64,000 bases of DNA from Acidimicrobiales bacterium (GTDB lineage: Bacteria; Actinomycetota; Acidimicrobiia; Acidimicrobiales; RAAP-2), in NCBI GenBank assembly GCA_015478655.1, contig JADMIJ010000010.1, positions 1 through 64,000 of the forward strand, written 5' to 3'. A program made the translations under genes and the position numbers. A model generated the notes under the pieces. That model saw only the letters and a program-made list of their open reading frames with translations, made no database searches and was not told the DNA's origin. This document shows positions 1-64,000 of the stretch, piece after piece; the stretch's first letter is position 1; each line of letters begins with the position of its first letter.

Positions 1-23
1 GCGCTGGTGGACCTCTTCCTACG

Positions 24-830
24 TCATGCTCCCCAGTTCAACGCGAAGAGCCGCATAAGATCACTGCCGTTGCGTTCAGCATGAATCGTCCTCAGGACTC
101 GTAGGCCATCGGAGATGGCGTTGAGGTTGCTAGTGCCATAGCCGCGCCTTCGCTCGAAGCTAGGGACCTCGGTGACCCTCAGACCTGCCTTGGCAATTCG
201 CACGTTGATCAGTGTCTCGACTTCAAATCCGTCACCCCAGAGCATGGAGTTCCCATCGGTGCCCGCGATCACGCTCCCGTCGAGGCCAAGGACGGGAAGG
301 CACTCGCGGCGGAACGCGTTATAGCCGTAACAGAGATCGGTATACCGCGTGCCATACAGCACATTTGCGAGCTTGCTCAACCAGTAGTTTCCCACCCGCC
401 GGAATCCGCTGATGTCCCTGCTCCCACCCCCTTTGATGAATCGGGAGCCTTTGGCGAAGTCCGCACCTTTCTTTAGCGCGTCGACGAAGCGCTGGATCTC
501 CGAGGGATTGGCCGACCCGTCCGCATCGAGCATCACGATGAAGTCTCCAGTGGCCACGGCAAATCCACAGGCCAGGGCATTGCCCTTCCCGGTGCGAGTC
601 TGGCCGATCGAGATGATGTCCGGGCGCAACCATTGCGCAACCTTGACGGTGTCATCAGTGGAGCAACCGTCGACCAAGATCACCTCGTAGACATCACAGG
701 GCAACTCGGCCAACACCCGTGGGAGGTTATGAGCCTCGTTCTTCGCCGGTATTACGACGCTAACCGTCGGCTCGGGTTCCTCTGAACCGACCCAAGACTC
801 GGAATCCAAGTCAACGCCGCCCAACCCCAT
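24..830 (-). CDS. Family 2 glycosyltransferase (dolichol-phosphate mannosyltransferase-like)
   Basis: A 268-residue GT-A-fold glycosyltransferase that probably transfers a sugar from a nucleotide-sugar to a lipid carrier or glycan at the cytoplasmic face of the membrane. The N-terminus has the family 2 opening SVVIPAKNEAHNLP (from about residue 23), then VILVDGCSTDDT, a GKGNAL motif and the metal-binding LDADGS (about residues 101-106). No clear membrane span is visible, so it resembles the soluble DPM1-like subgroup and not the membrane-anchored one. AGAGG lies 4 bases before the ATG, supporting this start. The gene reads away from the accessory genes to its right, and the adjacent sugar-related genes suggest surface-glycan assembly. 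The substrate cannot be read from sequence. Confidence 0.85.
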   Translation of the reverse strand: MGLGGVDLDSESWVGSEEPEPTVSVVIPAKNEAHNLPRVLAELPCDVYEVILVDGCSTDDTVKVAQWLRPDIISIGQTRTGKGNALACGFAVATGDFIVMLDADGSANPSEIQRFVDALKKGADFAKGSRFIKGGGSRDISGFRRVGNYWLSKLANVLYGTRYTDLCYGYNAFRRECLPVLGLDGSVIAGTDGNSMLWGDGFEVETLINVRIAKAGLRVTEVPSFERRRGYGTSNLNAISDGLRVLRTIHAERNGSDLMRLFALNWGA

Positions 831-1665
831 CAGGCCTCTCCGCTATGGTCTCCGCCCCCGCCCAACCTGGTTCCACTTGGCGGGAGCCCTGAAAATCACT
901 CTCGTCTCTCAAGGAGGTGTTTGCCAGAGACTAGCCAGGTGCTGACGACATCTCCACAAGACATCGCTGGCTTCCTGACCACCCGATGCTCTCAACGAAA
1001 GAGATCGATGGCATCGATGTTGGCCACGGGGAGTCGGTGGGCACGCGGCCCAGGGATCGCCGATCGCTCTACGCGAACGCCCGCTCACTCTCTGCAATGG
1101 GCGCCATGCTCAGTAGCAATAGTCGCGCTCAACGTGGCTGTAGTGCACCGGCCTGATGGCGGCCCGGCAAGGTGTTCCAATCGGAGTTGGTCAGGCCGGT
1201 CGTGGAACGCTGCGGTGAAACTCCGTCGTGGCGGTCTCGTGTCCTGGACGAGCCTCTGGATCGAAGTACGGTCGGTTGACCTACTGGGTAATGGCCCGAC
1301 GTTCGTCTTCGCTCGTGGGCTCGTCTCAATAGCCCTATGAGAGAGTCGTGTCGAGCGTGCCACCCACGAATCCAGGGGGAGCCATTCGCACCCTGTGCCG
1401 GAAAAGGGTGGTTCTGGGTAAGCAAGCAGGCGCGCCAGCCAGCTCGTCTCGAGCGGGTTCTCGTCGCCGGACGAGACTGGGCCGCCTGACTGGGGGCGAA
1501 ATACAAGGGACGGTCCGAACGTGCATTTTGGGTCGGCAGGTCCACGCGATTCATATCCCATTAATTGGGCCGCTGCTGCCATACAATTGAGGAGCTTTCC
1601 GTACAGTTTCTTCGGCAGTCAGCCGATACGGATGACATGGAAACGCGAAACACTGGGGGATAGCC
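831..1665. other. Gene-poor stretch of 835 bases
   Basis: No reading frame here has the look of a real protein. The open frames on both strands are rich in Arg, Ser, Pro and Trp, contain no recognisable motif and overlap each other. A Shine-Dalgarno-like AAGGAGGTG lies at about 911-919, one base before a TTG, too close to be a convincing start. No tRNA, terminator or transposon end was seen. It may be a decayed gene remnant or a long regulatory region between the divergent neighbours. Confidence 0.5.
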
Positions 1666-1938
1666 ATGAGCACGGTCGACCGCGCTACCGGACCTCGAAA
1701 GAGGATCGGGAAGGGGCTCTGCCATCGCTGCGGATGGAGGGGCTACGTGACCAAGGTCCGTCGACACGACCGCAAGCTCCTGGGAATCGACCGGGCCTAC
1801 GGCCGCCTATGCCAAGAGTGCGTCGGTGCCCTGTTCGCCGGTCAGTTGAGGCGCGAGGGCATCACACCGATCTCCGAACAAGTTGACAGAGAATCAGCGA
1901 CAAAGGCGTCGCCTAGTCGTCGGTTACGAGGTCGGTAG
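1666..1938 (+). CDS. Small zinc-ribbon-like protein of unknown function
   Basis: A 90-residue basic protein with two Cys pairs, CHRC (residues 19-22) and CQEC (residues 49-52), spaced like a zinc ribbon or treble clef. The segment between them is rich in Lys and Arg. This arrangement is common in nucleic-acid-binding small proteins, but no named family is recognised. The ATG is preceded by a GGGGGA-type ribosome site about 6 bases away. It stands alone between a gene-poor stretch and a membrane-anchored nuclease-family gene on the same strand. The last 25 residues are Ser/Arg-rich and probably disordered. Function is not inferred beyond possible zinc and nucleic-acid binding. Confidence 0.6.
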   Translation: MSTVDRATGPRKRIGKGLCHRCGWRGYVTKVRRHDRKLLGIDRAYGRLCQECVGALFAGQLRREGITPISEQVDRESATKASPSRRLRGR

Positions 1939-2018
1939 GCGGCGCTGCTTTAGCTGAAGTCCACCTTCCTCGGCCAGGTGACTCTGACTGCGTCACCGAG
2001 TGACCGTACGCTCTTCCT

Positions 2019-3059
2019 GTGCGAGCCGACGAGTCGATTAACCTGCTGGCTTCTCGACCAAGGCGACGGCGCAGCCTGCGGTTGACAGACACGGCGGCGA
2101 TTCCCCTGTGGATCGTGGTCATCCTGCTAACCACCATCGCCACTTTCCGCATCCTCTTCTGGGATCAGTTCGAACCGTTCGCCATTCTCAACTGCGTGAC
2201 GGAGTTCGTCTATCTCCCGGCGTGGATTGTGCTGATTCTGGCAGCCGTGAGCCACCGACCCTTCCTGGCCCTGAGCGCGCTGGTAATCGTTGCCGCCCAG
2301 ATCGCCTTTCTTCTCCCCGAGCTGACTGCGGCGCAACCGGTGCCCGCCTGGACAACGAAGGCTCCGACCTTCCGCCTGTTTGATGCCAACGTCTACAACG
2401 AGAACCGGTCAATGGCCGGTTACGCTCAGGAGATCACCGCGGTGCGGCCCCAATTGTTGACGATGGAAGAAAGCGGCCCGTTCGACATAGCCCAACTCAG
2501 CAAGGCTGGTGCCCTCGCCGACCTTCCGTACCGGGTCGAACTGAAGCGGTCCGATCCATTCGCCTTCTTTGTGGCCTCCCACTATCCGCTCGCGGACACC
2601 AAGGTGGTCGGTCTGGACGGGCGTCCACTGATCATCCAGACGACAATGGAGCTTCCGTCAGGACCACAGCCGCTGTGGGTCATCCACACCATCGCTCCAC
2701 TACCGGTGTCGTTCCTCCAATGGAACGGACAACTCCTCACCATCGGTCGCCTTCTTCGCGCCCGCGGGACAACGAATCTGCTCATGGTAGGTGACTTCAA
2801 CGCCACCTGGAACAACCGCGGATTTCGTGGCATCCTCGATGCCGGTGTCACCGATGGAGCAGCGGCTCGGGGAAAGGCATTTGATATGACCTGGTCGCAG
2901 ACCAAGCTCTTCCTTCCCCCGTTGGTGCGAATCGACCACGTGCTCACCGGATCGGGCGTCGCAGTCACGCAGATTAGAACGGACAAAGGCCCGGGAAGCG
3001 ACCACCGGGACATCATTGCCACGGTTGCGATCCATAGGCCGCCGGTGCATCAGGGCTGA
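2019..3059 (+). CDS. Membrane-anchored endonuclease/exonuclease/phosphatase-family protein
   Basis: 346 residues starting at GTG. After a basic head (RPRRRR, residues 13-18) there are three hydrophobic segments (about 28-48, 60-78 and 84-100), then an extracytoplasmic EEP-fold domain. EEP signatures seen are LTMEES with the metal-binding Glu, GDFNATWNNRGF (about residues 258-269) and the terminal GSDHRDI (about 326-332), which matches the family SDHxPI motif except at its end. The layout, three N-terminal spans plus an outward-facing EEP domain, is known for actinobacterial proteins of unknown substrate; phosphodiesterase or nuclease activity is expected of the fold. It converges on the glycoside hydrolase gene, with a terminator-like hairpin between them. 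Confidence 0.8.
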   Translation: MRADESINLLASRPRRRRSLRLTDTAAIPLWIVVILLTTIATFRILFWDQFEPFAILNCVTEFVYLPAWIVLILAAVSHRPFLALSALVIVAAQIAFLLPELTAAQPVPAWTTKAPTFRLFDANVYNENRSMAGYAQEITAVRPQLLTMEESGPFDIAQLSKAGALADLPYRVELKRSDPFAFFVASHYPLADTKVVGLDGRPLIIQTTMELPSGPQPLWVIHTIAPLPVSFLQWNGQLLTIGRLLRARGTTNLLMVGDFNATWNNRGFRGILDAGVTDGAAARGKAFDMTWSQTKLFLPPLVRIDHVLTGSGVAVTQIRTDKGPGSDHRDIIATVAIHRPPVHQG

Positions 3060-3086
3060 ACAGCGCACCAACAGACTCGACCGCCT

Positions 3087-3117
3087 CCGGCGGGATGAAC
3101 TTGGACAATCCCGCCGG
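3087..3117. terminator. Terminator-like hairpin between convergent genes
   Basis: A perfect 10-bp inverted repeat (CCGGCGGGAT ... ATCCCGCCGG) with an 11-base loop sits 28 bases after the stop of the EEP-family gene and about 100 bases from the stop of the converging glycoside hydrolase gene. There is no U-tract on either side, so it would be a GC-rich stem of the kind common in actinobacteria, possibly acting in both directions. Confidence 0.55.
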
Positions 3118-3217
3118 CCCGACTCATGCGACGGGCTCATCCGCGTCGACAAGGGTACGAAGCCTGAAGGGTCACCCCTCGGGGACGTGGTTGGTCAATC
3201 GAAGGATCGGATCGGAA

Positions 3218-4111
3218 TCACGAAGGTGGCGCCGACCAGACCTGCACACTTGAGACGTGCATTGAAGATGGAGAGATGGTTGTCGAGTCGTACGGCTGGT
3301 GCCAACCCGACGCATTTGTACTTGCGACGGCCAGGTCCATGATGAGCTCCATGGGCTCATCCGGGATGCTTGCCTGCGCCTTCGTCAGCTTCGCGATCTT
3401 CTTGCCATCCAGATACCACGTAAGCGACTGGCCTGAGATCCAGTCCAGACCGTATGTGTGGTAGTTGGAGCTGAGATCAACCCCCGTGTTGACGGTGCCA
3501 CCCCACGTGTTCGAACCTCGGTGGAGATTCCAGGCATATGTCTCACTCGCCGGGTTCGGTGGGACAAAGCCTCCTTCGTGCAGGTCGATCTCATAGTCGT
3601 CCCCGTGGTGTCCACCTGGGCCGGGCAGCATCCACAATCCGGGCCACATCCCGTCCCCCGGCGCAGCCTTCATGGTTATGGATAGGTAGCCACCGTTGAA
3701 TTGGAAGTGGTTGTAGGTGGACACCACACCCGACCGCCACGGGAACGTAGACACCGAGGCCGTCTGGTTGCACCAACCCGACGTGGAGGTCCGCGACGCC
3801 GTCAAGTTGAGTCCGTCGTGTACGCCCACCTGACTGGGTAGGAAGTACTGCGCCCCATAGCTGCACCCGTTCTGGATGCCGTTTCTCGCTTGTGCCGGTC
3901 GGGGATCAGTCCAAGGGTGGCCATTTGCCTGGCGGCTCGTAATGTAGGTGTTCCACTTCGATCTATCGAGAGATGATCCGTCAAAATTGTCAGAGAACAG
4001 CAGGCTCGGCGAGGATCTGACCGTCGGGATGGCGGACGGCTCCAGGACAAGGATGCCGACAAGGACCACCAGGCCAACTACCGCCAGTCGGCGCTTCTGC
4101 AGGAAGCGCAT
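3218..4111 (-). CDS. Secreted glycoside hydrolase family 16 (beta-glucanase/galactanase-like)
   Basis: About 297 residues from the chosen ATG. The N-terminus MRFLQKRR followed by a hydrophobic stretch ending near residue 27 is a signal peptide or signal anchor. The mature part starts with the GH16 pattern LLFSDNFDGSSLDRSKWNTY. The catalytic signature ExDxxE is present as EIDLHE (E174, D176, E179), giving nucleophile, helper Asp and acid/base of the retaining mechanism. GMWPGLWMLPG before it and the C-terminal WYLDGKKI are further GH16 hallmarks. The ATG chosen has AGGGGG 7 bases upstream; the frame stays open upstream to another ATG at 4147, which would add 12 residues without a better ribosome site. 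The substrate is probably a beta-1,3- or 1,4-linked polysaccharide. Confidence 0.88.
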   Translation of the reverse strand: MRFLQKRRLAVVGLVVLVGILVLEPSAIPTVRSSPSLLFSDNFDGSSLDRSKWNTYITSRQANGHPWTDPRPAQARNGIQNGCSYGAQYFLPSQVGVHDGLNLTASRTSTSGWCNQTASVSTFPWRSGVVSTYNHFQFNGGYLSITMKAAPGDGMWPGLWMLPGPGGHHGDDYEIDLHEGGFVPPNPASETYAWNLHRGSNTWGGTVNTGVDLSSNYHTYGLDWISGQSLTWYLDGKKIAKLTKAQASIPDEPMELIMDLAVASTNASGWHQPYDSTTISPSSMHVSSVQVWSAPPS

Positions 4112-4399
4112 CCAACGCCCCCTGTCCGTGCCGCTACCGAGGGCCATGGAAGGCGAGACTGTCAAGACCACTTGCCGAGCAAGGCATGAAGACCGGGAGG
4201 CACGGGAAGGCGTCTGGTGTGGTGCCATCCTCGTCGCGAGGGCAAAGAGCTGGTTCCGATTGGGCGTTTGGCGCCCGGGTACGGTCTTTGCAGTCTGTTC
4301 CCTCCCTCGAGCTGTGCCGAAGCGTGCAGGCCGATCGAGACTCGAGATTCACGCGTCGCTCTCCTGCGCACGATGGGGTCGTGCAACGTCCGACACCCA

Positions 4400-4834
4400 T
4401 CAGCCGTCAACCGCGCGTACGGTATGACCCCTCGACACGACAATCACTCGCGATCGCGGACCGAGGGTGCTGCTCGGGAGGGGGACGATCTGCACGGCGT
4501 CGTTCTGGGAGAGCGGGGCTGACCAAAGGACCTTGCCTTCGGCCACAATGTCAAGTTGCGCCGCAAGAGGTCCCGTAGAGCCCCAATTCACATTTGCGAC
4601 CGATTGGCCGTCCTGTTCATGGATGACCGACAATTCAAGGGGAGGGACCCACTCCTTTCGGGCCGTAACGCTTGCCAGCAGGACTCCTGCCGCCACAAGG
4701 GCTAGTCCGATGCACCCCAGCACGATCTGGGAACGCGAACGACGACTCCTTCTCGGTGTCTCACCCTCTGGCGCTAGCTCCGGAGTCGGGTGTTCGACGC
4801 TGACATCCTTTGGCCTCACAGTGTCCTGCTCCAC
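4400..4834 (-). CDS. Single-span membrane protein, unknown
   Basis: About 144 residues from the chosen GTG. A hydrophilic Pro/Glu-rich head, a basic RRSRRSRSQ stop-transfer sequence, one hydrophobic span (VLGCIGLALVAAGVLLAS) and an outward domain of about 80 residues, mostly beta-type (for example AQLDIVAEGKVLWSAPL). No family is recognised. The frame extends upstream to a TTG at 4939, but the GTG at 4834 is preceded at 8 bases by TAGGCT, a -10-like hexamer, which fits a leaderless start. It is divergent from the GT4 gene, so both may share a control region, and its neighbours suggest a cell-envelope role. Confidence 0.5.
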   Translation of the reverse strand: MEQDTVRPKDVSVEHPTPELAPEGETPRRSRRSRSQIVLGCIGLALVAAGVLLASVTARKEWVPPLELSVIHEQDGQSVANVNWGSTGPLAAQLDIVAEGKVLWSAPLSQNDAVQIVPLPSSTLGPRSRVIVVSRGHTVRAVDG

Positions 4835-4962
4835 CGTGCGACAGCCTAATCGTGTCGCCGGCAAGCATCCCTTCGGCCTGGCCAGGGCCAGCGGAGCGAT
4901 ACCGGCACCGGGGTGTGCCGAGTCAGCCGGTTCCAACAAGGTGAAGTAGCGTTGCTGGCTCG

Positions 4963-6201
4963 ATGCGCGTTTTGATGCTCACCCAGTTTTACCCCCCGGG
5001 GGGAGGAGGGCAGGAGCGCCATGTTCGAGACCTGGCGCACGCGCTTGCCGACCGTGGCCACAAAATTGAGTTGGTCACCATCGCTACCAGTGGCGACTCC
5101 GGAACGACAACGGACGGGCCGTTGGTGCTTCACCGGCTCCGTACGACTTCTCAGCGTGTCCCCCACATCTACGAAACTCAGAATCGTCCCCATGCACCGC
5201 CGCTACCCGACCCCGAGTTGCGCGCTGGAATAGCACGCTTGCTCAGCGGCAACCGGTTCGACGTGGCCCACGCCCACGACTGGATCGTGAACTCTCTGAT
5301 CGGCCCCTCCCGTCACACCCGCACGCCTGTGGTTCTCACCATGCACGACTACAGTCACGTGTGCGCCACGAAGCGAATGATGCGAGGCGAACGCGTTTGC
5401 GCCGGACCCGCACCGGTGGCGTGCCTCCGTTGTGCCTCAGCCATGTACGGGCGGGTTGTTGGCCCCGGCGTTGCGTTGGCCAACCTTGCCTGGCGCCATG
5501 CCCGGGAGAAGAGCGTGGCGACCTTCGTGCCGGTGAGCCCTATCGTCGCGGCCCGCACCGGTTTGACCAGGTCCGGACACTATGAGGTGATTCCGAATTT
5601 CATTCCCGACGACATCTTGGTTGATCCCGACTCGCTTGAGAGTATTGATCCTCCAGGCGGACCGATGGTATTTGTCGGAGACGTAACCATGGACAAAGGG
5701 GTCGGTGTGCTTTTCGCCGCCTACCGGCAGATGCGTCATGCGCCTCCTCTCGTTCTCGCCGGGACAGTACAAGCCGACGCTCCTGTGGAGCGGCCTCCCG
5801 GCGTCGAGCTCCTCGGTCTGACCCAACCCGACGTCGTGCTCGAGCTCGTGCGGGCGGCAAGCGTGGTGGTCGTCCCCTCCATCGTGCTCGACGCCTGTCC
5901 GACCGTGGTGCTCGAGGCGATGGCTGCCGGCCGGCCGGTTGTCGCCTCATCAAGCGGCGGAATCGTCGATCTGGTGGAAGACGGCGTTACGGGAACTCTC
6001 GTTCCGCCAGGGGACGCGGTCGCTCTGGCGGATGCATTGACCTCCATGATCGAGGATCCGGCCATGGCGGCGGCCATGGGACGGAACGGGCTCGAGCGGG
6101 TCCGCGCCTACACAGCCTCGACCGTTGCTGGCCAGGTCGAGGGCCTCTACCGCCGGGCGGCTGGAGACCTAAGCCCGCGGCCGATCGCCACGGCGGGATG
6201 A
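4963..6201 (+). CDS. GT4-family (GT-B fold) glycosyltransferase
   Basis: 412 residues with the two-domain GT-B plan. The N-terminal domain opens with LTQFYPPGGGGQERHVRDLA, the Gly-rich acceptor loop typical of GT4, and includes HAHDWIVN and MHDYSHVC. The C-terminal domain has PNFIPDD, FVGDVTMDKGVGVLF (the start of the nucleotide-sugar domain) and VPSIVLDACPTVVLEAMAAGRPVVAS, the donor-binding signature near residue 320. It acts in the cytoplasm on a nucleotide-sugar donor; acceptor and sugar are not readable. There is no strong ribosome site before the ATG. It is probably part of the same surface-glycan set as the GT2 gene and the large membrane protein that follows on the same strand. Confidence 0.88.
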   Translation: MRVLMLTQFYPPGGGGQERHVRDLAHALADRGHKIELVTIATSGDSGTTTDGPLVLHRLRTTSQRVPHIYETQNRPHAPPLPDPELRAGIARLLSGNRFDVAHAHDWIVNSLIGPSRHTRTPVVLTMHDYSHVCATKRMMRGERVCAGPAPVACLRCASAMYGRVVGPGVALANLAWRHAREKSVATFVPVSPIVAARTGLTRSGHYEVIPNFIPDDILVDPDSLESIDPPGGPMVFVGDVTMDKGVGVLFAAYRQMRHAPPLVLAGTVQADAPVERPPGVELLGLTQPDVVLELVRAASVVVVPSIVLDACPTVVLEAMAAGRPVVASSSGGIVDLVEDGVTGTLVPPGDAVALADALTSMIEDPAMAAAMGRNGLERVRAYTASTVAGQVEGLYRRAAGDLSPRPIATAG

Positions 6202-6483
6202 ATTAGAACTCTCGAATATGCACTGGGAATGGTCGGGGATTTGGCTACTATGTCCGGCGCACCGGTCACTTTCGAATCCTCGATGAAGGTGGCCCCGTCG
6301 TCGCTGCTGTCCCAGGCAGGTGGCCTTCCCAGCAAAGTTGTTCGGGCACCGCGTCGGCGCGAGAGAGGCTCGAACCGGCCGCCAACCCACGGGCTACACT
6401 TCACCGTCACTATTGGGGACGGTCTCACTGCGCGAGGGTATGGGAGCGTGATGGACCGGAGAGCTGCGCTCTAGGTACGTCCG

Positions 6484-8877
6484 GTGGATCAGCTCGATGT
6501 GAAAGCCGCACCACCTCTCGGGCTCAACGCGGCGGGCGGCCCCTTGTCCCTTGGCACCTCGGGCCCTACGCGGTTGGGCACCGTCGTCGCTCTGGTCGGG
6601 GCCGGGCTGTTCGTGACTGGGCTTGGGGACGCGCTGGCCCGAGCCGGCCACCAGGCGCCGGCGCTCCCGATGTTCTTTGTCGGACTCGTCGCGATCTTCA
6701 CACCTTGCGCCTGGCGGCTCACCAGCGGCAGTGCTGCCAGATCCGAGCGGGTGGCGGTGTCGTTGGTCCTCGGGGTCGGACTGCTTGCCTCGTACTACAT
6801 GCGAAGTCCGCTCATCTTCGACTGGTTCGATGAGCTGATCCATGGTGCCACCCTGAATCGTCTTCTTGGAAGCAGGACACTCCAGGTCCACAACCGAATC
6901 CTGCCGGTAAGTCCCTACTATCCGGGGCTGGAGCTGCTGACAGTCGCCGTCAAGTGGATGACGGGGTTGCCGGTCGTTCTCGCCCAGCTGGTAGTGGTGT
7001 TGGCACAGCGGATCGTGCTCGTCCTGTGCGTCTTCCTTGTCGTCGAGCGGGTTTGCCGATCGGCCCGAGCGGCCGGGATAGGCGTCCTCGTCTACGTGGC
7101 AAATCCTTCCTTTTACACCTTCGCCTCCTGGGACTACGGCCCCCTTGCGCTCGCGTTTGCCGTTGCGACGGTTCACTTCATGTTGCGATCACTGGACGTA
7201 CGGGCCTCGATGACCACTGCCTTCGTCCCCGACCGCTCCGCGCCGTCCGCCGTAGCGAGCCGATGTGGCTTCTTTCACGCCCACCGCGACTTCTTGCTCG
7301 CTCTCGCCAGCATGGCCGCTCTGGTGGTCACACACCACCTCACCGCGTTGCTCACGGCCGGCCTGCTCGTCGTCTGGTCGTTAGGCCTTTGGATGGAGGG
7401 ACGCCCGAAGGACGCCCGCTGGATTGGACTGTCCGCCGCGTCGAGCGTCGTCCTCGTCCTAGGTTGGAGCGCGTTCGTGGGAAGCCATCTCGCCTCGTAC
7501 CTGGGACCGATCTTCAGCGACGCCTCGAGCGGTTTCAGCTCCGCAATTGGGCAGCACCACAGCAGTAGAGCGCTGTTTCGCACCGACTCGAGCCAGGGTG
7601 GCTCTTCGTTCTGGGAGATCGTGGTCATGCTGGCTGCCGCGGTTTCCTTCTGCCTTTTGCTCTGCCCGTCCGTGCTCGCCGTGATCCGGAAGCGCACGGG
7701 TCTTGGCGGCGCGCTTCGATTCGTGCCGGTCACCGTCGCCGCGGCATATCCCTTCGCCATGCTGGCCAGTATCTCAACTGGGAGCTCCCAAGTGGGAGAG
7801 CGGACCACCACGTTCATCTTCTTCGGCATGGCCATCGTGATAGGGGGCTGGCTCGCCACACGCCTATCGAAGAAGCGGACTCTCCTGGAGGTTGCCGCGA
7901 CAGTCTTGATCGCCACTGTGTGCTTCCTCGGGAGCATGATTTTCGGCTCCGGACCCGACATCACCTATGTGCCGGGCCCGTATTTGGTCGCAGCGAATCA
8001 GCGCTCGTTCGGCGCTCCTTCGCTAGCGGTGGCCCGATGGGCTTCGACTCACCTTGCGGCCGGGTCGAACGTCGCCGCCGACCGGCAGAGCGGGGCGCTG
8101 GTGGCCGACTTCGCCGATGTGAACCTGGTCACTGGCATCAGCGGCCTCGCCGACCCTGGTCCGCTCTTCTTCAGTAGTCAGCTCGACCGCTCTGACCTTA
8201 ACCTCATCCGCACGGATCGCATCCGGTACATCGTGGTGGACCGTCGGCTGGCGTCATCCCCACCACTCTTCGGGACCTACTTCGAGCCGGGTGAGGCCAA
8301 ACCGGGTACCCGCATCACTGCCGCCGAGCTGAGCAAATTCGACTCGGTACCGGGCATCGATCGTGTCTACGACAACGGTCCAATCCAGGTCTACGACCTA
8401 TCTCGCCTCTTGGGCGTCTTACCATCGCCGTCCAGCGGACCCGGAGCCGGGGCAACGGGAACAGACTCAGTTGTCCTGGCCGCGGCTATCGCCGTGGCAG
8501 TTGTCGGGTTCGTACGCGTGCGTCGGCGACGGGGGAAGCCGCGAATGACCGACCGGGTCTTTGTCAGGTGGCTTGTCGTCAGCATGGTGGGGGGGATGGT
8601 CCTGGCCGCGGCAACGGTTCCCCTCCACGTATCGCCGACCGTCATCGGCCTCGGGGGCCTGGCATTCTTGTTGGTGATCCTCCTTGCCGGTACCCGGACC
8701 CGACCATCCAGCACCATCCCAAGCAATGGCGGGTCTCCTCAACCCGTTGCCACCCGACCCGCCATGCGTCGAGAGGAGTGGGCGCATACTGCTGTTTGGA
8801 TCGCCATCCTTGTCGCCGGAATTGTCCTGGCTCGTTATCGAAGTCGACGCGACTCGGCTCATCCGGATCGTCGCTGA
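6484..8877 (+). CDS. Large polytopic membrane protein, GT-C glycosyltransferase-like
   Basis: 797 residues starting at GTG. After a short cytoplasmic head there are about 12-13 hydrophobic spans up to near residue 490, then a soluble domain of about 150 residues (WASTHLAAG..., IRYIVVDRRL...), two more C-terminal spans near 660-740 and a basic end. The first extracytoplasmic loop carries FDWFDELIH (about residues 117-125), followed by PVSPYYPGLE. An acidic loop after span 1 or 2 and a PxYP segment are typical of lipid-linked GT-C enzymes, but I do not recognise a named family. It follows the GT4 gene on the same strand after 282 bases without a gene. A role in polymer or glycan assembly at the outer membrane face is inference. 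Confidence 0.6.
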   Translation: MDQLDVKAAPPLGLNAAGGPLSLGTSGPTRLGTVVALVGAGLFVTGLGDALARAGHQAPALPMFFVGLVAIFTPCAWRLTSGSAARSERVAVSLVLGVGLLASYYMRSPLIFDWFDELIHGATLNRLLGSRTLQVHNRILPVSPYYPGLELLTVAVKWMTGLPVVLAQLVVVLAQRIVLVLCVFLVVERVCRSARAAGIGVLVYVANPSFYTFASWDYGPLALAFAVATVHFMLRSLDVRASMTTAFVPDRSAPSAVASRCGFFHAHRDFLLALASMAALVVTHHLTALLTAGLLVVWSLGLWMEGRPKDARWIGLSAASSVVLVLGWSAFVGSHLASYLGPIFSDASSGFSSAIGQHHSSRALFRTDSSQGGSSFWEIVVMLAAAVSFCLLLCPSVLAVIRKRTGLGGALRFVPVTVAAAYPFAMLASISTGSSQVGERTTTFIFFGMAIVIGGWLATRLSKKRTLLEVAATVLIATVCFLGSMIFGSGPDITYVPGPYLVAANQRSFGAPSLAVARWASTHLAAGSNVAADRQSGALVADFADVNLVTGISGLADPGPLFFSSQLDRSDLNLIRTDRIRYIVVDRRLASSPPLFGTYFEPGEAKPGTRITAAELSKFDSVPGIDRVYDNGPIQVYDLSRLLGVLPSPSSGPGAGATGTDSVVLAAAIAVAVVGFVRVRRRRGKPRMTDRVFVRWLVVSMVGGMVLAAATVPLHVSPTVIGLGGLAFLLVILLAGTRTRPSSTIPSNGGSPQPVATRPAMRREEWAHTAVWIAILVAGIVLARYRSRRDSAHPDRR

Positions 8878-9076
8878 TTCGACACCCAGGGCCGCTCTAG
8901 CGACCTATCGAGTGAGGCCGTTTCTTCCCTTGGCGGACCAGAGGCACCTGTAGGAGCTCTCTTCGAGAACCATGGTGGCGCTCCAGGACAATCACTCACT
9001 ATGTCGCCGCTGATGCCTCGACGGGTTGGTCATCGAAGCGGAAGATGCGTCACGGTCCTTGGCGGCTCCTCGGCGA

Positions 9077-9448
9077 TCAGCCCGTTTCGGCAGGCGAACC
9101 GCCGTGAGCCTCCTTGGCCAGGCGAGCGGCGAGCTGTCGGGAAACGCCGAGGCTTCTGCCGATCTCCCCGATGCTCATTCCCTCGTCGAGCGAGGGACCG
9201 ATGAACGCCATGCGCATTTCGTGGCGGCGATGTTCAAACTCCGCCAGTACGTAGTTGGTGTTCTGACGGAGGTCAGATGCAACGGCTCCCGCCGCCTCGA
9301 CTGAGCCGGAGATGGGAACTCCGTCTTCGAGCTTCTTGATCATCTTGCGGCCAATGGCTTCGCCCGAGCGAAGTTGGGCTCGGAGCGCCTGAGATGCTTC
9401 GATAGTCCGTTCGATGGCGGCGATGGCATCCTCATGCTGACGATCCAC
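9077..9448 (-). CDS. Small protein with C-terminal helix-turn-helix, unknown
   Basis: 123 residues with a probable GTG start. The first half is predicted helical and rich in Ala, Arg and Glu (coiled-coil-like, residues 3-60). The C-terminal part holds MSIGEIGRSLGVSRQLAARLAKEA (about 90-115), a good helix-turn-helix with the pattern of Sigma70-r4/MerR-like or LuxR-like readers. Such small proteins can bind DNA, but no family is recognised. It lies alone between the large membrane protein and the sulfatase, separated from both by about 200 bases without visible features. Confidence 0.5.
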   Translation of the reverse strand: MDRQHEDAIAAIERTIEASQALRAQLRSGEAIGRKMIKKLEDGVPISGSVEAAGAVASDLRQNTNYVLAEFEHRRHEMRMAFIGPSLDEGMSIGEIGRSLGVSRQLAARLAKEAHGGSPAETG

Positions 9449-9643
9449 GATCGCTTGTTCTAGCTCAATTCCACTGGAAGGCTGGGGACCCGCAGCCAGA
9501 AGACCCGGTGCATGTTCTCAGCCAGCGGCAGTCAGTTGAGGTTGCAACGACTTTCTCCACTCATGGTTGATCCGTCGTCCGCACTCCGTTCCGATCGCCG
9601 GCCATGAAGGGCTCAGCTTCGCCAGATTGCGGATGCCGCTGAA

Positions 9644-11179
9644 TCAGCTCATGGCGGCGATCGGCCGCCTCGGCGGGAACTTGCCGAAGGTGGCCAAGTG
9701 CCTGGCGATCCCGGTGGTGAAGCTGTCGATGTACGCCAGTTTGCGGACCATGTAGCTGTGGCTCTCCTTCGGATCGAGGTAGAGGTTGTACAGGCGACCG
9801 TGTGAGTACTTCTGGGTCACTCCGGTGAAGCCACCCAGATTGAAGCAGTCGCGATCGTCGTCCGAGGTGGAGGCGACCATGAACTTCCACTCTCCGACTC
9901 GAATGGCCGAAAACACGTTGGTCAGCCAGTAGTAGAGGTACTTGCGGTTCGAGACGCCGTCGGGGTCGAGGAGGAAGGACGTCTGGTCCACCCCGTCGAT
10001 GAAGCGATCGACCGGTACGGCGCCGGTGGCACCGGCCAGATGAAGGAGGGTGTTGAACAGGTCCATCTGGGAGAAGAGACCGTCTGTGGCCCGGTCGGAA
10101 GCGATCAACCCTGGCCAGGTGAAGATGGCAGGTACCCGTTGGCCCCCCTCCCAGGTCGAGCCCTTGGCGCTGCGGAAGGGCGAATAGGCCGCATCCGGCC
10201 AGGTCTCCATCTCCGGTCCGTTGTCCGAGGAGACGAAGACAAGCGTGTCGTCCATCTGACCGGTGGCTTCGAGCTCGGCAACCAGTCGGCCGACGATGTC
10301 GTCGAGCTCGATGATGGTGTCCTTGTAGGGGTGCTTGGCCGGGGACGATCCCAGGAACCGCTCGTGCGGGTAGTTGTCGAAGTGGGCGCCCCGTGTGCAG
10401 TGATAGAGGAACCACGGCCGCCGCTGTACAGCATCGGGTTCAGCCATGCGCCGGATGAATTGCAGCGAGTAGGCGGCCCATTTCTCATCCAGCAGCGAGA
10501 GGACGGGAACGGTCACTTCCTCGACGTTCTCCGCATCTCCGCCCCTGGTGGCATGGACGAAGCACTTGTTGAAGGGGAGGTTCTGCACCCACTTGGTGCG
10601 TTCCTCGCTGTAGACGATCTCCGGAAAGAAGTTGGGATCGCGCCATTCGGTGTACATGTCCGAGACGGAGAGGAAGCCGTAGAAGTCGTCGAAGCCGACG
10701 TGTTGGGGCTGGGACTCGACGTTCTCGCCGATGTGCCACTTGCCCACGGCTTGAGTCACATAGCCGGCGTCGGACAGTAGGGACGCCAGCGTGATCTCGC
10801 CGTCCAGCCCGCCGGGCTGCCCGTACATCGGGGGCCGCAACAGCCCGTGGCGCATCGGCAGGCGCCCCGTCATGATCGAGGCGCGTTACGGGGTGCAGGA
10901 CGGCTCCGAATAGCAGGAAGTCAGGAGCTTGCCCCGTCGTGCCAGCCGGTCGAGATTGGGGGTCGGCGCCCCGACGGCCACCCCACCGCCGTAGCAGCCG
11001 AAATCGCCCCAACCGACGTCGTCAAACAGGAGCAAGAGCACATTGGGCCGCTTGCCATTGGCGCCCCGATAGCTGGCCAAGGCGGTGGCGGCCCGTTGCT
11101 CCTGGTCCTCGAGCACGAACCGGGGCTCGAGACTGTCCCGCTCCCGTGTCGTCTCCGCCACTATCGGATCATGTCCCAT
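9644..11179 (-). pseudogene. Sulfatase (arylsulfatase family) interrupted by an in-frame TAA in its active-site motif
   Basis: Two open segments on the same strand and in the same frame together make a 511-codon sulfatase. The N-terminal part (97 codons) contains PNVLLLLFDDVGWGDFGCYGG, the metal-binding start of the family, and ends SEPSCTP. The next codon is TAA (bases 10886-10888), followed at once by RASIMTGRLPMRHG. The family signature C-x-P-S-R, whose Cys becomes formylglycine, is thus C-T-P-stop-R. TCA (Ser) to TAA is one base change. Downstream the frame stays open for over 400 codons, with KWHIG, SSDNGPEME and other sulfatase motifs intact, so the lesion is recent or a sequence error. 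AAGGA before the first ATG supports that start. Left uninterrupted it would hydrolyse sulfate esters. Confidence 0.88.
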
Positions 11180-11319
11180 TGATTCCTTCCCGGCTTCGAT
11201 TCCCCGGGGCCGCCGTCAGGCCCCAGTCGCCACTGTTCGCCGGGGGCATTTGACCGCGGCCCCGCCGCTCAAGCCCCGGTCTCCAACTGTCCTGCCCCCA
11301 TCCGTCGAGTTGGAGACTC

Positions 11320-13080
11320 TCAAGCCGCCGATCCTCTGAGCAGTCGACCGGGGCGGGCGCCGGTGTCACCGTCATTCCAGCGGCTGAGGTCGCCGTTCAC
11401 CAGGGTGGCGAGATAGCCGCGAGCGGGCTGCAGGATCCGACTTGCGCCTGTTGGCAGGTCGCGGTGGAGCTCGGGCGTGCAGATGCGGAGGTTCTGGAGG
11501 TCGATGACGTTGAGGTCGGCTCGTTTGCCCTTGACGATGGTCCCTCGATCGGCGAATCCGTAGAGATCGGCGTTGCCCCCGCTGAGTTTGTGGACGAGCA
11601 GCTCGATCGGGAGGCGTTCTCCCTGGCTGCGGTCCCGCGCCCAATGGGTGAGGTGGAACGTCGACGCGGAGCAGTCGGAGATGAGGCTGACGTGCGCTCC
11701 AGCATCCCCCAAGCCGGTGACGGTGTTGTCGTCAAGCAGCATCTCACGGCAGACATCCAGCGTTCCGTTGACGAAGTTCGACCCCAACAGCGCATAGAAC
11801 GCCTTGCCGTCATCGGCGAGGAGGAGGTCGTACATGTGGACGATGGGGTCGATCCCGGCCGCGAGCGCTTGGGCATAGACGGACTGGTCGAGTCGGGGCT
11901 CGTAGTCGACGGGTTCGCTCAGAGGAAAGGTGACGGGCAGCGCGGGCCCGAAGAGCTCCACAATCAGTGCGGAGAAGTCACTGGGCCCGTCGGTGAAGGT
12001 CGTCTCGGCCAGGATGGCCTGGCGTACCTCCGGGCGGCGCATCTCGATGACCCGCTCGGCGAGAGGCAGATGAGCGATCTTGCGATAGGTGGGCCGATTC
12101 ATGAACAGGTGGTAGGTGTCCAGGTTGGTCATGATGGTGACCGATCGGGGGATCACCTGGGGCCGGAGCGTGGCGCCGGTCAGGTTGGCCCGGGCCGCCG
12201 CGTCCAGCACCAGGCGCCAGTGCTCTGGGTCCTCGAAGAGCTGTGCCACGGTGAAGGTCACCGGTCGGCCGCTACGGCGCGACACGCCCTCCAGGAGAGG
12301 AACCTCGTCGATCGGCTTGCTGCGCTCCCCGCCGAGCCGATCGAGCTGGCCGATGGTCCCGGCGACGATCGCCTCGAACACACCATGGCCGGCGGAACGC
12401 AGTGCATCCGCCAGCGCCAGCAGCTCCTTCTCAGGCGCAAACGTGCCGGGCACCGGTCGACCCGACTTGGCCTTGTGTCCGATGGTGCGCGAGGTGGAGA
12501 ACCCGACGGCACCGGCCGCCAGGGCCTCGTGGACGATCGAGGCCATGGCCTCCAGGTCCTGCTCCGTGGCGTCCTCGTTGGCCGCCCCTCTCTCGCCCAT
12601 CACGTAGAACCGTACGGCCCCGTGTGCGATCTGGGCGGCGACGTCGACCGCGTAGCGTCCCTGGTCGAGCAGATCGAGGTACTGGCCGAAGGACTCCCAT
12701 CGTCCCCAGGGCATCCCCACGCTGAGGGCCGATCCGGGGATGTCCTCGACTCCTTCCATCAGGTCGATCAGCATGTCGTGTTCAGCCGGCCGGACGGGGG
12801 CGAAGCCGACACCGCAGTTCCCCATCACCAGGGTCGTCACCCCATTGGAGGCTGACGGCTCCAAGGCGTCGTCCCAGGTGACCTGGCCGTCGTAGTGAGT
12901 GTGGACATCGACCCAACCAGGGGTGACGATCGCCCCGTCGGCGTCGATGATCTGTCGGGCCGGCTCGGTGATCGTGCCGATCTCGACGATCCGGCCATCA
13001 CGGACTCCGACGTCGGCCGTGTAGGACGGCTCCCCGGTGCCATCGACAATGGTGCCCCCTCTGATCGCCGTATCGAGCAT
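11320..13080 (-). CDS. N-acyl-D-amino-acid deacylase family amidohydrolase
   Basis: 586 residues of the amidohydrolase superfamily, D-aminoacylase branch. The small beta-domain at the N-terminus (residues 1-55) has the family pattern [21 protein letters not shown]; it is followed by [15 protein letters not shown], where the two His bind metal. [12 protein letters not shown] near residue 95 carries the Cys typical of the D-aminoacylase branch. [14 protein letters not shown] near 455 supplies the catalytic Asp, and the C-terminal [12 protein letters not shown] returns to the beta-domain. The expected reaction is hydrolysis of an N-acyl-D-amino acid or a cyclic amide; mycobacterial homologues have no settled substrate. 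AGGAG lies 6 bases before the ATG. It is divergent from the P450 gene and co-oriented with the broken sulfatase, 140 bases upstream of it. Confidence 0.85.
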
Positions 13081-13490
13081 GTCTCGCTCCTCACTGTTGG
13101 CCGATCCGAGGTGGGATGGCGTTGCGCGACTCCGTCAGCTCGGCGCACTTCGAGGTCCGGTCGATGCTGACAGCAAACCGCATCGATGTTCTCATAGTGA
13201 ACCGGCCGGCGCTTCGAGCCCGGCCTGACTGATCCGTTCAGACGTCCACACCCTTACGACCAGGTGAGATGGCTCGGGGGCCGCCCCGAACCAGTCTGCG
13301 ACGCCTACCGAATCGGCGATGGCGAGGCGGCTATCTTGCCTCATGAGCGGCCTCGCCGACACGATCAGCCATGGCGGAGCGGGTGTCGGGAGAGGGAGCG
13401 TTTTCGCCTCGCTCGACGCCGGCGCCCGCCAGTGACCTACCCCGGCCACACTCAGAGCCGCAATGGTGGTGCACGGGACGGAGGTGATCC
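13081..13490. other. Intergenic region between divergent genes
   Basis: About 410 bases between the divergent amidohydrolase and P450 genes. It must hold both promoters. No protein-like frame, repeat or hairpin was recognised. Confidence 0.5.
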
Positions 13491-13496
13491 TAGAGT
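13491..13496 (+). promoter_or_regulatory. Probable -10 box (TAGAGT) of a leaderless P450 transcript
   Basis: TAGAGT fits the actinobacterial TANNNT pattern and ends 7 bases before the ATG. Transcription would start at or beside the start codon. The nearest GGAGG is about 18 bases from the ATG, too far to act as a ribosome site. No clear -35 box is seen. Confidence 0.45.
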
Positions 13497-13503
13497 TTGT
13501 CGC

Positions 13504-14754
13504 ATGACAGCTGCGCCGGGACCGACCCTGGAGTCAGGCTTGCTGAGCCCCGATGTGTTCCGGGATCAGGGGCATCACCAGGTCTTCGAGGCAATGCGGA
13601 GGGACGATCCCGTGCACTGGCACGTGGACAGTGCCGGAGTGGAGTTCTGGTGCCTCACAAAACACGCCGACGTGCAGGGGGTGAGCCGCGATCCGTTGTC
13701 CTTCGTCAGCGGCGCCGGCTTCACCCTGGTCGACATCGACCCGAACGACCTGCAAGGCACCATGATGAGGCAGATGCTCCCCGGCATGGACCGCTCGGAG
13801 CACACCAGATTCCGTCGCGTCGTCGGCAAGGGGTTCTCGCCGAGGACACTGCGCCTGGTTGAGGATCACCTGGCGCTCAAGGCTCGAACGATCGTCGACA
13901 ACATCATTGAGCGCGGATCATGTGACTTCGTCGTGGATGTAGCGGCAGAGCTTCCCCTCCAGGCCATTGCCGAGCTTGTGGGCGTGCCCGAAGAAGATCG
14001 ACGGAGGATCTTCGAGTGGGGCAACGCCATGACGGGCATCGACGACCCCGAATTCGGAGGGGACAAGCAGGCCAGCATGGCCGCCTCGGCCAACATGATG
14101 CAGTATGCGCAGGAGCTCCGGCGCCAGCGGATGGTGGAGCCACGCGACGACATCATCACCATTCTCACGGGGGCGGCCGAGGGTTCGGACGGCCTGAGCG
14201 ATGAGGAGCTGGCCATCTTCTTCCTTCTCCTGGTGGTGGCGGGCAACGAGACCACCCGCAATGCCACTTCCCACGGGATGCGAGCACTCATCGAACACCC
14301 CGCCGAGTGGGCGGAGCTCGGACGGGACCCGAGCAGCGATCGGATGGCCCGAGCGGTCGAGGAGATCCTCCGATGGGCCTCACCCCTCTTGTACTTCCGC
14401 AGAACGGCCACACGCGACGTCGAGCTCCGCGGCAAGACGATCAAAGCGGGAGATCGCGTCGTGCTGTGGTATCCCTCCGCCAACCGGGACGAGGAGGTGT
14501 TCCCTGATCCATTCCGCTTCGACACGGACCGTTCGCCGAACGATCACGTGGCGTTCGGCGGCGGAGGTCCCCATTTCTGCCTGGGCGCAAACCTGGCCCG
14601 GATGGAGCTCCGGCTCATATTCACCCAGTTGGTCACCCGGATGCCGCAGCTCGAATTCGATGGACCGGTGGAGATGCTGCGCTCGAACTTCGTGGGCGGG
14701 ATCAAGCACATGCCTGTCCGTTGGGAACCTCGAGAGGCCTTCGTCGGCAACTGA
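13504..14754 (+). CDS. Cytochrome P450
   Basis: 416 residues from the chosen ATG, the normal length for a soluble bacterial P450. The I-helix oxygen-binding motif is AGNETTR, the K-helix ExxR is EEILR, and the haem loop is FGGGGPHFCLGA with the Cys thiolate ligand. The order and spacing are regular, so the enzyme should be functional. The sequence resembles the actinobacterial group that includes steroid side-chain or lipid hydroxylases such as CYP125/142, but the substrate is not determined. No ferredoxin gene lies beside it. The open frame extends 80 codons further upstream, but that part is not P450-like, and the -10-like hexamer supports this start. Confidence 0.92.
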   Translation: MTAAPGPTLESGLLSPDVFRDQGHHQVFEAMRRDDPVHWHVDSAGVEFWCLTKHADVQGVSRDPLSFVSGAGFTLVDIDPNDLQGTMMRQMLPGMDRSEHTRFRRVVGKGFSPRTLRLVEDHLALKARTIVDNIIERGSCDFVVDVAAELPLQAIAELVGVPEEDRRRIFEWGNAMTGIDDPEFGGDKQASMAASANMMQYAQELRRQRMVEPRDDIITILTGAAEGSDGLSDEELAIFFLLLVVAGNETTRNATSHGMRALIEHPAEWAELGRDPSSDRMARAVEEILRWASPLLYFRRTATRDVELRGKTIKAGDRVVLWYPSANRDEEVFPDPFRFDTDRSPNDHVAFGGGGPHFCLGANLARMELRLIFTQLVTRMPQLEFDGPVEMLRSNFVGGIKHMPVRWEPREAFVGN

Positions 14755-14866
14755 CGCTGGTCCCCGCCCCGGTGTCAGCCCGACGGGCGGACCAGTCGTG
14801 CTGATTGGCAATGCGGCCCTCGTGCGGACGAACGTGGCCGTTCGAGGAAGGGCCCACCCCGAGAAG

Positions 14867-14872
14867 TAGAAT
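14867..14872 (+). promoter_or_regulatory. Probable -10 box (TAGAAT) of a leaderless HAD-phosphatase transcript
   Basis: TAGAAT ends 6 bases before the GTG start, and no Shine-Dalgarno sequence precedes that start. This matches the leaderless arrangement frequent in actinobacteria. Confidence 0.5.
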
Positions 14873-14878
14873 CGCCCG

Positions 14879-15502
14879 GTGATCCGCTCAGTGATGTTCG
14901 ACTTCGGCGGGGTGATCACCTCGCGCCCGTTCGACGCCTTTGACCGCTACGAACGGGAACAGGGACTTCCCTCCGGGTTCATTCGCGCCGTCAACTCGAC
15001 CAACCCCGACACCAACGCCTGGGCGAACCTCGAGCGCGGCGCCATGGACATCGACGGTTTTGCCGAAGCCTTCGAGGCCGAGGCACGGGAGCTTGGCCAC
15101 AAGGTCGACGGTCGGGTCGTCTTGGCGCTGTTGGGCGGCGACGTTCGCCCGGCCATGGTCGAGGCCGTTCGCCGGTGTTCGGCAAGGTTCGGGACTGCCT
15201 GTCTGACCAACAACTTCGGTGCTGATGACACGCCTATTGCACCCGAATTGGTGGCGATTCTCGCCTTGTTCGATGTCGTGCTGGAGTCACGGACACTCGG
15301 GGTGCGCAAACCCGAGCCTCTGTTCTACGAACTGGCTTGCCAAGCGGTCGGTGTACGTCCCGAAGAGGTGGTCTTCCTGGACGACCTGGGTGTCAACCTC
15401 AAGCCGGCCCGGGCCATGGGCATGCACACCATCAAGGTGACCGATCCAACGGAGGCACTGGCCGAGCTGTCGGCTGTCACTGGACTCGCCCTGGCCGACT
15501 GA
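14879..15502 (+). CDS. HAD-superfamily hydrolase (subfamily IA, epoxide-hydrolase N-domain-like)
   Basis: 207 residues with a GTG start. Motif I is MFDFGGVIT (residues 6-14), where the nucleophile Asp is kept and the second Asp is replaced by Gly, as in the FDFGGV subgroup of HAD-IA proteins. Motif II is CLTNNF (about 109-114), motif III is the Lys of GVRKPEPLFYE, and motif IV is VVFLDDLGVNLKPARAMGM. This subgroup includes alpha-haloacid-dehalogenase-like and epoxide-hydrolase N-terminal phosphatases; most act on small phosphate esters. It follows the P450 gene on the same strand after 124 bases, so a metabolic link is possible but not shown. Confidence 0.85.
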   Translation: MIRSVMFDFGGVITSRPFDAFDRYEREQGLPSGFIRAVNSTNPDTNAWANLERGAMDIDGFAEAFEAEARELGHKVDGRVVLALLGGDVRPAMVEAVRRCSARFGTACLTNNFGADDTPIAPELVAILALFDVVLESRTLGVRKPEPLFYELACQAVGVRPEEVVFLDDLGVNLKPARAMGMHTIKVTDPTEALAELSAVTGLALAD

Positions 15503-15566
15503 GCCGGGGGAGTGCCGGGCACTGGTCCAATGACACTCGACTGGGTCTGGCGATCCTCGTGGCCGT

Positions 15567-16286
15567 TCAGTTGTGGACCCGGAGCAGCCGATGGATCCGC
15601 TCCGGCGTCGTGACCGCAAGGTCGACGCCCTCTCCGAGTGGTCCCAGTTGGGATCGGTAGCACTCGATGGCTCTCTGCTTGATGGGGTCACCGATCGGGA
15701 ACTCGAACTCGAGGCCAAGTGCCGGACTGAGCGTGAACCCTTGCTCCAGTAGCCTGGCCGTTGCCCGCTCCATCTCCGACGGAAATACCTGCGCATACGG
15801 CAGGTCCTCGTAGACGAGCCAGTCAATCTCCGGGTGACTGCTGGCGACATTCAGGCAGCCGCTCGCTGTGGCTTGGTGATCCGGGTGCACCAACCCCAGC
15901 GGAATGACCCAGGTGTCGAGTTCGAGGGCGTCGACGAGGGAGGCCAACTCGCCCGAGATGCCGTTTGCCAGCTCGCTGCGTTTGGTTGGGCCGTCGTAGC
16001 CGTAGGTCGGGTCGCGATACTGCCAGTCCCAGTGACCCAAATGATGACTCGAGGCACCCAGGGTCGCCGACGCCAGGAGGTCCTCGTGACGACGCTCGCC
16101 AACGACGTCCGCGCCGGGCAGAAAGGCCCCTGAGTCAGCGTCCCAGGCCGGCAGCGGGTCGACGGCCTCAGGCCCTCCCGCGAATGTCGTCACCATGTGA
16201 GATCCCGGGTGGGCGGCCAGAAAGCTGGCACAACTCAGGGCCAGGTCGTCCAAATGCGGCGATACGGCACCAACCTCATCGGCCAC
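15567..16286 (-). CDS. PIG-L/LmbE-family deacetylase
   Basis: 239 residues with a probable GTG start. The zinc-binding motif near the N-terminus is SPHLDD (residues 9-14; consensus SPHPDD), and the third ligand is in LGLVHPDHQAT near 134-144. The family removes N-acetyl groups from sugars, for example in mycothiol, PI-anchor or antibiotic synthesis. The sequence departs from MshB, which has a PHPDDE motif and about 300 residues, so it is not called MshB even though a mycothiol ligase gene is in the window. It is divergent from the HNH-type gene and converges on the HAD gene. Its sugar substrate is unknown. Confidence 0.8.
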   Translation of the reverse strand: MADEVGAVSPHLDDLALSCASFLAAHPGSHMVTTFAGGPEAVDPLPAWDADSGAFLPGADVVGERRHEDLLASATLGASSHHLGHWDWQYRDPTYGYDGPTKRSELANGISGELASLVDALELDTWVIPLGLVHPDHQATASGCLNVASSHPEIDWLVYEDLPYAQVFPSEMERATARLLEQGFTLSPALGLEFEFPIGDPIKQRAIECYRSQLGPLGEGVDLAVTTPERIHRLLRVHN

Positions 16287-16371
16287 GTTCTGCGAACACC
16301 CTTCGACAGGTCATCTTCGAGCTGGCGGAAGTGTACCCATGAGACACGCTCCAGCTGCCGAATTCCTCTCT

Positions 16372-16402
16372 GTTCGCACCGCCGAGGTACGACGGTGCGA
16401 AC
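16372..16402. repeat. 31-bp near-perfect inverted repeat in a divergent intergenic region
   Basis: Arms of 13 bases (GTTCGCACCGCCG and CGACGGTGCGAAC) with one mismatch around a 5-base centre. It lies between the starts of the deacetylase and HNH genes, about 85 bases from one and 78 from the other. There is no U-tract, so an operator is more likely than a terminator. Confidence 0.6.
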
Positions 16403-16480
16403 TCTCACTTGTGGCTGGCCCGGCGGCGGGATAATCCCTGGTCAAAGCACTGTCACACCCCGGTGGTTCACTGTCAGGTT

Positions 16481-17623
16481 ATGGATCTCGATGTGATCAC
16501 GGAGATGATGGATCGATTGGCGGAATCCGACCCGTCCACCTGGGCCGACCGAACATCGGTCGAGGCGCTCCAGCGCCAGCTGGCCCGGTTCGAGGCCTTC
16601 GTGACCAAGGCCACAGGGGAGTTCGACGCGTGGGGGGACTGGGGCCTCGACGATGCCGGCAGCGCCGTGATGTGGCTCGCCACCAAATGCCGGATGCCGA
16701 AGGCCCAGGCCCGGCGCCAGTTGCACCGGGCCCGTCATCTCCGCCGCCTGCCCGAGTGTGCCACGGCCTGGTCGGCCGGCGACATCAGCGGGGCCCATGT
16801 GGACCGCATCGCCTCCCTGCGGCGGGACGCAACCGAGGAGGCCCTGGACCGGGATGAGGCCCTGCTAGTCGACCAGGCCCGCAGTCTTCGCTACGACGTC
16901 TTCGTCCGGACCACCGCCTACTGGGAGCAGCTGGCCGACCCCAACGGGGCCGAGGCGCACTACGAGAAGCTGCACGCCCGTCGCGAGGTGTACCTGGTCA
17001 ACAGCTTCCAGGGCATGTGGTTGGGCAAGATGACCCTCGATCCCATCTCCGGGGCCGTCGTATCCGACGAGCTCGACCGTATCCGACAGGAGCTCTTCGA
17101 GGCAGACTGGGCCGCGGCGCGTGAGGACCTCGGGCGTGACCCAACCCCCGGCGAGCTGTCCCGGACCCCGGTGCAGCGCCGCGCCGACGCTCTGGTGGAG
17201 ATGGCCACCCGCAGCCGATCGGCCACCTCCGAGGGGCGGCGTTCGGCACCGCTGTTCAGCGTGCTGGTGGACTACCCGACCCTGCACGGCCGCATCTGCG
17301 AGCTGGCCCAGGGAACGGTGATCCCGCCGGGCTCGCTGCTCCCCTGGTTGCACCGGGCCTATATCGAGCGGGTGGTCTTCGGGCCGGACCGCCGGGTGGA
17401 GGTCAGCGCCACCGCCCGGTTGTTCACTGGGGCCACCCGCCGGGCCATCGAGCTCCGAGACCGAGAGTGCACCCATCCCTTCTGTGACATTCCGGCCGCC
17501 TCTTGCCAGGTCGACCACATCACGCCCTACGCCGTCGGCGGTCCCACCACCCAGGAGAACGGCCGGCTGCTCTGCGGGGCCCACAATCGGCTCCGGAACC
17601 AGCGGCCACCGCCGGGCGGCTAG
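16481..17623 (+). CDS. DUF222 and HNH endonuclease-domain protein (13E12 repeat family)
   Basis: 380 residues from the ATG. The N-terminal two thirds match the DUF222 helical region of the actinobacterial 13E12 repeat family (AQARRQLHRARHLRRLPECATAWSAGDISGAHVDRI). The C-terminal HNH nuclease domain has RECTHPFC near 325, CQVDHITPYAVGGPT near 345 and GRLLCGAHNRLR near 367. The Cys pairs bind zinc and the DH...N residues form the active site. These genes are present in many copies in actinobacteria; their role is not established. AGG lies 4 bases before the ATG. The frame stays open 24 codons upstream of this start. Confidence 0.88.
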   Translation: MDLDVITEMMDRLAESDPSTWADRTSVEALQRQLARFEAFVTKATGEFDAWGDWGLDDAGSAVMWLATKCRMPKAQARRQLHRARHLRRLPECATAWSAGDISGAHVDRIASLRRDATEEALDRDEALLVDQARSLRYDVFVRTTAYWEQLADPNGAEAHYEKLHARREVYLVNSFQGMWLGKMTLDPISGAVVSDELDRIRQELFEADWAAAREDLGRDPTPGELSRTPVQRRADALVEMATRSRSATSEGRRSAPLFSVLVDYPTLHGRICELAQGTVIPPGSLLPWLHRAYIERVVFGPDRRVEVSATARLFTGATRRAIELRDRECTHPFCDIPAASCQVDHITPYAVGGPTTQENGRLLCGAHNRLRNQRPPPGG

Positions 17624-17651
17624 AGCGCTCGCCGCTCCCGCACATCCGTTA

Positions 17652-17667
17652 TGCGCGCCAGCGCGCA
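17652..17667. promoter_or_regulatory. Perfect 7-bp palindrome upstream of a secreted repeat protein
   Basis: TGCGCGC-CA-GCGCGCA, 16 bases, lies 53 bases upstream of the ATG. A -10-like TAGGCT at 17707-17712 ends 8 bases before that ATG. The palindrome could be an operator or just GC-rich chance symmetry. Confidence 0.35.
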
Positions 17668-17720
17668 ACTCAAGTCGAAATCCGAAGGCAGATCGAGGCA
17701 ATCGCCTAGGCTCCGGCGCG

Positions 17721-19019
17721 ATGCGTGACCGTAAGCTGATCGCCATTCCCCCCGTGCTCGTTCTCGGCTGCTTGATGGCCTGCGCCACATCGAGCTTTGC
17801 CGCCCGGACACACCTCACAGCCGCGCGCGTCGCAACGGGTAATCGCCAATCCCTTCCACATACTGCAGTCAGTCCCCTCAGTTCCGGCTATGTGGAGAGA
17901 ACGAACGCAAACGGAACGGTTGACCTCTTCAAGGGTCAGACGTTGCAAGGCGGTTCGTCAATCCCGAACCAACTTCTCGCTCCACTGGATCTGTCCCTTC
18001 CGGTGCCCTCCAGCGTGAGCCTCGTCTTGCCCAATGGTGAGGCGATAGCGGCGGGCGCCACCTACTCGAATCAGCCCGGGGTCGCCATTGAGGTCGACCC
18101 CCCCTTTGGCCGTTGCACCGGGAACGGTACCTACGCCGCCATCCAAGTAGATCAAGTGACGCACGACTCCACGGGCCTGACTACCTCCTATGCGATCCAA
18201 TTCTTCTGTGATGTTGGGAACGGAACCAGCTACACAGGTGCGCTTGCCTACAACGTCTCCCCGACGACTCCTCACCAGGGCTACTACGCCTACGAATCCA
18301 ATGGCACAATCACCGGATTCGGAAATGACAACTATCTGAACTACCTGGGCGATTTGAGCGTCGTGGCGCTGAACAAGCCGATCGTGGGTATGGCGATCAC
18401 GGCCGACGCCGCCGGTTACTGGATGGTCACCTCCGATGGCGGCATCTTCGCCTATGGAGACGCCGGGTTCTACGGGTCGATGGGTGGACAACGTTTGAAT
18501 CGTCCCGTGGTCGGCATCGCCGCGACTCCCGACGGCCAGGGCTACTGGTTGGTGGCGAGCGACGGTGGCGTCTTCGCATTCGGCGACGCACCCTTCTTCG
18601 GGTCGATGGGCGGACGTCATCTGAACAAGCCGATGGTGGGATTGGCTCCTTCTCCGAGTGGTGGCTATTGGATGGTTGCCTCCGATGGTGGAGTGTTCAG
18701 CTTCCATGCCCCGTTCTACGGTTCGACGGGTGCACTGCGGCTGAACCAACCTGTGGCGGGAATGGCTCCAACGCCCCATGGGAATGGTTATTGGTTCGTG
18801 GCTGCTGACGGCGGGATCTTCAGCTTCGGCGACGCCGGCTTCTACGGATCGACCGGAGCTATACGGCTCAACAGACCGATCGTGGGAATGGCCCCCATGA
18901 GCAATGGCTCGGGCTACTGGCTGGTGGCCAGTGACGGGGGAGTCTTCGCCTTCAACGCACCGTTCTACGGCAGCCTTGCGGGCCTCGGTCTGACCGGCGT
19001 TGTCGGTATCGCCTCGTAG
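17721..19019 (+). CDS. Secreted protein with five GYWLVASDGG repeats
   Basis: 432 residues. The N-terminus MRDRKLIAIPPVLVLGCLMACATSSFA is a signal peptide (a lipobox-like LMAC could allow lipidation, or cleavage after SFA). Residues about 30-210 form an unrecognised domain with beta-type sequence and one internal Cys pair. From about 211 to the end come five repeats of about 40-42 residues, each with the core GYWxVxSDGGxFxF-DAxFYGSxG followed by LNxPVVGMA. This repeat is known from many actinobacterial secreted proteins, where it is thought to form a beta-propeller-like or blade structure. No catalytic motif is visible. A second, larger protein with the same repeat lies about 9 kb to the right. 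Confidence 0.85.
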   Translation: MRDRKLIAIPPVLVLGCLMACATSSFAARTHLTAARVATGNRQSLPHTAVSPLSSGYVERTNANGTVDLFKGQTLQGGSSIPNQLLAPLDLSLPVPSSVSLVLPNGEAIAAGATYSNQPGVAIEVDPPFGRCTGNGTYAAIQVDQVTHDSTGLTTSYAIQFFCDVGNGTSYTGALAYNVSPTTPHQGYYAYESNGTITGFGNDNYLNYLGDLSVVALNKPIVGMAITADAAGYWMVTSDGGIFAYGDAGFYGSMGGQRLNRPVVGIAATPDGQGYWLVASDGGVFAFGDAPFFGSMGGRHLNKPMVGLAPSPSGGYWMVASDGGVFSFHAPFYGSTGALRLNQPVAGMAPTPHGNGYWFVAADGGIFSFGDAGFYGSTGAIRLNRPIVGMAPMSNGSGYWLVASDGGVFAFNAPFYGSLAGLGLTGVVGIAS

Positions 19020-19151
19020 ACCGCAGGCGAAATCCACGGACCACCCGAGCAGCCACGGGATGCAGCCGGGATCATTCCTCGCAATCGACACCACGGGTGC
19101 AGGTGCTAGTTTGTCCATCTGATTGGTCGATTTAGATGACTGGGGGAGCCG

Positions 19152-20090
19152 GTGCAGATCAATCCCTACATCGTCCTGGGGAGTGCGGTCGTTGGATTCC
19201 TGGTGGGGCTGACCGGCGCGGGCGGTGGAGCGCTTATGACTCCGATGCTGATGCTGCTGTTCGGGATCAAACCTTCGACGGCGATCTCCAGCGACTTGGT
19301 GGCGGCGGTCGTGATGCGGCCAGTAGGGGCCTTTGTCCACCTGAAGAAGGGGACCGTCAACCTCCGGTTGGTGGGATGGATGGTCCTCGGATCAGTCCCG
19401 ATGGCCTTCCTCGGCGCCTACCTTCTCCATCTGCTCGGCAATGCCAAGTCGGCCGAGAAGACCATTCAGATCGTTTTGGGCACAGCCCTCCTGCTCGGGG
19501 CAGCGGCAATGCTCCTGCGCTATGCGGTCGACCGGCGCAATGGGCATGAGCGGCAGGGAGTCGTCCATGACCTTCAGGTCCGGCCCTTCCTCTCCGTCGT
19601 CATCGGGATGGTGGGCGGCCTGATCGTCGGAGTCACATCAGTTGGTTCCGGCTCCCTGATGATCGTGCTCCTGCTGTTTGCCTATCCGATGCTGGGGGCG
19701 AATCAACTGGTGGGGACTGACCTGACCCAAGCCGTACCGCTGACGCTGGCCGCGGCACTCGGAGCGCTGGCATTCGGGCACGTTGAGTTCGCCGTGACGA
19801 CTTCGCTGATCATCGGCAGCGTCCCCGCCGTCCTGGTGGGTTCCTTTCTTTCGTCACGAGCGCCGGATCGTTACATCAGACCGGCTATCACGTTTGTCAT
19901 TTTCGCCTCGGGTCTCAAATACGTGGGGGTGGGCACGACTGCGCTCGGTTGGATCCTGTGCGCCACCCTCCTGGGAATCGGAGCCATTTGGCTTACGTAT
20001 GCGCGTCCATGGCAGAAGGATCTCCTGCCCCCGGAGACAGTGGCGACGATTGCCCGTCCCACGGTCACCGAGAGCAAGGGACCTCCGTAG
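19152..20090 (+). CDS. TauE/SafE-family anion permease
   Basis: 312 residues with about eight hydrophobic segments in two repeated halves. Each half opens with a GxxxGxxxGxGGG-like turn: FLVGLTGAGGGALMTPML at about 16-33 and GLIVGVTSVGSGSLMIVLL at about 156-174, the hallmark of the TauE/SafE family. These are membrane permeases for small anions such as sulfite, sulfonates or sulfoacetate. GTG start with GGGGGAG 5 bases upstream. The C-terminal 20 residues are hydrophilic. No sulfonate genes flank it, so the exact substrate stays open. Confidence 0.9.
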   Translation: MQINPYIVLGSAVVGFLVGLTGAGGGALMTPMLMLLFGIKPSTAISSDLVAAVVMRPVGAFVHLKKGTVNLRLVGWMVLGSVPMAFLGAYLLHLLGNAKSAEKTIQIVLGTALLLGAAAMLLRYAVDRRNGHERQGVVHDLQVRPFLSVVIGMVGGLIVGVTSVGSGSLMIVLLLFAYPMLGANQLVGTDLTQAVPLTLAAALGALAFGHVEFAVTTSLIIGSVPAVLVGSFLSSRAPDRYIRPAITFVIFASGLKYVGVGTTALGWILCATLLGIGAIWLTYARPWQKDLLPPETVATIARPTVTESKGPP

Positions 20091-20238
20091 GAGACGAGGC
20101 GAGATGTCCCTGCGGCATGCTCACGAATTGCGAGCAGAAGCCCCGTTGCAACCCCACCATGGGCCCGGGAAGTACGGCCCGACGGCAGGTCTGTCGAAGG
20201 TGTGTGGCCTGAGGGTGTGTGGCTCAACAGGGCCCGAG

Positions 20239-21231
20239 CTAGTCGATCCGGCCGATATCGCGCAGCCACTGGATGGTGGGCCGAAGGCCATCATCCAAGC
20301 TGCGGGGGTCGTAGGCGAGCCTCTTGTGTGTTTTCGATTCGGACAGGGCTCGGCGCACCGGTCGGTCCGACTCCGCCTTGGCGGCGATGGCCACCAGGGT
20401 TGGCCCGAAGATGCGGGCCATCTCCGGATCGTCGGAAGGATCGACATCCTTCACCCGGTGGTCGAGACCGGCCAACTCACAGATTCGGCTGCATGCCGCC
20501 GCCACACTCACGACGTCCTCAGGGCGACCGTCCAGCATGTAGCGCTCCCCGGAGACTCCACGATCGAGAGCGAGGATGCAGCCGTGGGCGACGTCCTCGG
20601 CGAACACCCAACTCACCGGAAACCGAAGGTATTGGGCCAGCCGCTGGCGAAGTGCGGACTGCAGTACCCGGTTGAAGCTGGTCCGTCCCAGTGCGTTGCT
20701 CACCACCGGTGAGGGACCGAAGATGGCACCGGGGTGGGCGGTCACGACGTCCTGGCCGGCAGCGGCACGAGCCATGGCGTCCTCGAAGGCCGCCATCTTC
20801 GTGATCGTGTAGGGATCCGAGCTGGGCTCCTTGGACACCGGCGCATCTTCGCGCTCCAGTCCCCCGGCGGTGTCGAAGAACGTCCCTGTGCTCACCGCCA
20901 CGACTCGGCGCATGCCGAGGGCGCCGGCAGCATCGAGGACGTGCTTGGTGCCGTCCACATTCACCGCCTGGAAATCGGCGAGGTCCTGGCTCGCCCCGCC
21001 CAGCAGGGCCGCACAGTGGATGGCGCTGTCGGCGCCGGACGCACCCTTGCGAACATCGTCGGCGCTAGTGATGTCGCCGGAGGCCACGTCGACTCCCAAA
21101 GCCGTCAGCGGATCGGTGTCGGCTCCGGTCCGGGCCAATGCACGCACCTGGTCACCCCGCTCGAGCAGGAGCTTGCAGACATTCGCGCCCGCCAGACCTG
21201 TTGCACCCGTGACGAAGACGGTCTGACTCAT
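20239..21231 (-). CDS. NAD(P)-dependent epimerase/dehydratase (extended SDR)
   Basis: 330 residues from the internal ATG. The Rossmann motif VFVTGATGLAGANV (residues 5-18) is the extended-SDR TGxxGxxG form. VVAVSTGTFFD near 110 is followed by DPYTITKMAAFE, the catalytic YxxxK (Y145, K149, approximate). Resembles dihydroflavonol-4-reductase-like or 3-beta-HSD-like enzymes that act on alcohols or ketones. The start overlaps the stop of the upstream carboxymuconolactone decarboxylase-like gene as ATGA, so the two are translationally coupled. The frame stays open 44 codons upstream, inside the neighbour, but those residues are not SDR-like. Confidence 0.88.
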   Translation of the reverse strand: MSQTVFVTGATGLAGANVCKLLLERGDQVRALARTGADTDPLTALGVDVASGDITSADDVRKGASGADSAIHCAALLGGASQDLADFQAVNVDGTKHVLDAAGALGMRRVVAVSTGTFFDTAGGLEREDAPVSKEPSSDPYTITKMAAFEDAMARAAAGQDVVTAHPGAIFGPSPVVSNALGRTSFNRVLQSALRQRLAQYLRFPVSWVFAEDVAHGCILALDRGVSGERYMLDGRPEDVVSVAAACSRICELAGLDHRVKDVDPSDDPEMARIFGPTLVAIAAKAESDRPVRRALSESKTHKRLAYDPRSLDDGLRPTIQWLRDIGRID

Positions 21232-21815
21232 GCCGGCTTTTTCTCCGAAACGTCCGTCAATGCGGTGTCGACCTGGTCCGGGTCGTAGGCGATCACCGGT
21301 TCGCTGTTCCCGAACACGTCGAGTGTGTGAATGAAGCGGTGAAGACCCATGGCGTTGGCGCAAGTGAAGCCCAGCTCGATGATCTGAGCGGCGGTGAACA
21401 CCTGGCCGAGTTGGCGGTACACCTCGTCGTCGATGGCATGGTGGTCGGCGGAGAGCAGGTCGAGGAACTCCACGGCCAGGCGCTCCTGCTCCGTAAGGGT
21501 CGAGGCGCCCGGAGCCACGAGGCAGGCAACATCCTCGTCCGTGATCGAGTCATGCTTCCGGGACTGCATGCACGGCTGGCACTCGCCCAGTTGCGCGCTG
21601 CGGATCCGGATGAGCTCGAGGATGCGTCCCCCCAGAAGGCTCTGTTGGCCCCAGGCACTGCGGGCTGCGTTGGTCATCAAGATCTGCGAGGTGCGATAGG
21701 CGAAGATCTGCAGCGGGATGGGCGTCGCATACGTGCCGTTCGCCACCCCGTCCTCAATGATCCTCCGAGGCTCCTCGGCGAGCCTGTCCAACGGGATCGG
21801 TTCTATCCTCGGCAT
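21228..21815 (-). CDS. Carboxymuconolactone decarboxylase/AhpD-like protein
   Basis: 195 residues, all-helical by appearance. It carries the AhpD-like active-site motif CQPCMQSRKH (about 79-88), in which the CxxC and the following His act in peroxidase or decarboxylase chemistry. LGGRILELIRIRSAQLGECQPC is the family's core helix. Members either reduce hydroperoxides or decarboxylate lactones; these cannot be told apart by sequence. It is the first gene of a two-gene unit with the epimerase, sharing an ATGA overlap. The ATG faces the divergent SDR gene start, 79 bases away. Confidence 0.85.
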   Translation of the reverse strand: MPRIEPIPLDRLAEEPRRIIEDGVANGTYATPIPLQIFAYRTSQILMTNAARSAWGQQSLLGGRILELIRIRSAQLGECQPCMQSRKHDSITDEDVACLVAPGASTLTEQERLAVEFLDLLSADHHAIDDEVYRQLGQVFTAAQIIELGFTCANAMGLHRFIHTLDVFGNSEPVIAYDPDQVDTALTDVSEKKPA

Positions 21816-21894
21816 GCGTACTCACTTTCGCCGGCGTCGCCGGTCCTTGTCCTCGCAATCATACGAACCTATAAGGCTGGTAACCCTCGTGTCC

Positions 21895-22695
21895 ATGGAT
21901 CCTTCATCAGTGCTCCTCACCGGTCGGGTGGCCGTCGTAACCGGAGGTGGGTCGGGGATAGGTCGGGGCATCGCCCGGGGCCTCAAAGCTTTCGGTGCCT
22001 CGGTGGCGATATGGGAGCGTGATGCCGACAGTTCCGCATCGGCGGCAGCGGAGGTCGGTGGGCTCGGTCTCACCACGGACGTCCGCCAATCGGTGGAGGT
22101 GGATGAAGCGCTCGCCCGCACCACCGCCGAGCTCGGCCCCGTCAGCATTCTGGTCAACAATGCAGGGGGTGTGTTCTCGTCCCCGATCCTCGAAACGTCG
22201 GAGAACGGCTGGGACGCGCTGTACCGGGCCAACCTCAAGCACGTCATCCTGTGCACACAGCGCGTGGCCCGGACGATGGTCGAGGAGGGGTCCGGCGGGA
22301 GCATCATCAGCGTGACCTCGATCGAGGGAGTGCGGGCGGCACCGGGATATGCGGCGTACGCCGCGGCGAAGGCCGGGGTGATCAATTTCACCAAGACGGC
22401 GGCTCTCGAGTTGGCGCCTCACGGCATTCGGGTGAACGCACTGGCTCCGGACATCACCCTGACCGAGGGCCTCGCTGCTGTGGCGCCACCGGGAGTAGAG
22501 GAGACCTTCGGCCTCACGGTCCCGATGGGTCGCCCCGGGCACGTGGACGAGATGGCCGGCGCCGCCGTGTTCCTCGCCGGGCAGCTGTCCAGTTACATCA
22601 CGGGCCAGACGATCCATGTCGACGGAGGCACGCAGGCCTCCAGCGGCTGGTACCACCATCCAGACTCGGGCTCCTATGTACTCGGTCCGTCCTGA
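21895..22695 (+). CDS. Short-chain dehydrogenase/reductase
   Basis: 266 residues from the ATG, the normal SDR length. Cofactor motif TGGGSGIGRG (about 17-26), NNAGG near 89-93, catalytic Ser in ISVTSIEG and YAAYAAAKAG with the YxxxK dyad near 155-159, and a C-terminal TGQTIHVDGG. This is a classical SDR that should reduce or oxidise a hydroxyl/keto group using NAD(P)(H). A GTG two codons upstream is an equally possible start. It is divergent from the carboxymuconolactone decarboxylase-like gene and converges on a second SDR, in a small redox cluster. Confidence 0.9.
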   Translation: MDPSSVLLTGRVAVVTGGGSGIGRGIARGLKAFGASVAIWERDADSSASAAAEVGGLGLTTDVRQSVEVDEALARTTAELGPVSILVNNAGGVFSSPILETSENGWDALYRANLKHVILCTQRVARTMVEEGSGGSIISVTSIEGVRAAPGYAAYAAAKAGVINFTKTAALELAPHGIRVNALAPDITLTEGLAAVAPPGVEETFGLTVPMGRPGHVDEMAGAAVFLAGQLSSYITGQTIHVDGGTQASSGWYHHPDSGSYVLGPS

Positions 22696-22755
22696 GGATT
22701 GGCCTCGGACAGCCAGGCTGGCCGCGCGCCGGCGCCTCAGACACGATCGAGCTCA

Positions 22756-23550
22756 TCAACGCTCATCCCGGGCCGCCTGGCCGACATGTGCGGACATCCC
22801 ACCGTCGATGGCAATCATCTGTCCGGTGATGTAGCGGGATTCCTCCGAAGCCAAGAAGACGACGAGGTTGGCGATGTCGTCGGGCTGACCCAGGTACGGC
22901 GTGAGGGTCGTTCGTGCGAGCCCATCCAACATGCTCTCGGTGAGATGAGCCCGTACGGCGTCTGTGATGATCAGTCCGGGCACGATGGTGTTGACCCGGA
23001 CGCCCTGCTTGCCGTGCCCGGCGGCCACGTACATGGTCAGGGTGTTCACGCCCGCTTTGGAGACGCCGTAGGCCGTGCGCGTCCGGTCACCCTTCAGAGA
23101 GGCTCCAGAGGACATATTGACGATCGACCCACCCCCGTTGCGCACCATCTCGGGGATGGCGTGCTTGCACATGAGCATCTGGCTGCGCAGATTGACCGCC
23201 ATCGTCCGCTCCCAGACCTCCACGGATAGTCCGGTCACATCGGTGTCACTGGACAGGAAGGCGGAGTCGGTGAGAGCCGCATTGTTGTGGAGCACGTCGA
23301 GGCGCCCGTAGCGGCCGACGGTGGATCCGACTGCGGAGGCCGCGTCGGTCTCCTCGGAGAGATCGGCACGCAGAGCGATGGCGGCGCCTCCGGACTGCTG
23401 GATGTCCTCCGCCGTCTCCGCCGCCTTCGCCCCGTCGATGTCGACGACCGCCACCGAGGCGCCTTCATGGGCCAGGGCTCGAGCGGTCGCCGCACCGATT
23501 CCCCCCGCGCCGCCCGTCACGATGGCCACCTTGCCGTCCAAGCGTCCCAT
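22756..23550 (-). CDS. Short-chain dehydrogenase/reductase
   Basis: 264 residues. Cofactor motif VTGGAGGIGAATA (about 11-23), VVDIDGA preferring NAD(H) through Asp at the end of strand 2, HNNAAL in place of NNAG, catalytic MSSGASLKG and YGVSKAGVN (YxxxK), and TGQMIAIDGGMS at the C-terminus. GAGGT 7 bases before the ATG supports the start. Substrate is unknown; NNAA instead of NNAG is common in SDRs. It converges on the previous SDR and is divergent from the ABC exporter genes. Confidence 0.9.
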   Translation of the reverse strand: MGRLDGKVAIVTGGAGGIGAATARALAHEGASVAVVDIDGAKAAETAEDIQQSGGAAIALRADLSEETDAASAVGSTVGRYGRLDVLHNNAALTDSAFLSSDTDVTGLSVEVWERTMAVNLRSQMLMCKHAIPEMVRNGGGSIVNMSSGASLKGDRTRTAYGVSKAGVNTLTMYVAAGHGKQGVRVNTIVPGLIITDAVRAHLTESMLDGLARTTLTPYLGQPDDIANLVVFLASEESRYITGQMIAIDGGMSAHVGQAARDER

Positions 23551-23885
23551 CGTCAGACCTCACGTCTCTGTTGGGCGGTGAGGTGGTCCGTTGGCATTGG
23601 AGTCTCCTTGGGAACGCTCGGGGCCGGATCTCGATCGGCAGGCGGATTTGCCGCACAAGCGTGCCAGCTTCACGGGAGCGACGCCTGCCGAGTCGGCGGT
23701 TTCCTGACGTGGCGGCCTGCGTGGTTGCGTCGGCAGGCCGTCTGAGCGGTTCAGACAGCGACCTACGAGGTGGGCTCCATTGCGACCGATGAGTTCGGAC
23801 GCGGCGGGTCGTCTGTACCGGCATGCGAGAACCGGACACACTCTCATTAGATCGACTCCCACGCCTGCCGGTAGCGTCGTCGAAG

Positions 23886-24857
23886 ATGCTCCCCGACGGC
23901 CACGCCATCCGAACCGAGGCTCTGGTCCGCCACTTCGATGGGGTGCAGGCCGTCGACGGGGTGGATCTTCGGATCCCGGCGGGGGAGATCTACGGCTTTC
24001 TCGGGCCGAACGGTGCCGGCAAATCGACAACAGTGCACATGCTGTGCACGCTCTTGGCTCCTACGGGAGGTCGGGCCCTGGTGGCGGGCTATGACGTCGC
24101 TGACCAGCCCGGGCAGGTTCGCCTGAGGATCGGCGTGGCGCTTCAGGAGGCCGCTCTCGACCCGAAGCAGACAGGCGCCGAGCTGCTCCGATTGCAGGGT
24201 TACCTCTACGGTCTGTCTCGCCGTGAGGTGAACCAGCGGGTGGCTGAGCTGGCGGAACTGATCGATCTGGGCGATTTCCTCGACCGACTGATCGGCACCT
24301 ACTCCGGTGGGATGAGGCGACGTCTCGATCTGGCGGCGGCACTGATCCACAATCCTGAGATCGTGTTCCTCGACGAGCCGACGACCGGTCTTGACCCCGT
24401 GAGCAGGGTCCAGGTCTGGGCCGAGGTCCGACGACTCAACCAGGAGCTGGGCATGACGATCTTCCTTACCACCCAGTATCTCGAGGAGGCCGACGAGCTC
24501 GCCCACCGGGTCGGGATCATCGACAATGGCCGGATCGTGGCCGAGGGCACGCCAGCTGATCTGAAGCGGGCTGTCGGCTCCGACGTCATCGTGGCCCGCG
24601 TTGAGGGCGAGGCGGCAGACGTGGCTTCCGTAGTCGAGGCGGTCCCCGGCGTCCGTGGTGTCGAGGCCCACGGCAACGAGCTGGTCATCGCCACCGGGAG
24701 CGGATCGGCGACCATCAGCCCCGTGGCGGTGGCCCTCGCAGGGAGCGAGGTGGTCGTACGTGACCTGACTTTGCGCACCCCGACGCTCGATGATGTGTTC
24801 CTGGATCTCACCGGCAGCCATATCGAACGGGCGGACAACGAGGAGGACCGGTCATGA
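23886..24857 (+). CDS. ABC transporter ATP-binding protein (DrrA-type)
   Basis: 323 residues from the chosen ATG. Walker A GPNGAGKST, signature YSGGMRRRLDL, Walker B IVFLDEPTTGLDP and the switch region LTTQYLEEADELA, where Gln stands in place of the usual His as in DrrA/daunorubicin-type exporters. The C-terminal 90 residues form the regulatory domain typical of this group. An earlier in-frame ATG at 23823 exists; the later one is preceded at 8 bases by TAGCGT, a -10-like hexamer, so it may be leaderless. Stop and next start overlap as ATGA, so it forms one unit with the permease. It powers export of a lipid or drug-like compound; the substrate is unknown. Confidence 0.9.
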   Translation: MLPDGHAIRTEALVRHFDGVQAVDGVDLRIPAGEIYGFLGPNGAGKSTTVHMLCTLLAPTGGRALVAGYDVADQPGQVRLRIGVALQEAALDPKQTGAELLRLQGYLYGLSRREVNQRVAELAELIDLGDFLDRLIGTYSGGMRRRLDLAAALIHNPEIVFLDEPTTGLDPVSRVQVWAEVRRLNQELGMTIFLTTQYLEEADELAHRVGIIDNGRIVAEGTPADLKRAVGSDVIVARVEGEAADVASVVEAVPGVRGVEAHGNELVIATGSGSATISPVAVALAGSEVVVRDLTLRTPTLDDVFLDLTGSHIERADNEEDRS

Positions 24858-25678
24858 CCACCACCATTGACCCGATCACCGCCTACTCGTCCGGTGACTC
24901 GATCCGGGCCCGCCCCGCCGGGTTTGCGCGCGATCTCACGTCCATCGCCGGTCGGGCTCTGCGGGCGGTGCCCCGAGACATTTCCGTGGTCATCCCGCCG
25001 ATATTCATCGCGCTGTTCTTCTTCATCGTGAACATCGGCACCCTGAAGAGAGTGACCTCGTCGATCCCGGGCTTCAACTACACGTCCTTCGAGATGGCCA
25101 CGGCAATCCTCCTTGGCGTGACCGGCGTCTCTCGCGCCCCCGCCCTCGTCCTCGACGTGCAGAGCAAGTACTTCGACCGTCTGCTCCTCACCCCGGTGCG
25201 GCGGACGGCGATCCTGCTGGGCCATATGGCGGCCGATGTCACAGTGGCAGCCGCCATGACGGTGCCGATCCTGGTGCTGGGCTTCATCCTCGGCGTTCGG
25301 TTCCAAGACGGCCCGCTCGGTGTGGTGGTGTTCATCCTGATGGCGTCCCTCTGGAGCTTGGCCTTTGCCGGCTTCGCCTACGCCATCGCCCTCAAGACCG
25401 GCAACCCGGCCGCAGTGAACTCCACCTTCCTTCTGTTCTTTCCGTTCTTGTTCCTGACCTCCTCGTACGTGCCCCGCAGCCAGCTGTCCGGGTGGTTGAA
25501 CACGGTTGCGGGGTTCAACCCGGTCACCTACCTGCTCGGTGGCTTGCGGTCGCTCGTCATCGGCAACGGCTGGCAGTGGGCCCAGCTCGGAGAGGCGCTG
25601 TTGGCCATCCTCATCGTCGGAGCGATCAGCATGAGCCTGTGCTTCGCCGCCCTTCGCGGAAGGGTCAAGCGCGGGTAG
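24854..25678 (+). CDS. ABC-2 type transporter permease (DrrB-type)
   Basis: 274 residues with six hydrophobic segments, starting with a soluble head of about 50 residues. The central region SKYFDRLLLTPVRRTAILLGHMAADV is the ABC-2 coupling helix that contacts the ATPase. It pairs with the preceding ATP-binding protein by position, ATGA overlap and family type. The permease is probably complete, as length and ending are normal. A reductase fragment begins 3 bases after its stop. Confidence 0.9.
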   Translation: MTTTIDPITAYSSGDSIRARPAGFARDLTSIAGRALRAVPRDISVVIPPIFIALFFFIVNIGTLKRVTSSIPGFNYTSFEMATAILLGVTGVSRAPALVLDVQSKYFDRLLLTPVRRTAILLGHMAADVTVAAAMTVPILVLGFILGVRFQDGPLGVVVFILMASLWSLAFAGFAYAIALKTGNPAAVNSTFLLFFPFLFLTSSYVPRSQLSGWLNTVAGFNPVTYLLGGLRSLVIGNGWQWAQLGEALLAILIVGAISMSLCFAALRGRVKRG

Positions 25679-25680
25679 AT

Positions 25681-25875
25681 CAGTTGCCCGGTGACCAGCA
25701 GCACCTCCGGTCCGGTCTGATCGACGAGATGCATCTGGCCTTCGTGCCCATCCTGCTCGGTGGTGGCGAGCGGTTCTTCGACCACCTCGACGGTGGACCC
25801 GATGCCTACGAATGCGTCGAGTTCGTCAGTTCGCCCTCCGTGGCGCACGCACGCTTCAGCCGTAAGCCGAAGTAG
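25681..25875 (+). pseudogene. C-terminal fragment of a RibD/dihydrofolate-reductase-like protein
   Basis: Sixty-four codons in one frame with the sequence GLIDEMHLAFVPILLGGGERFF, the conserved C-terminal core of bacterial RibD-C/DHFR-like reductases (consensus GLVDELxLxxxPVLLGxGxRLF), followed by a C-terminal strand and a normal stop. The upstream part of the gene, including the nucleotide-binding half, is missing, and the fragment begins immediately after the permease stop with no start codon of its own. It is best explained as the remnant left by a deletion or by insertion of the exporter genes. No expression is expected. Confidence 0.75.
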
Positions 25876-26162
25876 TCGGCACGAAAGGTTCCCGTGGCAA
25901 ATCGCGGGCCTACACACCGCTGAGTTCGACGAGCGCGTTTCGTCCAACTGATATGACTGGCGCCACGCCATGGGTTCGGCTCGTGTTGGTGGGATCGTCC
26001 GGCGGAGAAGTGGCGGCCTGGGTCCTCGAAGGATCTGGTCACCCGGACCTCGGCACCGTCAATACCGTGGCTCGTTGGCAGCTGGTGGCCCGGCGCTCCG
26101 GCGGCTGTATCCGGCTCCGGGACGTCAGCGCCGAGCTGGCGGAACTGCTCGACTTCGTCGGC

Positions 26163-27131
26163 CTACTCGGGGAGGTGTGTGGGGAGCCCGAAGGCCGGAA
26201 ACAGATGCTGCACGTCGAGGAATGTGTGGAACCCGGAGATCCGGCTGTCTGAGACCTCGATGACCTGGAGGGCCCATGGCTTGTGGCCACCTGTGGGGTC
26301 GACCCGGTACTGACCGAAGGCGGGACCTCCGTTGGCCGCAGTGGGGAGCAGGCGAGACCCCTGGCACTCGATGCCGGGGCCGAGCATCCATTGACCGATG
26401 TCGGCCGAGCCCCGGAGCCACATGGCGTAAGGAGGCATCGACTGGATGGCGTCATCGTGGAGGAGCGAGACGATGGCCGACACGTCGTAGCGCTCGAAGG
26501 CGTCGACGTAGCGGCCCAGCAGGTCGCGCTGGGCGGCGTCCATGGGTTGAGGGGGTTCCTCGCGCACCGAAGCGAGTGTCGCCCGAGCCCGCTGAAGGGC
26601 ACTGTTCACCGCCGCCACCGTGGTGTCGAGCAATTCGGCGACTTCGGTCGCCTGCCACCGCAGGACCTCCGAGAGGATCAACGCCGCCCGCTGACGGGCC
26701 GGCAGGTGCTGGAGGGCGGTGACGAAGGCCAGACGGATGGACTCCCGCTGAGCGGCGATTTCGGCGGGGTCGTCATCATCCGCCATCACCCTCGAATCGG
26801 CGATGGGGGACACCCACCGGTTCTCCGGCAGTATCGACTTCAGGGAAGACTCCTCGGGAGGGCAGGACGGGCCCAGTTCCATGGGCCGGGCCCGGCGCTG
26901 CCGGCTCCGGAGCATGTCGAGGCAGACGTTGGTCGCGATCCGGTAGAGCCATGACCGGACACTCGAGCGACCCTCGAACCGGTCGGCTGCCTTCCAGGCC
27001 CGCAACATGGTCTCCTGCACGGCGTCGTCGGCTTCGAATCCCGAGCCGAGCATCCGGTAGCAGTATCCGGTCAGCTCCCGCCGGTGCTTCTCGAAGGCCT
27101 CCGGGGCCAGGGGACTGGCGTCGACGGTCAC
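26163..27131 (-). CDS. ECF-type sigma factor with SnoaL-like C-terminal domain (SigG/SigX5-like)
   Basis: 322 residues from the chosen GTG. Region 2 is HRRELTGYCYRMLGSGFEADDAVQETMLRAWKA (about residues 14-46), including the core-binding DAVQETMLRAW. Region 4 with its helix-turn-helix is LPARQRAALILSEVLRWQATEVAELLDTTVAAVNSALQRARA (about 145-190). The last 120 residues match the SnoaL-like fold found fused to the long ECF sigma factors of actinobacteria. It directs RNA polymerase to an alternative promoter set; the SnoaL domain is thought to control activity. No anti-sigma gene is adjacent. An ATG at 27176 would add 15 residues. It is divergent from a two-domain glyoxalase-fold gene. Confidence 0.87.
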   Translation of the reverse strand: MTVDASPLAPEAFEKHRRELTGYCYRMLGSGFEADDAVQETMLRAWKAADRFEGRSSVRSWLYRIATNVCLDMLRSRQRRARPMELGPSCPPEESSLKSILPENRWVSPIADSRVMADDDDPAEIAAQRESIRLAFVTALQHLPARQRAALILSEVLRWQATEVAELLDTTVAAVNSALQRARATLASVREEPPQPMDAAQRDLLGRYVDAFERYDVSAIVSLLHDDAIQSMPPYAMWLRGSADIGQWMLGPGIECQGSRLLPTAANGGPAFGQYRVDPTGGHKPWALQVIEVSDSRISGFHTFLDVQHLFPAFGLPTHLPE

Positions 27132-27384
27132 TGCTTCCCATGGTAGGTCGTTGGCGACGAGCGCGGAGCATGGCATACCAGTGGGACGTCCAGCCCGGCC
27201 GGAAGTCATCGGTCGGCTCGGATTGAGCGTCGCCCACGTGTTAGGCGTCGCCGGCCAGCCCTCGGGTCTCAAGGCCTGACGACGTTTCCGCGCCCAGATC
27301 AGCTCTGCGGGGGACCGATGAGTTCCGCATTGCTGCGACGTCGGAACTGGCGACACACTGGGAATGCCATCGAGAGGAGCCACC

Positions 27385-28155
27385 ATGCCCACACGAGACA
27401 CCGCCCCCATTGGAGCGCCCTGCTGGGTCGACCTGATGACCTCGGACGCCGAGCGCATCAAGGCGTTCTACGGCCAGCTGTTCGGTTGGACGGCCGAGGA
27501 ACCCAGGGCTGAGTTTGGCGGGTACTTCAACTATTCCAAGGACGGCATTCTGGTGGCGGGATGCATGACCAGCGAGCCCGAGTCACCGGTGAGGGACATC
27601 TGGTCGATCTACCTGGCCAGCGACGACACTCGGAAGACCGTCGAGACAGCGACAGCCAATGGAGGCCAGGTCGTGGCCCCGGCGATGGACGTGGGAGACC
27701 TCGGGACGATGGCCGTCCTGGTCGACACCGGAGGCGCAGCAATCGGTGTGTGGCAGCCGGGACTGCACAAGGGATTCGGCGTGCTGGCCGAACCGGGCAC
27801 GCCAGCGTGGTTCGAGCTCTTCACGCGGGACTACGAGTCCTCGGTCGACTTCTATCGAAACGTGTTCCACTGGGACACCCACGTCGTGAGCGACTCACCC
27901 GAATTCCGCTACACGACGTTGGGTGAGGGTGAGGGACAGATGGCCGGGATCATGGATGCCTCGGGCTTCCTTCCCGACGGGGTGCCGGCCCATTGGTCGG
28001 TCTACTTCGCCGTTGAGGACACCGACGCTGCCCTGGCCACCATCATCCAGCTCGGGGGCTCGATCGTGGCGGCGGCCGAAGACACCCCCTACGGGCGAGT
28101 GGCGACGGCCTCCGACCCCAACGGCTCTCAGTTCAAGTTGGTCGCCCAAATCTGA
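27385..28155 (+). CDS. Tandem VOC (glyoxalase-fold) protein
   Basis: 256 residues composed of two VOC domains. The first opens at APCWVDLMTSDAERIKAFYGQLFGW (about 10-34), the second at TPAWFELFTRDYESSVDFYRNVFHWDTHV (about 137-165), each with the FY..LFGW-type start. AGGAG 7 bases before the ATG supports the start. Tandem VOC proteins of this type are common beside SigG/SigX5-like sigma factors in actinobacteria; functions range from glyoxalase to metal-dependent detoxification and are not predictable here. Its promoter faces the sigma gene and may be a target of it, which is inference. Confidence 0.87.
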   Translation: MPTRDTAPIGAPCWVDLMTSDAERIKAFYGQLFGWTAEEPRAEFGGYFNYSKDGILVAGCMTSEPESPVRDIWSIYLASDDTRKTVETATANGGQVVAPAMDVGDLGTMAVLVDTGGAAIGVWQPGLHKGFGVLAEPGTPAWFELFTRDYESSVDFYRNVFHWDTHVVSDSPEFRYTTLGEGEGQMAGIMDASGFLPDGVPAHWSVYFAVEDTDAALATIIQLGGSIVAAAEDTPYGRVATASDPNGSQFKLVAQI

Positions 28156-28250
28156 CTGTGTGAGGGGCATGGGAGCCCGCTCGGGCGATGGTCTTGTCGA
28201 GAACTATCGTCTGGGCGGAGGGCTCCACTCTTGACGCCTGAGCCCTCGCA

Positions 28251-28284
28251 TTTGATAGGTGTTACGGTCGTACGCCTTATCAAA
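28251..28284. promoter_or_regulatory. 34-bp dyad upstream of a secreted repeat protein
   Basis: The arms read TTTGATAnGnnnTACG and CGTAnnnCnTATCAAA around a 2-base centre; 12 of 16 positions per arm match. It lies 52 bases upstream of the ATG of the following gene and about 95 bases after the VOC gene stop. There is no U-tract, so a regulator-binding site is more likely than a terminator. Confidence 0.55.
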
Positions 28285-28335
28285 ATCAGAGCCTTAATGT
28301 AGGGGCCAGGACCTGGTTCTGGAGGGGAGTCCGCC

Positions 28336-29988
28336 ATGCTCAGGAAAGCAACTCGTCGAACTGCACTCGTGGCCGCGGTGGTCGTGGCCGCGCTCGTCGC
28401 GTCGTTCGCGACATTTGTGGCTCCGGCCTACGCCGCGACGCTGACGGCATCACCCACCACGGACACTGCAACGACCGCAACCGCTGGCTATATGAAGCAA
28501 CTCATTGCCTCGGGCCAGGGGCTGAACCCCGTGCAGTTCATGCAAACTTCGGGAGGCACAAGTCTGGTTGTCTCGGGCACGGGGTTAGTCACGACGAGCG
28601 GGAATTTGGTTGCGGGTTCCTATACGGCAATGGGCAACTTGACGGATGTCCCCGGGATCGACACCGGTACGTTCAGCTTCACGCTCACCGTTACTCCCAG
28701 CACGATCACGCAAATCGCGCCCTTCACGGGCACGGCGAGTTTTTCCGGATCGACTTCGTTTAGCGCTCAGCTGCTGACCTCGGGCGCCATCACATCGCCG
28801 TCATTCGCCAAGACAGGTGGTTCCGCGAATCTCGCCGTCTCGAGCGGTGGTCTGGTCACCACGGTGGGCGGCCCACTGAGGGCGGGCGCCTACGCGGTCA
28901 ACGGCACGGACTCGGACACCCTCGGCAACCTGGGCACGTTCAGCTTCACCCTGACCGTGAACGCCGACTTGCCGGGACCACCGACAATCCAGACGGCATC
29001 GCCGGGCAACAACAGCGCCAAGGTGCGCTGGCTCGCTCCGGCTTCTGACGGTGGCGGTGCTATCACCGGCTACCTCATCACGCCTTCAGGCGGAGCTCCA
29101 CCTGTCCAGGCCCCGGCAGGCAGCACGAGTTTCACGGTTCCCTTCCTCAACGACGGAACTGCCTATACGTTCACGGTTGCCGCCATCAACGCGGCCGGCA
29201 CCGGTCCCGCCTCCGCTCCATCCAACTCGGTCACCCCGACGCCCACCGGCTACTGGTTGGTGGCCTCCGATGGCGGCATTTTCTCCTTCGGGCAGAACCT
29301 GTTCTACGGCTCGACCGGGGGCATCCATCTCAACCAGCCCATCGTGGGCATGGCCTCCACTCCCGACGATCTTGGCTACTGGTTGGTGGCATCCGACGGT
29401 GGGATCTTCGCGTATGGCGACGCCAACTTCTTCGGCTCGACGGGAAGCATCCATTTGAACCAGCCCATCGTGGGCATGGCCTCGACCCCGACGGGCAATG
29501 GCTACTGGATGGTGGCCTCCGACGGCGGGATCTTCACCTTCGGTGACGCTCACTTCCACGGCTCCACGGGTGGCAAACACCTCAACAAGCCCATCGTGGG
29601 TATGGCCGCCACACCCCAGGGTGCTGGCTACTGGCTGGTGGCCTCCGATGGCGGCATCTTCACCTTCGGGACAGCCGGGTACTACGGATCGACGGGGGGC
29701 ACCCCCCTCAACAAGCCGATTGTGGGAATGGCTTCCACATCCACGGGCAAGGGTTACTGGCTGGTGGCGTCCGACGGCGGGATCTTCGCCTTCGGGGACG
29801 CCGCCTTCTACGGCTCGACGGGGTCCAAGGTCCTCAACATGCCGATCGTCGGCATGGACATCAGCCCGAAGGGCAAGGGCTACTGGCTGGTGGCCTCCGA
29901 CGGCGGGATCTTCGCCTTCGGTGATGCCACCTTCCTCGGCTCGACAGGAGGAAAGGTGCTGAACCAGCCCATCGTGGGCATGGGATAG
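28336..29988 (+). CDS. Secreted protein with Ig-like and Fn3 domains and six GYWLVASDGG repeats
   Basis: 550 residues. A signal peptide (MLRKATRRTALVAAVVVAALVASFATFVAPAYAA cut after AYA) is followed by two putative Ig-like domains (about 35-120 and 125-215, each ending GTFSFTLTV), one fibronectin type III domain (about 216-305, DLPGPPTIQTA to PSNSVTPTP) and six tandem repeats of about 42 residues (from about 307) with the core GYWLVASDGGIFxFG-A-FYGSTG followed by LNxPIVGMAS. GGAGGGGAG lies about 6 bases before the ATG. The repeats are more regular than in the paralogue at 17.7 kb. It resembles known actinobacterial secreted repeat proteins; enzymatic activity is not visible. Confidence 0.87.
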   Translation: MLRKATRRTALVAAVVVAALVASFATFVAPAYAATLTASPTTDTATTATAGYMKQLIASGQGLNPVQFMQTSGGTSLVVSGTGLVTTSGNLVAGSYTAMGNLTDVPGIDTGTFSFTLTVTPSTITQIAPFTGTASFSGSTSFSAQLLTSGAITSPSFAKTGGSANLAVSSGGLVTTVGGPLRAGAYAVNGTDSDTLGNLGTFSFTLTVNADLPGPPTIQTASPGNNSAKVRWLAPASDGGGAITGYLITPSGGAPPVQAPAGSTSFTVPFLNDGTAYTFTVAAINAAGTGPASAPSNSVTPTPTGYWLVASDGGIFSFGQNLFYGSTGGIHLNQPIVGMASTPDDLGYWLVASDGGIFAYGDANFFGSTGSIHLNQPIVGMASTPTGNGYWMVASDGGIFTFGDAHFHGSTGGKHLNKPIVGMAATPQGAGYWLVASDGGIFTFGTAGYYGSTGGTPLNKPIVGMASTSTGKGYWLVASDGGIFAFGDAAFYGSTGSKVLNMPIVGMDISPKGKGYWLVASDGGIFAFGDATFLGSTGGKVLNQPIVGMG

Positions 29989-30051
29989 AAGCACCGGTCA
30001 GGACTCAGGGCCTCCACCCGAAGGGTTGGCAACAGAGGCCAGACTGCACGG

Positions 30052-30843
30052 GTGGAACACGAAGAGCTGCTGGCGGGTGGCATCGCCAACGCCGGTGCGG
30101 TGGTGCGTGTCGGGCGACACGTTCTTCGTCCCTCCAACCCGCACACGGCCTCGATCCACCGCTTTCTGTCGTATCTGGCATCAGCCGGATTCGATGGCGC
30201 CCCAGTGCCCGTCGGGATCGAACCTGACGGGCGGGAGCGATTGGAGTTCATCGACGGCCAGGTGGCGCTTCCCCCGTATCCGGAGTGGGCCCAGTCCGAT
30301 CCTTCGCTGATCTCGGTGGCACAATTGATCAGGCGGTTCCACGTCGGGTCGCAAGGATTCGATCTCACCGGGTGTTCGTGGAGCAGCGAGATGGCGGATC
30401 CGTCCGGGGGAGACGTCCTCTGCCACAACGACGTCTGCTTGGAGAACGTGGTGTTCAGGGACGGCATCGCCACGGCCCTTCTCGACTTCGACTTTGCCGC
30501 TCCCGGCCGGCCTGTCTATGACCTGGCCCAATTCGCCCGGATGTGCGTTCCCATCGACGACGACGTCAACGCGGCCAAGCTCGGCTGGGTACCCGCCGAC
30601 CGGCCAGCACGACTGCTATTGGTCGCCGATGCCTTCGGACTCGACCCGGCCGAGCGGCGTCAGCTGATCGAGGTCCTCGACGCCTCGATGGCGGCGGGTG
30701 GCGCATTCGTACGCCGCCGCGTCGAGGCCGGCGACCCGAACTTCACCGCCATGTGGGATGCGATGGGCGGGGCGGAGCGATTCGATCGCCGGCGCCTCTG
30801 GTGGGTCGAGCACAGGGTCCGATTCGCTGACGCTCTCACCTGA
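30052..30843 (+). CDS. Phosphotransferase family protein (aminoglycoside phosphotransferase fold)
   Basis: 263 residues with a GTG start. The kinase core is visible: VLCHNDVCLENVVF (about 123-136, catalytic HxDxxxxN) and ALLDFDFAAPGRPVYDLA (about 141-158, metal-binding DFD plus the APH-type xxYDLA). A glycine-rich N-lobe start is short. Members phosphorylate small molecules such as antibiotics, choline or sugars; the product is unknown. It converges on the membrane protein gene with an 8-base gap. No start with a good ribosome site is seen, so a slightly different start is possible. Confidence 0.8.
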   Translation: MEHEELLAGGIANAGAVVRVGRHVLRPSNPHTASIHRFLSYLASAGFDGAPVPVGIEPDGRERLEFIDGQVALPPYPEWAQSDPSLISVAQLIRRFHVGSQGFDLTGCSWSSEMADPSGGDVLCHNDVCLENVVFRDGIATALLDFDFAAPGRPVYDLAQFARMCVPIDDDVNAAKLGWVPADRPARLLLVADAFGLDPAERRQLIEVLDASMAAGGAFVRRRVEAGDPNFTAMWDAMGGAERFDRRRLWWVEHRVRFADALT

Positions 30844-30851
30844 GGTGGCCG

Positions 30852-31445
30852 TCATGGATCAGTCGGGGCCCCATCCTCTGGGTGGCTTGCCCGGCGATCG
30901 AGGATGCTCTTCCAATTGATGAACGGGAGCGCGGCCACCAGGGCCAACAGCACGACCTGAATGGTGATCGACCAGGGCGAACCGAGCAGCCGGCCGATGA
31001 CGCTCCCGAGTTGGTGTTCGGCGACCGTGGCCACCCCCACGTAGATCGAGTAACTCACCAGACGGCCGACGAAGAAGGCCAGGGTCAACGGAATCAGGTT
31101 GAGCTCGAGCAGTCCTGCCGCCACGAAGAGTTGGGCCGAGGGTAGCGGCGAGACGGCAAACAGCGCCAGCGAGGCGATGGCGCTCGACCGCTTCTTGAGG
31201 AGAGCACCGCTGGCCGCAGCCAGATTCTCCCGTAGGCGAGGACTCAAACGACCGCGGAAGCGCCGGGCGCCGCGGGCCAGGAGGTACCTTCCGAGCATGG
31301 CCGCCACGCCTCCGAGGAGCACGATGGCCACGGGGTTCAGATGCCATTGGATGCGTGAGAACACCAACAACGTCCACGTGGGCGGACCGAATGCGGGAAG
31401 GAGGTTGACCCCGAGGACGATGAGGAAGAGGTAGAGATATTCCAT
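30852..31445 (-). CDS. Polytopic membrane protein, DedA/VTT-like
   Basis: 197 residues with four to five hydrophobic segments. The pattern HLNPVAIVLLGGVAAMLGRYLLARGARRF (about 35-63) with a re-entrant VSPLPSAQLFVAAGL (about 99-113) resembles the SNARE-associated VTT/DedA family of lipid-flipping or proton-linked transporters. Some DedA residues (the paired acidic/arginine motif) are not obvious, so the assignment is tentative. It ends 8 bases from the converging phosphotransferase and is co-oriented with, but 111 bases from, the nitronate monooxygenase. Confidence 0.6.
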   Translation of the reverse strand: MEYLYLFLIVLGVNLLPAFGPPTWTLLVFSRIQWHLNPVAIVLLGGVAAMLGRYLLARGARRFRGRLSPRLRENLAAASGALLKKRSSAIASLALFAVSPLPSAQLFVAAGLLELNLIPLTLAFFVGRLVSYSIYVGVATVAEHQLGSVIGRLLGSPWSITIQVVLLALVAALPFINWKSILDRRASHPEDGAPTDP

Positions 31446-31556
31446 TGCGGATGATGGCGAGGCTAGGCCTTCTCACCATCCCCACGCGAGCCAAAGGGGC
31501 AATCAGTCGTCGGTCACGCCGCGCCGGATCAGCGCCGGCTCGACTGCCCCGTCGGA

Positions 31557-32678
31557 TCAGACGGTCACACCTGCCTGCATGCGTTCGGTGGCCTCGATGT
31601 ACTCCTCGACCATCGAGAACACGACGTCCTTGGCCTTGCGGACCGTGGTGGCGCGGCCGATGACCTGGCCACAGGGGTTGAAGTTCACGTCCCGAGCCTG
31701 TTCGGGGTAGCGATGGCCCCGGGAGACCGCCTCGATGGCCACCATCATCTGCAATGGCATGGGCAGAGGCTCGGGTGTGTCCTCGGCCTCCCACGCCTCC
31801 GTCCAGTCGTTCTTGAGCATCCGGCACGGCTTGCCGGTGAAGGAGCGGGACCGCACCGTGTCGCGGCTGGAGGCGGCCAGATAGGTCTCCATCTGCTTCG
31901 GCGGGATGTCCGCCTCCTCGACGGTCAGCCACAGGGTTCCCGACCAGACGCCTTGGGCGCCGAGCGCCAGGGCCGCGGCCATCTGGCGACCACTGCCGAC
32001 GCCGCCAGCGGCCAGTACCGGAATCGGCGCCACCGCATCGATGACCTCGGGCCACAGCACGATGCTCCCGACATCGCCCGTATGGCCGCCGCCCTCCGAG
32101 CCCTGACAGATGATGAAGTCCAGGCCGGCGGCCTTGTGGCTGAGCGCATGCTTGACCGAGCCGGCCAGAGCGCCGATCATCAGGCCCGCTCCCTGCACCT
32201 TCTCGACCACGTCGGGCGGGGGAGTCCCCAGCGCGTTGGCGATCAGCTTGACGTTGGGGTGTCGGAGCGCCACCTCGATGAGCCCGGCGGCGTGGGCGGC
32301 CGTCCATCCGATCATCCCGTTGGAGCGTCGCTCGTCCTCTGGGATCTCCGGGACGTGGTGATCGGCGAGGATCTTGAGGGCGAACTCCCGGTGCCCGGCG
32401 GGGATCAGGCCGCGGATCTGGGCCTCGAGCTTGTCGGGGTCCATCTCGTCCATGCCCTCGTATTTGGCCGGGATGACAATGTCGACCCCGTAGGGCCGGT
32501 CACCGACATGCTCATCGATCCAGGTGAGCTCGACCTCCAGCTGTTCGGGGTCGAACCCGATGGCGCCGAGCACGCCGATGCCTCCGGCGTTGGTCACGGC
32601 GGCCACCACGTCGCGGCAGTGGGTGAAGGCGAAGATGGGGAATTCGATGCCCAGCTTCTGGCGGATTTCCGTGTTCAT
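31557..32678 (-). CDS. Nitronate monooxygenase (2-nitropropane dioxygenase family)
   Basis: 373 residues, an FMN-dependent TIM barrel. The N-terminal FPIFAFTHCRDVVAAVTNAGGIGVLGAI (about 14-41) is the typical start, VDIVIPA begins the next part, CQGSEGGGHTGDVGS (about 180-194) is the phosphate-binding loop with the catalytic His, and PVLAAGGVGSGRQMAAALALGAQGVWSGTLWL (about 210-241) binds FMN. It oxidises alkyl nitronates or related nitro compounds to carbonyls. The start overlaps the stop of the TetR gene as ATGA, so regulator and enzyme are co-translated. A divergent aldehyde dehydrogenase lies beyond TetR. Confidence 0.9.
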   Translation of the reverse strand: MNTEIRQKLGIEFPIFAFTHCRDVVAAVTNAGGIGVLGAIGFDPEQLEVELTWIDEHVGDRPYGVDIVIPAKYEGMDEMDPDKLEAQIRGLIPAGHREFALKILADHHVPEIPEDERRSNGMIGWTAAHAAGLIEVALRHPNVKLIANALGTPPPDVVEKVQGAGLMIGALAGSVKHALSHKAAGLDFIICQGSEGGGHTGDVGSIVLWPEVIDAVAPIPVLAAGGVGSGRQMAAALALGAQGVWSGTLWLTVEEADIPPKQMETYLAASSRDTVRSRSFTGKPCRMLKNDWTEAWEAEDTPEPLPMPLQMMVAIEAVSRGHRYPEQARDVNFNPCGQVIGRATTVRKAKDVVFSMVEEYIEATERMQAGVTV

Positions 32679-33343
32679 GGTCTCGCTCCTGACTTGCTGT
32701 CTTCGATTGTTGCGGAGTTGGTCGAACCGTTGGCTGCGGTGGGCGGCACAATGTCATGGGGCAGCCCGAGCAGCGCGCTCAGACCTCGTAGGGCCAAGCC
32801 ATCGGGAACGGTTGCGGGTTCGAGGCGGCGCTGCATGGCCAGTCCGACGAGGAGCCCCTTGACCAGCACTGCCAGTTCCTCCGATTGGGCGGCCGGCTGC
32901 GCATCGAAGGCTTTGGCCCAGCCGTCCAGGAGCCGCGCGCTGAACCGGCGCGCCTCGGCGTTCCGCACCCGGATGACGTCGGCCACTTCATGGTCGCGGG
33001 CGGCGCGCAGCCAGAGCTCGTGTTCGAGCAGCGACCAGCCCGACTCGTCGCCGGCCGAGACGTTGTCCCATACGGCGTTGAGCTGTCCCTCAGGTGACTC
33101 GGTGACGGCCACCTCGGCCAGCAACACGGTGAGGATCGAGTCCTTCCACGAGTCGAGCAGTGCCAGGAGGAGTCCCTGCTTGCTGCCGAAGTGGGAGTAG
33201 ACGGCACCCGAGGTCCGGCCGGCCGCCTCGGCTACTGCGTCGATCGAGACGGCGTCGATTCCCTGGTCGGCGAAGAGGCCGGCGGCAGCGGACAGCAGCC
33301 GCGCCCGGGTCTCGGCCTTGCGTTCCTGTTGCGTCTGGGACAT
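32675..33343 (-). CDS. TetR-family transcriptional regulator
   Basis: 222 residues. The N-terminal helix-turn-helix is [50 protein letters not shown] (about 13-62), the canonical TetR DNA-binding domain. The C-terminal domain (about 63-205) binds an unknown effector. It shares an ATGA junction with the nitronate monooxygenase gene and is divergent from the aldehyde dehydrogenase. It therefore probably represses its own unit and possibly the divergent gene; an imperfect inverted repeat lies in the shared intergenic region. Confidence 0.9.
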
Positions 33344-33400
33344 GTTCCCCGTGGCCTCTTGTGGAGCAGAGCAGCAGACTAACTGTACATATATTGGAAT

Positions 33401-33421
33401 CGTTATGCAACATACGCAACG
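33401..33421. promoter_or_regulatory. Possible TetR operator
   Basis: Imperfect 21-bp dyad CGTTnnGnA-nnn-TnCnnAACG, located in the 176-base region between the divergent TetR and aldehyde dehydrogenase genes, in a locally AT-rich patch. It fits the size of TetR-family operators. No second copy was found. Confidence 0.35.
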
Positions 33422-33519
33422 CCCGTTCTGCTCCCGCCGGGCTGCCCGGCGCTCGAGGCTGCCCGATCAGGGGTCGAGGCATAGAGTGGGGTTCCCACCT
33501 CGGTACGCAAGGGAGCACC

Positions 33520-34953
33520 ATGCCATCCATGACCACGGTTGTCCGCGACAAGCTCTACATCGGAGGAGCCTGGGTGCCCTCCACCGGAACAGGTTCGATC
33601 GAGGTGATCGACTCGACCAACGAAGAAGTGATCGGAACGGTTCCGGAGGGAACGACCGCCGACATCGACCGCGCCGTGGCCGCCGCCCGGGCTGCGTTTC
33701 CGGCCTGGTCGGCCACTCCTGTCGAGAAGCGGGCCGCCATGCTGACAGCCATCAGTGAGGCCCTGGGGGCGCGGATGGAGTCACTGGGGGAGCTGATCAC
33801 CCATGAGGTGGGGATGCCGCTGACGCTGTCCAAGCTGGTACAGGTGGGCCTGCCCATGGCGTCGTTCGGGTCCATGGCCCAGGTCACCGCCGATTTCACC
33901 TGGGAGCAGACGGTGGGCAATTCACTCATCGTGCGGGAGCCGATCGGCGTGGTCGGGGCCATCACCCCGTGGAACTACCCGTTGCACCAGATCGCCGCCA
34001 AGGTGGCCCCGGCACTGGCGGCGGGATGCACGGTGGTGCTCAAGCCGAGCGAGGTCGCACCTCTCAATGCGTTCGTCCTGGCCGAGATCTTCGAGGAGGT
34101 CGGGGTACCGGCGGGCGTCTTCAACCTGGTGACCGGGTTCGGCCCTGTGGTCGGCGAGGCACTGGCGGCCCACCCGGATGTCGACATGGTGTCGTTCACC
34201 GGATCCACCCGGGCCGGCCGGCGCGTCTCCGAGGTGGCCGCGGCCACGGTCAAGCGGGTGGCCCTGGAACTGGGCGGGAAGTCCGCCAACGTGATCCTCG
34301 ACGATGCCGATCTGGCCACGGCGGTCCCCGACGGGGTGGGCAAGTGCTACTTCAACTCGGGCCAGACCTGTAGCGCGCTCACCCGCATGTTGGTTCCCCG
34401 CCATCGGCTCGACGAGGTGGAGGAGTTGGCCCGGACAACGGCCGAGTCGTTCTCTGCCGGTGACCCCTTCGACGGGGACACCCGGCTCGGGCCGCTGGTG
34501 TCCTCGGCCCAGCGGGACCGCGTGCGCAACTACATCGACAAGGGTGTGGGTGAGGGTGCCACCCTCCTCACCGGTGGGCTGGAGGCGCCCGAGGGCGCCG
34601 ACAAAGGCTTCTTCGTCCGCCCGACCGTGTTCAGCTCGGTGACCCGCGACATGACCATCGCCCGGGAGGAGATCTTCGGCCCCGTGCTGGTGATCATCCC
34701 CTACGACTCCGAGGACGAGGCCGTGGAGATCGCCAACGACACCGACTACGGGCTGGCCGGAGGAGTGTGGTCCGGTGATCCCGAGCGGGCCAAAGCCGTG
34801 GCCCGGAGGTTGCGAACCGGTCAGGTCGAGGTCAACGGGGGAGGTTTCAACCCCATGGCGCCGTTCGGCGGCTACAAGCAGTCGGGCAACGGCCGGGAGT
34901 TCGGGGCCTTCGGGCTGGAGGAGTACCTCGAGGTGAAGGCCATGCAGCTCTGA
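33520..34953 (+). CDS. Aldehyde dehydrogenase family protein
   Basis: 477 residues from the ATG. Motifs in order are TPWNYPL (about 148-154), the nucleotide-binding FTGSTRAG (about 226-233), the general-base Glu in [10 protein letters not shown] (about 249-258) and the catalytic Cys in [12 protein letters not shown] (about 280-291). The C-terminal [25 protein letters not shown] is normal. It oxidises an aldehyde to the acid using NAD(P)+, or a CoA-thioester-type relative. GGGAG 6 bases upstream of the ATG supports the start. It is divergent from TetR and followed by a short run of ACCGGC copies. Confidence 0.93.
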
Positions 34954-35000
34954 TCGAGCCTCCGGCGCCGGCACCCGCCGGCGGGGAGGCGGACCGGACC

Positions 35001-35022
35001 ACCGGCACCGGCACCGGCACCG
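35001..35022. repeat. Short ACCGGC tandem repeat
   Basis: Almost four copies of the hexamer ACCGGC between the converging aldehyde dehydrogenase and acyl-CoA-dehydrogenase-like genes. It is GC-rich and could fold, but it has no clear terminator shape. Confidence 0.5.
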
Positions 35023-35029
35023 CAGCAAG

Positions 35030-36208
35030 TCACAACCCGAACTGGTCGTTGATGAGGCCGAGGTAGATCTGGGCCGAGTCGGTGTAGGTCTTCTCCCCGA
35101 TGAAGACATGCTGCGTCCCGGTGTACATGTCCCGAAAGGCCCGCTCGAGGCGACTGCCCTCGCGGATGGCAGACGTACCTCCGGCCAGGTGGGCCCACTG
35201 CACGATTTCCCGGCTGGCCTCGGTGGCATAGGTGGCCGCCACCCGCATGTCGGCCCGCATGGTCGGCGAGAGGTCCTGGCCGGCCCTGACGGCCTGCTCG
35301 ACCTCGGTGAACGTCGTCAGCACCAGCAGTCGCGCCGCCTTCCACATGGCGGCGTGATGGGAGAGGTTCCGCTGGAAGCTCGCCTTGTGGGCGATGGATG
35401 CCTCCTCACCCATCCTCACCTTGGTCATGGCCAGCTCGGTGACGTCGTCGATCATGCTCTTGGACACACCGAGGGCCCAGGAGGCGTGGCCCGCCGCGGT
35501 GATCGGCATCAGCCCCATCCTGAACGCCGGCGAACTGCCCCGTTGCGGCGTGCGGCAGAACAGTTCGAAGGTGCGGTGACTCGGGACGAAGAGATCGGTC
35601 ACGTTGTAGTCGTACGATCCCGTGCCTTTGAGGCCCTGGACGTCCCATCCGTCGGTGAAGACGATCTCGGCGTGCGGGATGACCGCCACCATCAGCGGGG
35701 GTATTCCGTCCTCTCCCGTGACCAGTTCTCCGTCGACGGTGGGCATGAACCCGGCCGCCACGTACTGGGAGTGCCCCGTGCCCGATCCGAAGTTCCACGC
35801 CCCCGAGATGCGGTAGCCGCCCTCGACGGTCTCGCCCAGGCCGTTGGGAAAGAACTGACCGCCGGCGGTCACCTGGTTGTCATGCTTGGTGAAGACCTCG
35901 TCGAAGCCGTCGTCGGGCAAGTAGGCGGCGCAGGCCGCCGCCGACGGCAGGTTGGCGATGCCGATCCAACCCAGCGAGCCGTCCTGCCAGGCCAGCTCGA
36001 TCCATGTCTCGATCATCTCCGGGAAGCTCGGCTCGCTGCCTCCGGCCTCCAGCGGATTGGCCCAGACCATCAGCCCGCTGCTCCACAGCCCGTCGACGGT
36101 CCGTTGGTTGAGGGTGCGAAGGCGCTCGGAGTCGGCTGCCTCTGCGGCAATGAGCTCCCGTAGGCTGCGCGCCGCTTCGGGCCCGTCGATCGTCACCGTG
36201 GTAGCCAT
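35030..36208 (-). CDS. Acyl-CoA dehydrogenase-like flavoprotein (HsaA/group D monooxygenase-like)
   Basis: 392 residues of the acyl-CoA dehydrogenase fold: N-terminal helices, the middle beta-domain with GGYRISGAWNFGSGTGHSQYV (about 130-150), then the C-terminal helical domain ending AHLAGGTSAIREGSRLERAFRDMYTGTQHVFIGEKTYTDSA. The TGTQHVF ending and lack of the acyl-CoA dehydrogenase catalytic Glu context point to the FMN-dependent oxygenases that include HsaA, used in steroid or aromatic degradation with a separate flavin reductase. No flavin reductase gene is adjacent. AGGAG 8 bases before the ATG supports the start. It leads the cluster of NTF2-like and enoyl-reductase genes on the same strand only in reverse order (downstream of them). 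Confidence 0.8.
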   Translation of the reverse strand: MATTVTIDGPEAARSLRELIAAEAADSERLRTLNQRTVDGLWSSGLMVWANPLEAGGSEPSFPEMIETWIELAWQDGSLGWIGIANLPSAAACAAYLPDDGFDEVFTKHDNQVTAGGQFFPNGLGETVEGGYRISGAWNFGSGTGHSQYVAAGFMPTVDGELVTGEDGIPPLMVAVIPHAEIVFTDGWDVQGLKGTGSYDYNVTDLFVPSHRTFELFCRTPQRGSSPAFRMGLMPITAAGHASWALGVSKSMIDDVTELAMTKVRMGEEASIAHKASFQRNLSHHAAMWKAARLLVLTTFTEVEQAVRAGQDLSPTMRADMRVAATYATEASREIVQWAHLAGGTSAIREGSRLERAFRDMYTGTQHVFIGEKTYTDSAQIYLGLINDQFGL

Positions 36209-36246
36209 CGGGTCACTCCTTGTCGGGTTCGCGGGTCGGGTGTGCT

Positions 36247-36693
36247 CTACGAGGGAATGTTGGCGAGCATGTGCTGGCTCACGTCACCGACCAGGTCGAT
36301 GAGGTACCGCCGCTCGGAGAACCGCCAGGCCCCGTCGGATCGTTCGAAGCGGTCGTGGTAGCGGCCGGCCAGGATCGGCTGGAGCGTGAGACCGGGTACG
36401 GCCTGTAGGACGGTCCAGTACGAGCGGCCCGCGGCCCTTCCTTCCTCCTCGTCGATCTCGAGGATGAGATTGGTGGTGACGTGCTTGGTCTTGGGCGTCC
36501 CATCCGGGTACAGCCGGGTGGTGGACGTGAACAGGGCCAGCAGGGCGTCCCGGCCGGTGACCGACGAACCGCTGTCCCCGGCACCGACGGCGGCCTGGCC
36601 CAGGAGGTCTGCCACTCCGGCGAAATCGCCGTCGTCGATCAGCTCGGCGTAGCGGGCGATGAGATTGCTCAACGCGATTCCGGTGTCGCTCAT
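36247..36693 (-). CDS. NTF2-fold protein (SnoaL-like), second of an overlapping pair
   Basis: 148 residues. IARYAELIDDGDFAGVADLLGQA (about 12-34) is the characteristic N-terminal helix pair of the SnoaL-like fold, and RYHDRFERSDGAWRFSERRYLIDL near the C-terminus is the closing sheet. Such proteins are polyketide cyclases, limonene-epoxide hydrolases or small subunits of ring-hydroxylating enzymes; a catalytic Asp/His set is not certain. It overlaps the preceding NTF2-like gene as ATGA and lies 38 bases before the HsaA-like gene, all on one strand. Confidence 0.78.
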   Translation of the reverse strand: MSDTGIALSNLIARYAELIDDGDFAGVADLLGQAAVGAGDSGSSVTGRDALLALFTSTTRLYPDGTPKTKHVTTNLILEIDEEEGRAAGRSYWTVLQAVPGLTLQPILAGRYHDRFERSDGAWRFSERRYLIDLVGDVSQHMLANIPS

Positions 36694-37139
36694 GGCTGTC
36701 CTCCCGCTTCTCCGGAACTGGCTCCCGCCTCCGCCTCCGCCCCCGTCACTTCGGTCCCTTCGGCCCCGAAGGTGAGGTCGGCGTCGTCCCAGTAGGCGTG
36801 GGCCGAGATGAACAGGCCGTCGTCATCGGCGACGAACACCTCGATGCCGTCGATGGTCATGGAGGATCCGCCTGTCGCCACCGAGATCCCGAAGTCGACG
36901 GCCACGTGGGCCCCGCAGGTGTGCACCTCCTTGGCCGTGAAGGTCCACGACCGGCTGGCGGAGATCCCGGCTTCGAAGAAGGCGGTGATGGCGGCCCGCC
37001 CGACGTTCGGGGGGTTGGATACCGGATCAGCGTGCACGGCGTCCTCGGTGAAGAGGGCGGCGATGGCATGGGCCTCGCGGGCGTTGATCGCGTCCACATA
37101 GTCAGCGATCAGGCTTCGCAGCTCGTTCGGGGTCAGCAT
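36690..37139 (-). CDS. NTF2-fold protein (SnoaL/ketosteroid-isomerase-like), first of the pair
   Basis: 149 residues. LIADYVDAINAREAHAIAALFTEDAVHADPVSNPPNVGRAAITAFF (about 9-54) is the KSI-like N-terminal part with the Asp in DAINA. AAGGGAG 4 bases before the ATG supports the start. It shares only the fold with the following gene. The last 20 residues are Gly/Ala/Glu-rich and probably disordered. The function may be isomerisation or hydration of a ring compound within the neighbouring degradation set; this is inference. Confidence 0.78.
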   Translation of the reverse strand: MLTPNELRSLIADYVDAINAREAHAIAALFTEDAVHADPVSNPPNVGRAAITAFFEAGISASRSWTFTAKEVHTCGAHVAVDFGISVATGGSSMTIDGIEVFVADDDGLFISAHAYWDDADLTFGAEGTEVTGAEAEAGASSGEAGGQP

Positions 37140-37181
37140 GGCGCTCCCTTCGTCGGTCCTGGCTCGATGCGGCGCCGGCGT

Positions 37182-37970
37182 TCACGCGCCGACAGCGTGC
37201 AGGCCTCCGTCGACGTGCAGGATCTCGCCGGTGGTCATGGGCAGGAGGTCGGAGAGGAGAGCCGTGCAGGCACGGGCCACCACGTCGGTGTCGAGTACGT
37301 CCCAGCCGAGGGGCGCCCGCTCGGACCAGGTGTCCTCGAAGGCGGTGAAGCCCGGGATGGATTTGGCCGCCATGGTCTTGACCGGCCCGGCCGCCACCAG
37401 ATTGACCCTGATGCGCTCGGCCCCGAGGTCCCGGGCCAGGTAGCGCGACAGGGACTCCAGGGCGGCCTTGGACACCCCCATCCAGTCGTAGGCGGGCCAC
37501 GCCACCGAGGCGTCGAAGTCCAGACCGACCACCGACGCCCCCGCTCCTCCCTCCGCGCCGGCCGCCGCCAACAGGGGACGGAAGGCCTCGACCAAGGCCT
37601 TCAGCGAGTAGGCCGACACGTGCAGGGCGATCTGGACCTGGTCCCAGTTGGCCTGGAAGATATCTCCTCCCAGGCACTCGGGGGGCGCGTAGCCGATGGA
37701 GTGGAGCATCCCGTCCATCCGGTCCCACCCGGCGGCCAGCGTGGTTGCCGCCGCGGCCAGCTGCTCGGGCTCGGTGACGTCGATCTCGAGCACGTCGGCC
37801 TCGACGGGAAGTTTCCGGGCCGTCCGGCGGGTGAGTGAGAGGCCGCGGCCCGCCCCGCTGAGCACCACTTCTGCGCCCTCTCGTTGGGCCATCCGGGCCA
37901 CGGCGAAGGCGAGCGATGCGTCGGTCAGTACCCCTGTGACCAGAATCTTCTTTCCATCGAGGAGTCCCAT
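37182..37970 (-). CDS. fabI: Enoyl-[acyl-carrier-protein] reductase, NADH-type (FabI/InhA)
   Basis: 262 residues with the divergent-SDR features of FabI. The cofactor loop is GKKILVTGVLTDASLAFAVA (residues 6-25), where FabI has a longer spacing than classical SDRs. The catalytic pair appears as YDWMGVSKAALESLSRYLARDLG, where Tyr and Lys are seven positions apart (Y-x6-K), diagnostic for enoyl-ACP reductases. DIFQANWDQVQ and a MxxxG-type substrate loop (VNLVAAGPVKTMAAKSIPGF) follow. It carries out the last step of fatty-acid elongation in the cytosol. Its ending and the length are normal. It is divergent from the F420-type reductase gene. Confidence 0.92.
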   Translation of the reverse strand: MGLLDGKKILVTGVLTDASLAFAVARMAQREGAEVVLSGAGRGLSLTRRTARKLPVEADVLEIDVTEPEQLAAAATTLAAGWDRMDGMLHSIGYAPPECLGGDIFQANWDQVQIALHVSAYSLKALVEAFRPLLAAAGAEGGAGASVVGLDFDASVAWPAYDWMGVSKAALESLSRYLARDLGAERIRVNLVAAGPVKTMAAKSIPGFTAFEDTWSERAPLGWDVLDTDVVARACTALLSDLLPMTTGEILHVDGGLHAVGA

Positions 37971-38035
37971 GACCGGGTCAGGTTACCGTCCGGGATTCGC
38001 TGGGCCGGAAACCGTGCGTGTGCAAAGGTAGATGC

Positions 38036-38698
38036 ATGCGCATCGGAATCTTGGGCGGGACCGGCCCTGCCGGGCGGGGGCTGGCGGTTCGGCTGGCCCG
38101 GGCCGGCGAGGAGATCCTGATCGGGTCGCGGGATGCGGAGCGGGCCGACGCCGTCGCCTCCGGGCTGGTGGAGGCGTGGCCGGGGCACCATCTGTCCGTG
38201 TCCGGCGCTGCGAACGAGGCCGCGGCTGAGTGCGACCTGATCGTCGTGGCCACCCCGTGGGACAGCGCCGTCGCCACCCTCAAGCCACTGGCCGCCGGCC
38301 TGGAGGGCAAGGTGGTGGTCTCGATGGCCAACGCCCTGGTGAAGGAAGGTCGCGAGTTCCTCGCCCTGCTGCCGTCCCGGGGTTCGGTCGCGGCCTCGAT
38401 CCAGGCGGCCCTGCCCCTGTCTCTGGTGTCGGCCTCGTTCCACCATCTGCCGGCCTCCGACATGGAGAACCTGGATGCCCCGATCACGGCGGACGTGCTG
38501 GTGTGCTCGGACCATTTCGAGGCCTCCAAGGCCACGGTGGCCCTGGTCGACTCCATCGAGGGGTTGCGGGGCGTGGATGCCGGCAGCCTGGCCCAGGCCG
38601 CACCCATCGAGGCGTTCACTGCCGTGCTCGTGACCGTCAACATCCGCCACAAGGTGCACACCGCCTTGCAACTGGCCGGTTACGGCGACCCCCGATAG
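38036..38698 (+). CDS. NADPH-dependent F420 reductase-like protein (Fno family)
   Basis: 220 residues from the ATG. The N-terminus MRIGILGGTGPAGRGLAVRLARAGEEILIGSRDAERA (residues 1-37) is the NADP-binding Rossmann motif of F420H2:NADP oxidoreductases, GRLxxxxxxGHxVxIGSRDxxRA in consensus form. CDLIVVATPWDSAVATLKPLA and VVVSMANALVKEG complete the motif set. It probably interconverts reduced F420 and NADPH. The family also contains KARI-like and ketopantoate-type relatives; I rank F420-dependent first. AAAGG lies 5 bases before the ATG. mshC follows after three bases, so both are probably in one transcript. Confidence 0.85.
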   Translation: MRIGILGGTGPAGRGLAVRLARAGEEILIGSRDAERADAVASGLVEAWPGHHLSVSGAANEAAAECDLIVVATPWDSAVATLKPLAAGLEGKVVVSMANALVKEGREFLALLPSRGSVAASIQAALPLSLVSASFHHLPASDMENLDAPITADVLVCSDHFEASKATVALVDSIEGLRGVDAGSLAQAAPIEAFTAVLVTVNIRHKVHTALQLAGYGDPR

Positions 38699-38701
38699 CG
38701 C

Positions 38702-39886
38702 GTGACCGACAGCGGGGGCAGCCGGGACGTAGGAGGGGGACTACGGCTCTACGACACCGCCCGCCAGGAGGTGGCGCCGCTCGACGCCGGGCCGTTGGTC
38801 ACCCTGTACTCGTGCGGGATCACCCCGTATGACTCCGCCCACCTCGGGCACGCCCAGGTCTATCTCACGTTCGACATCCTGCAACGACGGCTCCGCGACC
38901 TCGGGCACGAGACCCGGTGCGTTCGGAACGTCACGGACGTGGACGACGACATCCTCCGCAAGGCCCGTGAGCTCGGGGTCCACTATCTCGACCTGGCCGC
39001 CGAGGAGATCGCCCGGTTCGAGTCGGACATGGCGGCGCTGGGCCTGATCCCCGCATGGTCTGAGCCCCGGGCCACCTCGGCCATCGCTGAGATCCTGACC
39101 CTGATCGGCGCCGTGCTGGACTCGGGGCGTGCGTACCAGGCCGGGGGAGCGGTCTACTTCGACGTCACCACCTTCCCGGCATTCGGCACCGTCAGCCACC
39201 TTGACGAGCCGACCATGCTGGCCGTGGCCGCCGAGCAGGGCGGGAGGCCGGACGATCCGAACAAGCGCCATCCCCTCGACTTCGTGCTGTGGCAGCCCTC
39301 GCTGCCCGATGAGCCCTCGTGGGAGTCACGCTGGGGCCCGGGCCGCCCGGGGTGGCATGTCGAATGCTCGGCCCTGGCCCTTCGCGAGCTGGGCGACACC
39401 ATCGACGTCCACGGCGGGGGACGCGACCTGGCCTTCCCGCATCACGAATCGGAGAACGCACAGTCGGTGTCGGCCACCGGGCGGCCGTTCGTGCGCCACT
39501 GGCTCCACGTCGGACTGGTCGGCCTCGACGGCACCAAGATGTCCAAGTCCCTCGGCAACCTGGTCTTCGTGGGCGACCTCTTGAAGGAGTGGGAGCCGGC
39601 CGTGATCCGGCTCGCCCTGCTCGACCATCACTACCGGGGGGACTGGGAGTGGTCGCCTGAGGACTTGACCAGGGCGGCCACGCGGTTGGAGGCGTGGCGC
39701 CGCGCCACGCCTCCGGGGCTGTCACCCGGCACTGCCGACCAGTCGGGCGACGCCGGTCTCCCAGCGGTGCGATCCTTCCTCGACAACGACCTCGACACGC
39801 CGGGAGCCCTCCGGGCCCTCGACACCGAGGCGGCCGCCGGCCGCCCGGTTGTCCGGGGAGCTGCCCTCTTGGGCATTACCCTGTAG
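38702..39886 (+). CDS. mshC: Mycothiol ligase (cysteine:glucosaminyl-inositol ligase)
   Basis: 394 residues. It is a cysteinyl-tRNA-synthetase relative that joins Cys to GlcN-inositol in mycothiol synthesis. LVTLYSCGITPYDSAHLGHAQVYLTFD (about 33-59) has the MshC form of the HIGH motif (ITPYDxxHLGHA, as opposed to PTVYDxxHIGNA in CysS). WESRWGPGRPGWHVECSALALRELG, GGGRDLAFPHHESENAQ and the class I KMSKS as KMSKSLGNLVFV (about 280-291) follow, then HYRGDWEWSPEDL. The C-terminal tRNA-binding part of CysS is absent, consistent with MshC. GTG start, 3 bases after the F420-type reductase. The last 40 residues look partly degenerate. Confidence 0.85.
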   Translation: MTDSGGSRDVGGGLRLYDTARQEVAPLDAGPLVTLYSCGITPYDSAHLGHAQVYLTFDILQRRLRDLGHETRCVRNVTDVDDDILRKARELGVHYLDLAAEEIARFESDMAALGLIPAWSEPRATSAIAEILTLIGAVLDSGRAYQAGGAVYFDVTTFPAFGTVSHLDEPTMLAVAAEQGGRPDDPNKRHPLDFVLWQPSLPDEPSWESRWGPGRPGWHVECSALALRELGDTIDVHGGGRDLAFPHHESENAQSVSATGRPFVRHWLHVGLVGLDGTKMSKSLGNLVFVGDLLKEWEPAVIRLALLDHHYRGDWEWSPEDLTRAATRLEAWRRATPPGLSPGTADQSGDAGLPAVRSFLDNDLDTPGALRALDTEAAAGRPVVRGAALLGITL

Positions 39887-39973
39887 CTCGGTCACCAGCC
39901 CGCCCACCACCGGGTACTCGGCGGCCGCGCCGGGCCCATGGCCAGGCCGGAACAGAGGCAGAAAGGCAATTTG

Positions 39974-41962
39974 ATGGGAGCCGTCACCGTGCAACTTCCC
40001 GATGGTGCGACCAGGGAGTTCGAGGAGGGCACCACGGCGTCCCAGTTCGCCGAGTCCATTGGCCCCCGACTGGCCAAGGCGGCGGTGGCGGCCACCTTCG
40101 ACGGTGCCGAGGTCGACCTGGACACACCGCTGCGAGATGGGGCCCAGGTCAGCGTCATCACTGCCGACTCCGAGGCCGGCCGCGCCGTGCTGCGTCACTC
40201 GACCGCCCACGTGCTGGCCCAGGCTGTGCTCCGGCTGTGGCCCGGCGCCCACTTCGCCATCGGGCCGGTCATCGAGGACGGCTTCTACTACGACTTCGAG
40301 CTGCCGGGCGGGGTCCATTTCAGTGACGACGACCTCGAGCGCATCGACGCCGCCATGCGCGAGATCATGGCCGAGGACCAACCTTTTGTCCGCCACGAGC
40401 ACAGCATCGAAGAGGGACTTTCGATCTTCGGCGACCAACCGTTCAAACGGGAGATCATCGAGGCGGTCGAGGCGGGACACGAGGAGGTGGACGCCGCAGC
40501 CGAGGGGGCCGGCGCCGCCCAGGTGTCGACCTACTGGAATTCGCCGACTTTCACCGACCTGTGCCGGGGCCCGCACGTCCCCTCCACCAGCCACCTGGGC
40601 CACTTCGCCCTGATGCGCGTGGCCGGGGCCTACTGGCGGGGCGATGAGAAGCGCCAGCAGCTCCAGCGCATCTACGGCACCGCGTGGGAGTCGGAGAAGG
40701 CGCTGGCCGTCCACCTCGACCGGCTGGCGGAGGCCGAGCGCAGGGACCACCGCCGCCTCGGCGCCGAGCTGGACCTGTTCTCGTTCCCCGAGGAGATCGG
40801 CTCGGGACTGCCCGTTTTCCACCCCAAGGGCGGAACCGTGCGCCGCCTCATGGAGGACTATTCGCGCCAGCGCCACGAGGCCGCCGGCTACGAGTTCGTC
40901 TACACCCCGCACATCACCAAGGCGGAGCTGTTCGAGACGTCGGGCCATCTGGACTGGTTCGCCGAGGGGATGTTCCCGCCCATGGAGCTGGACGGCGGCC
41001 AGGAGTACTACCTCAAGCCGATGAACTGCCCGTTCCACATCCTGATCTTCAAGAGCCATCAGCGTTCCTACCGCGAATTGCCCATGCGTCTCTTCGAATT
41101 CGGGTCCGTCTACCGATACGAGAAGTCGGGGGTGGTACACGGCCTGACCAGGGTGCGCGGCATGACCCAGGACGACGCGCACATCTTCTGCACCCGCGAC
41201 CAGATGGCCCACGAGCTCCACTCGACCCTCACGTTCGTCCTGTCCCTCTTGCGGGACTTCGGTCTCGACGACTTCTTCCTCGAGCTCTCGACGCGTCCCG
41301 AGGAGAAGGCCGTGGGCTCGGTCGAGGACTGGGATGAGGCCACCGAGGCCCTCCGCACTGCGGCGACGGCCATGGACCTCGAGCTGGTCATCGATGAGGG
41401 AGGCGGCGCCTTCTACGGTCCGAAGATCTCCGTGCAGGCCCGGGACGCCATCGGGCGGACCCACCAGATGTCGACCATGCAGCTCGACTTCCAGGAGCCC
41501 CAGCGGTTCGGCATGGAGTACATCGGTGCTGACAACGGTCGGCACCAGCCGGTCATGATCCACCGGGCGCTGTTCGGCTCGGTGGAGCGGTTCTTCGCCA
41601 TCCTCCTCGAACACTATGCCGGCGCGATGCCCACCTGGTTGTCGCCCGAGCAGGTCCGGGTCCTGGCGGTGAAGGACGAGCATGCGGCCTATGCCCACAA
41701 GGTGGCCGACCGCCTGCGGGCGGTGGGAGCCCGGGTCTCGGTCGATCCCGCCGACGAGCACCTGAAGGCGCGCATCCGCAAGGCCAAGGTCATGAAGATC
41801 CCCTACATCCTGGTGGTGGGCGACGACGACGTTCACGCCGGCACCGTGGGTGTCAACCGCCGGGGGAGCAACCAGCCCGAGCGCGGGGTCGAGCTCATGA
41901 CGTTCACCGACACGCTCGAGGACGAGATCGCCGGGCGCCGGATTCCCGAATCCCCATCGTGA
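39974..41962 (+). CDS. thrS: Threonyl-tRNA synthetase
   Basis: 662 residues from the ATG preceded by AAAGG at 7 bases. The N-terminal TGS domain (QLPDGATREFEEGTTASQFA, about 6-25) leads to the editing/SAD domain with RHSTAHVLAQAVL, the HxxxH zinc site of ThrRS editing. The class II core contains FETSGHLDWF, MNCPFHILIFKSHQRSYRELPMR with the zinc-binding Cys, and FGMEYIGADNGRHQPVMIHRALFGSVERFF (motif 3) near 530. The anticodon-binding domain follows to the end. An upstream in-frame ATG at 39938 would add 12 residues. The stop overlaps the HIT gene start as GTGA, so translation is coupled. Confidence 0.96.
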   Translation: MGAVTVQLPDGATREFEEGTTASQFAESIGPRLAKAAVAATFDGAEVDLDTPLRDGAQVSVITADSEAGRAVLRHSTAHVLAQAVLRLWPGAHFAIGPVIEDGFYYDFELPGGVHFSDDDLERIDAAMREIMAEDQPFVRHEHSIEEGLSIFGDQPFKREIIEAVEAGHEEVDAAAEGAGAAQVSTYWNSPTFTDLCRGPHVPSTSHLGHFALMRVAGAYWRGDEKRQQLQRIYGTAWESEKALAVHLDRLAEAERRDHRRLGAELDLFSFPEEIGSGLPVFHPKGGTVRRLMEDYSRQRHEAAGYEFVYTPHITKAELFETSGHLDWFAEGMFPPMELDGGQEYYLKPMNCPFHILIFKSHQRSYRELPMRLFEFGSVYRYEKSGVVHGLTRVRGMTQDDAHIFCTRDQMAHELHSTLTFVLSLLRDFGLDDFFLELSTRPEEKAVGSVEDWDEATEALRTAATAMDLELVIDEGGGAFYGPKISVQARDAIGRTHQMSTMQLDFQEPQRFGMEYIGADNGRHQPVMIHRALFGSVERFFAILLEHYAGAMPTWLSPEQVRVLAVKDEHAAYAHKVADRLRAVGARVSVDPADEHLKARIRKAKVMKIPYILVVGDDDVHAGTVGVNRRGSNQPERGVELMTFTDTLEDEIAGRRIPESPS

Positions 41963-42498
41963 GCCTCGAGCACCTGTGGGCCGGGTGGCGCGGCGAGTAT
42001 GTGACGGCCGCCGGTTCGTCCGAGCCGGCCCTGGCCGGCGGTGTCGACTCCCATCGCCTCGACGACCCCGATCACTGCGTCTTCTGCCGTATCGCGGCCA
42101 GCGGCCCTCCTTCGGCCGACAACGGTGTCCTGTGGATCGGGACCGTGTCCTACGCGGTGCTCAACGCCTATCCCTATGCCAGTGGGCATCTCATGGTCCT
42201 TCCCGTGCGGCATGTCAGCTCGCTCGGGGACCTGACCGATGCGGAGGGATCAGAGATGTGGTCGGCCCTCCGACAGGGAGTGGCCGCCCTGGAGGCAGCA
42301 CTCGGACCTGACGGGATCAACGTCGGGGCGAACCTGGGGCGGGCCGCCGGGGCCGGCGTCCCCCGACACCTTCACCTTCACGCCGTCCCACGCTGGCTCG
42401 GCGACACCAACTTCATGACCGCCGTGGCGGATACGCGGGTGCTTCCCGAGACCCTGGCCGTCAGCTGGCGACGAATCCATCAGGCATGGCCCGACTGA
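41959..42498 (+). CDS. HIT-family hydrolase (Ap4A phosphorylase/AP4A hydrolase-like)
   Basis: 179 residues. Cys pair CVFCRI near 36-41 is typical of actinobacterial HIT proteins next to thrS. ALNAYPYASGHLMVLPVRH is the family core, and GVPRHLHLHAVPRW is the HxHxHxxP motif with the nucleophilic His. The enzyme should cleave dinucleoside polyphosphates or nucleotidylyl adducts. The GTG start overlaps the thrS stop. A product of aminoacyl-tRNA synthetase side reactions is Ap4A, which gives a plausible reason for the coupling; this is inference. Confidence 0.9.
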   Translation: MSLEHLWAGWRGEYVTAAGSSEPALAGGVDSHRLDDPDHCVFCRIAASGPPSADNGVLWIGTVSYAVLNAYPYASGHLMVLPVRHVSSLGDLTDAEGSEMWSALRQGVAALEAALGPDGINVGANLGRAAGAGVPRHLHLHAVPRWLGDTNFMTAVADTRVLPETLAVSWRRIHQAWPD

Positions 42499-42570
42499 GC
42501 CGGACTCACCCGGAATCGAACCGGACGGCCGGGCGTTCGACTGAGTGGGACGAGAGGAGTGGGAGTGACC

Positions 42571-43023
42571 ATGCAGGTCAAGGAGCTTGGGCACTTGGTG
42601 CTCTACGTGCGGGACGTGAAGCGATCGGCAGCCTTCTACGGCGGGGTCCTCGGCTGGGAGCCGGTGTTCCCGAATGCACCCGGGCTGCCGGTGGCGGCGT
42701 TCTCATCGGGTCGGACGCACCACGAGTTACTGCTCATCGAAGTCGGAGAAGGGGCCGCACCACTGCCGGCGGGCAGGCGGCTCGGCCTCTACCACTTCGG
42801 ACTCAAGGTGGGCGACAGCGATGACGAGCTACGGGAAGCGGCTGCACGCCTCGAGGCAGCCGGCGTGCCCGTCGTCGGCGCCACTGACCACACAGTGACC
42901 CACAGCCTGTACATCCTCGATCCCGACGGCAACGAGATCGAGCTCTATATCGACGTCCCCGGAGTGGACTGGAAGCGTGACCCGGCCCTGATCATGGCCC
43001 CGATCCGGCCCCTGTCCCTTTAG
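42571..43023 (+). CDS. VOC (glyoxalase-fold) protein
   Basis: 150 residues in one VOC domain. LGHLVLYVRDVKRSAAFYGGVLGWE (about 6-30) opens the first half, HHELLLIEV supplies a His in the expected ligand place, and LYHFGLKVGDSDDELREAAARLEAAG opens the second. DPDGNEIELYIDVPG near the end carries the last ligand (Glu) and the family NxIEL ending. A glyoxalase- or catechol-dioxygenase-like metal site is plausible. The start is uncertain because two GTG codons lie just upstream with a good AGGAG before them (GTG at 42565). It sits between the HIT gene and the PIM locus, where other actinobacteria usually have nothing. Confidence 0.85.
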   Translation: MQVKELGHLVLYVRDVKRSAAFYGGVLGWEPVFPNAPGLPVAAFSSGRTHHELLLIEVGEGAAPLPAGRRLGLYHFGLKVGDSDDELREAAARLEAAGVPVVGATDHTVTHSLYILDPDGNEIELYIDVPGVDWKRDPALIMAPIRPLSL

Positions 43024-43087
43024 CTGGACGCGGGCTCGTCAGACAGGATCGGCCGCCGGGCTCCTCGGACCGGCAGGCGGCCCTGCT

Positions 43088-43441
43088 TCACCATCCCATC
43101 CCGATGGTCCCGGGACGCCACCCTTCCTTCTCCCGCAGGCTTTGCCAGCTCTTGTCGCCGGCGGCGATCACGGTGCGCAAAAGCGATGATGCCTCTTCCT
43201 GCCAGGCCTCGAGGTCGACCGGGTAGCCGGCGATCATGGCCAGGGCGGGGTGGAGGCCATCGGGGGGAGGCAGTACCCGCCGGAGGGACCACCGCACCGC
43301 CTCTTTGGCTTCCAGGCCTGCCTCCCGCCGAAGCGCGTACTCGTACACGACCAAGCGCCAATAGGAATTGAGCTGGTCGAGGGGGTTGGCGACGCCGGAC
43401 GTCGGCTCCGGATGCTGGGCCATCGTCTGATGAAGGGCCAT
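43088..43441 (-). CDS. Hypothetical protein
   Basis: 117 residues from the chosen ATG, with helical segments LNSYWRLVVYEYALRREAGLEAKEAVRWSLRRVL (about 22-55) and AWQEEASSLLRTVIAAGDKSWQSLREKEGW. No family recognised; amino-acid use is regular and protein-like. The frame extends 27 codons further upstream. It converges on the preceding VOC gene 64 bases away and is divergent from the PIM lipid locus. A real gene is likely but unproven. Confidence 0.5.
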   Translation of the reverse strand: MALHQTMAQHPEPTSGVANPLDQLNSYWRLVVYEYALRREAGLEAKEAVRWSLRRVLPPPDGLHPALAMIAGYPVDLEAWQEEASSLLRTVIAAGDKSWQSLREKEGWRPGTIGMGW

Positions 43442-43713
43442 TGCTCGTTCATCGGCACGCCACCACCCGACTTGAGGTGAAATTCGCCCCGCCACCGCCC
43501 GAGTCAGCCCCATAGCGTGCATCCCATGGGTGCATCCCGGTGGAACACGTTCCCGGCTACAGCACGAGGTGCTCGATCGAGAGCGGGACGGTGTGGTCGA
43601 CAGCCGCCCAGGCTGGGATTGGCAGCTCGCCAGGGTGGTTCCGCCAGTGGTGGTGTGGCGGCAACTCCAGCAAGCAGATGGTAGGGTCTGATGAGCCTTC
43701 TGGAGGAAATGCC

Positions 43714-44490
43714 ATGTTTGACGGGCGATGGCGCGACACGGTCGACCGGGGTACCGGTCCCGTCGGTCGCAGGCTGCAGCGGTTCGGCATCACCGCCGAC
43801 ATGCTGACCGCCACCGGGTTGATCTCCGCTACCGCCACAGCCGTGGCCGTGGGCACAGGCCACTTCCTGTTGGCCCTGGCGTTGCTGATCCTCACCGGCT
43901 TGCACGACCTGTTGGACGGGCCGGTGGCCAAGGCATCCGGGACATCGTCGGTGCGCGGTGCCTTCTTCGATTCGGTCACCGACCGGGTTGCCGATGCCGT
44001 GATCCTCGGTGGTGTGGCGTGGTATCTCGTGTCAGCCCACCCCGGGCATCTCGTCCTCCTGCCCTTCGCCGTGCTCGGGGCCACGTCACTGGTCTCCTAC
44101 CAGCGGGCCAAGGCGGAATCGCTGGGCATCGTGGCCAAGGGTGGACTGATGGAGCGGGCCGAGCGCATGATCCTCCTGGGGATCGGATTGCTCTCCACAG
44201 CATTTCTGGTCCCTGTTCTCTGGGTCATGCTGGCGCTCACCGTGGCCACCGCGGTGGGACGTTTCGTCAAGGTGTGGCGCCTGGCCGAGGCGCCCGTCAT
44301 CGGAGCCAGTCCCCGGCGCCACCGCCGCACCCGCACCACGGTCCGCGTCGGCGGGCGCAGCTCGTCGGCCTCACCATCCCGGTGGAGGGCTCGCCGGCAG
44401 GGGGAACTGGCCAGTCGGTCCGGTCGCACCTGGCGCGCCCGACATGCCCGCCAGGGCATCCGGCAGCGCGCCGGCCGTCGCCATCCCTGA
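43714..44490 (+). CDS. pgsA: CDP-alcohol phosphatidyltransferase (phosphatidylinositol-phosphate synthase type)
   Basis: 258 residues with about five to six hydrophobic segments. The family signature DxxDGxxAR...GxxxDxxxD is visible as D65-LL-D68-G-PVAK, then G82-AFF-D86-SVT-D90, where the usual Arg after Ala is Lys; the four Asp residues bind the two metal ions. By order (thrS, HIT, this, acyltransferase, pimA) it matches PgsA1, which makes phosphatidylinositol phosphate from CDP-diacylglycerol. The last 60 residues form an exceptionally Arg-rich, probably disordered tail (RRHRRTRTT ... RRHP). GGAGGAAAT just before the ATG is a good ribosome site and fixes the start 58 codons inside the open frame. 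Confidence 0.88.
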   Translation: MFDGRWRDTVDRGTGPVGRRLQRFGITADMLTATGLISATATAVAVGTGHFLLALALLILTGLHDLLDGPVAKASGTSSVRGAFFDSVTDRVADAVILGGVAWYLVSAHPGHLVLLPFAVLGATSLVSYQRAKAESLGIVAKGGLMERAERMILLGIGLLSTAFLVPVLWVMLALTVATAVGRFVKVWRLAEAPVIGASPRRHRRTRTTVRVGGRSSSASPSRWRARRQGELASRSGRTWRARHARQGIRQRAGRRHP

Positions 44491-44523
44491 GTCGCTCGGC
44501 CGCCGGTTGATCCTCGGGCGCTC

Positions 44524-45423
44524 GTGAACAAGGGACGCGTCGTCTTTCGGACCTACGCCGTCCTCGGTCGGTGCCTGTCCGCCGTGCCCGAGCCGGTGGC
44601 GCTGGGCGTGGCGAACCGCGTCGGGGACGTGATGTTCAGGGTGCGGCACCAGCACCGCCGGATGGTGGTCAACAATCTGCGCCGGGTGCTGGACGCCGAC
44701 ACTTCGGACGCGATGGTCCTCGACCAGTGGGCGCGTCGATCGTTTCGGGCCTACGCTCGGTACTGGGTCGAAGGGGCCCAGCTCGGAAGTACGTCGCCCA
44801 TCGAGGTGGAGCAACGCACGCTTTGTGAGGGCCTCGAGCATCTTGTGGATGGGATGGCAGCCGGTAGGGGGGTCATCATGGCACTACCCCACGTTGGGAG
44901 CTGGGAGTTCGGGGGCGCGTTTCTGGCAACGCAGGACATGCCGATGACCGCGGTCGCCGAGCGGATCGAGCCGCCGGAGCTCTTCGACTATTTCGTGGAG
45001 CAGCGGGCCGCCATGGGATTGACCATCGTTCCGCTCGACGCATCCTCGGGGAGCTCGATCATGGCCGCCCTCCGGGGGGGGCGACTGGTCGGACTGCTGA
45101 GCGACCGCGACCTGGCCGGCACCGGCGTGGATGTGGAGTTCTTCGGTGAGAAGACGACCATGCCGGCGGGTCCCGCCATGCTGGCGCTCCGGTCCGGTGC
45201 CACCCTGGTGACCGGCGCCGTCTACAGCGGCCCGGGCGCAGACCACCGGGCCGTCGTCGAGCCGCCTCTCGATACCACCCGTCACGGGTCCCTGCGGTCG
45301 GACGTGGCCCGGCTCACCCAGGAGATCGCCACCCGGTTCGAGGGGCTGATCCGCCGCGCTCCCGAGCAGTGGCATGTGTTCCAACCCCTGTGGCCGATGG
45401 ACCGCCCGGAGGGGTTGGCGTGA
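44524..45423 (+). CDS. patA: Lysophospholipid acyltransferase family protein (PIM acyltransferase, PatA-type)
   Basis: 299 residues. The acyltransferase catalytic box is HVGSWE (H123 and E128; HX4E in place of HX4D), followed by LATQDMPMTAVAERIEPPELF and the glycine-rich LLSDRDLAGTGV (about 193-204), as in the HtrB/PatA subgroup. In this locus the expected product is acylated phosphatidylinositol mannoside, matching the gene order of mycobacteria. The GTG start is 33 bases after the synthase stop; its own stop overlaps the next gene as GTGA. Confidence 0.87.
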   Translation: MNKGRVVFRTYAVLGRCLSAVPEPVALGVANRVGDVMFRVRHQHRRMVVNNLRRVLDADTSDAMVLDQWARRSFRAYARYWVEGAQLGSTSPIEVEQRTLCEGLEHLVDGMAAGRGVIMALPHVGSWEFGGAFLATQDMPMTAVAERIEPPELFDYFVEQRAAMGLTIVPLDASSGSSIMAALRGGRLVGLLSDRDLAGTGVDVEFFGEKTTMPAGPAMLALRSGATLVTGAVYSGPGADHRAVVEPPLDTTRHGSLRSDVARLTQEIATRFEGLIRRAPEQWHVFQPLWPMDRPEGLA

Positions 45424-47297
45424 CCAAGTACGAGAGCCGGGCCCTTCCCGGAGACTCGGTCTTCGAGGTATTCGGTCCATCCGCCCCCGGCCGGTCGGCC
45501 CCCGGTCGTCCCGCGCCCGCCTCCCGACCCGTCCCCGGTCTGGACAGCAGGCGTCCCCGCTCGGTCGGCGAGCCGCGGTTCCATGCGCTGGGCGAGCACG
45601 AGTTCGATGTCGTGGTCGTCATCAGCGCTGAGGGTCGCTTCATCTTCGTGAGCGCTTCGGCCGAATGGTTGTTCGGGTACGACATCAGCAATGCCATCGG
45701 GACGAACGCCTTCGCCTTGTTCGACAACCTCAGCGTCGAGCCGGTGCGCGCCCTCTTCAGCGACCTGGTGGCTCGTCGCCGGCTCTCCGTGGCGCTCGAG
45801 ATGCGCACCCTGCGGGCGGACGGGACACCCATCGACATCGATGTCGTGGCGGCCAATCATCTCGACGACCCCATCGGTGGGATCGTCGTCAACATCAGGG
45901 ACATCACCGAGCGCAAGCGTCTCGAGCAGCGCATCCGCGACGTGGATCGCCGCCAGTCCACCATCATCGAGTCACTGGCTGATGGGGTGCTGATGGTGGA
46001 TTCGGCCGGGACGGTCATCCGGGTCAACGAGGCGTTCGAAGTGATGTTCGACGTCCCCCGGATCCGGTTGCTCGGAGAGCACCTGGAATCCATCCTGGCC
46101 CGGGAACGCTCGAACGGCCTCGAGCTCTTCGATGTCGAGGGGGATCCGATCACGGTGGACGACCACCCCATTGCCACGAGCCTGCGAGGCGGGCGGAGAT
46201 CAGTTGGGGTCGTGCTCGGAATGCGTCGACGCGGCCGGCAGCCCATGTGGGTCCGGGCCAACGCCCGGGCCATGGTGGCCGGCGACGGATCGGTCGCCGG
46301 CGCGGTGGCCTCGTTCACCGACATCACCGCAGCGCGCCAATCCGCGGCCGAGCTCCGTCGAGAGGAGCGGTTCCTCCAGGTGCTGCTCGATACCTTGGAA
46401 GAGGGGATCGTGGCCTGTGACGCCGACGGGCGCATCACGGTGTTCAATCCTTCGGCCCGGCGCCTGCACGGGCTGCACAACGGATCCGATCCGATCGGAA
46501 GAATCCCGACCGATCAGGGTCTCCTCCGCCCCGATGGATCGCCCATGCCGCAACGAGAGAACCCGCTGATCCGAGCCATGTCCGGCGAGCAGCTGCGCGA
46601 TGTCCCCATCGTCCTCGAGTCGGGCAGCGGCGAACGGCGCAAGGTCAGTGTGAACGGGCAGGCGCTGGTCGATGACGATGGATGGATGCTCGGAGCGGTG
46701 GTGGCCATGCACGACGTCACCGAACAGAAGTTGAACGAGGAGCGGTTGTCCGAGCTGGCCCTCCACGACCCTCTCACCGGACTGGCCAACCGCACCCTCC
46801 TGGCCGAGCGTCTGCGACAGGCCATCGACGGGTTGACCCAGCAGTCCCAGGCCGCTCCCTCCCCGGCGGTTGACGAGGGTGAGGGAGGCCAGCGGGGCGT
46901 GGCCGTCTACCTGCTCGACCTCGATGACTTCAAGGAGATCAACGACGTGTTCGGACACGATGTGGGCGACGACCTGCTGGTCGCCGTGGCCGGTCGGCTC
47001 TCCGGCATCGTGCGGCCCTCGGACACCGTGGCCCGCCTGGGAGGAGACGAGTTCGTGGTGGTCTGCGACATCGAGAACGGCGAGGAGGAGATGCTCGCCA
47101 TCGCCGACCGGATCTCAACGGCTCTGGCCCGCGACTATCGCATCGACGGTCGCACACTGACCGTGCTGGCTTCGGTGGGCGGGGTGTTTGCGGACAATCC
47201 CGATACCGACCCGTCGAAATTGTTGAGTAGGGCCGACGACGCCATGTACGGCGTCAAGTGGACACGGCGTAGGGAACGCCGATCCACCGCGGACTGA
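45420..47297 (+). CDS. PAS-PAS-PAS-GGDEF diguanylate cyclase inside the PIM locus
   Basis: 625 residues. After a Pro/Ser-rich head (residues 1-55), three PAS domains follow (about 57-170, 171-305, 306-430); PAS1 ends DITERKRLEQR, and PAS2 begins STIIESLADGVLMVD. The C-terminal GGDEF domain begins DPLTGLANRTLLAERL (about 452) and contains the catalytic GGDEF intact (541-545). An RxxD inhibitory site (RPSD, 532-535) lies exactly five residues before it, so product inhibition is expected. No EAL domain is present. It makes c-di-GMP in the cytosol. The GTG start overlaps the acyltransferase stop, and pimA starts 4 bases after its own stop. The known order of this locus in actinobacteria has no such gene. 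Confidence 0.92.
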   Translation: MTKYESRALPGDSVFEVFGPSAPGRSAPGRPAPASRPVPGLDSRRPRSVGEPRFHALGEHEFDVVVVISAEGRFIFVSASAEWLFGYDISNAIGTNAFALFDNLSVEPVRALFSDLVARRRLSVALEMRTLRADGTPIDIDVVAANHLDDPIGGIVVNIRDITERKRLEQRIRDVDRRQSTIIESLADGVLMVDSAGTVIRVNEAFEVMFDVPRIRLLGEHLESILARERSNGLELFDVEGDPITVDDHPIATSLRGGRRSVGVVLGMRRRGRQPMWVRANARAMVAGDGSVAGAVASFTDITAARQSAAELRREERFLQVLLDTLEEGIVACDADGRITVFNPSARRLHGLHNGSDPIGRIPTDQGLLRPDGSPMPQRENPLIRAMSGEQLRDVPIVLESGSGERRKVSVNGQALVDDDGWMLGAVVAMHDVTEQKLNEERLSELALHDPLTGLANRTLLAERLRQAIDGLTQQSQAAPSPAVDEGEGGQRGVAVYLLDLDDFKEINDVFGHDVGDDLLVAVAGRLSGIVRPSDTVARLGGDEFVVVCDIENGEEEMLAIADRISTALARDYRIDGRTLTVLASVGGVFADNPDTDPSKLLSRADDAMYGVKWTRRRERRSTAD

Positions 47298-47301
47298 CCG
47301 G

Positions 47302-48507
47302 TTGGACGCACATCTCCCGTCGACACCAGGGTCCCAACGCATCGCCCTCGTGTGCCCGTACAGCCTGTCGCGGCCCGGTGGGGTCCAAGGCCAGGTGTTG
47401 GGCCTCGCCCGCACCCTCGAGACCAGGGGTCATCGGGCCACCGTGTTCGCCCCGGCTGACGGTCTGGCCGCGGTCCCGGCCGATGTCGACGTGGTGGTCA
47501 CCGGTCATTCGGTCCCGCTGCGGGCCAACGGCTCTGTCGCCCCGGTGAACCTCTCGGTCGGATCGGTGCGACGTGGCCTGCGAACACTGCGCGCCATCGG
47601 GTTCGATGTGGTGCACGTGCACGAGCCGTTCACGCCGGGCCTTCCCTACGGACTGCTGATCGGCCGGGACCTCCCGCCCCTGGTGGCCACGTTCCACCGC
47701 AGCGGCGGAAGTCCGTTCTACTCGGCGCTGCGCCCACTGACCCGGCGGTTGGCCCGCCGATTCGCAGTCCGGTGCGCGGTGTCCGAGGCGGCGCGGTCCA
47801 CCGCCTTCGACGCGCTGGGCGGCACCTACGAGATCGGGTTCAACGGGATCGAGTCGGACCGGTTCCGAGGGGTCGATCCGTGGCCGACCGATCGTCCCGC
47901 CGTCCTGTTCCTCGGCCGCCATGAAGAGCGCAAGGGCCTGCGGGTGCTCCTCGAGGCCGCAGACCGACTGGGTGCGACCACCGGGCCCGGGGACGGCGGG
48001 GGACCGGCGAGCCGGCCCGTGCTGTGGATCGCCGGCGACGGGCCGCAGACCGGTGCCCTGCGGCGTCTCCACCCGGAGTCCCCGGACGTCAAGTGGCTCG
48101 GCGCGCTCTCCGAGGAGGAGAAGGTGCGTCGCCTGGTGGCCGCCCGGGTGCTGTGCGCGCCCTCCCTCGCGGGCGAGTCGTTCGGGATCGTGCTGCTGGA
48201 GGCCATGGCGGCCCGTACGGTGGTCGTGGCCAGCAACATCGATGGCTACCGGGATGCCGCCGCCGGACATGCCGTCCTGGTGCCACCCGGTGATGCCGGC
48301 TCGTTGGCCCAGGCGCTGGCCGGGGTGCTGGAGGGGACGACCGCCGTTCTGCCGGGCGACACCGGCGGAGCCGGCTCCGACCTCGACGACGGCCGAGGCC
48401 ATTGGCTGGACGCCGCCGCCGGACGGACCTCTCAGCAGTCGATGGAACGATTGGCCGAGTGGTACGAGGGGATCTACCGGTCGGCGGTGGTCGGGCACGG
48501 GGGTTGA
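47302..48507 (+). CDS. pimA: Phosphatidylinositol mannosyltransferase (GT4)
   Basis: 401 residues starting at TTG. The GT4 acceptor loop is CPYSLSRPGGVQGQVLGLARTLE (about 18-40), the conserved VHVHEPFTPGLPY follows (about 111-123) and the substrate-binding FNGIESDRF near 180. The donor-binding domain has FLGRHEERKGLRVLLEAA and CAPSLAGESFGIVLLEAMAARTVVVASNIDGYRD (about 290-323), the EX7E signature of PimA-type enzymes. It transfers the first mannose from GDP-mannose to phosphatidylinositol at the inner membrane face. It follows the cyclase gene and precedes the M48 peptidase gene. The start is 4 bases after the cyclase stop. Confidence 0.92.
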   Translation: MDAHLPSTPGSQRIALVCPYSLSRPGGVQGQVLGLARTLETRGHRATVFAPADGLAAVPADVDVVVTGHSVPLRANGSVAPVNLSVGSVRRGLRTLRAIGFDVVHVHEPFTPGLPYGLLIGRDLPPLVATFHRSGGSPFYSALRPLTRRLARRFAVRCAVSEAARSTAFDALGGTYEIGFNGIESDRFRGVDPWPTDRPAVLFLGRHEERKGLRVLLEAADRLGATTGPGDGGGPASRPVLWIAGDGPQTGALRRLHPESPDVKWLGALSEEEKVRRLVAARVLCAPSLAGESFGIVLLEAMAARTVVVASNIDGYRDAAAGHAVLVPPGDAGSLAQALAGVLEGTTAVLPGDTGGAGSDLDDGRGHWLDAAAGRTSQQSMERLAEWYEGIYRSAVVGHGG

Positions 48508-48529
48508 GCGGCCGTACACTGCGGGGACC

Positions 48530-49759
48530 ATGGATGACTCCCCGGAACGTCCCGATCCAGGCGGATCGTCGAGCAAGGCTCCCGCCGACGGGGCCGAGGC
48601 GCCCAGTGGCCGACCTCCTGGCAGCCGATCCGGCAATCGCAATCGGAATCGCAATCGGAATCGCAGCCGGGGAGGCGGAGGTGGCGCGTCGGCAGGGGCT
48701 GGTGGCGGTCGCCCCGACGGCAACCGGTCCCACGGGAACCGCGGCGGGGGCGGGGCCTCGGCCAACCCCGGAGGTGGGAGAGGGCAGTCGAGCGGGCGGT
48801 CGGGGAGCGGAAGGGCCTCGGGTGCGGGACGATCTGGCACCGGTGGGTCGGGTCGGAATTCGGCGCGCCCTGACGGTGCCGCCCGCCCGGGCGTCGAGGC
48901 GTCCCGGTCGACGGCGGTCAACCCCGCCGTATCGGCGACCGACCTCGCCGCCGGCGTGGACGAGGAGGCTGCTGTCCGGGCCAACCGGCGACGGGCCATG
49001 ACGATCTGTCTGGCACCGGGTGGGGCGGCAGGGGTGATCGCGGGACTGGTCTTGGCTGTTGCCGGGCTTCCGTTGATCGGTGCCGCCGCCTTCGTACTGG
49101 CTACCGCGGTCATCGCGCTGTGGCTCTGGCACCGAGCGCCGGGCGTTCTCATCAGATCGCTGGGAGCCAGCCTGAGCGATGAGTGGGAACACCCGCGGCT
49201 GCACAATCTGGTGGATGGCCTGTGCGCCACCATGGGGCTTCCCCGGCCCACTGTCTGTGTGGTCGACAGTCCCGTACCCAACGCCATGGCGGTCGGTCGG
49301 GACCCGGACTCGGCGTCCCTGGTGGTCACCTCGGGGCTCGAGTGCTCCCTGACGTTGGTGGAGTTGGAGGGGGCGCTGGCTCACGAGTTGGTGCACATCA
49401 AGCGTCAGGACACGGCGGCGGCCGGGGTGGCCGTGGTGGTCGCGGCTCCGGTGGCGGCGCTCATCGGTTTGGGGAAGGCCACCGAGTGGGTGCACGCGCT
49501 CATCGGCCAGGGCCGCGAGCTCTCGGCTGATCAGCGGGCCTCAGCGGTGGTGCGCTATCCCCCGGGCATCGCCTCCGCCCTCGACACCATGGTCAGCGGG
49601 GAGCATGCCGGCTCACCGTGGCCGCCGGGCCGGGGGCGGCTGGCGGCACTGACCCGCTGGCTGTGGATCGACCCGATGGTCGGGGCCCAGGCCGGCGATC
49701 CCACAGCGGGCAATCTCGACGACACTCGGGTGCGGTCCGCGGCCCTGGCCCTGGACTGA
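48530..49759 (+). CDS. M48-family membrane metalloprotease with a long disordered N-terminal region
   Basis: 409 residues. Residues 1-130 are a low-complexity region (Gly, Arg, Asn, Ser); a tandem RN repeat occupies about 35-48, reflected as a 12-base repeat in the DNA. Two hydrophobic segments follow at about 158-205. The catalytic domain has the zinc motif HELVH (285-289) and the third ligand in ELSADQRA (about 326-333), as in HtpX-type M48 peptidases. It is expected to face the cytosol or membrane interior and to degrade membrane proteins. The ATG follows the pimA stop by 22 bases. A -10-like TACACT sits 9 bases before the start. Confidence 0.85.
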   Translation: MDDSPERPDPGGSSSKAPADGAEAPSGRPPGSRSGNRNRNRNRNRSRGGGGGASAGAGGGRPDGNRSHGNRGGGGASANPGGGRGQSSGRSGSGRASGAGRSGTGGSGRNSARPDGAARPGVEASRSTAVNPAVSATDLAAGVDEEAAVRANRRRAMTICLAPGGAAGVIAGLVLAVAGLPLIGAAAFVLATAVIALWLWHRAPGVLIRSLGASLSDEWEHPRLHNLVDGLCATMGLPRPTVCVVDSPVPNAMAVGRDPDSASLVVTSGLECSLTLVELEGALAHELVHIKRQDTAAAGVAVVVAAPVAALIGLGKATEWVHALIGQGRELSADQRASAVVRYPPGIASALDTMVSGEHAGSPWPPGRGRLAALTRWLWIDPMVGAQAGDPTAGNLDDTRVRSAALALD

Positions 49760-49781
49760 GGTCTCGGCGCTTCAACCCGCG

Positions 49782-50306
49782 CTAGTCGGCCGCCGGGCAG
49801 GCGTCGGCGTCCTCGGCGGTCAGCCCCCACTCCGAGCCGGCGCCGTACAGGTGGTCGCGCAGCCTGCGCAGGAGGGCGCCCAGCATCTCCTCCTCCTTGG
49901 CTGTGAACAGGTTGCTCAGCACCTCGTCGATGTGGGCGACGTGCACGGGGATGGCGCGGTCCATGACGGCCTGGCCGGTGGGGGTGAGGTGGGCGAACGC
50001 GCCACGTCGGTCCTCCGGGCAGATCCGTCTGGCCACCAGGCCCTGTTCCTGGAGCCGATCGACGGAGCGGGTGAGCCCGCTGGGGGTGAGGGACGTCTGG
50101 GCGGCCAGCTCGCTCATGCGCAACTCCGAACCGGGGGAGCGGGCCAGGCGGATGAGCACATCGAACGATTGTGCTGACAGTGACAGCTCCGATTCGAGCC
50201 GGGTCTGGAACACCCTTCGCAGCCCCGCGGCCGACTCGAACAGGAGGCCGACCGTGGTCAGCCGCTCGTCATTCTGGGCCAGAAGGTCTGCCATAGCCGA
50301 CATCAT
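49782..50306 (-). CDS. MarR-family transcriptional regulator
   Basis: About 174 residues from the chosen ATG; three closely spaced ATG codons (50306, 50303, 50294) make the start uncertain. The winged helix is ELRMSELAAQTSLTPSGLTRSVDRLQEQGLVARRICPEDRRGAFAHLTPTG (about 62-113), with the DNA-recognition helix SLTPSGLTRSVDRL and the wing DRRGAFAHLT. MarR proteins usually repress a divergent gene and respond to small aromatic or redox signals. Two matching operators occur in the divergent region toward the YceI gene. It converges on the M48 gene with a 22-base gap. Confidence 0.9.
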   Translation of the reverse strand: MMSAMADLLAQNDERLTTVGLLFESAAGLRRVFQTRLESELSLSAQSFDVLIRLARSPGSELRMSELAAQTSLTPSGLTRSVDRLQEQGLVARRICPEDRRGAFAHLTPTGQAVMDRAIPVHVAHIDEVLSNLFTAKEEEMLGALLRRLRDHLYGAGSEWGLTAEDADACPAAD

Positions 50307-50320
50307 ACCTGGAATAGGGA

Positions 50321-50349
50321 TTGGTACTTGCGTCAGCAACTACTATAGG
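50321..50349 (+). promoter_or_regulatory. Probable YceI-gene promoter
   Basis: TTGGTA (50321-50326) and TATAGG (50344-50349) are separated by 17 bases, as in a sigma-70 promoter. One of the two MarR-type operators lies in the spacer and the other just downstream of the -10 box. The hexamers are only partial matches. Confidence 0.45.
50328..50339. promoter_or_regulatory. MarR-type operator, copy 1
   Basis: TTGC-GTCA-GCAA, perfect inverted repeat with 4-base arms and a 4-base centre. The same arms and spacing recur 28 bases further right. It lies between the -35 and -10 boxes of the YceI promoter, where binding would block polymerase. Confidence 0.6.
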
Positions 50350-50355
50350 TTAAAC

Positions 50356-50367
50356 TTGCATGTGCAA
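50356..50367. promoter_or_regulatory. MarR-type operator, copy 2
   Basis: TTGC-ATGT-GCAA, in a longer perfect CTTGCA-TG-TGCAAG palindrome (50355-50368). It is 28 bases centre to centre from copy 1, just after the putative -10 box and before the ribosome site of the YceI gene. Confidence 0.65.
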
Positions 50368-50410
50368 GCAACTTCAGGCAGAGCCTGGGGAACGAGACAA
50401 AGGAGTGGCT

Positions 50411-50992
50411 ATGTCGCCTGAAACCGCAGTGAGCAGCAGGAACGTAAGCGGAGTGGAGTACCCGGCTGTGGGCACCTACGCCATCGACGCCTCCCATACC
50501 GAGCTGGGCTTTGCCGTCCGGCATATGGCGGTCTCGAAGGTCCGAGGTCGCTTCAGCACCTTCGAAGGCACCATCGAGATCGCCGAGCAACCGGCCGACT
50601 CGAAGGCGTCGCTGACCATCGAGGCCGGCACCGTGGACACACGGGACGAGACCCGGGACGCCCACCTCCGCACCAATGACTTCTTCGATGTGGCGAACCA
50701 TCCCACGTGGACCTTTGTGAGCACCTCGATCAAGCCCGAAGGCCTGACCGAATTCAAGGTCGAAGGGGACCTCACCATCCGTGGCGTGACCCGGCAGGTG
50801 ACCCTCGACGCCACCCTCGAAGGCGTGGTGACGGATCCGTACGGGAACCACCGCATCGGGTTCAGCGCCTCGACCAGCATCAACCGTGACGACTTCGGCG
50901 TGTCGTTCGGCGCCGTCATGGAGGCGGGCGGACTCGTGGTGGCGAAGAAGGTCGACATCCAGATCGAGCTCGAGGCCGTCCTGCAGGCGTAG
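50411..50992 (+). CDS. YceI-family lipocalin-like protein
   Basis: 193 residues. GTYAIDASHTELGFAVRHMAVSKVRGRFSTFEGTIEI (about 21-57) is the typical start of YceI, a polyisoprenoid-binding lipocalin-like barrel. TNDFFDVANHPTWTFVSTSI and GVTRQVTLDATLEGVVTDPYGNHRIGFSASTSINRDDFGV complete the family. No signal peptide is seen, so this copy should be cytosolic. AGGAG lies 6 bases before the ATG, which is 17 codons inside the open frame. It is divergent from MarR, with two operators between them, so MarR is the likely regulator. Ligand unknown; isoprenoid quinone-like molecules in other members. Confidence 0.92.
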   Translation: MSPETAVSSRNVSGVEYPAVGTYAIDASHTELGFAVRHMAVSKVRGRFSTFEGTIEIAEQPADSKASLTIEAGTVDTRDETRDAHLRTNDFFDVANHPTWTFVSTSIKPEGLTEFKVEGDLTIRGVTRQVTLDATLEGVVTDPYGNHRIGFSASTSINRDDFGVSFGAVMEAGGLVVAKKVDIQIELEAVLQA

Positions 50993-51014
50993 GCCCCACG
51001 GCCCGGAAGGGCCT
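50991..51014 (+). terminator. Possible terminator hairpin after the YceI gene
   Basis: AGGCCC and GGGCCT pair across 12 bases immediately after the YceI stop. There is no U-tract. Weak candidate. Confidence 0.3.
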
Positions 51015-51173
51015 GATGTCAGAAGCCGGTGGCTCGCCGGGGTACGTCCGAACGGACGGCATCCGCGGCGGGCCATCGCTTTGGGTCGGGCGCCGATTGG
51101 GTCGGCCCCTGCCCGTCGGGCCCCGGCGGCCCTGCCCCGGCCAGCAGCGGGGAGGCCCGAGGTAGGCCGGAGG

Positions 51174-51179
51174 TAGAAT
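51174..51179 (+). promoter_or_regulatory. Probable -10 box (TAGAAT) of pdxS
   Basis: TAGAAT ends 6 bases before the ATG, as in the HAD gene. A GGAGGT at 51169-51174 is 11 bases from the ATG and overlaps this box, so a leaderless or a leadered start are both possible. Confidence 0.45.
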
Positions 51180-51185
51180 GCCTGC

Positions 51186-52103
51186 ATGGCTGACCCCGTG
51201 ATCCCGTCTCGCTCTGCCGGCAACGACCGCCCCACGGGCACGTTCACCGTGAAGCGCGGTCTGGCGGAGATGCTGCGCGGTGGGGTCATCATGGACGTCG
51301 TCGACGCCGAGCAGGCCAAGGTGGCCGAGGATGCCGGTGCGGTGGCGGTGATGGCCCTCGAGCGGGTTCCCGCCGACATCCGTCGCGACGGTGGTGTGGC
51401 CCGGATGAGCGATCCGGCCCTGATCGAGGGGATCAAGGCCGCCGTGACCGTCCCGGTGATGGCCAAGGCCCGCATCGGCCACTTTGCCGAGGCCCAGGTG
51501 CTGGCGGCCCTGGGTGTGGACTACATCGACGAGAGCGAGGTGCTGACCCCGGCGGACGAGGCCCATCACATCGACAAGTGGGTCTACGAGGTGCCGTTCG
51601 TGTGCGGGGCCACCAATCTGGGAGAGGCCCTGCGGCGCATCTCCGAGGGTGCGGCGATGATCCGATCCAAGGGAGAGGCCGGCACCGGCAACATCGTCGA
51701 GGCGGTGCGTCACCTCCGTGCCATCCTCGGGGACATCCGACGGGTGGGCCAGGCCGACTCGGCCGAGCTGTTCGGGTGGGCCAAGGACCTCGCTGCTCCC
51801 GTCGGCCTGGTGCAGGAGATCGCCACCACCGGAAGGTTGCCCGTCCCCCTGTTTTGCGCCGGTGGCATCGCCACGCCGGCAGACGCCTCGTTGGTCATGC
51901 AGCTGGGCGCCGAGGCCGTGTTCGTGGGATCGGGGATCTTCAAGAGCGGGAACCCGTCGCAGATGGCCCGGGCCATCGTGGAGGCCACCGCCCACTTCAC
52001 CGATGCCGACCTGGTGGCCAAGGTGTCGACGGGACTGGGTGCGGCCATGGCCGGGCAGGAGATCGGCACGATCGGAGTGCATCTGGCCGAGCGTGGTTGG
52101 TGA
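51186..52103 (+). CDS. pdxS: Pyridoxal 5'-phosphate synthase lyase subunit
   Basis: 305 residues, the TIM-barrel subunit that builds pyridoxal phosphate from ribose 5-phosphate, glyceraldehyde 3-phosphate and ammonia. [44 protein letters not shown] (about 23-67) is nearly invariant in the family; the catalytic Lys is in MAKARIGH (about 98), and a second Lys in [11 protein letters not shown] (about 166-176) transfers the intermediate. The glutaminase subunit gene pdxT follows after 36 bases, so both are co-expressed. A 193-base intergenic region separates it from the YceI gene. Confidence 0.97.
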
Positions 52104-52139
52104 CCGGAGCGACGGTCGCCCGAGCCGGGTGTCCCGGCG

Positions 52140-52754
52140 ATGACCGTCGGGGTGCTCGCACTCCAAGGTGACGTCCGCGAGCACGGCGCAGTTCTGGCCG
52201 CCCTCGGCCAGGCCGTCCGCATGGTGCGGAATCCTGATGACCTCGGGGGACTGGCAGGTCTCGTTCTCCCCGGCGGCGAGTCGACAACACTCTCCATGCT
52301 GCTGGAGTCATCGGGCCTGTTCGATCCCCTCGATGAGGCCTTCAGGCGCGGATTGCCGGTGTTCGGGACCTGCGCGGGGATGATCCTGCTGGCCGGCGAG
52401 GTGCTCGGCGGGCGAGTCGATCAGCGGGTGTTCGGGGCCATCGACCTGACCATCCGACGGAACGGGTACGGGCGCCAGGTGGCTTCGTTCGAATGCGACC
52501 TCGAGGTGGACGCGTTGGGCGGCGATCCGGTCCCGGCCGTGTTCATCCGGGCCCCGGTGGTCGAACGCGCCGGTGCGGATGTCGAGGTCCTGGCCACGCT
52601 CCCTCCGTCGTCGAACGGGACGCGACGGGGCCGGCCGCAACCGGTCATCTGCCGCCAGGGGAACGTGCTGGTGGCCTCGTTCCACCCCGAGTTGACCGAT
52701 GACCGTAGGCTTCATGAGCTGTTTGTGGCCATGACCGAAGTGGAAAGGGGTTAG
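52140..52754 (+). CDS. pdxT: Pyridoxal 5'-phosphate synthase glutaminase subunit
   Basis: 204 residues, class I glutamine amidotransferase that supplies ammonia to PdxS. MTVGVLALQGDVREHGAVL (1-19) and GLVLPGGESTT form the start, GTCAGMIL carries the catalytic Cys (about 80), and SFHPELTDD near the C-terminus carries the catalytic His and Glu. ATG start 36 bases after pdxS; the next gene, yebC, starts 3 bases after its stop. Confidence 0.95.
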   Translation: MTVGVLALQGDVREHGAVLAALGQAVRMVRNPDDLGGLAGLVLPGGESTTLSMLLESSGLFDPLDEAFRRGLPVFGTCAGMILLAGEVLGGRVDQRVFGAIDLTIRRNGYGRQVASFECDLEVDALGGDPVPAVFIRAPVVERAGADVEVLATLPPSSNGTRRGRPQPVICRQGNVLVASFHPELTDDRRLHELFVAMTEVERG

Positions 52755-52757
52755 CCG

Positions 52758-53507
52758 ATGTCGGGACACTCCAAATGGGCGACCACCAAGTACCGCAAGG
52801 GGGCCCAGGACTCCGCCCGGGCCAAGGTGTTCGCCAAGATCATCCGCCAGGTCGAGGTGGCCGCTCGGGAGGGCGGCAGCGACATGACCGCCAATGCCAG
52901 CCTCCGGACCATGTACGCCAAGGCCCGCGACGCCTCGGTTCCGATCGACACCATCGAGCGGGCCATCAAGCGCGGCTCCGGGGAGCTCGAGGGCCTCCGG
53001 TACGAGTCGATCTCCTATGAGGGATACGCCCCCGCCGGCGTGGCCGTCATCGTGGAGTGCCTGTCCGACAACCGCAACCGCACCGGGGCCGAGATCCGCA
53101 ACATCTTCAACAAGAACGGCGGGTCCATGGCGGAGCCCGGCGCGGTGAGTTGGCAATTCGACCGCAAGGGTGTGATCGCCGTCCCCCACTCGTTCGACGA
53201 GGAGCGCGTCCTGGAGGTGGCCATGGAGGCGGGTGCCGAGGACCTCACTGACGACGGGGACCGTTGGGTGGTCACCAGTGCCCCGGCCGAGTTGATGGCG
53301 GTTCGGACCGCGCTCGAGGAAGCGGCGTTGCAACCCGGGTCGTCCGAGTTGTCGATGGTGCCCACCACCATGGTGGAGGTGTCAACCGAGTCGGAGGCGA
53401 AGAAGGTGTTGAGGCTGATCGACGCACTGGACGACCATGACGACGTGCAGAACGTGTATGCCAACTTCGACATCCCCGATGCCGTGATGGCGGCGTACCA
53501 CGGTTGA
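52758..53507 (+). CDS. yebC: YebC/PmpR-family transcription or translation factor
   Basis: 249 residues. MSGHSKWATTKYRKGAQDSARAKVFAKIIRQVEVAAREGG (1-40) is the family N-terminus, here ATTKYRKGAQD for the usual NIKHRKAAQD. VAVIVECLSDNRNRTGAEIRNIFNKNGGSMAEPGAVSWQFDRKG near 90-135 is the conserved core. Members bind DNA or the ribosome; newer work assigns a role in relieving stalls at proline-rich stretches. It is co-transcribed with pdxT judging by the spacing, and ruvC follows after 108 bases with its own promoter. Confidence 0.96.
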   Translation: MSGHSKWATTKYRKGAQDSARAKVFAKIIRQVEVAAREGGSDMTANASLRTMYAKARDASVPIDTIERAIKRGSGELEGLRYESISYEGYAPAGVAVIVECLSDNRNRTGAEIRNIFNKNGGSMAEPGAVSWQFDRKGVIAVPHSFDEERVLEVAMEAGAEDLTDDGDRWVVTSAPAELMAVRTALEEAALQPGSSELSMVPTTMVEVSTESEAKKVLRLIDALDDHDDVQNVYANFDIPDAVMAAYHG

Positions 53508-53602
53508 GCGAGCACCACTGCGACCCGCTGGTGGCCACAGCCCCAGGAGCGGATCCGCGGCCGGAGAGGGAGGGCATCCCTCCCCCAAGGGTGGACGAGG
53601 GG

Positions 53603-53608
53603 TAGTAT
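53603..53608 (+). promoter_or_regulatory. Probable -10 box (TAGTAT) of leaderless ruvC
   Basis: TAGTAT ends 7 bases before the GTG start and no Shine-Dalgarno sequence lies at a usable distance. The transcript would begin at the start codon. No convincing -35 box. Confidence 0.5.
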
Positions 53609-53615
53609 CGAACGC

Positions 53616-54122
53616 GTGTTCGTCCTCGGTATAGACCCGGGCCTGTCCCGCTGCGGGTACGGCATCGTGACCCGCCGGGGCGGGTCACTGGCGGCAGCCG
53701 CCGGCGGCGTGATCTCGACCGAGCCGACCATGGCGTTGCCCGAGCGGCTCCGCACCCTCTCGGACGAGTTGCGTGCCCTGGTGGCCGAGTACCAACCGGA
53801 GGCGGTGGTCGTGGAACGGGTGTTCTTCCAGGTGAACGCCCGCACGGCGATGGCCACGGCCCAGGCCGCCGGCGTGGCCCTGGTGGCGGCGGCGGAATCG
53901 GGCTGCGAGGTGGCCCAGTACACCTCGAACGAGGTGAAGCAGGCATTGGTCGGGTACGGCAGCGCCACCAAGGAGCAGGTGCAACGCATGGTGGCCTCGG
54001 TGCTCGGTCTGCACGAGCCCCCGCACCCACCCGATGTGGCCGACGCCCTGGCCCTGGCGGCCTGCCACCTGACCTCCCAACCGCTGCGGCGGGCGGTGGC
54101 CGCTGCCGGAGAGAAGCCATGA
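53616..54122 (+). CDS. ruvC: Holliday junction resolvase RuvC
   Basis: 168 residues, GTG start. Catalytic acidic residues: Asp in FVLGIDPGLSRCG (about 7), Glu in AVVVERVFF (about 67), and the last Asp pair in HPPDVADALALA (about 141-145). YTSNEVKQALVGYGSATKEQVQRMV is the DNA-contacting stretch. It cuts four-way DNA junctions at branch points moved by RuvAB. The stop overlaps the ruvA start as ATGA. Confidence 0.96.
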   Translation: MFVLGIDPGLSRCGYGIVTRRGGSLAAAAGGVISTEPTMALPERLRTLSDELRALVAEYQPEAVVVERVFFQVNARTAMATAQAAGVALVAAAESGCEVAQYTSNEVKQALVGYGSATKEQVQRMVASVLGLHEPPHPPDVADALALAACHLTSQPLRRAVAAAGEKP

Positions 54123-54712
54123 TCGGCTCGCTCCGGGGAGTCCTGGCCGATCGACCGGCTCCGGGCGAGGTGATCGTCGACGTCGGCGGGGTGGGGTACC
54201 GGGCGTCGGTGCCCACGTCGCTGCTGGCCAACGTGGGCCGGAACGGGAGCGAGGTCTTTCTTCACGTCCACACCCACGTGCGGGAGGACGCCATCGTCTT
54301 GTTCGGGTTCGCGCACGCCGACGAACGGCGGTGTTTCGAGGCGCTTCTCGGTGCGCACGGGGTCGGGCCCTCATTGGCCCTGGCCATCTTGTCGTCGATG
54401 TCCCCGGCTGCCCTCTCGACGGCCGTCCTCGAGGATGACATCGATGCCCTGTGCCAGGTGCCAGGAGTGGGGAAGAAGACCGCGGCCCGGCTGCTGCTCG
54501 AGCTGAAGGCCCGACTCGACCTTCCCAGCCTGGGCGGCGACGGCCCCAGCGGCGGAACTGGGGACTCCCCCCGTGGCGAGGTGCGGGCAGCACTCGTGGA
54601 GCTCGGGTACGGACCTGACGAGATCCGGGGCGTGCTCGACGTGGTCGACGACGGCGAGCCCGTAGAGGAGATGGTGCGATCGGCACTGCGCGAGTTGGCT
54701 CGGAGCCGATGA
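54119..54712 (+). CDS. ruvA: Holliday junction DNA helicase subunit RuvA
   Basis: 197 residues. Domain I (OB-fold) starts MIGSLRGVL and includes [11 protein letters not shown]; domain II has paired helix-hairpin-helices, [17 protein letters not shown] (about 80-96) and [17 protein letters not shown] (about 115-131); the C-terminal [18 protein letters not shown]-type domain III contacts RuvB. It binds the junction as a tetramer. Start and stop overlap the neighbouring ruvC and ruvB genes as ATGA junctions, so all three are translated together. Confidence 0.96.
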
Positions 54713-55824
54713 CGCCCGAGGCACGGCGCGAGGTTTTGGCCGCCAAGGGGCGGGACGCCGAGGCGCCGGAGGGCGACGGGTCGGGTGATCCAACCGGTCC
54801 AAACGTGCCGGGCGATGACGTGCGGCCGGTCGATCCCATCGCCGCTCCCGCCGAGGAGGCCGAGGATGCGGGCCTACGGCCGCGGACCCTGTCCGAGTTC
54901 GTGGGTCAACGCCAACTGACCGAGCATCTCCAGATCGTGATCGAAGCGGCGCTGAAGCGACAGCAACCGGTCGACCATCTCCTGTTCGCCGGCCCACCCG
55001 GCCTCGGGAAGACCTCGCTGGCCGGCATCGTGGCCGCCGAGATGGGCGTAGGGCTGCGGATCACCGCCGGCCCGGTGCTGGTCCGGGCCGGAGACCTGGC
55101 TGCGCTGCTCACCGACCTGCAAGAGGGTGACGTGCTCTTCATCGATGAGATCCACCGCCTGCACCACGCCGTGGAGGAGATCCTCTATCCGGCCATGGAG
55201 GACTTCAAACTCGACATCCTGATCGGGAAGGGCCCGACGGCACGGAGCATCCGCCTGGATCTGCCCCGGTTCACCCTCGTGGGGGCAACCACCCGCACCG
55301 GGCTGGTGGCCGGTCCGCTACGCGACCGGTTTGGCTTCGTCGGACGACTCGACCATTACGACGTCGACGAGCTCCACGCCATCGTGACCCGCAGCTCGAG
55401 GATCCTCGGAGTTCCCGTCGACAGCGACGGCGCCCGCCGGATCGCCGAGCGGTCGCGGGGCACACCCCGCATCGCCAACCGGTTGTTGCGGCGGGTGCGG
55501 GACTACGTGGAGGTGAGGGCCGAAGGGGTCATCACCTCGGCCGCCGCGGTCGAGGGGTTGGAGCTGTTCGGGGTGGACGAGTTGGGTCTCGACAAAGTCG
55601 ATCGGTCGATCCTCGACGTGCTCTGCCGCCGGTTCGGCGGCCGACCGGTGGGCCTCACCACGCTGGCGCAATGCATCGGCGAGGAGCCGGACACCATCGA
55701 GGACGCCTACGAGCCCTACCTCCTCCAGGAGGGATTGCTCCAGCGCACGACCAGAGGTCGGGTGGCGGAGCCGCGGGCCTGGGCCCATCTGGGACTGACC
55801 CCCGTCGAGCCCACGCTGCTCTGA
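54709..55824 (+). CDS. ruvB: Holliday junction ATP-dependent DNA helicase RuvB
   Basis: 371 residues. The N-terminal 60 residues are an acidic Gly/Asp/Pro-rich extension before the usual [20 protein letters not shown]. Walker A is [13 protein letters not shown] (about 94-106), Walker B is [24 protein letters not shown] (about 143-166), sensor 1 is [10 protein letters not shown] and the Arg finger is in [16 protein letters not shown]. The C-terminal winged helix [37 protein letters not shown] binds DNA. It drives branch migration with RuvA. The extension is longer than the usual 15-25 residues. Confidence 0.97.
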
Positions 55825-55829
55825 CCCCC

Positions 55830-55871
55830 GAGCCACGCTGGCCTGGCCGGGAGCCACGCGGCCCTGGCCGG
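55830..55871. repeat. 21-bp tandem direct repeat (two copies)
   Basis: GAGCCACGCTGGCCTGGCCGG followed directly by GAGCCACGCGGCCCTGGCCGG, 19 of 21 identical, between ruvB and queA. Probably a slippage duplication. Confidence 0.8.
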
Positions 55872-55888
55872 GAGTGGGGTCTGCCACC

Positions 55889-56998
55889 ATGGTGGCCGTG
55901 TCGGAGCGCGCCGCGGACCAGCTGCCCGGACCGAGTCCCACCCGCGTCGCCGTCCCCATGGACGCCTACGACTACGGGCTACCCGACACCGCCGTGGCGC
56001 AGCAGCCGATCGAGCCCCGAAGCGCCGCCCGCCTCCTGATCGCCCCCCGGGTGGACGGGAACGATGTGCCGGTCCACGCCGGAATGTCGGACCTTCCCCG
56101 GCTGTTGCGGCCCGGCGATGTCGTGGTCGTCAATGACACCCGCGTCCTGCCCGCCCGTCTGAACCTCGTGAAGTCCACCGGTGGAGGTGCGGAGGTGCTC
56201 CTCCTCGAGCCGGTTGCCGCCGACCCACCCGTGTGGGAGGCGCTGGTCCGTCCCGGACGACGGCTGGCCGAGGGGACGCTGTTGTTCGAGTCGGCTGACG
56301 GGCCGCCGGCCGTCGAGGTAGGCCGTGTCCTCGGCACCGGCGACGATGGTCGGCGCCTGGTCCGGCTGCTCGACGCCTCGGTGGTGCGACGGACCGGCAC
56401 CATGCCGTTGCCCCCCTACATCCACGAGGCCCTGGCCGACCCCGGGCGTTACCAGACCGTGTACTCGACGGAACGGGCGATGGGGGAGCAGTCGGCGGCC
56501 GCACCCACCGCCGGGCTGCACTTCACCCCGGAACTTCTGGACGCTTGCCGCGCCGCCGGGGCCACGCTGGCCCGGCTGGACCTGGCCATCGGCCTGGACA
56601 CCTTTCGCCCCATCACCGCGCCCACCGCCGACCAGCACGTGATCCACTCCGAGCGCTACTCGGTTCCCGCCACCACCATGGCCGCCTGTGCCGAGGCCGA
56701 ACGGGTCATTGCCGTGGGCACCACTGCAGTGCGCGCCCTCGAGTCGGCGGCGGTCACGGGGAGGCTGGCGGGACGTACCAGCCTCTACATCCACGGCCGC
56801 TACCCGTTCCGAGTGGTGGACCTCCTGGTGACCAACTTCCATCTGCCCCGGTCGAGCCTCTTGTTGCTGGTGGAGTCGTTCTGCGGGCCGATGTGGCGAG
56901 AGCTCTACGAGCTGGCCCTCGAACACGGCTACCGCTTCCTCTCGTTCGGAGACGCCATGGTGGTGGGGCGCTCGCGACCGGATGACTGGGCGACGTGA
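55889..56998 (+). CDS. queA: S-adenosylmethionine:tRNA ribosyltransferase-isomerase
   Basis: 369 residues from the chosen ATG (family about 345). Motifs: VVNDTRVLPARLNLVKSTGGGAEVLLLEP (about 75-105), MPLPPYI, the SAM-contacting SAAAPTAGLHFTPELL (about 190-205), DLAIGLDTFRPI and the ending LPRSSLLLLVESFCG. It forms epoxyqueuosine at the wobble base of tRNAs for Tyr, His, Asn and Asp after the Tgt exchange. Starts at 55874 (GTG), 55889 and 55958 are all possible; the last matches family length best. The stop overlaps the tgt start as GTGA. Enzyme is present without queCDEF here. Confidence 0.93.
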   Translation: MVAVSERAADQLPGPSPTRVAVPMDAYDYGLPDTAVAQQPIEPRSAARLLIAPRVDGNDVPVHAGMSDLPRLLRPGDVVVVNDTRVLPARLNLVKSTGGGAEVLLLEPVAADPPVWEALVRPGRRLAEGTLLFESADGPPAVEVGRVLGTGDDGRRLVRLLDASVVRRTGTMPLPPYIHEALADPGRYQTVYSTERAMGEQSAAAPTAGLHFTPELLDACRAAGATLARLDLAIGLDTFRPITAPTADQHVIHSERYSVPATTMAACAEAERVIAVGTTAVRALESAAVTGRLAGRTSLYIHGRYPFRVVDLLVTNFHLPRSSLLLLVESFCGPMWRELYELALEHGYRFLSFGDAMVVGRSRPDDWAT

Positions 56999-58110
56999 CC
57001 CGGGCTCGTGTGGAAATCATCGCCACCGATGGCGAGGCGCGGACCGGCCTGGTTCACACCGCCCGGGGCTCCTACCCCGTCCCGGCCTTCATGCCGGTGG
57101 GCACCAGGGGTGCGGTCAAGGCGTTGGACAGCGTTGACATGGAGATGCTGGGCGCCCATGTCATCCTGGCCAACACCTATCACCTGGTGCTCCGCCCTGG
57201 GGCCGACGCCATCGCCGGCCTCGGCGGTTTGCACCGGTTCACCGGGTGGCAAGGCCAAGCGCTGACCGACTCCGGCGGCTACCAGGTGCACTCGCTCAAC
57301 CCGGCCGTCGACGACGACGGGGTTACCTTCGCCTCGGTCTACGACGGCGCACAGGTGCGGCTCACCCCGGAGTTGGCCGTGGAGGCGCAGGGGCTCATCG
57401 CCGCGGACATCCAGATGGTCCTCGACGTCTGCGCCTCGCTTCCCGCCTCGCCCGAGGTGCTCCGCACCGCAGTGGACCGCACGGCCGACTGGGCCGGTCG
57501 GGCCCGTCGTCACTTCGAAAGGCTCGACGCCAGACCGGAGGGGCAGGCACTGTTCGGCATCGTGCAGGGCGGCACCGATCCGATGCTGCGGAAGGAGAGT
57601 GCCGAGCGCACGGTCGAGCTCGACTTCGACGGCTATGGCATCGGCGGGCTGTCGGTGGGCGAGACCCGCGCGGCCATGCTCGAGGCGCTGGCCGCCACGC
57701 TGCCCCATCTGCCTGCCGACCGTCCCCGCTACCTCATGGGCGTGGGTGATCCGATCGGGCTCATCGAGGCCATCGCCCTCGGCGTCGACCAGTTCGACTG
57801 CGTGGCGCCCACCCGGATGGGTCGGCACGGCTCCATCCTCACCAGCACCGGGCGGCTCAACCTGCGGAATGCGGCGCACGCCGGCGACGACCGGCCTCTC
57901 GACCCGTCTTGTACCTGCCTCACCTGTCGCCACTGGTCCCGGGGGTACCTGCGCCACTTACTGGGGGTGGGTGAGCCCACGGCCTGGAGGCTGCTCAGCA
58001 TCCACAACCTGTCCTTTGTGCTGGGGTTGATGGCCGAGGCCCGGGTCGCCATCGCCGAAGGCAGGCTCGATGCCCTGAGGTCTCGCACGGTCGACCTCTG
58101 GAAATCCTGA
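56995..58110 (+). CDS. tgt: tRNA-guanine transglycosylase
   Basis: 371 residues. TIM barrel start VHTARGSYPVPAFMPVGTRGAVKALDSVDMEML, substrate loop TDSGGYQVHSL (about 91-101), and the nucleophile in QFDCVAPTRMGRHGS (about 265-279). The zinc site is CTCLTC near 304-309 plus His in LLSIHNLSF. Its substrate-binding DIQMVLDVCASLPAS has Val where the bacterial DEC consensus has Glu, a change seen in some actinobacteria. It exchanges guanine 34 for preQ1. The GTG start overlaps queA, so both act together in queuosine synthesis. Confidence 0.95.
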   Translation: MTRARVEIIATDGEARTGLVHTARGSYPVPAFMPVGTRGAVKALDSVDMEMLGAHVILANTYHLVLRPGADAIAGLGGLHRFTGWQGQALTDSGGYQVHSLNPAVDDDGVTFASVYDGAQVRLTPELAVEAQGLIAADIQMVLDVCASLPASPEVLRTAVDRTADWAGRARRHFERLDARPEGQALFGIVQGGTDPMLRKESAERTVELDFDGYGIGGLSVGETRAAMLEALAATLPHLPADRPRYLMGVGDPIGLIEAIALGVDQFDCVAPTRMGRHGSILTSTGRLNLRNAAHAGDDRPLDPSCTCLTCRHWSRGYLRHLLGVGEPTAWRLLSIHNLSFVLGLMAEARVAIAEGRLDALRSRTVDLWKS

Positions 58111-58190
58111 GGGTGACGGCATCGTTGTTCAGCGGGGCTGGGCTACAGTCAGACCGCTGTGCGGACCTCTAACCCCTCTCCGGACCCAGG

Positions 58191-58760
58191 ATGACGGCTG
58201 CCCTGGCGTTGGTCGCGCCCCTGATGGGCGCGGCTGCGAAAAAGTCGAGCGGCAACGCATCGATCCTCTTCATCTACGCGGCCATCGCGGCCGCCTTCTA
58301 CTTCCTGTTCTACCGGCCCAGGCAGCGCAAGGCCAAGGCAGCCCGCGCCCAGGTCAACACCTTCGATGTCGGCGACGAAGTCCTGACCGCGGGGGGAATC
58401 GTGGGACACGTCATCGACATCGACGGCGACCGGGTCACCCTGGAGACCAGCGTCGGGGCCTCCTTCGTCGTGCTTCGCCAGTACGTCCTCCGACGCCTCG
58501 AGGAGCCGGTGCCCGAGGAGGAGGACGAGGAACAAGAATTCGAGGACGACGACCACGAAGAGGTCGACGAGGGCCATGCGGCCACGACGGAGAGCTCAAC
58601 TGAGGATGACGCTGCCCCGGGCGACCATGTCGCCGGGGACCAGGTCGAGGAACCTCCGGTGGCCGGCCAGGGTCCCGGTCGCAGCAGGGGTCGATCCCGG
58701 AGGGGCAGGAAGAACGACGGTGATGATCAGACCGACACCGACGGTTCGCCGATCATCTGA
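58191..58760 (+). CDS. yajC: Preprotein translocase accessory subunit YajC
   Basis: 189 residues. One hydrophobic span (SILFIYAAIAAAFYFLFYRP, about 24-43) with the YajC-type RPRQRKAKA after it, then the SH3-like VNTFDVGDEVLTAGGIVGHVIDIDGDRVTLETSVGASFVVLRQYVLRRL (about 54-103). The rest is a long acidic tail (EEEDEEQEFEDDD...) ending in a basic patch RGRSRRGRK. Family members are usually 90-120 residues, so the tail is an extension. It binds SecDF at the membrane. Six bases separate it from secD. Confidence 0.92.
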   Translation: MTAALALVAPLMGAAAKKSSGNASILFIYAAIAAAFYFLFYRPRQRKAKAARAQVNTFDVGDEVLTAGGIVGHVIDIDGDRVTLETSVGASFVVLRQYVLRRLEEPVPEEEDEEQEFEDDDHEEVDEGHAATTESSTEDDAAPGDHVAGDQVEEPPVAGQGPGRSRGRSRRGRKNDGDDQTDTDGSPII

Positions 58761-58766
58761 GGTTCG

Positions 58767-60293
58767 ATGAAGAACAAGCGCTCGTTGTGGATCAGCCTGC
58801 TGTCGGTGGTCGCCATCGCCGTCATCGCCCTGAGCGCCGTTTTGGCGGCTGGATGGAGCCCGAAGCTCGGACTCGACCTCGACGGGGGTCTGGCCGTCGT
58901 GTACCAGACCCACACCCCGGTCAACCAGGCCCAACTCAACACCATCGTGACCATCATCAACAACCGGGTCAACGCCGGCACCAGTGGGGCCACGGTGGAC
59001 AGTCAAGGGAAGAACCAGATCTCGGTGTCCATCCCCGGTGCCAAGAACACCCAGCAGATCCTGGCCACGCTGGGCAACACCGCCCAGCTGTTCTTCCGGC
59101 CGGCAATCTGTTACGCCCCGGCACTCACGGTGGCCAAGGGACAAGTGCCGGTCACGGGCCCGTTGCCGACGTGTTCGGCGTCGACTCAGCTGACGGCGGG
59201 CAACCTCCAGGTCACCCCCAACTCGAGCAACGTGAACGGCTACACCTTCAACACCCAAATTCCCGAGGACCCCCAGTTCGCCGCCCACGCCTCGACCCCG
59301 TCGACCAACGACAACAAGAACGCCACCGTGCTGCTACCTGCTTCGCAGGGCAATCAGGGGCCGCCGCGCTATGTGCTGGGCCCGGCCGGCCTCACCGGTT
59401 CGGCGGTCAAGTCGGCCAATGCGCAGCTGAACAGCAACCAGCAGTGGGTGGTGAACCTCAACCTCACCGGCACCGGCTCCACGCAATGGGACGCGCTGGC
59501 GCAGCAACAGTTCCATGCCATCATCGCCATCGACCTCGACGGCCATGTCATCTCCGCGCCGATCACCCAACCGACAGCCACGAGTCCCTCCTCGTTCCAG
59601 GGCCAGGTGCAGATCTCGGGCAGCTTCACCGAGGACCAGGCCAAGACCCTGGCCACCGATCTCAACTTCGGCGCCCTGCCGGTGAAGCTCGACCGGCTCA
59701 CGGTGCAGACGGTCTCACCCACGCTGGGCAAGTCCTCCCTGCAGGCCGGACTCCTCTCCGGCCTGGCCGGCCTGGCCCTGGTCATGCTGTACATGATCTT
59801 CTACTACCGGCTCCTCGGAGTCGTGGTGGTGGCCGGCCTGGCCGTGACCGCCGCCCTGCTGTGGACGATCATCGCCGTGATGGGCCAGGCGCTCGGCACC
59901 ACCATCGACCTGGCCGGCATCATCGGCATCATCGTGTCGGTGGGGATCACCGTCGACTCGTACATCGTCTACTTCGAGCGGTTGAAGGACGAGGCGCGTA
60001 GCGGCCGAACCATCCGCAGCAGCGTGAACAAGGGGTTCGCCAGCGCGTTCCGCACCGTGCTGGCGGCCGATGCCGTCTCCCTGCTGGGTGCAGCCATCCT
60101 GTATTTCATCTCCGTGGGACCGGTCAAGGGATTCGCCCTCTTCCTGGGCATCTCCACCATCCTTGACGTGATCCTCACCTACACCTTCACCCGTCCGTTC
60201 GTGATCCTGTTGGGACAGCGGCGCGGTGGCGGCGAGGTCAGCACCATGAGCATGGCCAGCGGGCTGGGCGTGTCCACCGCGGTGGCGCAATGA
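58767..60293 (+). CDS. secD: Protein translocase subunit SecD
   Basis: 508 residues. The N-terminal span (about 6-28) is followed by the P1 domain opening KLGLDLDGGLAVVYQT (D1 motif LGLDLxGG, about 33-48). P1 continues to about 330 with VNAGTSGATVDSQGKNQISVSIPG and ends SGSFTEDQAKTLATDLNFGALPVKL. Spans 2-6 run from TVQTVSPTLGKSSLQAGLLSGLAGLALVMLYMI to the end, with SVGITVDSYIVYFERLKDEARSG (D5 motif) near 395-417. It uses proton motive force to finish protein export with SecF. Its stop overlaps secF as ATGA. Confidence 0.96.
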   Translation: MKNKRSLWISLLSVVAIAVIALSAVLAAGWSPKLGLDLDGGLAVVYQTHTPVNQAQLNTIVTIINNRVNAGTSGATVDSQGKNQISVSIPGAKNTQQILATLGNTAQLFFRPAICYAPALTVAKGQVPVTGPLPTCSASTQLTAGNLQVTPNSSNVNGYTFNTQIPEDPQFAAHASTPSTNDNKNATVLLPASQGNQGPPRYVLGPAGLTGSAVKSANAQLNSNQQWVVNLNLTGTGSTQWDALAQQQFHAIIAIDLDGHVISAPITQPTATSPSSFQGQVQISGSFTEDQAKTLATDLNFGALPVKLDRLTVQTVSPTLGKSSLQAGLLSGLAGLALVMLYMIFYYRLLGVVVVAGLAVTAALLWTIIAVMGQALGTTIDLAGIIGIIVSVGITVDSYIVYFERLKDEARSGRTIRSSVNKGFASAFRTVLAADAVSLLGAAILYFISVGPVKGFALFLGISTILDVILTYTFTRPFVILLGQRRGGGEVSTMSMASGLGVSTAVAQ

Positions 60294-61786
60294 GCCCGAG
60301 CAACGCCAACGGCCGGGACGCAAACGGCCGGGACGCCAACGGCCGGGGAGCCAACGGCAAGGAGGGCGACGACCTCGGCCTGTCCGACGAGGACGAGGCG
60401 GCCCTCGAGCTCGAGGAGGCCTTCGACCAGGAGCTCGAGTCGGCGGCCGAAGAGCTGGACCGGGAGGAGCGGGGCGAGAAGCCCCACAACGTCCTGGTCC
60501 GCCTGTACCGGGGTGAGACCTCGTTCGACTTCATCGGCAACCGGAAGATCTGGTTCGCGGCCTCGGCCCTGGTCATCCTGTTGGGGGTGGTCTCGTTGGC
60601 CACCAGGGGGCTCAACCTGGGCATCGACTTCAAGGGCGGCCAGTCGTGGCTGGTGAGCTCCCAGACCCTCACCGTGGCCGAGGCCACCACGGCGGTGGAG
60701 TCGGCCGGGGTCACCCAACCGACGGTGGTCCAGCTGACCAATCAACTGAACCACCAGAAGCAGATCCAGGTGCAGGTCGATCTCAACTCCAAGTCAGTGG
60801 CCGAGCGCACCGCCATTGAGAACAAGGTCCAGGACGCCCTGGCTGCGGCGGCCCACACCAGTCCCAACAATGTCAACTTCAACGACGTGGGGCCGACCTG
60901 GGGTGGGCAGGTCACCACCAAGGCCATCGAGGCCCTCATCGTCTTCTTCATCGCCGTCACCTTGTACATCTCTGCCCGTTTCGAGTTCAAGATGGCCGTC
61001 GCTGCCATCGCCGCCGTGATCCACGACATCCTGGTGACCGTCGGCGTGTACTCGCTGACGGGGTTCCAGGTGACGCCGGACACGGTGATCGCGGTGCTGA
61101 CCGTGCTGGGCTATTCGCTCTACGACACCGTGGTGGTCTTCGACCGAATACGGGAGAACGCCAAGGGTCTGGGCGCGTCCGGCCGCATCACCTACTCCGA
61201 CATGGTCAATCTCTCGATGAACCAGACGCTGGCCCGGTCCATCAACACCTCCTTGGTGGCCATCGTCCCGGTGCTCTCGGTGCTCATCGTGGGCTCCTTC
61301 ATCCTGGGGGCGACCTCACTCCAGGACTTCGGCCTGGCCCTGGTGATCGGGTTGACCAGTGGCGCCTACTCCTCGATCTTCATCGCCTCGCCGCTGCTGG
61401 CCTTCATGAAGGAGCGGGAGCCCCGCTACACCACCATTCGCCAGCGCCTCGAGACCAGGGGCGAGCGCGGCGGGGTGTTGACGCCGGCCGCCGCCGCGGC
61501 CATGGCGGGGGCGAGTGGAGGTGGTCGGCCACAGGGCCGGGCCCGCGCCCAGACCGCCGGGGTCATCCGCCCCGGTGCGGCCTCGTCGGGTCGCTCCAAG
61601 GGAGGTGCGGTCAAGGGCGGGTCGGAAACCGCCCCGGCGACGGGTGCCGCGGCATCGTCGGGCAACGCCAGGGCGTCGACCGGAGCCCGGGCGGCGTCGG
61701 GATCGACCCGACCGGGGGGAAACCGCCCGCCACCCCGCCCGCGGAAGGGGAAGGGCGGCAAGGGTGGGAAGGGCAAACGACGCTGA
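60290..61786 (+). CDS. secF: Protein translocase subunit SecF
   Basis: 498 residues, longer than the usual 300-400 because of both ends. The N-terminus (1-60) begins with a Asn-Gly-Arg-Asp repeat (NGRDA, five-residue units) and an acidic stretch (EDEAALELEEAFDQE). The core has a span near 85-105, TRGLNLGIDFKGGQSWLV (D1-type GIDFKGG), and five more spans to about 360, with VFDRIRENAKGLGAS. The last 130 residues form a Gly/Ala/Arg/Lys-rich tail ending KGKGGKGGKGKRR. It completes the SecDF complex. Start ATGA-overlaps secD. The yajC tail is acidic and this tail is basic. Confidence 0.93.
   Translation: MSPSNANGRDANGRDANGRGANGKEGDDLGLSDEDEAALELEEAFDQELESAAEELDREERGEKPHNVLVRLYRGETSFDFIGNRKIWFAASALVILLGVVSLATRGLNLGIDFKGGQSWLVSSQTLTVAEATTAVESAGVTQPTVVQLTNQLNHQKQIQVQVDLNSKSVAERTAIENKVQDALAAAAHTSPNNVNFNDVGPTWGGQVTTKAIEALIVFFIAVTLYISARFEFKMAVAAIAAVIHDILVTVGVYSLTGFQVTPDTVIAVLTVLGYSLYDTVVVFDRIRENAKGLGASGRITYSDMVNLSMNQTLARSINTSLVAIVPVLSVLIVGSFILGATSLQDFGLALVIGLTSGAYSSIFIASPLLAFMKEREPRYTTIRQRLETRGERGGVLTPAAAAAMAGASGGGRPQGRARAQTAGVIRPGAASSGRSKGGAVKGGSETAPATGAAASSGNARASTGARAASGSTRPGGNRPPPRPRKGKGGKGGKGKRR
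60307..60360 (+). repeat. 15-bp tandem repeat in secF encoding NGRDA units
   Basis: Four near-identical units of about 15 bases (aacggccgggacgcn) give NGRDA-NGRDA-NGRGA-NGKEG. Slippage-type repeat, so its length may vary between strains. Confidence 0.7.
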
Positions 61787-61849
61787 CCCGGCGGGGCCGG
61801 ACGCCGTCCGGACCAGGCCGGAAGGTACCGATGCGCCCCCTTCGACGGG

Positions 61850-61855
61850 TACCGT
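61850..61855 (+). promoter_or_regulatory. Probable -10 box (TACCGT) of leaderless rel
   Basis: TACCGT ends 6 bases before the ATG with no ribosome site between. The same TANNNT-N6/7-start spacing occurs at four other genes in the window. Confidence 0.4.
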
Positions 61856-61861
61856 GTAGGG

Positions 61862-64000
<2,139 letters not shown>

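Follow-up and report, generated by a model that had tools for sequence, protein, structure and literature searches.

The closest described counterpart of the locus analysed here is the mycobacterial PI/PIM cluster Rv2614c-Rv2609c, which consists of thrS, a HIT-domain gene, pgsA, patA, pimA and a gene encoding a mutT-domain protein (PMC3229680). Mycobacteria cannot do without the first PIM steps, as reported for pgsA in M. tuberculosis and for pimA in M. smegmatis (PMC3229680). On the signalling side, c-di-GMP is known to act on mycobacterial mycolic acid synthesis through Lsr2/HadD (PMC10808224). In the open-licence literature, we found no paper linking a diguanylate cyclase to the PIM locus, none describing second-messenger regulation of the first PIM steps and nothing relevant on c-di-GMP in Acidimicrobiia.

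The window, i.e. the whole stretch of 64,000 nucleotides that we analysed, belongs to the 4.47-Mb draft genome of an Acidimicrobiales bacterium (G000, contig C169). Its genes follow the same thrS-HIT-pgsA-patA-pimA order, but it differs from the mycobacterial cluster by two genes, one for a cyclase that separates patA from pimA and one for an M48 peptidase that follows pimA. The first-pass annotation had stated that mycobacteria have pgsA, patA and pimA in this order with no cyclase between them, in agreement with the published cluster (PMC3229680). In the window, the three genes are arranged in that order on one strand and the cyclase is their sole interruption, while no Rv2609c-type gene was identified beside pimA. 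The features of the locus are the following:

39938..41962, forward strand: thrS, which encodes threonyl-tRNA synthetase and opens the conserved cluster (Pfam tRNA-synt_2b, TGS and tRNA_SAD), at a position matching Rv2614c (PMC3229680)
41959..42498, forward strand: HIT-domain protein, Rv2613c position (Pfam HIT; NCBIfam ATPAdlTfActino below its cut-off)
42559..43023, forward strand: VOC/glyoxalase-like protein (Pfam Glyoxalase), present in only some relatives
43714..44490, forward strand: pgsA, CDP-alcohol phosphatidyltransferase of the PI-phosphate synthase type (domain models; solved PI/PIP synthases)
44524..45423, forward strand: patA, PIM acyltransferase (NCBIfam NF005919; solved PatA)
45420..45423, forward strand: GTGA, 4-nt overlap of the cyclase start with the patA stop
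45420..47297, forward strand: PAS-PAS-PAS-GGDEF diguanylate cyclase, 625 amino acids (Pfam, motifs, AlphaFold, hydrophobicity)
47302..48507, forward strand: pimA, PI mannosyltransferase, TTG start (solved PimA, E 6e-49; Pfam GT4 domains)
48530..49759, forward strand: M48 (HtpX-like) peptidase, downstream of pimA (Pfam Peptidase_M48)

The PatA protein scores 254.6 bits against the NCBIfam PIM acyltransferase model NF005919 (cut-off 209) and matches the solved mycobacterial PatA structures with an E of 4e-45. The M48 peptidase gene comes after pimA in most relatives. Its product has an Arg/Asn/Gly-rich N-terminus, and its position, which is the one occupied by Rv2609c in mycobacteria, is kept in many Acidimicrobiales genomes.

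The cyclase had been described in the first-pass annotation as a complete PAS-PAS-PAS-GGDEF protein with intact GGDEF and RxxD sites, encoded between patA and pimA, and its open reading frame, Pfam matches and motifs all confirm this. The frame is complete, from a GTG start at 45420 to a stop ending at 47297, and Pfam recognises three PAS stretches and one GGDEF domain (PF00990, 127 bits). Residues 1-60 are disordered and are followed by PAS1 (about 61-170), PAS2 (about 178-310), PAS3 (about 318-437) and GGDEF (447-617). The motifs RPSD...RLGGDEF, DLDDFKEIND and GHDVGDD and the C-terminal K are all intact, and include the RLGGDEF motif and the metal-binding Asp (DLDDFK) by which we recognised GGDEF members. 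The RxxD inhibitory site, common but not universal among diguanylate cyclases, lies 5 residues ahead of GGDEF (RPSD-TVARL-GGDEF). With its catalytic residues intact, the protein is expected to make c-di-GMP, and it should be soluble, since a scan of its sequence returned no hydrophobic segments. The AlphaFold model, based on 22 sequences (mean pLDDT 83), shows a disordered N-terminus, three PAS folds, long joining helices and the GGDEF domain. Foldseek matched it, at low whole-model TM-scores, to DosP, FixL, LOV and other PAS proteins, and no PAS ligand could be assigned from these matches.

The gene junctions are also as first annotated, with the GTGA overlap at 45420..45423 and pimA beginning four bases past the cyclase (stop ending at 47297, TTG at 47302). 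Alternative in-frame cyclase starts lie upstream at -34 and -54, but orthologs favour the -4 start. A scan of positions 43000-48700, weak for high-GC actinobacteria, found nothing resembling a terminator and, within the cyclase gene, a single weak promoter-like site.

Conservation across genera had been proposed as support for a functional role, and restriction of the cyclase to this genome as its refutation. Orthologs were found in three families, all between patA and pimA, so that the gene is not peculiar to this genome. Within the family of the window (f1; 150 genomes from 21 genera searched), 19 genomes from 5 of the 21 genera carry the ortholog, in every case in the patA-pimA slot. Among genomes of the same genus it sits there wherever the locus was recovered (11 genomes plus that of the window), and likewise in G015. 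One genome, G017, has no cyclase while two congeners do; as its patA and pimA adjoin, the gene was most simply lost cleanly. Most genera of the family, and most of Acidimicrobiales, also lack the cyclase; this and the loss in G017 mean that PIM synthesis does not require it. Members vary in form. The one of G326/L122 is short, with one PAS, and in a genome of the same genus (G002, L049) the slot cyclase is strongly diverged (43% identity): its motif reads SGDEF, its N-terminal linker is long and its C-terminus is extended. Ahead of PAS1, the orthologs L043, L047, L048 and L049 carry a linker of low complexity that is rich in Asn and Gly (NGNGNG...) and differs greatly in length among species.

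Beyond the family, a scan of the PAS region against the genomes of 84,980 species returned 80 loci. The best 23 of these 80, together with L131, all lie between patA and pimA, whereas the remaining loci have no patA or pimA nearby; the matches include cultured Aciditerrimonas ferrireducens MV1 (L121). An order-wide search added G145, G176 and G247 from a second family (f45) and G229 from a third (f61), and inspection of loci added G119 and G151 as slot carriers. About 27 genomes thus carry this cyclase type in the slot, each counted once, many records being duplicates of one genome under two names: 19 in f1, 5 in f45 (including Aciditerrimonas ferrireducens and two records assigned to this family from the PatA/PimA tree) and 3, encoding more distant cyclases, in f61. 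The GGDEF motif reads SGDEF in G002 and GGDEL in Aciditerrimonas; all other members keep GGDEF, the metal-binding Asp and RxxD, the last being conserved in f1, f45 and f61. A chance find in one genome is ruled out by the slot orthologs in other genomes and families, and gene order across these loci indicates that the cyclase gene has long been kept between patA and pimA in one branch of Acidimicrobiales (soil and acid-water actinobacteria).

The same holds for the junction itself. Overlaps of 4 nt are frequent in bacterial operons, so it is long conservation that counts rather than the overlap as such: the exact 4-nt overlap with patA is kept in 23 of the 24 members from the first two families, across PatA identities of 48 to 78%, and pimA usually starts 4-17 nt downstream of the cyclase. 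The overlap is not kept in the third-family cyclases. With dN/dS values of about 0.19-0.28 between the window and its relatives, within the range of patA and pimA and only rough because dS is high, the cyclase is evidently under purifying selection, and these values together with the intact motifs rule out a pseudogene. The cyclase tree has 9 of 15 splits in common with the PatA+PimA tree, every well-supported split of the latter recurs in it, and the cyclase accordingly shares the history of patA and pimA. We rejected a recent arrival of the gene in this genome, whether by insertion or by horizontal gain, since the trees agree and the GC and GC3 of the gene match those of its neighbours. As negative control we took one paralog of the same genome (L003) with the same architecture of three PAS domains and a GGDEF. 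It was detected in only 4 of the other 13 genomes of the genus and in a single further genus, and had no conserved flanking genes within 1.5 kb on either side, so that, as far as a single control can tell, a conserved context is unusual for such cyclases here. The conserved overlap, purifying selection and this control together give good support to stable co-expression of the cyclase with PI/PIM synthesis.

We thus propose, with a probability of roughly 0.6, that a soluble diguanylate cyclase became an integral part of the PI/PIM cluster in a common ancestor of two or more related families and was retained there through selection for co-expression. A single transcript with translational coupling would run from pgsA to pimA (43714-48507), of which the 4-nt overlap, the 4-nt gap and the lack of a terminator-like site are indirect signs, and the cyclase would therefore be made in step with the enzymes starting mannolipid synthesis. 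A cytoplasmic cue would tune its activity through the three PAS domains, and product inhibition would come from RxxD. The c-di-GMP would most likely act on envelope-related outputs generally, not necessarily on the PIM enzymes. The place of the cyclase in the mannolipid operon suggests, but does not prove, that production of the signal goes together with that of envelope lipids.

The genome encodes about 15 GGDEF matches, which weakens the case for a unique role of this cyclase, 10 or more EAL domains and, as far as found, only one PilZ protein (L261:4-1950, G000:C304; 648 amino acids), away from the PIM locus. The latter joins a GT2 glycan-synthase-like part to a PilZ domain at its C-terminus (BcsA-like) and is a candidate c-di-GMP target; since the sole PilZ is fused to such a domain, an envelope-related target is plausible. 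In pgsA, patA and pimA, Pfam and NCBIfam recognised no c-di-GMP-binding domain.

Cyclases of this type are not the only occupants of the slot. In a fourth family (f7), nine genomes have there a different, membrane-bound PAS-GGDEF-EAL protein (L071:5845-8520 and L192-L200) with about 9 hydrophobic segments, one PAS and GGDEF and EAL domains with both motifs intact; it lacks both RxxD and the 4-nt overlap. Both patA and pimA adjoin it in 5 of the 9 loci, and one of the two lies within the available sequence in the other 4. In a tree of GGDEF domains, the f7 proteins form their own clade (support 100) apart from that of f1 and f45 (99), and the f61 cyclases form another (98) on a long branch. This topology points to two supported independent arrivals of c-di-GMP enzymes in the slot and a possible one, f61 being counted only as possible because of its uncertain placement and long branch. 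On a PatA/PimA tree that includes genomes without the gene, the presence and absence of either enzyme type needs about 8 changes, implying several gains and losses. In an order-wide survey of PatA loci, pimA lies next to patA in most families, and in others the two are separated by diverse unrelated inserts, including, as judged by eye from sequence, an ATPase resembling class III adenylate cyclases, a peptide-binding protein and an SDR enzyme. In G034 (L056:2900-5700) the insert appears by eye to resemble class III adenylate cyclases and to include an ATPase part, and would be another nucleotide second-messenger enzyme in the slot. We did not accept recurrent insertion alone as proof of function, because the slot tolerates unrelated genes in other families.

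This tolerance would also suit a cyclase that landed by chance in a housekeeping operon and was kept for steady, growth-linked expression, with targets unrelated to mannolipids. Such a history would agree with a locus that works without the cyclase in G017, with pgsA, patA and pimA showing no recognised c-di-GMP-binding domain and with the only PilZ protein being encoded elsewhere. We nevertheless consider it somewhat unlikely, given the exclusive occupancy of the slot, the overlap conserved across deep divergence, the fixation of a second, unrelated c-di-GMP enzyme family at the same place and the lack of any such conservation in the control paralog. Reading the GGDEF domain as degenerate, a scaffold or a c-di-GMP/GTP sensor rather than an enzyme, could appeal to the SGDEF of G002 and the GGDEL of Aciditerrimonas, but is very improbable when the other members all keep the GGDEF motif, the metal-binding Asp and RxxD.

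The first-pass annotation had also suggested a tie of mannolipid production to the c-di-GMP level or to the cyclase as a local sensor; a direct control of this kind is possible. In its local form, the cyclase or its c-di-GMP would regulate PatA/PimA on the spot and PIM synthesis would follow the PAS signal, as the position between both enzymes, the translational overlap, the repeated arrival of c-di-GMP enzymes in the slot and the promotion of mycobacterial mycolic acid synthesis by c-di-GMP via Lsr2 (PMC10808224) might suggest. PatA and PimA have no known c-di-GMP-binding domain, however, and the pathway runs without the cyclase in most relatives, which makes this form quite improbable. The broader idea that c-di-GMP is a dedicated regulator of PIM synthesis in Acidimicrobiales, different c-di-GMP enzymes having been recruited to the slot independently two or three times because c-di-GMP controls PIM formation or turnover, seems to us unlikely. 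Stable co-expression within the PI/PIM cluster is the reading that we retain.

Together, the conserved operon cyclase and the other c-di-GMP enzyme family seen in this slot in f7 offer a natural connection of c-di-GMP with mannolipids that is concrete and open to testing, and Aciditerrimonas ferrireducens is a cultured organism in which this link can be examined. The protein resembles known PAS-GGDEF cyclases, such as the solved PA0861 and the LOV-activated 8c05, and the fold match DosP, in having PAS modules joined by helices to GGDEF, and differs from them by its three cytoplasmic PAS domains, the lack of an EAL domain and its position in a lipid operon. With the Lsr2/HadD system (PMC10808224) the locus shares a tie between c-di-GMP and actinobacterial envelope lipid synthesis; there, however, the regulator is a DNA-binding protein acting on a mycolic acid gene, and neither a lipid-operon cyclase nor PIMs are involved, unlike in the window.
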